Position numbers and translations under genes: made by a program. The notes under the pieces are model-generated. The model did not search any database, was not told the DNA's origin, and was given only the letters and a program-made list of their open reading frames with translations. Positions 1-20,271 of a DNA stretch of 20,271 nt are shown here, piece after piece; position 1 is the stretch's first letter; every line of letters starts with the position of its first letter. The stretch covers positions 1 through 20,271 of IMG/VR virus record IMGVR_UViG_3300012964_000064. One strand, given 5' to 3'. Source of the stretch: a virus.

Positions 1-169
1 AAACCAGGGATTGCGGGGAGTTATAACTGTGAAAAAATTGCAGGGTGTGCAAGGATTGCAGAGCGTAATGACCGGGTTTCGAGCCCCGGAGGGATGTAGG
101 GATCGCGTTAGCTCAGCGTGAAATGCAACGGGAATCGCTGCGTCGCAAGGCTTTGCGCGAGCTAGGCTC

Positions 170-437
170 TGTATCGGTGTGTCAGTGGCCCTTTTCCTGA
201 CACATCGGACGCTGATACGCGCGTTTCGCTTGTGCCGCAATGAAAAGCGCATTCACTGAGAGAATATGTGTCAGATGTGTCAGTAACCCCCCCCAAACCT
301 TAACCCTAAAAAAAGAGTATTTGTCGGGCTTTATCTCTTCTCACGCTTTGATTTTGCCTCTTTTCTGACACATCTGACACAAAGTGAATGGATATCGTAT
401 GTATCAGTAATGTATCAGTAAAAAAGACCGATACGCG
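170..437. repeat. Iteron- or operator-like cluster of TGTRTCAG elements
   Basis: Eight exact copies of the 8-base core TGTRTCAG occur in about 240 bases. Forward copies are at 178-185, 267-274, 276-283, 400-407 and 411-418; reverse copies are at 197-204, 365-372 and 374-381. Weaker matches lie near 170-177, 212-218 and 428-434. They are arranged as one inverted pair (178/197), one forward tandem pair (atgtgtcag twice, 266-283), its near-perfect inverted counterpart (365-382, 17 of 18 bases) and one 11-bp tandem pair (atgtatcagta, 399-420). Between the long inverted arms lie a C8 and an A7 run. Regular tandem and inverted copies of a short element are typical of replication-initiator iterons or multi-site operators. 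Which protein binds is unknown, as no initiator or repressor gene is in the window. Confidence 0.75.
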
Positions 438-738
438 ATCGTTTTTGCCGATCCGACTCCCCTTGCCCCTTGGGGCCTTGCGCGCTGCTTTGCTAACAGG
501 CTCAGCATCTCCCCGCGTTCCGAGGGAGGGCGGGCCAGAAACTCCCCATCAGCGTGCAGAGCACGACAGGAGCGGAAAATAGCACAGTGGCGCAGTGTGG
601 AGGGGATCGCGAGTAGCGCAGCGGGCGGGGATCGATGGACGACTGACAGTGAACGCAGCGCGTCGGCCAAGCGGGTGAGGGTGTGAGACACGATCAGTAC
701 GCACGCGAAGGGGTACGGGGTGGGGGTGGCACCCGGGG

Positions 739-780
739 TTTTGCCCGTGGGCCTCGATCGAGGGGACCCTTCGGGCAAAA
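739..780. promoter_or_regulatory. Long hairpin 30 bases upstream of the first late gene
   Basis: The outer arms TTTTGCCCG (739-747) and CGGGCAAAA (772-780) pair perfectly over 9 bases. Inside them GGG (749-751) can pair with CCC (767-769), and a perfect 12-bp palindrome CCTCGATCGAGG sits at 752-763. Neither strand has a T-run after the stem, so a standard intrinsic terminator is unlikely. It could be a leader RNA structure, a protein-binding site, or part of a packaging signal next to the terminase genes. Function is inferred from position only. Confidence 0.55.
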
Positions 781-810
781 TCCACAGAGTTCGGTGAGAG
801 GTACTTCACT

Positions 811-1257
811 ATGAGTGAACACGATCAGAAACCGAAGGACCCGAGGCGAACCAGCACCGGCAAGGAGCGCAAGAAGAAGCTCCCGCCGGATGTGCCGCGT
901 CTTCCTTCGGGTGGAGCGCGCCCGGGGGCGGGCAGACCGCCAGGATCGAGGAACGTGCTGCCGTACGGCGCGGTCAAGGCCATCCGGGCCGCGAAGTTCC
1001 GGGTGCGTAAGGAATACCTCGATGATCCAAAGTTGTGCGACCCGGTGACGGAGGTTGCCGGCTACAGCTTCGAGCGAACCGTGCAGGTCTTGGCGGGAAC
1101 GATCCACAGCCGCAAGGCACCGTCGGTGCTCAAGGCCGCCGTGGCGGTGCGCGAGGAGCTTTGCGAGCCGGTCGTCAAGGAGACGAAGTTCACGGGATCG
1201 ATCAGCATCGCCGATGCTGTCGCCCAGGCGGCCGGCAAGGTTCCAAAGGGCAAGTGA
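811..1257 (+). CDS. Putative terminase small subunit
   Basis: A 148-residue basic protein that sits directly before the large terminase and overlaps its GTG start by four bases. Residues 1-30 are Lys/Arg-rich and probably disordered. Residues 34-48 read GGARPGAGRPPGSRN, an AT-hook-like element often found near the N-terminus of phage small terminases and other DNA-binding phage proteins. The rest looks helical, with the stretch AGTIHSRKAPSVLKAAVAVR resembling the central part of such proteins, where subunits of multimeric DNA-recognition rings are organised. The start is the only ATG at the head of the frame and has GAGAGG at 796-801. Its expected job is to recognise the packaging site and hand DNA to the large subunit. 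Assignment rests on position and the AT-hook; a small DNA-binding protein of another kind is possible. Confidence 0.7.
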   Translation: MSEHDQKPKDPRRTSTGKERKKKLPPDVPRLPSGGARPGAGRPPGSRNVLPYGAVKAIRAAKFRVRKEYLDDPKLCDPVTEVAGYSFERTVQVLAGTIHSRKAPSVLKAAVAVREELCEPVVKETKFTGSISIADAVAQAAGKVPKGK

Positions 1258-2924
1258 AGAAGCCCTTCACACAGAAACGGAAGTTCCCGGGACCGATCGA
1301 ATTGGTTCCGCGCGAACCCCGTCGTTCCGTGCGCGCGGCACGGGGGGAGGGGAGTTCAAGCGGGGCGGGCCAGGGCGCGGGCGCCATTCCCCCGGCGTTG
1401 CGCCTTGAGCCCGCCGTTGTTCCTCCGAAGCCCAAGGCCGAGAAGGAGATCAAACCGGCGGAGATGACGCTGACGGATTTGATCGCGCGGTGGAAGCCGG
1501 CGCCGTGGCTCTTCGTTCGTGAATGCCTGAGCGCGGAGCCGGATGGCTGGCAGGACGAGTGTCTGCACGCCGTGATCGAATCCGGATTCGAGAAGTTCGC
1601 CCTCAAGGCGTGCAAGGGGCCGGGGAAGTCGTGCCTGCTTGCGTGGATCATCTTGTGGTTCATGCTCTGCCACGTGGACGCCAAGGTCGTCGCGGCATCG
1701 ATCACCGGAGAGAACCTTCGCGACAACCTGTGGACCGAGTTGGCCCTGTGGATCGCGAAGTCCTCGCTGCTCAAGATCGCATTCGAGTGGCAGACCGAGC
1801 GCGTCTTCTTGCGGGAACGGCCCGAGACGTGGTTCTGCTCCGCGCGCACGTGGCCCAAGGACGCGGACAAGACCAAGCAGGCCAACACCCTGGCCGGCAT
1901 CCACGGGCAGCACACCCTGGTGATCTTGGACGAGGCCGGCGACATTCCCGAAGGCGTGCTGGCGGCCGGGCTCGCCCACCATGCCACGCAGGGCACGGGC
2001 GCGAAGGAGATCCACATCACCCTTATCGCCGGCAATCCCACCCGTCTCGACGGGGCGCTGGGGGTGGCCTGCACCACGCACCGGGCCGAGTGGTGGGTCA
2101 AGGAGATCACGGGAGACCCGAAGGATCCGAGCCGCGCACCGCGCATCAAGCTGAGTTGGGCGCAGGGAGAGATCGATCGGTGGGGACCGGACAGCCCGTG
2201 GGTGCTCGTCAACGTCTTCGGGAAGTTCCCGCCGACACAGGACAACAAGCTTCTGGGCCCCGACATCGTGCGTGCCGCCATGGCGCTCCACGTTCCCGAG
2301 CCGCTGTGGCGCAACCAGCCGAAGATCATGGGCGTGGACGTGGCCCGTTCCTTGCTGTCGGACAAGTCGGCCATCGCGCGGCGGCAGGGGCCGATCGTCT
2401 TCCCCTTCAAGACCTACCGCATCGAAGATCTGATGGAGTTGAGTTCCCAGGTCGCCTTCGAGTTCGCGCGATGGAAGGCGAACGTGATCTTCATCGACAT
2501 GACCGGGCTCGGGGGCGGCGTGGTGGACCGACTCTTGCAGCTTGGCCTGCCGGCGATCGGCGTCAACTTCGGGGCTGCGGCCAGCGACAACCGCTTTGCG
2601 GACAAGCGTTCCGAGATGTGGTGGGAAATGCACCTGGCGATCAAAGGCCACAGCGGCGAGCCCACCCTGGCGCTGCCGAACGATTCCGAGCTTGTGACGG
2701 AGTTGACGGGTCCGCTGGTCTTCTTCAACGATCGAAGCAAGCTGAAGTTGGAGAGCAAGGAGCAGATGAAGAAGCGCGGGCTGGCGTCGCCGGACCTTGC
2801 GGACTCGCTCTGCTTGACCTGGGCCGAACCGATCTTCCCCGAGCTACAGGTCCCGGCCTCGACACAGGAGGCGCTTGGGATCAATCACGCAGTGACGGAG
2901 TACGATCCATACAAGGAGGTATGA
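1254..2924 (+). CDS. terL: Terminase large subunit (packaging ATPase and nuclease)
   Basis: Two-domain packaging motor that cuts concatemeric phage DNA and pumps it through the portal using ATP. From the GTG start it has 556 residues, a normal length. The ATPase half shows a Walker A loop (ACKGPGKS, Lys125) and a Walker B strand (LVILDEAG, Asp226-Glu227). The RNase H-fold nuclease half shows the expected acidic residues in GVDVA (Asp362), FIDMTGLG (Asp415) and PDLADSL (Asp514, Asp517). The frame is open upstream to 1035, but that part lies over the small terminase gene. GTG at 1254, overlapping the previous stop as GTGA with AAAGGG just upstream, is the likeliest start. An ATG at 1464 with AAGGAGA upstream is an alternative and would remove a Pro-rich 70-residue leader but keep both domains. 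Confidence 0.95.
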   Translation: MKKPFTQKRKFPGPIELVPREPRRSVRAARGEGSSSGAGQGAGAIPPALRLEPAVVPPKPKAEKEIKPAEMTLTDLIARWKPAPWLFVRECLSAEPDGWQDECLHAVIESGFEKFALKACKGPGKSCLLAWIILWFMLCHVDAKVVAASITGENLRDNLWTELALWIAKSSLLKIAFEWQTERVFLRERPETWFCSARTWPKDADKTKQANTLAGIHGQHTLVILDEAGDIPEGVLAAGLAHHATQGTGAKEIHITLIAGNPTRLDGALGVACTTHRAEWWVKEITGDPKDPSRAPRIKLSWAQGEIDRWGPDSPWVLVNVFGKFPPTQDNKLLGPDIVRAAMALHVPEPLWRNQPKIMGVDVARSLLSDKSAIARRQGPIVFPFKTYRIEDLMELSSQVAFEFARWKANVIFIDMTGLGGGVVDRLLQLGLPAIGVNFGAAASDNRFADKRSEMWWEMHLAIKGHSGEPTLALPNDSELVTELTGPLVFFNDRSKLKLESKEQMKKRGLASPDLADSLCLTWAEPIFPELQVPASTQEALGINHAVTEYDPYKEV

Positions 2925-2925
2925 C

Positions 2926-3177
2926 ATGTCGTGGTGCCTGTCTTTCATCGCTCGATCGACTGAAGAGGTCAAGCGGTACCTTCGCTCCATTCCCGTGCAG
3001 GATGTGGATCACGCGTACGCCCTCCCGGCGGACGCGCGAGATCATGTCCTGGCAGGGCTCGACGTGGCGGGCTTCGACCTGGACGCGCCGGTCAAGGTGA
3101 ACGCCAGCGGTCATCGGCCCAACAGCGGCATCCGGGTGGAGATCACTTCCGTCAACCTCCTCAAGCAGATGGGGTAG
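2926..3177 (+). CDS. Small conserved-looking phage protein, unknown function
   Basis: An 83-residue protein starting one base after the terminase stop. An ideal ribosome binding site, AAGGAGGT at 2913-2920, lies inside the end of the terminase gene, so translation is strongly supported. The N-terminal half reads as a helix (STEEVKRYLRS) and the C-terminal half as beta strands ending in VKVNASGH and GIRVEITSVN. No membrane segment, signal peptide or catalytic motif is visible. Small proteins with a similar ending in a SGH motif followed by an alternating strand are common between terminase and portal genes of podophages as far as I recall, but I know no assigned role. It could be a minor capsid or packaging accessory protein. 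Confidence 0.8.
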   Translation: MSWCLSFIARSTEEVKRYLRSIPVQDVDHAYALPADARDHVLAGLDVAGFDLDAPVKVNASGHRPNSGIRVEITSVNLLKQMG

Positions 3178-3180
3178 ATC

Positions 3181-3393
3181 ATGGGTATTTTCAGCAGCTC
3201 TCCCGCCCTTCCCCCGATGCCGGGCACGCCTCCTCCCCCGCCCGACGCGGCGGACATCGCCTTGCGCAATGCCAAGCTCATGGAGCGTCGGCGGCAGCTT
3301 GGCCTTCAGGGAAGACTGACGACGTTCCTCACAGGTGCGCAGGGCGATACGGCGCCGCCGACGACACAGCAAACCACTCTCCTGGGGCGCTGA
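3181..3393 (+). CDS. Small Pro-rich protein preceding the portal
   Basis: A 70-residue protein with a recognisable architecture: a short MGIFSSSP start, a Pro-rich run (PGTPPPPPDAAD, residues 15-26), a charged helix with ERRRQ, then a C-terminal pattern FLTGAQGD and TLLGR. This R-x-x-(I/F)LTG...TLLG ending is shared by many short proteins encoded next to portal genes in podophages and some other tailed phages. Their function is not established to my knowledge; a role at the portal or in the virion interior is a guess. GGGG at 3171-3174 is a modest ribosome binding site. The stop at 3391-3393 is one base before the portal start, suggesting translational coupling. Confidence 0.8.
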   Translation: MGIFSSSPALPPMPGTPPPPPDAADIALRNAKLMERRRQLGLQGRLTTFLTGAQGDTAPPTTQQTTLLGR

Positions 3394-3394
3394 C

Positions 3395-5122
3395 ATGACG
3401 ATCGCCGCCATAGAGATGAGTTCTACTCCGGGTATCCCGCAGCGTCAGCGCTACTTGGAGCGCTTGGCGTTCTTGGACACCGAACGATCGTCGTGGCTTG
3501 CGCACTGGATTGATCTTTCGGACTACATCTTTCCCCGGCGGTTTCGCTACCTGACCACGGACAGGAACAAGGGGACCAAGCGCAACGACAAGATCATCAA
3601 CAACACCCCGACGCTCTCGGTTCGCATCCTGGCGGCCGGGAAGATGGCGGGGCTCACTTCACCGGCCCGGCCGTGGTTGCGGTTCGTCGTCTCGGATCCA
3701 AGTCTGTCCGACGACTACGAGATCAAGTCGTGGCTCTTGATCGCGGAACACGCGTTCTACGAGACCATGGCGAAGTCCAACCTGTACAACTGTCTCCACG
3801 AGATGTACGGGGTCCAAGCGACGTTCGCCACGGCGGCGCTCTACGTCGCGGAGGATGAGGAGGATGACGTTCGCGGCTTCGTGCTTCCGATCGGACAGTT
3901 CTATCTGGCCTCCTCGGCGCGCGGACGGATCGACACGCTCTACCGGAAGTTCTCTTTCACGGTCGGACAACTCGTGGATGAGTTCAGCCCGGAGAATTGT
4001 ACGCCGCAGGTGAAGCAGCGTTACGCTGAGGGGAAGTACGATGAGTGGGTCGATGTGATCCACGTCGTCGAACCAAATCGTGGGCGTGATCGGCGTTACG
4101 CGGATGCCAAGCACATGCCCTGGCGATCGTGCTGGTTCGAGGCGTCGGCCGACACCACCCATCAGCGGGCGCTCCGCGTCTCTGGCTACGAGGAGTTCCC
4201 CTTCATGGTGGCGAGGTGGCACGTCACCGGAGAAGACGTGTACGGTTCGGGATCGCCTGGGATGGATACACTGGGGGATTGCAAGGCGATCCAAACGTTG
4301 GAGCGCCGCAAAGCTCAGGCTGTGGACAAGCTCGTCAGCCCGCCGATGAAGGCCCCGGCGACCATGAAGACGCAACGGATCTCACTGCTTCCCGGCGACA
4401 CGACGTACGTGACCGAGGGACAGCAGGAGGCGTTCAAGCCATCGATCGATGTGAAGCCGGAATCCGTCACGGTCGCAACGGCGTCCATCGTTGATCACGA
4501 GAAGCGCATCGGCCGAGCGTTCTACACGGATCTCTTCATGATGATGCTCTTGGATGACCGGCAGCAGCCGTCCACGGCCCGAGAGATCAATGAACGGCAC
4601 GAAGAGAAGATGCTTCAGCTTGGGCCTGTGGTCGAGCGCGACGAGGATGAGCTTCTCGATCCACTGGTCAACCGGGTGTTGAAGATCCTTTTCCGACGCG
4701 GTAAGATTCCTCCCCCGCCCGCGAGGCTGGCTGGCCGTAACGTCAAGATCGAGTACATCTCGGTCATGGCGCAGGCTCAGAAGCTCCTGGGAACGGCGTC
4801 CACGGAGCGGTTGGTCTCCTTCGTCGGTTCCACCTCGGCGGCCAAGAAGGAAGTGCTGGACATCGTGAACTTCGACAATGTGATCATCGAGTACGCCAAG
4901 ATGCTCGGCGTGCCGCCGGATATGATCAATCCAATCGAAGTGGTCATGAAGATCCGAGAGCTACGGGCACAGCAGGAGCAGGCTACGGCGGCTGGGCAAG
5001 CATCGTTGGCGGCAGTGCAGGGCGCAAAGGTCGCGAGTCAAGCTGATCTGGGTGGGGACAACCTGCTCAATCGGTTGCTTCAGACGGCGGGTGGTGGTGG
5101 TGGGCCCATCGGACAGGCTTAG
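3395..5122 (+). CDS. Portal protein (head-to-tail connector, T7 gp8-like)
   Basis: A 575-residue protein of the podophage head-tail connector family, which forms a 12-subunit ring at one capsid vertex and is the channel for DNA entry and exit. Supporting features are the N-terminal segment on the pattern R-x-x-WLxHW-x-x-(L)-(S)-(D)-YIFPRR, the hallmark GLTSPARPWLRF (about residues 86-97), a central beta-rich stem region, the VYGSGSPGMDTLGDCKAIQTLER segment (about 285-308, helix leading to the channel), and an acidic C-terminal crown with LGVPPDMINPIEVV. The tail end is Gln/Ala-rich followed by a Gly run (TAGGGGGPIGQA). The frame is open upstream to 3335, but that part overlaps the preceding gene and reads as an Arg run; ATG at 3395 is preferred, with ATG at 3416 as a weaker alternative. 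Confidence 0.93.
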   Translation: MTIAAIEMSSTPGIPQRQRYLERLAFLDTERSSWLAHWIDLSDYIFPRRFRYLTTDRNKGTKRNDKIINNTPTLSVRILAAGKMAGLTSPARPWLRFVVSDPSLSDDYEIKSWLLIAEHAFYETMAKSNLYNCLHEMYGVQATFATAALYVAEDEEDDVRGFVLPIGQFYLASSARGRIDTLYRKFSFTVGQLVDEFSPENCTPQVKQRYAEGKYDEWVDVIHVVEPNRGRDRRYADAKHMPWRSCWFEASADTTHQRALRVSGYEEFPFMVARWHVTGEDVYGSGSPGMDTLGDCKAIQTLERRKAQAVDKLVSPPMKAPATMKTQRISLLPGDTTYVTEGQQEAFKPSIDVKPESVTVATASIVDHEKRIGRAFYTDLFMMMLLDDRQQPSTAREINERHEEKMLQLGPVVERDEDELLDPLVNRVLKILFRRGKIPPPPARLAGRNVKIEYISVMAQAQKLLGTASTERLVSFVGSTSAAKKEVLDIVNFDNVIIEYAKMLGVPPDMINPIEVVMKIRELRAQQEQATAAGQASLAAVQGAKVASQADLGGDNLLNRLLQTAGGGGGPIGQA

Positions 5123-5130
5123 GAGGCGCG

Positions 5131-5355
5131 ATGCGTGGATTGGTGAGCACGAAGTACACGATCCGGATACAGCGGAATGATCGTTCACGTCGAGAGCAGT
5201 TGTGTATGGCTGCCGTCCAGGCTGGGTTGGCGTATCACGAGCCCCCGGACTCGTGGCCTGCCCTCGCGCCACTCAGGAAGGCCGAGAAGGAAGCCGTCAA
5301 ACGTACTGTGGCAGAGATCATCACCAAGCACAAGATCGAGGTGAAGTCGTCATGA
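5131..5355 (+). CDS. Small basic protein, unknown function
   Basis: A 74-residue protein with a good ribosome binding site (AGGAGG at 5121-5126, overlapping the portal stop). It is basic, begins with a strand-like YTIRIQRND segment and ends in a predicted amphipathic helix (RKAEKEAVKRTVAEIITKHKIEVK). No membrane segment or known motif is visible. Its last codons overlap the start of the next gene as ATGA (5352-5355), so the two are probably translated together. Its location after the portal is typical for lysis accessory or minor structural proteins, but nothing in the sequence decides this. Confidence 0.75.
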   Translation: MRGLVSTKYTIRIQRNDRSRREQLCMAAVQAGLAYHEPPDSWPALAPLRKAEKEAVKRTVAEIITKHKIEVKSS

Positions 5356-5576
5356 AGGAGCCGAGGCGCGGCACCGGCACGACGGAGTTCTACTTCGCGA
5401 TTTCGGGAGCCGTTGCCGGTGGGGCTGCTGTTGTGATCGGATGGCAGACCCAGATGGCCCTGGCTGGCATGGCGCTGGTCGCCGTGTCGATCTACTCGTA
5501 TGTCAGCGGACGGTCGAGAGCGAAAGCCGCCGCTGCGACGGACCTTTCGCTCAATCCACCCAAGCGTGTCATCTGA
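5352..5576 (+). CDS. Two-helix small membrane protein, possible holin
   Basis: A 74-residue protein with two hydrophobic segments, about residues 13-31 (FYFAISGAVAGGAAVVIGW) and 35-53 (MALAGMALVAVSIYSYVSG), joined by a very short QTQ turn. A charged, Arg-rich N-terminus and a basic C-terminal tail flank them. The TTEF start followed by a hydrophobic hairpin resembles small holin-like proteins found in many phages, which make holes in the inner membrane to end infection. Start choice: ATG 5352 overlaps the previous stop as ATGA with GAGG about ten bases upstream; the frame is open back to 5202 but that part overlaps the preceding gene. No endolysin or spanin gene is visible nearby, so the holin call is an inference and another membrane role is possible. 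Confidence 0.65.
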   Translation: MKEPRRGTGTTEFYFAISGAVAGGAAVVIGWQTQMALAGMALVAVSIYSYVSGRSRAKAAAATDLSLNPPKRVI

Positions 5577-5587
5577 AAGGAACTGAC

Positions 5588-6082
5588 ATGGCGAAGCGAT
5601 CGTGTGCGATCACGGAAAGGCTGGCGGCCCCGAGGTTCGGGTTCCGGATCGAGTGCCGTGATAAGAACGGGAAGTTGAAGTGGGTCGAGATCGTCAAGAA
5701 CCTCGTTACTACGGAGGGCGGGAACGATCTTCTCAATAAGTATTTCAAGGGAAGCGCGTACACCGCTGCGTGGTACATGATGTTGGCAGGCGTCGGCACC
5801 AAGGCTGTCGGTGACACGATGGCCTCGCATGCCGCGTGGTCGGAAGTGAACCCGTACACCGGCAACCGTCCGGCGATCACGTTCGGCACGACAGCCTCGA
5901 AGAGCAACACCGCCACTGCGGTCAGCTTCTCCATCACTTCGAGCGCGACGGTGGCTGGCGCTGCGATCGTCAGTTCCAACACGGGCACGACCGGCGTGCT
6001 GTACAGCGTCAGCGATTTCGCCGCGAGCCGCGCCGTCGTCTCGGGCGACACGCTCAACGTCACCCCGACCGTGACCTGCTGA
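5588..6082 (+). CDS. Putative virion structural protein (decoration or tail-associated)
   Basis: A 164-residue protein with a clear ribosome binding site (AAAGGA at 5577-5582). The N-terminal third reads as strands ending in VEIVKNLVTTEGGNDLLNKYFKGS, followed by WYMMLAGVGT, a segment containing DTMASHAAWSEVNPYTG, and a Ser/Thr/Ala-rich beta-type C-terminus. The sequence of 'N-(L)VTTEG-(x)-N-LL', 'WYxxLxG' and 'W-x-E-x-x-x-Y' is one I associate with small phage surface proteins encoded near tail fibre genes. There is no membrane segment or enzymatic motif. It sits directly before the large repeat-rich appendage gene, so it may be part of the same surface structure. The frame is open to 5441 but that part overlaps the previous gene, so ATG 5588 is chosen. 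Confidence 0.7.
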   Translation: MAKRSCAITERLAAPRFGFRIECRDKNGKLKWVEIVKNLVTTEGGNDLLNKYFKGSAYTAAWYMMLAGVGTKAVGDTMASHAAWSEVNPYTGNRPAITFGTTASKSNTATAVSFSITSSATVAGAAIVSSNTGTTGVLYSVSDFAASRAVVSGDTLNVTPTVTC

Positions 6083-6091
6083 AAGATCTAG

Positions 6092-8581
6092 ATGGCAACT
6101 CCAGTCGTCAGAGCATCCGGCACAGCCGTTTTCGGGACGACGGGGTCGTTGACCCCGACGAACCCGACGCATGCGACTGACGACATCTTGCTGTACTGGG
6201 TGGCATCGAGTGCGAACGCCAGCGTCACGCCGACGCACTCGACGCCCACCGGCTTTACTCTGCTCGGATCGGCAGTCATCACTACCGGTACTATCCGCTC
6301 ACGGATCTCCTGTTACTGGCGGCGGGCCACTTCTGGATCTGAGGCAAATCAATCGGTGACGCTGACGCCGACCGGCTCCACGGCTTGTCATCATGCGGCG
6401 GCTGTGCAGTCGGTCCAGAATTGTCCGACGAGCGGGAACCCGTACGAGAATCTTCAGACGAACCAAGCGGCGGGCGCGAGCAGCATCGCTTTGAGTCGCG
6501 TTGTGTCCGGTAGTGATCGTCTTTCGTTTCTGGCGGCTCACCACGCCGATAACGTCGCCACGGGTGTTTCGGAAGACTCGGCAGACGCCTATACGAGCGA
6601 TTACGCCACCGACAATGCTACTGGGATCGATGGTTTCACGGCGGTGTTTGAGTTCGGGCCAAAGGCTACTGTTAACGATTCGGTGACGATCTCCTACGCC
6701 TCCGGTGGAACGTCGGTCGGGATCGCTGGTCTTGCTTTCGCGTTGCTACCTGGGCCGGCGGTCTACAACGAGAGTTTCACGGAAGCGGTTACGGCTGCTG
6801 ACTCGCTGGCGAACGCGGTCACTTTCGAGAACTCGATCACGGAGGCTTTGGGCGCGTCGCAGGATGTGGCGATCCATACTGGGTTTCCGGTCACTGCCAG
6901 TCACCCTTACGGCACGACGACTCCCGTCACAACGGCTGTTTTCAACGTCAGCGCGGGGAAGCGGATCTGGGTTGTCGTTAGCGGGCGCGGTTTTGGTGGA
7001 TACGCGAATATCGCCGTGTCTGGATCGTCCCTTGGTGCCTTCAGTCTTCAGGGCGGCGTGGATAGCGCGACCTTTGGGATCTCTTCGGCGGTCTTCTACA
7101 AGGACGCGCCGAGCGGCGTGACTTCGGAGACGGTCACGGCGGGGCGATCTGGATTCACGCACTCCGTCCAGTGCGCAGTCTACGTGTTTGACAACGACAG
7201 CGGAGCGGCTGGTGCGGCCGGTTCCGATTCGCGAGATGGAACGAGCGCCCAAGCCAAGTGCACCGTCAACGCGCAGTCGATGGGTTCGATGATCATTGGT
7301 GGGATCGGGTTCGGCGCAGCCGGTCCTGTCAGTCCGATTACCGGGAATACCGAAGATTACGAGTTGAATGATTCGAGTGATGGATCGGATATGTGTACCG
7401 ACCGCACTACGAATCCGACGACTGCTGCTGGGAACGTGGACATTGGTATCACCGGCTCTACAAGTTACTGGACTGCATATGCGATCGAGATTCTTGGCGC
7501 GGGTGGCGGTGGAGTCGCTGACTCGCTCTTTGATGAACTGATCCCCGCAGGTGGGACTGTTTACAACGAGACAGTAACAGAGTCGGCTTCGGCAGCGGAT
7601 TCGCTGGCAGATGTCATGACGATGGTGAACGCGATCAACGAAGCAGCTTCGGCGGCTGATGCGCTCGCAGCCGGGTTGACGATGGATGCTGTTGTCAGTG
7701 AGGCGGCCTCGGCATCCGACGCGCTCGGGGTGACGGCAACCTACGAAAATCAGATCAGTGAAGGAGTGACCGCAGCCGATGCGTTGGTGGATGCGGCGAT
7801 CTTCGCCAACGCCATCTCGGAAGGTGCGAGCGCGGCTGACTCCCTTTTTGACGAGTTGATTCATCCTGGCGGTGCGATCTACAATGAAACGATCACCGAA
7901 AGCGTGAGTGCGGCGGATTCGGCGGCTGTTGTGATGACGATGAACGAGGGGCTTTCCGAGGCGACTAGTGCTGCCGACTCCCTCGCCGCCGGACTGACGA
8001 TCAACAAAACGCTCACGGAGCCGGTGACGGCAGCCGATGCGCTCACGGTTTCATTGACGATTCCAGTGGCGATCACAGAAGCCGTGTCCGCAGCCGACGC
8101 GCTTGCAACGTCGTTGGTGATGGTGGAGGTGATCACTGAGTCGGTGACGGCGGCCGACTCCATGAGCATCCCTTCGGATGAGGCGCTTTGGTTTTTCCTA
8201 TCGGAGCGATCTATGAAAAGCGTTCAAGCGCCGACCGGCAGCCCACCCACCTCTCCCGACGACGGGTTTGATCTTCTTGGCGTGCACGCCTTCACGGTCA
8301 CGTCGGAGTGCGAGCCGGGACAGGCGTTCACCGGTCCAGTAGCGGGACAGTATGATCTTTATCTGTATGATGAGAACGTGGGGGAGTGGAGCCTCGTACC
8401 CGGATTGGAGCAGGTGATCCCTGCGGTGGCGGCAGGGCTCAATCGATTTACGATGATCTTTGATGTGCAGAACGCGCGGGGTCGCATCGCGTTCGTCACG
8501 AACGGGATTGGCGTGACGGGTGGGAACATCACGACGTACTACTCACCGACGCTCCGGTGGTTCTCACCGAGAAAGGCTTAG
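6092..8581 (+). CDS. Repeat-rich tail appendage or adhesin-like protein
   Basis: An 829-residue Ser/Thr/Ala-rich, Lys-poor protein, probably the outward-facing fibre or host-binding protein. Order of parts: a beta-type domain at about 1-220 (contains ILLYWVASS and a CYWRRA strand), two 20-residue repeat units (224-262), a second beta-type domain at about 263-470, a Gly hinge, ten further repeat units (about 475-691) of the pattern (I/V)(T/S)E-x-(V/A)-(S/T)-AAD-(S/A)-L-x(9), and a beta-type C-terminal domain at about 700-829 with YDLYLYDENVGEW. Similar TES-x-SAADS repeats occur in phage tail proteins I recall from environmental phages. There is no signal peptide. GAAAG at 6081-6085 is the ribosome binding site. 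It lies between portal and scaffold genes, an unusual place for a fibre. Exact role in receptor binding is inferred. Confidence 0.75.
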   Translation: MATPVVRASGTAVFGTTGSLTPTNPTHATDDILLYWVASSANASVTPTHSTPTGFTLLGSAVITTGTIRSRISCYWRRATSGSEANQSVTLTPTGSTACHHAAAVQSVQNCPTSGNPYENLQTNQAAGASSIALSRVVSGSDRLSFLAAHHADNVATGVSEDSADAYTSDYATDNATGIDGFTAVFEFGPKATVNDSVTISYASGGTSVGIAGLAFALLPGPAVYNESFTEAVTAADSLANAVTFENSITEALGASQDVAIHTGFPVTASHPYGTTTPVTTAVFNVSAGKRIWVVVSGRGFGGYANIAVSGSSLGAFSLQGGVDSATFGISSAVFYKDAPSGVTSETVTAGRSGFTHSVQCAVYVFDNDSGAAGAAGSDSRDGTSAQAKCTVNAQSMGSMIIGGIGFGAAGPVSPITGNTEDYELNDSSDGSDMCTDRTTNPTTAAGNVDIGITGSTSYWTAYAIEILGAGGGGVADSLFDELIPAGGTVYNETVTESASAADSLADVMTMVNAINEAASAADALAAGLTMDAVVSEAASASDALGVTATYENQISEGVTAADALVDAAIFANAISEGASAADSLFDELIHPGGAIYNETITESVSAADSAAVVMTMNEGLSEATSAADSLAAGLTINKTLTEPVTAADALTVSLTIPVAITEAVSAADALATSLVMVEVITESVTAADSMSIPSDEALWFFLSERSMKSVQAPTGSPPTSPDDGFDLLGVHAFTVTSECEPGQAFTGPVAGQYDLYLYDENVGEWSLVPGLEQVIPAVAAGLNRFTMIFDVQNARGRIAFVTNGIGVTGGNITTYYSPTLRWFSPRKA
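6761..6880 (+). repeat. First pair of 20-residue (60-bp) repeat units in the appendage gene
   Basis: Two consecutive units, FTEAVTAADSLANAVTFENS and ITEALGASQDVAIHTG..., are offset by exactly 60 bases. The AAD aspartate codon of the first is at 6800 and the matching position of the second, at 6860, is Gln. The second unit is degenerate. They are preceded by VYNE, the same motif that begins the later repeat blocks. Confidence 0.75.
7520..8164 (+). repeat. Ten-unit 60-bp repeat array organised as a two-fold 318-bp super-repeat
   Basis: The conserved aspartate codon of the AAD motif falls at 7520, 7598, 7658, 7718, 7778, 7838, 7916, 7976, 8036, 8096 and 8156. Steps are 78, then four of 60, then 78, then four of 60. 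Each 78-bp step encodes an extra SLFDELI-(P/H)-x-GG-x-(V/I)-YNE linker. The array is thus two copies of a 106-residue super-unit. The protein pattern is tightly kept while codons differ between units, so the copies are old or under selection at protein level. Confidence 0.9.
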
Positions 8582-8584
8582 GCG

Positions 8585-8953
8585 ATGGCTGATCGACAAG
8601 GACCGTCGGTAGATCCCGTCGTTCAGGGCAAGCTTCGTAATAGGGAGAAGCTTGCTGAAGTGCAGCGGCGGGCTGACCTACGTGAGATCATGGCGATACC
8701 GGCCGGGCGCCGGTTCATGTACGACATGATCTTCAACAGGTGTGTGTTGATGGACTTGTATCCCGCGCAGGACAGTGGGATATACCGGCATGAAGGGAAG
8801 AGATCGGTTGGAGCGTTGTTGGTTGTAGAGCTTCAAGAAAGCCAAACGGAGAGTTACATCCTCATGATCGCTGAACACATGCGCGATCAGGAGACGGATA
8901 AGAAACTACGGGACGCAGCACAGTCCAAACGGGAGATCGAAGATGGCGAATGA
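8585..8953 (+). CDS. Bbp19-like phage structural protein
   Basis: A 122-residue helical, charged protein starting three bases after the appendage gene stop, with GAGAAAGG upstream. The central part follows the pattern I know from the Bbp19-like family named after Bordetella phage BPP-1: GRRFMYDMIFNR, a short variable link, then YRHEGKRSVGALLVVELQ and a YILMIAEH ending (about residues 41-98). These proteins are encoded just before the scaffold and capsid genes, as here, and are thought to be virion or assembly components; a biochemical role is not established. The C-terminal end is a charged helix. The last 11 bases overlap the start of the scaffold gene, which suggests coupled translation. 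Confidence 0.75.
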   Translation: MADRQGPSVDPVVQGKLRNREKLAEVQRRADLREIMAIPAGRRFMYDMIFNRCVLMDLYPAQDSGIYRHEGKRSVGALLVVELQESQTESYILMIAEHMRDQETDKKLRDAAQSKREIEDGE

Positions 8954-9689
8954 AACGGTTCTCGGGGCGAAGGGTGACACCGGAGCTACCGGGGCGGCAG
9001 GGGCAGCGGGCGCAGGCGCGGCAGGCGCAGGAGCGGCGAAGGGTGACACCGGAGCCGCAGGCGCAGCAGGAGCCGCAGGCGCAGCAGGAGCCGGGCCGGC
9101 AGCGGGCGCTGCGGGTACGGCAGGAACCGGAGCAGCGGCGGGCGCCGCAGCCCCGGGGGCGGCCACGACGGTTCCGGGTGACCAGCAGAGCGGAGCGGCG
9201 AAAGCCATCGAGCCCGCGCCTGCGGACATCCAGATCAAGATTCCGGAAGGGGTCGCTGTCGATCAGGGGCTTCTGAAGACCTTCACGGAGTTTGCCAAGG
9301 AGCACAAGATCGCTCCCGAAGCGGCTCAGAAGTTCGCGGATTCCTACATGGGCTCCGCAAAGAAGGCGACCGAAGAGGCCACGCTTCGACAGGCGGAACA
9401 GATCGTTTCTTGGGCGGAAGAGGCTCGGGCTGACAAGGAGATCGGTGGGGCCAATTGGGACAAGAACGTTGCGGCGGCCAACAAGGCGATGCAGCGTTTT
9501 GGCTCGAAGGATCTCGTCGCTCTCATGAACCAGTCCGGTCTCGGAAACCACAAGGAGATGATCCGCTTCTTTTCCAAGATCGGAAAGTCGATCTCCGAGG
9601 ATACCATTCCCGGGGGCGCCGCCGGTCAAGGAGGAGAGGGTGGATTTGATCTGGACGTGATGTATCCTTCCATGGCGAAAAAGACGTAA
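8943..9689 (+). CDS. Capsid scaffolding protein with collagen-like N-terminus
   Basis: A 248-residue protein immediately upstream of the major capsid gene. Residues 8-74 are almost only Gly, Ala, Thr, Lys and Asp in Gly-X-Y steps (GAKGDTGATGAAGAAG at 8-23; GDTGAAGAAGAAGAAGAG at 34-51), a collagen-like or low-complexity tract. Residues about 95-248 carry the body: acidic, helical, with ANWDKNVAAANKAMQRFG, then LMNQSGLGNHKEMIRFFSKIGKSISED, a signature of podophage scaffold or capsid-assembly proteins. The C-terminus ends FDLDVMYPSMAKK, probably the capsid-binding tail. GGGAGA at 8932-8937 precedes the ATG, which is the only start in frame before residue 150, so the Gly-rich tract is truly part of the protein. 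It would guide shell assembly and leave before or during packaging. Confidence 0.82.
   Translation: MANETVLGAKGDTGATGAAGAAGAGAAGAGAAKGDTGAAGAAGAAGAAGAGPAAGAAGTAGTGAAAGAAAPGAATTVPGDQQSGAAKAIEPAPADIQIKIPEGVAVDQGLLKTFTEFAKEHKIAPEAAQKFADSYMGSAKKATEEATLRQAEQIVSWAEEARADKEIGGANWDKNVAAANKAMQRFGSKDLVALMNQSGLGNHKEMIRFFSKIGKSISEDTIPGGAAGQGGEGGFDLDVMYPSMAKKT
8964..9164 (+). repeat. GC-rich Gly-X-Y coding repeat
   Basis: This tract encodes residues 8-74 of the scaffold. It includes a perfect 18-bp tandem duplication (gccgcaggcgcagcagga at 9054-9071 and 9072-9089). The block gaagggtgacaccggagc occurs twice, near 8969 and 9037. Copies are nearly identical at DNA level, so the tract may change length by slippage or recombination. 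Confidence 0.85.
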
Positions 9690-9697
9690 AGAAAGGA
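9686..9697 (+). promoter_or_regulatory. Ribosome-binding leader of the major capsid gene
   Basis: The 12 bases GTAAAGAAAGGA overlap the scaffold stop codon and place AAAGGA six bases before the capsid ATG. The same 12 bases recur exactly at 10730-10741 before the cement protein gene. Confidence 0.7.
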
Positions 9698-9703
9698 TCG
9701 TAG

Positions 9704-10720
9704 ATGTCAACTCTCACATCGACGTTTCCGACGCTGGTGGATGTCACCAAGCGAATGGAACCGGGTGGCAAGATCGCGATGATCGCGGAGGTGCTGACGA
9801 AGTACCTTCCGATCCTCGAAGACATGGCCTGGGTGGAGGGCAACCTGCCCACCGGGCACCGGTACGTGAGTCGATCGGCTCTCCCCGGTCTGACATGGCG
9901 CCAGTTCAACCAGGGCGTCGATGCCAGCCTGTCGAAGACCGAGCAGTACGACGAGACGTGCGGGATGCTGGAAGGCTACAGCAAGGTGGACGTGGATCTC
10001 GCCAAGCTCAACGGCAACGAGCAGGCGTACCGCTTCTCCGAAGACCAAGCGTTCATCCAGGCGATGAACGTGGAAGTCGGGACGGGTCTCTTCTACCACT
10101 CGATCTCCACGGCTCCGGAGAAGTTCACCGGCTTCACGCCTCGCCTCAACTCCACTTCACTCAACGACATCACCAACCCGATGTCGCTGTCGCAGTTGGT
10201 GATCGGTGATGCCACGGCGTCTGGTTCCGACCAGACTTCGATCTGGCTCATCGGCTGGGGTCCCGAGACGGTGTTCGGGATCTTCCCGAAGGGCTCGGTG
10301 GCCGGACTTCAGAGCAGGGATCTCAGCGAGCAGTTGGTGAACGACGCCAACAACAAGCAGTTCCTCGCCTGGGTCACGAGGTGGCAGTGGAAGCTTGGGC
10401 TGTGCGTCCGCGACTTCCGCTACCTGTCCCGGTGCTGCAACATCGACACGAGCGCGTGGAAGGAAGACCTGTCGGCAGGCGCGGATATCGCGATGCGCAT
10501 GCAGGACATGATCTCTTCGCTCTACGACACCACGACCGTCCGGCCGGTGTTCTACATGAATCGCGCCTGCTACAACATGCTCAACAAGCAGCTTGTCAAG
10601 CGGCAGGCCAACTGGCTGGAGTGGATCGACGGCCCGAACGGGAGAAGGATCCCCGCCTACATGGGGATCCCGATCAAGTTCGTGGACTCCATCGCGTCCA
10701 ACGAAGCCGTCGTCAGCTAG
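9704..10720 (+). CDS. Major capsid protein (Bbp17-like, HK97-type fold expected)
   Basis: A 338-residue protein that builds the icosahedral head. It closely follows a widespread podophage capsid family that includes BPP-1 Bbp17: TLVDVTKRMEPGGKIAMIAEVL near the N-terminus, then DMAWVEGNLPTGHR (residues 40-53), LPGLTWRQFNQGV, CGMLEGYSKVDVDLAKLNGNE, FSEDQAFIQAMNVEVGTGLFY and PEKFTGFTPRLNS. The C-terminal part (FYMNRACYNMLNKQLVKRQA, then YMGIPIKFVDSI) matches the axial domain end of the family. Length is normal. AAAGGA at 9692-9697 gives an optimal start. From family knowledge, the BPP-1 protein has an HK97-like fold with permuted topology. No cleaved prodomain is visible, fitting a separate scaffold. 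Confidence 0.94.
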   Translation: MSTLTSTFPTLVDVTKRMEPGGKIAMIAEVLTKYLPILEDMAWVEGNLPTGHRYVSRSALPGLTWRQFNQGVDASLSKTEQYDETCGMLEGYSKVDVDLAKLNGNEQAYRFSEDQAFIQAMNVEVGTGLFYHSISTAPEKFTGFTPRLNSTSLNDITNPMSLSQLVIGDATASGSDQTSIWLIGWGPETVFGIFPKGSVAGLQSRDLSEQLVNDANNKQFLAWVTRWQWKLGLCVRDFRYLSRCCNIDTSAWKEDLSAGADIAMRMQDMISSLYDTTTVRPVFYMNRACYNMLNKQLVKRQANWLEWIDGPNGRRIPAYMGIPIKFVDSIASNEAVVS

Positions 10721-10729
10721 GGCTGATCG

Positions 10730-10741
10730 GTAAAGAAAGGA
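10730..10741 (+). promoter_or_regulatory. Ribosome-binding leader of the cement protein gene
   Basis: GTAAAGAAAGGA here is identical to the leader of the major capsid gene at 9686-9697. It places AAAGGA seven bases before ATG 10749 and ten before the second in-frame ATG at 10752. Confidence 0.7.
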
Positions 10742-10748
10742 ACGCGAT

Positions 10749-11159
10749 ATGATGCTCGACGCAAACCTCGTCTTCTCGCAGGCGCAGGATCTCACCGCGA
10801 CGGCGGTCTCGACCAACGTCGTGAACATGGGCGCGGCGCGGGATCTCGGCGCGGGTGAGCCGCTGTGGGTGCTGTTCCAGTTCGGTACGGTGGTGTCCAA
10901 CGCCACGTGGAACGCGGCGTTCAAGGGCGCGGACAACGAAGGCATGTCCACGAACGTGGTGACCAAGTTCACCACCCCGACGATCACGCCCGTGTCGAAC
11001 ACGGTCTTCCCCTGGCGCATCCCGCCAGGGGTGCCGAAGCAATACTACCGGATCGACTACACGCTGGCCGGTGGTACCAGCCCGCACATCCCCGTCATCG
11101 CGGGACTCGTGGAGGACGTGCAGGTCAAGGCGCATTCGCGCACGGCCGCATACGGGTAG
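10749..11159 (+). CDS. Bbp16-like capsid cement protein
   Basis: A 136-residue mostly beta protein next to the capsid gene. The start, MLDANLVFSQAQDLTATAVSTNVVNMG, and the following DLGAGEPLWVLFQFG match the Bbp16-like capsid cement family described from Bordetella phage BPP-1, in which dimers of this protein clamp neighbouring capsid subunits. The C-terminal half (YYRIDYTLAGGTSPHIPVIAGLVEDVQ) fits as well. Two adjacent ATG codons (10749 and 10752) could each start it; the second gives the usual MLDA N-terminus. A terminator hairpin follows 13 bases after the stop, so this is the last gene of the capsid transcription block. Confidence 0.88.
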   Translation: MMLDANLVFSQAQDLTATAVSTNVVNMGAARDLGAGEPLWVLFQFGTVVSNATWNAAFKGADNEGMSTNVVTKFTTPTITPVSNTVFPWRIPPGVPKQYYRIDYTLAGGTSPHIPVIAGLVEDVQVKAHSRTAAYG

Positions 11160-11172
11160 AGCAGTGATTCCT

Positions 11173-11207
11173 AGGGGCGCGGTGCAAATCGGCCGCGCCC
11201 CTTCTTT
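11173..11207 (+). terminator. Rho-independent terminator after the capsid block
   Basis: The arms AGGGGCGCGG (11173-11182) and CCGCGCCCCT (11193-11202) are perfect 10-bp inverted repeats with a 10-base loop. They are followed by the T-rich stretch TTCTTT. It lies between the cement gene stop and the next ribosome binding site. It would stop much of the transcription coming from the capsid genes, or stabilise the capsid mRNA 3' end, so that capsid proteins are made in excess over tail proteins. Confidence 0.85.
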
Positions 11208-11222
11208 GGAAAGGAGATCAAA

Positions 11223-11603
11223 ATGCGGTTCATGGCGCTGGAAAACTTTTTCTACAACGGGGTCTTGCACGAGGCTGGGCCCGCGCAGCCGAAGATCTTC
11301 GACTTCCCAGACGACGAGGTGCCGAGCCGGCGCTGGCGGCCCCTCGATGCCAAGGCGAGGAAGGCGCTGGAGAAGCTTCGGGATGACGTGAAGGCCAGAT
11401 CTGGCAACACCATCAGGATCTTCAACATCCCCGAGGAGATGCAAGCGTCGAAGGCCGAGGTGGTCGAGAAGGTCAAGAAGGCGCCTCCGGTGGATCCCGA
11501 GGCGCTTCCGGCAGTGACGATCAAGGCACTCACGCCGAAGGGTGCCGAGAAGATCGAGAAGATCGAGAAGGGCGCGCGTCCTTCCGACTCGGAACCGGAG
11601 TAG
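11223..11603 (+). CDS. Lys/Glu-rich small protein, unknown function
   Basis: A 126-residue protein whose ATG follows an excellent ribosome binding site (AAGGAG at 11211-11216) just after the terminator hairpin. Residues 1-45 look folded (MRFMALENFFYNGVLHEAG, then a short strand with FDFPDDEVPSRRWRPLDA, the W-x-P-L-D pattern seen in small phage proteins of similar position). The rest is highly charged with Lys- and Glu-rich helices (EMQASKAEVVEKVKKAPP; GAEKIEKIEKGARP) and a probably disordered acidic end. There is no membrane segment or catalytic motif. Its position between cement and adaptor genes suggests a minor head or head-completion role, but I do not recognise the family. Confidence 0.75.
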   Translation: MRFMALENFFYNGVLHEAGPAQPKIFDFPDDEVPSRRWRPLDAKARKALEKLRDDVKARSGNTIRIFNIPEEMQASKAEVVEKVKKAPPVDPEALPAVTIKALTPKGAEKIEKIEKGARPSDSEPE

Positions 11604-11627
11604 CGCGGCTGAAAGGGGAAGGCGACA

Positions 11628-12242
11628 ATGGCAACCGGCGACGCAGGTGTTTGCAATCTCGCGTTGGCTCGCGTAGGGATCACGAAGTACATCGATGATC
11701 TCGATGAGGAAACCAAAGAGGCGGAGACCTGCAAGGTCTTCTACTCTACCCTGCGCGACAGTTGCCTTGCCGCCTTCCCTTGGTCGTTTGCCACGCTTCG
11801 GCAGACGTTGGCGGTCAAGGCCGACGAACCCGCCCGTGACGGTTGGGCGAAGATCTACGCGTTGCCGGATGATTACCTCGCGGTGAGGAAGGTGTGTGAG
11901 CCGGGAGTGACGCGTATGATCACAGCGCAGCAGCGCGTGCCGTACGTGATCGAGAAGTCGTCCACCGACGATTCGAGCGTGTTGCTGTGCGACATCGACA
12001 CGCCGTTGGTGTTCTACACGGCGAAGTTCCTCAACCCTCAGAAGTTCCCGCCCCTCTTCGCGGACGCGTTTGCGTGGCTGCTCGCTTCCGAGATCGCCAT
12101 GCCGCTCAATGTCAAGCTTGAGCGCGCGGAGGTGGCGCGCAAGGTCTACAAGGAGAAGATCAAAGAAGCGTGGGCGGCGTCGCTCAATCAAGAGCAGGAA
12201 GATCCATCCCCCGAGGCGGAAGCGATTCGCGAGAGGGCGTGA
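11628..12242 (+). CDS. Head-to-tail adaptor (T7 gp11-like tail tubular protein A)
   Basis: A 204-residue protein that should form the ring docking the nozzle to the portal after packaging. It carries the family pattern: VCNLALARVGITKYIDDLDEETKEAETCK at the N-terminus, then LRDSCLAAFPWSFATLRQ (about residues 42-59), a W-x-K-IYALPDDYLAV stretch, and a final long helix rich in charged residues (ERAEVARKVYKEKIKEAW). Length fits gp11-like adaptors. The ribosome binding site AAAGGGGAAGG ends about five bases before the ATG. Its stop TGA shares a base with the ATG of the next gene (TGATG), which couples adaptor and nozzle production. Confidence 0.88.
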   Translation: MATGDAGVCNLALARVGITKYIDDLDEETKEAETCKVFYSTLRDSCLAAFPWSFATLRQTLAVKADEPARDGWAKIYALPDDYLAVRKVCEPGVTRMITAQQRVPYVIEKSSTDDSSVLLCDIDTPLVFYTAKFLNPQKFPPLFADAFAWLLASEIAMPLNVKLERAEVARKVYKEKIKEAWAASLNQEQEDPSPEAEAIRERA

Positions 12243-14557
12243 TGCCGGACATCCGACAAGAGACTTTCGCGGGTGGAGAGATCGCGCCGACGTTGTACGG
12301 GCGTCGCGATCTTACGAAGTACGACAACTCCTTGCGTCGGCAGCGGAACTGTATCGTCAGTCCGCACGGTGCGATCCTGAATCGTTCGGGAACGATTTTT
12401 GTTCACGAGGTGAAGACTTCCAGCAAGAAGGTTCGGCTCGTGCCGTTTGTCTTCAGTACGGATCAAGCCTTCGTGTTGGAGTTTGGTGATGCGTACCTGC
12501 GGTTTTATTACCAAGGTGGGATCGTCATTACGGGAGGATGGCCATACGAGATAGTGACGCCGTACGCGGAAGCGGATCTCCCCAAGCTCAAGTTTTCGCA
12601 GATGGGCGATGTGATCACCATCGTACATCCGGGGTATGCCCCGCGCGAGTTGAAGCGTCTCGCCAACGACAACTGGACGATCTCTACGGTTTCGCTCGCG
12701 CGCCCTTCGGCGCCTACGTGGCAGGCTGGGCCCTTCGTCGTGGCGGGTGGAGATCCTTGCTCTAATAGCTTGAACTACAACGCCGCGACGACGTACCAGG
12801 GCGGCTACACCTGTCGCGCCGGGGGCACACCACACACGTACCGATCGCTTCAAGACAACAACATCGGACACGACCCGACAACGACGATAGGCTCTTGGTG
12901 GTCGGACGAGGGCACGCCGACGTCCTCCCTCAACCACCTCGACACGCCCAACCGTCCTGCAATGAACTGGGAGTGGGTGGTCACTTCGGTGAAGGCCGGG
13001 GTCGAGTCTCTTCCATCGTCGGCGCTTTCACCGGACATCGACACAGGAAACCCCAACAACAACGAGCGTATCAATCTGCATTCTGATCGTCAGATTGGGG
13101 TGTTCTGGAGCTTCGTCGCCGATGCGACTTACTACAAGATCTATCGCGGTCGAAATGGAATTTTCGGATACGTGGGAGAGGCGTCCGGCACGACCGTATT
13201 CATGGATGACGGATCACCTCCCGACTACTCTGACACCCCGCCGACCGCGAACAACCCTTTCCCGGGCGCCAACGACTACCCCTCCGTGGTGGCGTACTTC
13301 CAGCAGCGGCGTTGGTTTGGTGGAACGTACAACAACCCGCAGACGATCTGGGGTTCAAAGATCGGAGATTACTACAACTTCGACAAGGCGCAGATTCCGA
13401 AGGACGATGATTCCGTGCAGTTCACACTGGCTTCTCAGCAACTTGAGATGATCAGAAACCTGCTCGGGCTTCGTGTCCTGCTCACGATGACGCAAGCGGG
13501 GGAGTGGGCCCTGGCCGGTTCTCAGGGCGGCCCGATCACGCCTTTCAGCATTGAGGCGAAGCCGCAGAGCTATCGCGGGTCGTCCTATCTGGCGCCGTTA
13601 TCCGTGGGGAACGTCGCGCTGTACATCCAGCAGATGACCAACACGGTACGGGAGTTGATCTTCAACTTGGGGACGGACTCGTTCGAGGGGAATGACATCA
13701 CGATCCTTTCCCGGCATTTGTTTTCCAGTTATTCGATCACGAATTGGGCGTTCGCGCCAACGCCGTACTCGATGCTTTGGGCGACGCGGAGTGATGGGAA
13801 GCTTCTTGGCTGTACGTACCTGCGCGAGCATGAATTGATCGCGTGGGGATGGCATGACACCGCCGACACTGATCTTTTTGAAGACGTGTGCTGCGTGCCC
13901 GGCGCTTCGGGTTTGGAGCATGACGTATACGTGGTCGTGAAGCGGCTGATCAACGGGTCGTGGAAACGATATGTGGAGCGCTTCGCGTCGAGGGAGATCA
14001 TCCCACGCAATACGGATGGGACGCTGGACGTGCGGCTGGCGGTCTTCGTTGATTCCGCGCTGAGCTATAACGGCGCGGCGGCGACGGTCTTCACGGGACT
14101 CGATCACCTCGAAGGGCGCACCGTCAAGGGGTTGGCCGACGGAAACGTGATCGGGCCATACGTGGTGTCGAGCGGGCAGGTTGATGTCTCAGATGCGGTT
14201 CCTGATGGAGCCGAGAAAGTTGTCTTGGGTCTGAGCTATCAGGCCGAGATCGAAACGTTGGATCTCAAGGTTCGTGGAATCAACATCCAGCCGAATCTCA
14301 AGCAAGTCACGGGCGTCAACTTTGAAGTGATCGATACGCGTGGGCTGTGGTTCGGGCCTGATTTCGATCATCTCAAAGAGTGGAGACAGCGCGCAGTGGC
14401 GGACGCGTACGGCGCCGTCCCGACATTTTCGGGATCAGATTCGGTCAACATCATAGGGGCCTATTCGCGTGAGGGACGCGTGGTGGTGCGACAGGTTGAT
14501 CCATTGCCGATGACGATTCTCAGCTTGGGGAGGGAAGTCGATGTCGGTGGCGATTAG
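12242..14557 (+). CDS. Tail nozzle (T7 gp12-like tail tubular protein B) with inserted module
   Basis: A 771-residue protein expected to form the hexameric tail tube through which DNA leaves. The N-terminus shows the family signature QETFAGGEIAPTLYGRRD, then RQRNCIVSPHGAILNRSGT and VRLVPFVFSTDQAFVLEFGD. Residues about 173-222 (YNAATTYQGGYTC..., TYRSLQDNNIG..., GSWWSD) look like a small aromatic-rich carbohydrate-binding module of the CBM5/12 type. Residues about 245-330 (GVFWSFVADATYYKIYRGRNG...) resemble a fibronectin-type domain usual in these nozzles. The remainder is beta-propeller-like with repeated strand motifs (FGGTYNNPQTIWGSKIGDYYNF; TMTQAGEWAL). GAGAGGG at about 12231-12237 precedes ATG 12242; the frame is open to 12170 but that part overlaps the adaptor. 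The last 17 bases overlap the next gene. Confidence 0.87.
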   Translation: MPDIRQETFAGGEIAPTLYGRRDLTKYDNSLRRQRNCIVSPHGAILNRSGTIFVHEVKTSSKKVRLVPFVFSTDQAFVLEFGDAYLRFYYQGGIVITGGWPYEIVTPYAEADLPKLKFSQMGDVITIVHPGYAPRELKRLANDNWTISTVSLARPSAPTWQAGPFVVAGGDPCSNSLNYNAATTYQGGYTCRAGGTPHTYRSLQDNNIGHDPTTTIGSWWSDEGTPTSSLNHLDTPNRPAMNWEWVVTSVKAGVESLPSSALSPDIDTGNPNNNERINLHSDRQIGVFWSFVADATYYKIYRGRNGIFGYVGEASGTTVFMDDGSPPDYSDTPPTANNPFPGANDYPSVVAYFQQRRWFGGTYNNPQTIWGSKIGDYYNFDKAQIPKDDDSVQFTLASQQLEMIRNLLGLRVLLTMTQAGEWALAGSQGGPITPFSIEAKPQSYRGSSYLAPLSVGNVALYIQQMTNTVRELIFNLGTDSFEGNDITILSRHLFSSYSITNWAFAPTPYSMLWATRSDGKLLGCTYLREHELIAWGWHDTADTDLFEDVCCVPGASGLEHDVYVVVKRLINGSWKRYVERFASREIIPRNTDGTLDVRLAVFVDSALSYNGAAATVFTGLDHLEGRTVKGLADGNVIGPYVVSSGQVDVSDAVPDGAEKVVLGLSYQAEIETLDLKVRGINIQPNLKQVTGVNFEVIDTRGLWFGPDFDHLKEWRQRAVADAYGAVPTFSGSDSVNIIGAYSREGRVVVRQVDPLPMTILSLGREVDVGGD

Positions 14558-15008
14558 TTTTGACCGAGCGTCATTGGAAGACGCGCGTTGGTTTTCCAAG
14601 TTGATGCGCGAGGAAGATCGCCAAGAGGTACTGGCGTTGGGCGAGACGCTAGAAGGCGGGCTCATGCAGTCGATTCACCTGAGCTTGGGCGACGTATGGA
14701 TCGTTCGCTTCAACGGCGAGCCGGCGGCGTTGTTTGGCATCGTGACGTGCAGCATCCTAACCGGCTACGTCGTTCCGTGGTTGGTCACCACGAAAGTGAT
14801 TGATCAGTTTCCGAAGACGTTCTTCACGCTCAGTCGAAGGATCTTACATTTGATGCGTCACCGTTACGCGCTCATGGGAAACCACGTAGACGCCCGCTAC
14901 GAAAAGGCGCTGCGGTGGGTTCGGCGGTTGGGCTTCTCCGTTCACGCAGCGCAGGCTCTTGGGCCCAACAAGACGTTGTTCCATCCCGTTACGATGGAGG
15001 GTTTCTGA
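14541..15008 (+). CDS. GNAT-fold internal virion protein (T7 gp13-like, DUF2833 type)
   Basis: A 155-residue protein placed right after the nozzle. It follows the GNAT-like pattern of phage gp13 proteins: an N-terminal helix with DARWFSKLMREEDRQEVLALG, a central strand pair VWIVRFNGEPAALFGIV, the PWLVTTKVIDQFPKTFFTLSR segment, and the closing LMGNHVDARYEKALRWVRRLGF (about 110-132), where N-x-VDARN-like and W-(L)-x-x-LGF are the family's most conserved parts. T7 gp13 is needed for virion core formation and is not known to be an active acetyltransferase. GGGAGGG about seven bases upstream supports ATG 14541, within the end of the nozzle gene. The acyl-CoA-binding loop is not obvious, so a purely structural role is likely. 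Confidence 0.83.
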   Translation: MSVAISFDRASLEDARWFSKLMREEDRQEVLALGETLEGGLMQSIHLSLGDVWIVRFNGEPAALFGIVTCSILTGYVVPWLVTTKVIDQFPKTFFTLSRRILHLMRHRYALMGNHVDARYEKALRWVRRLGFSVHAAQALGPNKTLFHPVTMEGF

Positions 15009-15010
15009 TC

Positions 15011-15505
15011 ATGGGCCTCGCAATTCCAATCATCGGCATCGGTCTCAGCATCGTAGGCACAGCGATCGCAGCCAAGGGCCAGTTGGACATGGCCGAGTAC
15101 CAAGCGGGGTTGAACGCCCGCAACGCAGCGATCATGCGCGAGAACGCGCTCGCGGCGGTTCGGCGCGGGGAATCCAACGCCGAGCTTCTGACCCTACAAG
15201 GCAGTCAAGTGATCGGCAAGCAACGCGCTGCCGCCGGGGCTTCGGGCGTGGATGTTGGATCGGAATCCGTGCTCGACGTGCTGTCGAGTACGCGTTTCTT
15301 CAATCGCCTCGACGTGCAGACCACGCGCTACAACGCCTTGATGGAGGGGCGCGGCTACGGCGTGCAGGCGATGAACTACGAAGGCAGCGCGGAGATGGCA
15401 CGGCTGGCCGGCGCATACGGCGCGGCGTCTACGATCATTGGTGGTGTGGGAAACATCATGAGTTTGGGTTACGGCTCCAACCTCTTCCCCAAGTTTGGGA
15501 AGTAG
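15011..15505 (+). CDS. Internal virion protein (T7 gp14-like)
   Basis: A 164-residue protein with one N-terminal hydrophobic segment (IPIIGIGLSIVGTAIAA, about residues 5-21) followed by long Ala-rich helices. The order 'ARNAAIMRENALAAVRRGE', 'GKQRAAAGASGVDVGSESVLDVL' and 'RYNALMEGRGYGVQAMNYEGSA' matches the gp14 family of virion core proteins, which are ejected first and form a pore in the outer membrane in T7. The C-terminus has a Gly-rich hydrophobic stretch. Start: ATG 15011 with GGAGGG about ten bases before it; the frame is open upstream to 14915 but that lies over the previous gene. The stop is followed nine bases later by the next gene. Confidence 0.85.
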   Translation: MGLAIPIIGIGLSIVGTAIAAKGQLDMAEYQAGLNARNAAIMRENALAAVRRGESNAELLTLQGSQVIGKQRAAAGASGVDVGSESVLDVLSSTRFFNRLDVQTTRYNALMEGRGYGVQAMNYEGSAEMARLAGAYGAASTIIGGVGNIMSLGYGSNLFPKFGK

Positions 15506-15514
15506 GAGATCGTC

Positions 15515-17338
15515 ATGCCGAAGCTGCCCGAGTACACACCGCAAGTTGGGATTCGAGCGATCCCTACGCCTCCGCAGGAAGTCTCGGCGCCTCCCGAGGC
15601 GTTCGGGGTGGGGTTTGGGAAAGCCGTTCAAGGTCTCGGGCAAACGATCGGTGCTATCGCCATCGACGAGCGCCGTGAGAGGGCCGCCTTCGACGCAGCC
15701 GATCGGGAACTCACGTTCGGGGTGGGCCTCGACAAGAAGCTCGCGGACTTCAAGAGCAAGGCGCAGGTCTTCCAGCCCGCCCCCGGGGAGAACTACACGG
15801 ACGGGATGCGCCGGATGCAGATGGCACTTGAGAGTGATCTCGCAACCTTTCGTGAGAAGGTCGGGTCGGAGTTGACGGATCCACTCGCACGAAAGAACTT
15901 CGAGATCCGCACGCGGTTGCAGGTACAGGCGGCCCTCCGTCATGCGGACGTGGCGGGAGAGCAGCTATACGACGACTGGCGCAAGAAGCTGGCAGATGGA
16001 CAACTGGCCGCCGCCGTTCGGCGCGCGGGGAACGTCAGCGGCAGCATCCAGACTGATCTCTTCAATCTTCAAGCCCAAGCCGCTGTGGGCTTGAAGCAGA
16101 TCGAAGACTACCTCAAGGGGCGTGGGGTCCCGCCCGAGGAGATTCAGCGCGTCAGCCGAAAGGCTGAGTCGGACATGGTGCGAAGTGCGCTCGAAGCATA
16201 TGGATCGAACTATTCCGCCGGGCTCGCCTTCCTTCAAGGCAAGTTGCCTGGAACGGACATCACCATCGGCTACGATCCACAAGCGTCGGACAAGTCCGTG
16301 CTCAGCGGACCCGAAACGGCCAAGTGGATCGATCACTTCTTGGGCCATAAGAAGGAGCGCGTTGGCGCGGATCTTGGTGAAGTCTTGTACCAAGAGAGCA
16401 GGACGACGCGCGGCTTCAATCTGGAACGCCGGTTGACCGAGCTTTTCAAGTCTGGGCGATTCGCGCCGGAAGAGATCGGGAAGGCCCGCGCGCAATTCGC
16501 GTCGGCGGTTTCGGAAGGAGATCGGCTTCACGACATCGCCATCGGGAACATGTACGAGAAGGCGTACAAGAGCGCCACGACCAAGTACGACGGCGATCTC
16601 ATGAAGGCTCTGCGCGCGAATGACGAGGAGTTCAATCGAACCTACGCGGCGCTTGGGCCGAAGCAGGGCAACCTGCGTGCGGCGTTGGAGAAGGCGGAAG
16701 ACCCCGCCGCTTACGGGCCGTTGGGGCAGGTGATCGATCTTTCCTCTTCACCGGGCAAGCTCGCGTCCACGTATCCGACCGCCGGGGCGTTCACCGCAGC
16801 GTTCCAGGGGCCGACCAAGCACCTGTGGCCTCAAGCGCTCAAGCTCTACGAGCGCGACGTGCAGCGCGACGTTTCGCAGGACGTGCACTACAAGGTCTTC
16901 AAGGATGATCTTGAAACCCGCACGCGCCGGGCTGTCGGTTGGACGCGCCTCTCCGGAACCAAGCGCATGTTCTGGGAAGAGGCCCCTACGGAGACGCGCG
17001 CCTACTGGGCCTGGGTTGTGGCGACGGCCGAGCAGGGTTGGGCCGATCATCTACAGGCTCGAAAGCAGACGCCCAGCAAGACGAGCGACGTGGGTTGGTA
17101 TCTCAAGATGAATCAAGAGATCATCAACATGGCGGAGACGCTGAAGAGGAACGGCTCCTTCAAGGGCGGCGGCATTCCCGAAGTCGGCGCGCTGCCCGAG
17201 ACGACACAAGCGATCAAAGTTCAACCAGTCACGCCACCTCCGACGGTGAAGACGCTGACGCCGGAGCAGTACGCCGCCGAGCCTTCGGGGACGTGGTACA
17301 ACACCCCGGAAGATCCGACGCCTCGCCGTAAGCCTTGA
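15515..17338 (+). CDS. Internal virion protein at the T7 gp15 position
   Basis: A 607-residue helical protein with a good ribosome binding site (GGAG in the preceding stop region). It begins with a Pro-rich tail (LPEYTPQVGIRAIPTPPQE) followed by FGVGFGKAVQGLGQTIGAIA, a start typical of podophage ejection proteins in this position. Long charged helices follow (for example 55-190), then repeated helical pairs, a Trp/Tyr-rich part near residue 500, and a Pro/Thr-rich C-terminus. No enzymatic motif is seen. In T7 the gp15 protein forms, with gp16, the periplasmic conduit for DNA. The assignment depends on gene order, length and the N-terminal pattern rather than on a unique motif, and the whole may be a divergent family member. 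Confidence 0.7.
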   Translation: MPKLPEYTPQVGIRAIPTPPQEVSAPPEAFGVGFGKAVQGLGQTIGAIAIDERRERAAFDAADRELTFGVGLDKKLADFKSKAQVFQPAPGENYTDGMRRMQMALESDLATFREKVGSELTDPLARKNFEIRTRLQVQAALRHADVAGEQLYDDWRKKLADGQLAAAVRRAGNVSGSIQTDLFNLQAQAAVGLKQIEDYLKGRGVPPEEIQRVSRKAESDMVRSALEAYGSNYSAGLAFLQGKLPGTDITIGYDPQASDKSVLSGPETAKWIDHFLGHKKERVGADLGEVLYQESRTTRGFNLERRLTELFKSGRFAPEEIGKARAQFASAVSEGDRLHDIAIGNMYEKAYKSATTKYDGDLMKALRANDEEFNRTYAALGPKQGNLRAALEKAEDPAAYGPLGQVIDLSSSPGKLASTYPTAGAFTAAFQGPTKHLWPQALKLYERDVQRDVSQDVHYKVFKDDLETRTRRAVGWTRLSGTKRMFWEEAPTETRAYWAWVVATAEQGWADHLQARKQTPSKTSDVGWYLKMNQEIINMAETLKRNGSFKGGGIPEVGALPETTQAIKVQPVTPPPTVKTLTPEQYAAEPSGTWYNTPEDPTPRRKP

Positions 17339-17346
17339 GGGATCCC

Positions 17347-20271
17347 ATGCCATATGGACAAGACCCGCCCGTCGAGCCGAGCGGATACGGAAAAGATCCA
17401 ACAGCCGCGCCCGACATGGCGACTTTGCGGACGACGGCGCAAGAGGTTGCAGCCAGTCTCGATCCTGAGCAGCGCGAGGAACTGCGACAGTCGATCGGTA
17501 CGGAGACTCCGACGCCTTCGGGGCTCGGGGCCCAAGCTGCGTTTGCCCTCAAGGTGCAAGACGCGTTCGGACGCAAGCAAGACAGTTTCGATCAAGCACA
17601 GGAAGCTGCGTATCTCGCGCAAGCGGCTGCGCTGAGCGATGTGCCGGCGCCCCGACTGGCGAAGGCCCGGCAGTTGTGGATCGTAAAGCCGCAGTACGAC
17701 TTCAGCTACATCGTGGACAACCTTGACAAGATCGAACGTGAGGCGCAGGCGGACAACATACCGTTTGATCTCATCGTCAGGCGGCACCCCGTCCTGGCGA
17801 AGTACCTCAAGGACTCCTCGACGTTCGCGCAATCGCTGCAAGACTCGGCCTCGCTGACCGGGCTTCAGAACGTGTGGGGTGGGTTCGCTCCGATCATTCA
17901 GCCGGATGGAACGATGGACAAGAAGTATGTCCTTCCGTTCTGGGCGCAGGAAGCGTGGGATGCGATCACCAACAACCCGTCCACCGCTCTCGCCAACTTC
18001 GGGTATGCGGTCGTCAACTCAAACGTCAAGCTCAACGAGTTCTTGCGAAAGATCGGTGTACCGGAAAAGATACTCATCTCGCGAGAGGCGCAAGTCGCTG
18101 ATCTTCAACGTTGGGACAACGCCGCTCGCGTGTACGGCAAGGCCGCGACCTGGGCCAAGGATTACCGGGGACACTTCGATGAAGACAACGCCGACGTGGC
18201 GGCGAAGATCGCACGTACGGCGGGTTGGCTGACGGAGGCGTTTGCCAGCAGCGCGGATATGCTTGTGGGCATGGGCCTGGGTGGAACGATCGCGAAAGCG
18301 GTCGGTGGTGCCACCCGTGCCGGCGCAGCCGTGAACGCGTACACGCGTGGGGTGTTGGGATTCAACACGGCGTACGCGGCGATGGATCTGTACCCGAAGA
18401 CCCTGGCAGCGTCGGAGGATCCGCTCGCGGCCTTGGCTCTCACGGCAGTTGGGGCTCTGCTGGTGGGCAAGCTCATGCTCGGGGCACCCCTTGGGCGTGC
18501 CGTGGGAGTGCGTGTAGAACCGCTCCTGGCGAACGCCGTAGCGCGTTCGGCGACCGAAGCCCTGGCATCGCGGAATGGCTTCGCTCTGGCGCGGACCCTG
18601 GTGCTCAAGGGAGGTTGGGATGCGCTCGCTGGACAGATCGCTATGGGCCTTCAAGCTGCTACGTCGGCCGAAGCGGAGCAACTGGGACTCGCCTGGGCGA
18701 ACAAGCCACGAGACGCGTCGGCTGGGCTCCGGGCTTTCTGGCACGGAGCCACCAACCCGGACGGCGTGCCCTTGTCGCTCTTCGGAACGGCGCACATGCT
18801 GGTATCGGATGTTGGCAAGATGTGGCGGGCGCGGCAGATGGTCGATTCGACGGAGCGCATCCGTTCTGCTCTTCTCGAATCTAAGATCGCTGTGGATGAC
18901 CCGGCCCTGCACGAGCAGCAGGTTCGGGAGATGGCGGCACAGCCGGGCGCTGATCCATTCTTCCATCTCCCGCTGGATCGTTTCAATGAAGTGGTCGAAG
19001 CGCTGAAGCTCAAGCCTCGGGACGTGGCGTCGGAGATCTACGGAGACGGCGGTGCGGTGTATGATCGTGCCACGACGGAAGGAGCGGCGCACATCGTCAT
19101 TCCGATCGAAAAGATGCGGCGTGTCTTCGAGTCGAAGCACCTGGGCGACTTCGCCATGAACGAAGGCACGCTCAATCCCGAGGTGATCTCTCGTGCCGTG
19201 ATGGCTCAGGTCACGGCCGACTACAAGAAGGCGTTCGACGAGGCCCTGAAACTTGATCCGACAAAGCTGCTCCCGACGGAGAAGCCGATCTACGACGCGC
19301 TTCTGGCATTTGCGGAGTCGGACCCCGAGGCAGCCAAGCGGTTGTTCGCGGAGACCAAGGCTCTCGCGTCTCGGCATCCAACGCTGACGTTGACGGAGAT
19401 CTACGACGCGACCTTCGGCCCGAGCGGTCTGTATGGTCCGCAGCCGAAGTATCCAGTCTCGACCGAGATCGGACAGTACAAGAACGAGGGTCCGACACAC
19501 GACATGCATCTGATCTTCACGCATGAGATCCTACCTGAGAAGCTGCACATCGAGCTTGACGAGAACATCTCGACGGGTGGGAAGGTCTGGGTCTCCGCGA
19601 ACTTCGATTTCCCGCAGGAGATGGTCGAGCGTTACGGATACGTGAAACTCAAGGAGATCTACGGCGGGAAGGGCCACGCAACGGACATCTACTTGACAGC
19701 GATGAAGGAGGCCCAGAAAGCCGGCGCGGGATGGGTTTCCCACCTCGCGCGTACTGATGTGACAGAGGAGATGTACGCGCGGCTCAAGTCGTTCGGGATC
19801 GCTTTTCGCTTGGAGACCAAGGGACCATTCGGAGATCATTACTACATCTCGGCGTCCGATCTCAAAGCCGTGGACTTCCGCGCCGTCGAGCGTCGCCGGC
19901 TTGCCCTCCTGGCACAAGAGCACCCCGAAGCCGTCAAGGAACGACTGGCGGAAGCGTACGGTATGCCGGCGCCGGTCGAGCAAGCCATGCGGTTGATCGA
20001 ACGGGAGTCGGGGTTGTTCGGTGCGGAGAGGTGGAAGACCCTCACCGATGATCCAAAGGTCCAAGCCGACTTCGAGACGAAGGAGCTTGAGGTGCGCCGG
20101 TTGGCGCGCGAGCGCGTCATGCAGGCGATCGTGGAGGGCCCGAAACGCGAAGTCTCACGTATGCGAGCGGAGTACGAAGCCAAAGCCGAAGAGGTGATGG
20201 CGCAGGATCCGGGGCAGCGTTTGCGCCACTTTTTTCAGACGGGCGAGCTTCTTGGCGATGCTTCGCATCGG
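17347..20271 (+). CDS. Very large internal virion (gp16-position) protein, 3' end outside window
   Basis: From ATG 17347, with GAGGG six bases upstream, the frame is open for 975 codons to the last base, so the protein is at least 975 residues and incomplete. Residues 1-120 are Pro/Gln/Ala-rich without the lytic transglycosylase found at the N-terminus of T7 gp16. Helical regions follow, with hydrophobic Gly/Ala segments at about 300-325 and 363-385 that could insert in a membrane. Residues about 517-595 (DPFFHLPLDRFNEVVEAL... AAHIVIPIEKMRRVFE) resemble a segment shared by giant phage ejection proteins. Residues about 715-845 look like a GNAT-type domain, with YGGKGHATDIYLTAMKEAQKAG (Gly773-Gly776 loop) and LKSFGIAFRLE. 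The end is charged coiled-coil-like. It is the expected partner of the preceding proteins in the DNA ejection conduit. Confidence 0.82.
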   Translation, partial: MPYGQDPPVEPSGYGKDPTAAPDMATLRTTAQEVAASLDPEQREELRQSIGTETPTPSGLGAQAAFALKVQDAFGRKQDSFDQAQEAAYLAQAAALSDVPAPRLAKARQLWIVKPQYDFSYIVDNLDKIEREAQADNIPFDLIVRRHPVLAKYLKDSSTFAQSLQDSASLTGLQNVWGGFAPIIQPDGTMDKKYVLPFWAQEAWDAITNNPSTALANFGYAVVNSNVKLNEFLRKIGVPEKILISREAQVADLQRWDNAARVYGKAATWAKDYRGHFDEDNADVAAKIARTAGWLTEAFASSADMLVGMGLGGTIAKAVGGATRAGAAVNAYTRGVLGFNTAYAAMDLYPKTLAASEDPLAALALTAVGALLVGKLMLGAPLGRAVGVRVEPLLANAVARSATEALASRNGFALARTLVLKGGWDALAGQIAMGLQAATSAEAEQLGLAWANKPRDASAGLRAFWHGATNPDGVPLSLFGTAHMLVSDVGKMWRARQMVDSTERIRSALLESKIAVDDPALHEQQVREMAAQPGADPFFHLPLDRFNEVVEALKLKPRDVASEIYGDGGAVYDRATTEGAAHIVIPIEKMRRVFESKHLGDFAMNEGTLNPEVISRAVMAQVTADYKKAFDEALKLDPTKLLPTEKPIYDALLAFAESDPEAAKRLFAETKALASRHPTLTLTEIYDATFGPSGLYGPQPKYPVSTEIGQYKNEGPTHDMHLIFTHEILPEKLHIELDENISTGGKVWVSANFDFPQEMVERYGYVKLKEIYGGKGHATDIYLTAMKEAQKAGAGWVSHLARTDVTEEMYARLKSFGIAFRLETKGPFGDHYYISASDLKAVDFRAVERRRLALLAQEHPEAVKERLAEAYGMPAPVEQAMRLIERESGLFGAERWKTLTDDPKVQADFETKELEVRRLARERVMQAIVEGPKREVSRMRAEYEAKAEEVMAQDPGQRLRHFFQTGELLGDASHR

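Follow-up and report, generated by a model that had tools for sequence, protein, structure and literature searches.

The window analysed here (the whole virus record, 20,271 bases) encodes an 829-aa protein that contains arrays of a 20-residue repeat. On balance, and with some reservation, we favor reading it as a modular appendage of the virion with a solenoid as its stalk, probably a tail or side fibre, in a phage of the podovirus type. Fibres built from repeats are ordinary in phages; what is new is that a largely unnamed 20-residue repeat is widespread, has a motif of its own at array starts, is linked to a gp80-like gene, and is exchangeable. If this reading is right, a large unnamed repeat family of environmental phages gains a testable role as a length-adjustable stalk that is paired with a gp80-like fibre gene and has interchangeable heads as well as interchangeable repeat types. 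Annotators working on uncultured phages could then use the 20-residue repeat to locate candidate modules for host recognition, which may escape ordinary similarity searches because the repeat is probably hidden by low-complexity filters.

Genomic setting and protein layout

A podovirus-type virion module was recognized in the window by Pfam and PHROG profile matches (Table 1), and the window may be a fragment. The repeat gene starts nine bases past the stop codon of the phrog_8123 homologue. No match of note was found for the 829-aa protein in Pfam, PHROG (0 families at E values up to 1), NCBIfam, or PDB sequences, and searching the whole protein against cultured phages and IMG/VR returned nothing usable. 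IMG/VR was also searched for relatives of D2 and of the C-terminal domain, and none were found. The idea that D1 and D2 are copies of one domain was dropped after their comparison gave no similarity. Further downstream, the phrog_458 protease/scaffold-like gene has at its start a low-complexity Gly/Ala stretch that resembles collagen (GDTGATGAAGAAGAG..., window 8966-9170), within which lies a 69-base direct repeat.

Table 1 Features of the repeat gene and of the virion module in the window
Feature	Position	Strand	Basis or remark
phrog_8123 homologue, directly upstream of repeat gene	5588..6082	+	PHROG E 2.5e-24
Putative appendage protein, 829 aa, all repeats within	6092..8581	+	ORF
Globular domain D1, ~residues 1-222	6092..6757	+	Four viral relatives, 59-81% identity
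Array 0, two units, one good with a VYNE opening and one degenerate	6764..6883	+
Globular domain D2	6884..7510	+	Without detected similarity to D1
Junction 1, degenerate half-unit VADSLFDELI and PAGGTV	7511..7561	+
Array 1, five 20-residue units, YNE opening the first	7562..7861	+
Junction 2, six added residues HPGGAI ahead of YNE	7862..7879	+	AF2 confidence low around it
Array 2, five 20-residue units, YNE opening the first	7880..8179	+
C-terminal domain	8180..8578	+	Without detectable relatives; low AF2 confidence
Portal	in window		PF12236 match
Major capsid protein	in window		PF20911 match
Protease-like protein	in window		phrog_458 match
Tail proteins	in window		phrog_394 and phrog_376 matches
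Bbp19	in window		Weak match

Period, motif, and codon divergence in the window

When the protein was compared with itself, the best match was obtained at a lag of 106 residues (51% identity, against a maximum of 24% in 2000 shuffles), with further matches at lags of 20 (38%), 86 (32%), and 126 (35%). The repeat is genuine and lies far beyond chance. An earlier note on this DNA had placed it at 7520-8164, with a spacing of 78, 60, 60, 60, and 60 bases twice over. Between SAAD positions this spacing is exact, provided that a degenerate half-unit near 7511 (reading GGGVADSLFDEL) is taken as the start of the first 78, and GG-x-[VI]YNE is present in each 78-bp step (PAGGTVYNE and HPGGAIYNE). Repeats do fill that interval, but two further units at 6764-6883, again opened by VYNE, had been missed.

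The same note held that TES-x-SAAD is retained while codons diverge. The codon divergence was confirmed: where residues are identical, 59% of codon pairs differ versus 61% expected at saturation, and the duplications are therefore old. The literal motif, on the other hand, is rare, and T/S-E-x2-S/T-A-x-D is held instead. Identity between window units ranges from 15 to 80%, and a near-invariant Glu at position 7 and Asp at position 13 both occur in 11/11 scored units. With steps of 20 inside each array, the window belongs to the family of 20-residue E-x5-D arrays; the E-D spacing of 6 is not claimed as an independent result because it is partly imposed by the ungapped profile that was used for scoring. 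In composition, the arrays are Ala/Ser/Thr rich, acidic (31 acidic residues versus 1 basic), and nearly free of Lys and Arg.

The repeat family among viral relatives

A degenerate DNA pattern requiring two units 60 nt apart matched 76 stretches in IMG/VR, and a 20-column profile (unit consensus F-x-A-x-V-[ST]-E-x-A-[ST]-A-x-D) was scanned over 45 non-redundant viral proteins, the window protein included. A total of 759 units were found in these proteins and only 2 in shuffled proteins, and 622/716 steps were exactly 20. Given that the pattern scan had demanded one 20-residue step, the period was rechecked in a differently chosen set, for which the gp80-like protein was the sole query. Among the best 80 of at least 559 loci, this gave 31 non-redundant new proteins, with 246/258 steps being multiples of 20 (211 exactly 20). 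A 20-residue period that is held while codons saturate, as had been proposed, was thus recovered in both sets.

The family phrog_12240 (PHROGs v4, annotated as of unknown function) was matched by 7/35 array-bearing relatives (best E 6.6e-13) but not by the window protein. No matches were returned by tblastn with the repeat as query, probably as a result of low-complexity filtering, so this blank is no sign of absence. A literature search on the motif letters gave one chance hit, and another on solenoid tail fibres gave no description of this repeat.

The 106-residue arrangement and the array-start junction

The two 318-bp blocks that contain arrays 1 and 2 are 54% identical in amino acids and 57% in nucleotides. 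It had been proposed that a single segmental duplication gave rise to them and that the 106-residue block is a functional unit, retained for the sake of its length. The self-match optimum at lag 106 favors this, as does the identity of 65-80% between blocks over the junction and units 1-2. In-register likeness is limited to the junction, unit 1 (80%), and unit 2 (65%), however; units 3-5 are 35, 40, and 30% identical in register, with no excess over out-of-register identity. When the number of units was compared among relatives, it varied from 2 to 47, with junction steps of 23-28. The nearest relative (L078, 81% identity in D1) has 8-9 units, a 25-residue step, and two units, and it and other relatives differ in the units between junctions, with junction steps of 25-28. 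A conserved duplicated 106-residue element was therefore not borne out, and we consider its maintenance as a functional unit highly improbable. The 106-residue super-repeat is a local arrangement of the 20-residue unit and not a general one.

Units at array starts or after irregular steps differ from internal units. Tyr occupies position 1 in 48/114 of the former versus 47/658 of the latter, a YN opening is present in 13/114 versus 0/658, and Gly lies within six residues ahead of the unit in 78/114 versus 156/658. Similar junctions of other lengths were observed in close relatives (LIPGGGGPQTYNETLAES, 28; LIPGAGGTTYNDTLSES, 25; QLISGGATYNEPISE, 25). Based on these statistics and the varying lengths, GG-x-[VI]YNE is an array-start junction that stands outside any conserved 106-residue element. 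Where a non-20 step separates two intact units (18-26 residues), the length change falls in the D-to-E stretch; the site was read from these steps, as steps like 41 or 46 contain an unscored unit. The element had earlier been described as a hinge, for which array-start junction is the better description. At the second junction (window residues 584-595) AF2 confidence (pLDDT) drops below 50, as would suit a flexible joint although it is no proof of one; the junctions may permit hinge motion.

Predicted fold of the arrays

Conservation and hydrophobicity are higher at odd unit positions, and even positions are Ser/Thr (p=0.003), an alternation that fits beta-strands with one buried face. Window residues 467-829 were modelled with AF2 using 46 sequences, and the model has each unit in two strands, with a mean pLDDT of 54 and values mostly of 50-70 in the arrays. 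A model of the relative L046 had a strict 20-residue strand pattern, with pLDDT of ~63-75 over most of the array (mean 62). The rod envisaged in the earlier note is supported by both monomer models insofar as they predict a beta-structured one.

The structures matched by these models using VIA-align are beta-solenoids: 7muq_AM (Z 15.4, rmsd 2.9, 198 aligned) and the antifreeze protein 3p4g (Z 11.0) for the window model, and curli CsgA 8c50 (Z 28.4, rmsd 8.3) and 3p4g (Z 21.9, rmsd 3.6, 276 aligned) for the L046 model. A Foldseek search of the window model against the PDB gave no significant match. CsgA is the subunit of a bacterial extracellular amyloid, and the L046 model shares with it a repeat of ~20 residues in which two strands make one solenoid coil. 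It differs in its conserved residues and is without sequence match to the arrays, and the Curlin profile (PF07012) matched neither the window protein nor any of 35 relatives. The 3p4g structure, the ice-binding region RIV of MpAFP and a Ca2+-dependent beta-helix, has a coil of similar size to those in the L046 and window models. Unlike it, the 20-residue consensus is without the RTX-type Gly/Asn-rich Ca2+ motif; the RTX Gly-rich nonapeptide was absent from the 759-unit profile, in which the consensus turn is T/S-A-x-D.

For perfect repeats, AF2 yields unrealistic solenoids with stacked uncompensated acidic residues, whereas for several natural families with diverged repeats, including Curlin, all methods gave consistent predictions (PMC11795689). 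The window units are diverged, yet their acidic ladder (invariant Glu and Asp with almost no basic residue) is the warning sign for AF2 unless a cation is bound. Because of this bias and the ladder, we keep the beta-solenoid at moderate confidence.

Two other structures were weighed for the arrays. One is an intertwined homotrimeric fibre (a triple beta-spiral or a triple-stranded beta-helix, as in T4 gp5) in place of a monomeric solenoid, for which the unbroken alternation between conserved and variable positions would be suitable, as it would for any extended beta fibre. Many phage fibres are trimeric, and the AF2 confidence for the monomer is only moderate. We regard this structure as unlikely, given that two strands and a short turn per 20-residue unit match the coil size of a single-chain solenoid and that the array of L046 was modelled as a monomer with the pLDDT values given above. 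The other is a flexible, largely disordered acidic linker of low complexity, unfolded and periodic merely through tandem duplication. The Ala/Ser/Thr-rich composition, the blank tblastn result (probably a low-complexity filter effect), and the documented AF2 bias (PMC11795689) would all agree with it, but disorder would have no need for Glu, Asp, and the 20-residue spacing to stay fixed while codons saturate, for alternating hydrophobic positions, or for length change to be confined to the D-to-E stretch. Such a linker is less probable still than the trimer.

Association with a gp80-like gene

The gene upstream of the repeat gene matched PF23140 (Podophage GP4 fibre I protein gp80) with an E value of 6.4e-5 and 23.7 bits, below the gathering cut-off of 27. 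In the GP4 tail fibre system (Zheng et al. 2023, as cited in PMC13243795), fibre I gp80 corresponds to PF23140. The window has in common with that system an upstream gene of phrog_8123 that is weakly similar to PF23140, as well as podovirus-type virion genes; it differs in that the repeat protein is without Pfam, PHROG, or PDB sequence match and the upstream Pfam score falls below the cut-off.

Using tblastn, the gp80-like gene was detected in 37 array loci, and in 37/37 it lies upstream on the same strand, in the same order as in the window; of the array loci without it, only L056 and L072 offer more than 2 kb of sequence upstream. Of the gp80-like loci with enough downstream DNA, 50/71 carried an array; this is not a general frequency, given that array-bearing loci had served to seed the gp80 profile and that, of at least 559 loci, only the best 80 were used. 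The gp80-like protein of the window was found in only 44/50,697 cultured phage records. Other neighbors of array genes in relatives match families for tail fibres, fibre assembly, the baseplate wedge, and structural components of the virion. The repeat gene probably works together with the upstream gp80-like gene. The only solved sequence relative of the latter is a 171-aa chain named 'Structural protein' (PDB 26la_U, 44nx; profile E 1.3e-19).

Exchange of domains and repeat types

The globular domain ahead of the arrays varies among relatives, and D1 can carry other repeats instead. In L078, D1 leads directly into the arrays with no D2, and a gp80-like gene lies upstream. In L079 and L080 (~60% identity in D1), D1 is followed by a 14-residue repeat, and in L081 by another repeat of ~20 residues. 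The repeats after D1 (L079:2931-4469, L080:112-1527, and L081:4386-6374) read ARLAGTATLEKTST (period 14) and GTAVVAFAPSGALEQDVAL (period ~20). When the AGTATLE repeat of L079 (14 residues) was searched for, it turned up in the L079 contig alone, so that no control set was obtained. Arrays are joined to Laminin_G_3 lectin-type domains in a few relatives, and other partners are Gly-rich domains, short MFG or GWG leaders, and domains without Pfam match. No similarity was found when D1 and D2 were compared with other array-associated domains. By eye, the L078 contig looks like a different tail type, with a possible tail-tube protein at 7076-8260, and the pair of gp80-like and repeat genes may therefore move between phage types.

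Proposed role

In the favored reading, the D1, D2, and C-terminal globular domains would be kept apart by arrays of 20-residue units, each unit probably forming one coil of a two-strand beta-solenoid. The strands would lie at unit positions 14-19 and 2-9, with the invariant Asp held in the turn at 10-13. The arrays would form a stiff stalk, longer or shorter according to how many units they contain, and GG-x-[VI]YNE would start each array and link it to the preceding part. The fibre-type context provided by gene neighbors is consistent with a stalk on the virion, and the Laminin_G_3 domains of a few relatives, together with genomic context, suggest that the globular domains may bind receptors. 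A more speculative extension, which we put forward only tentatively, is that the arrays are an undescribed type of modular stalk: an acidic two-strand solenoid in which the rod is locked by Ca2+ or a different cation bound to unpaired Glu/Asp ladders, in which reach is tuned by adding 20-residue coils, and of which the whole stalk or the head is swapped beside a constant gp80-like gene.

Other repeats in array-bearing loci

In the repeat proteins of L012 and L041, long arrays are broken at intervals by recurring Gly/Trp-rich inserts (IGTSGWGSGAWGGDPWGGLND), another kind of super-repeat. In many relatives (L005, L046, and similar loci), the last unit is followed by a Trp repeat at the end of the repeat gene, with WxxIxDxQTxxW occurring every ~10-11 residues.
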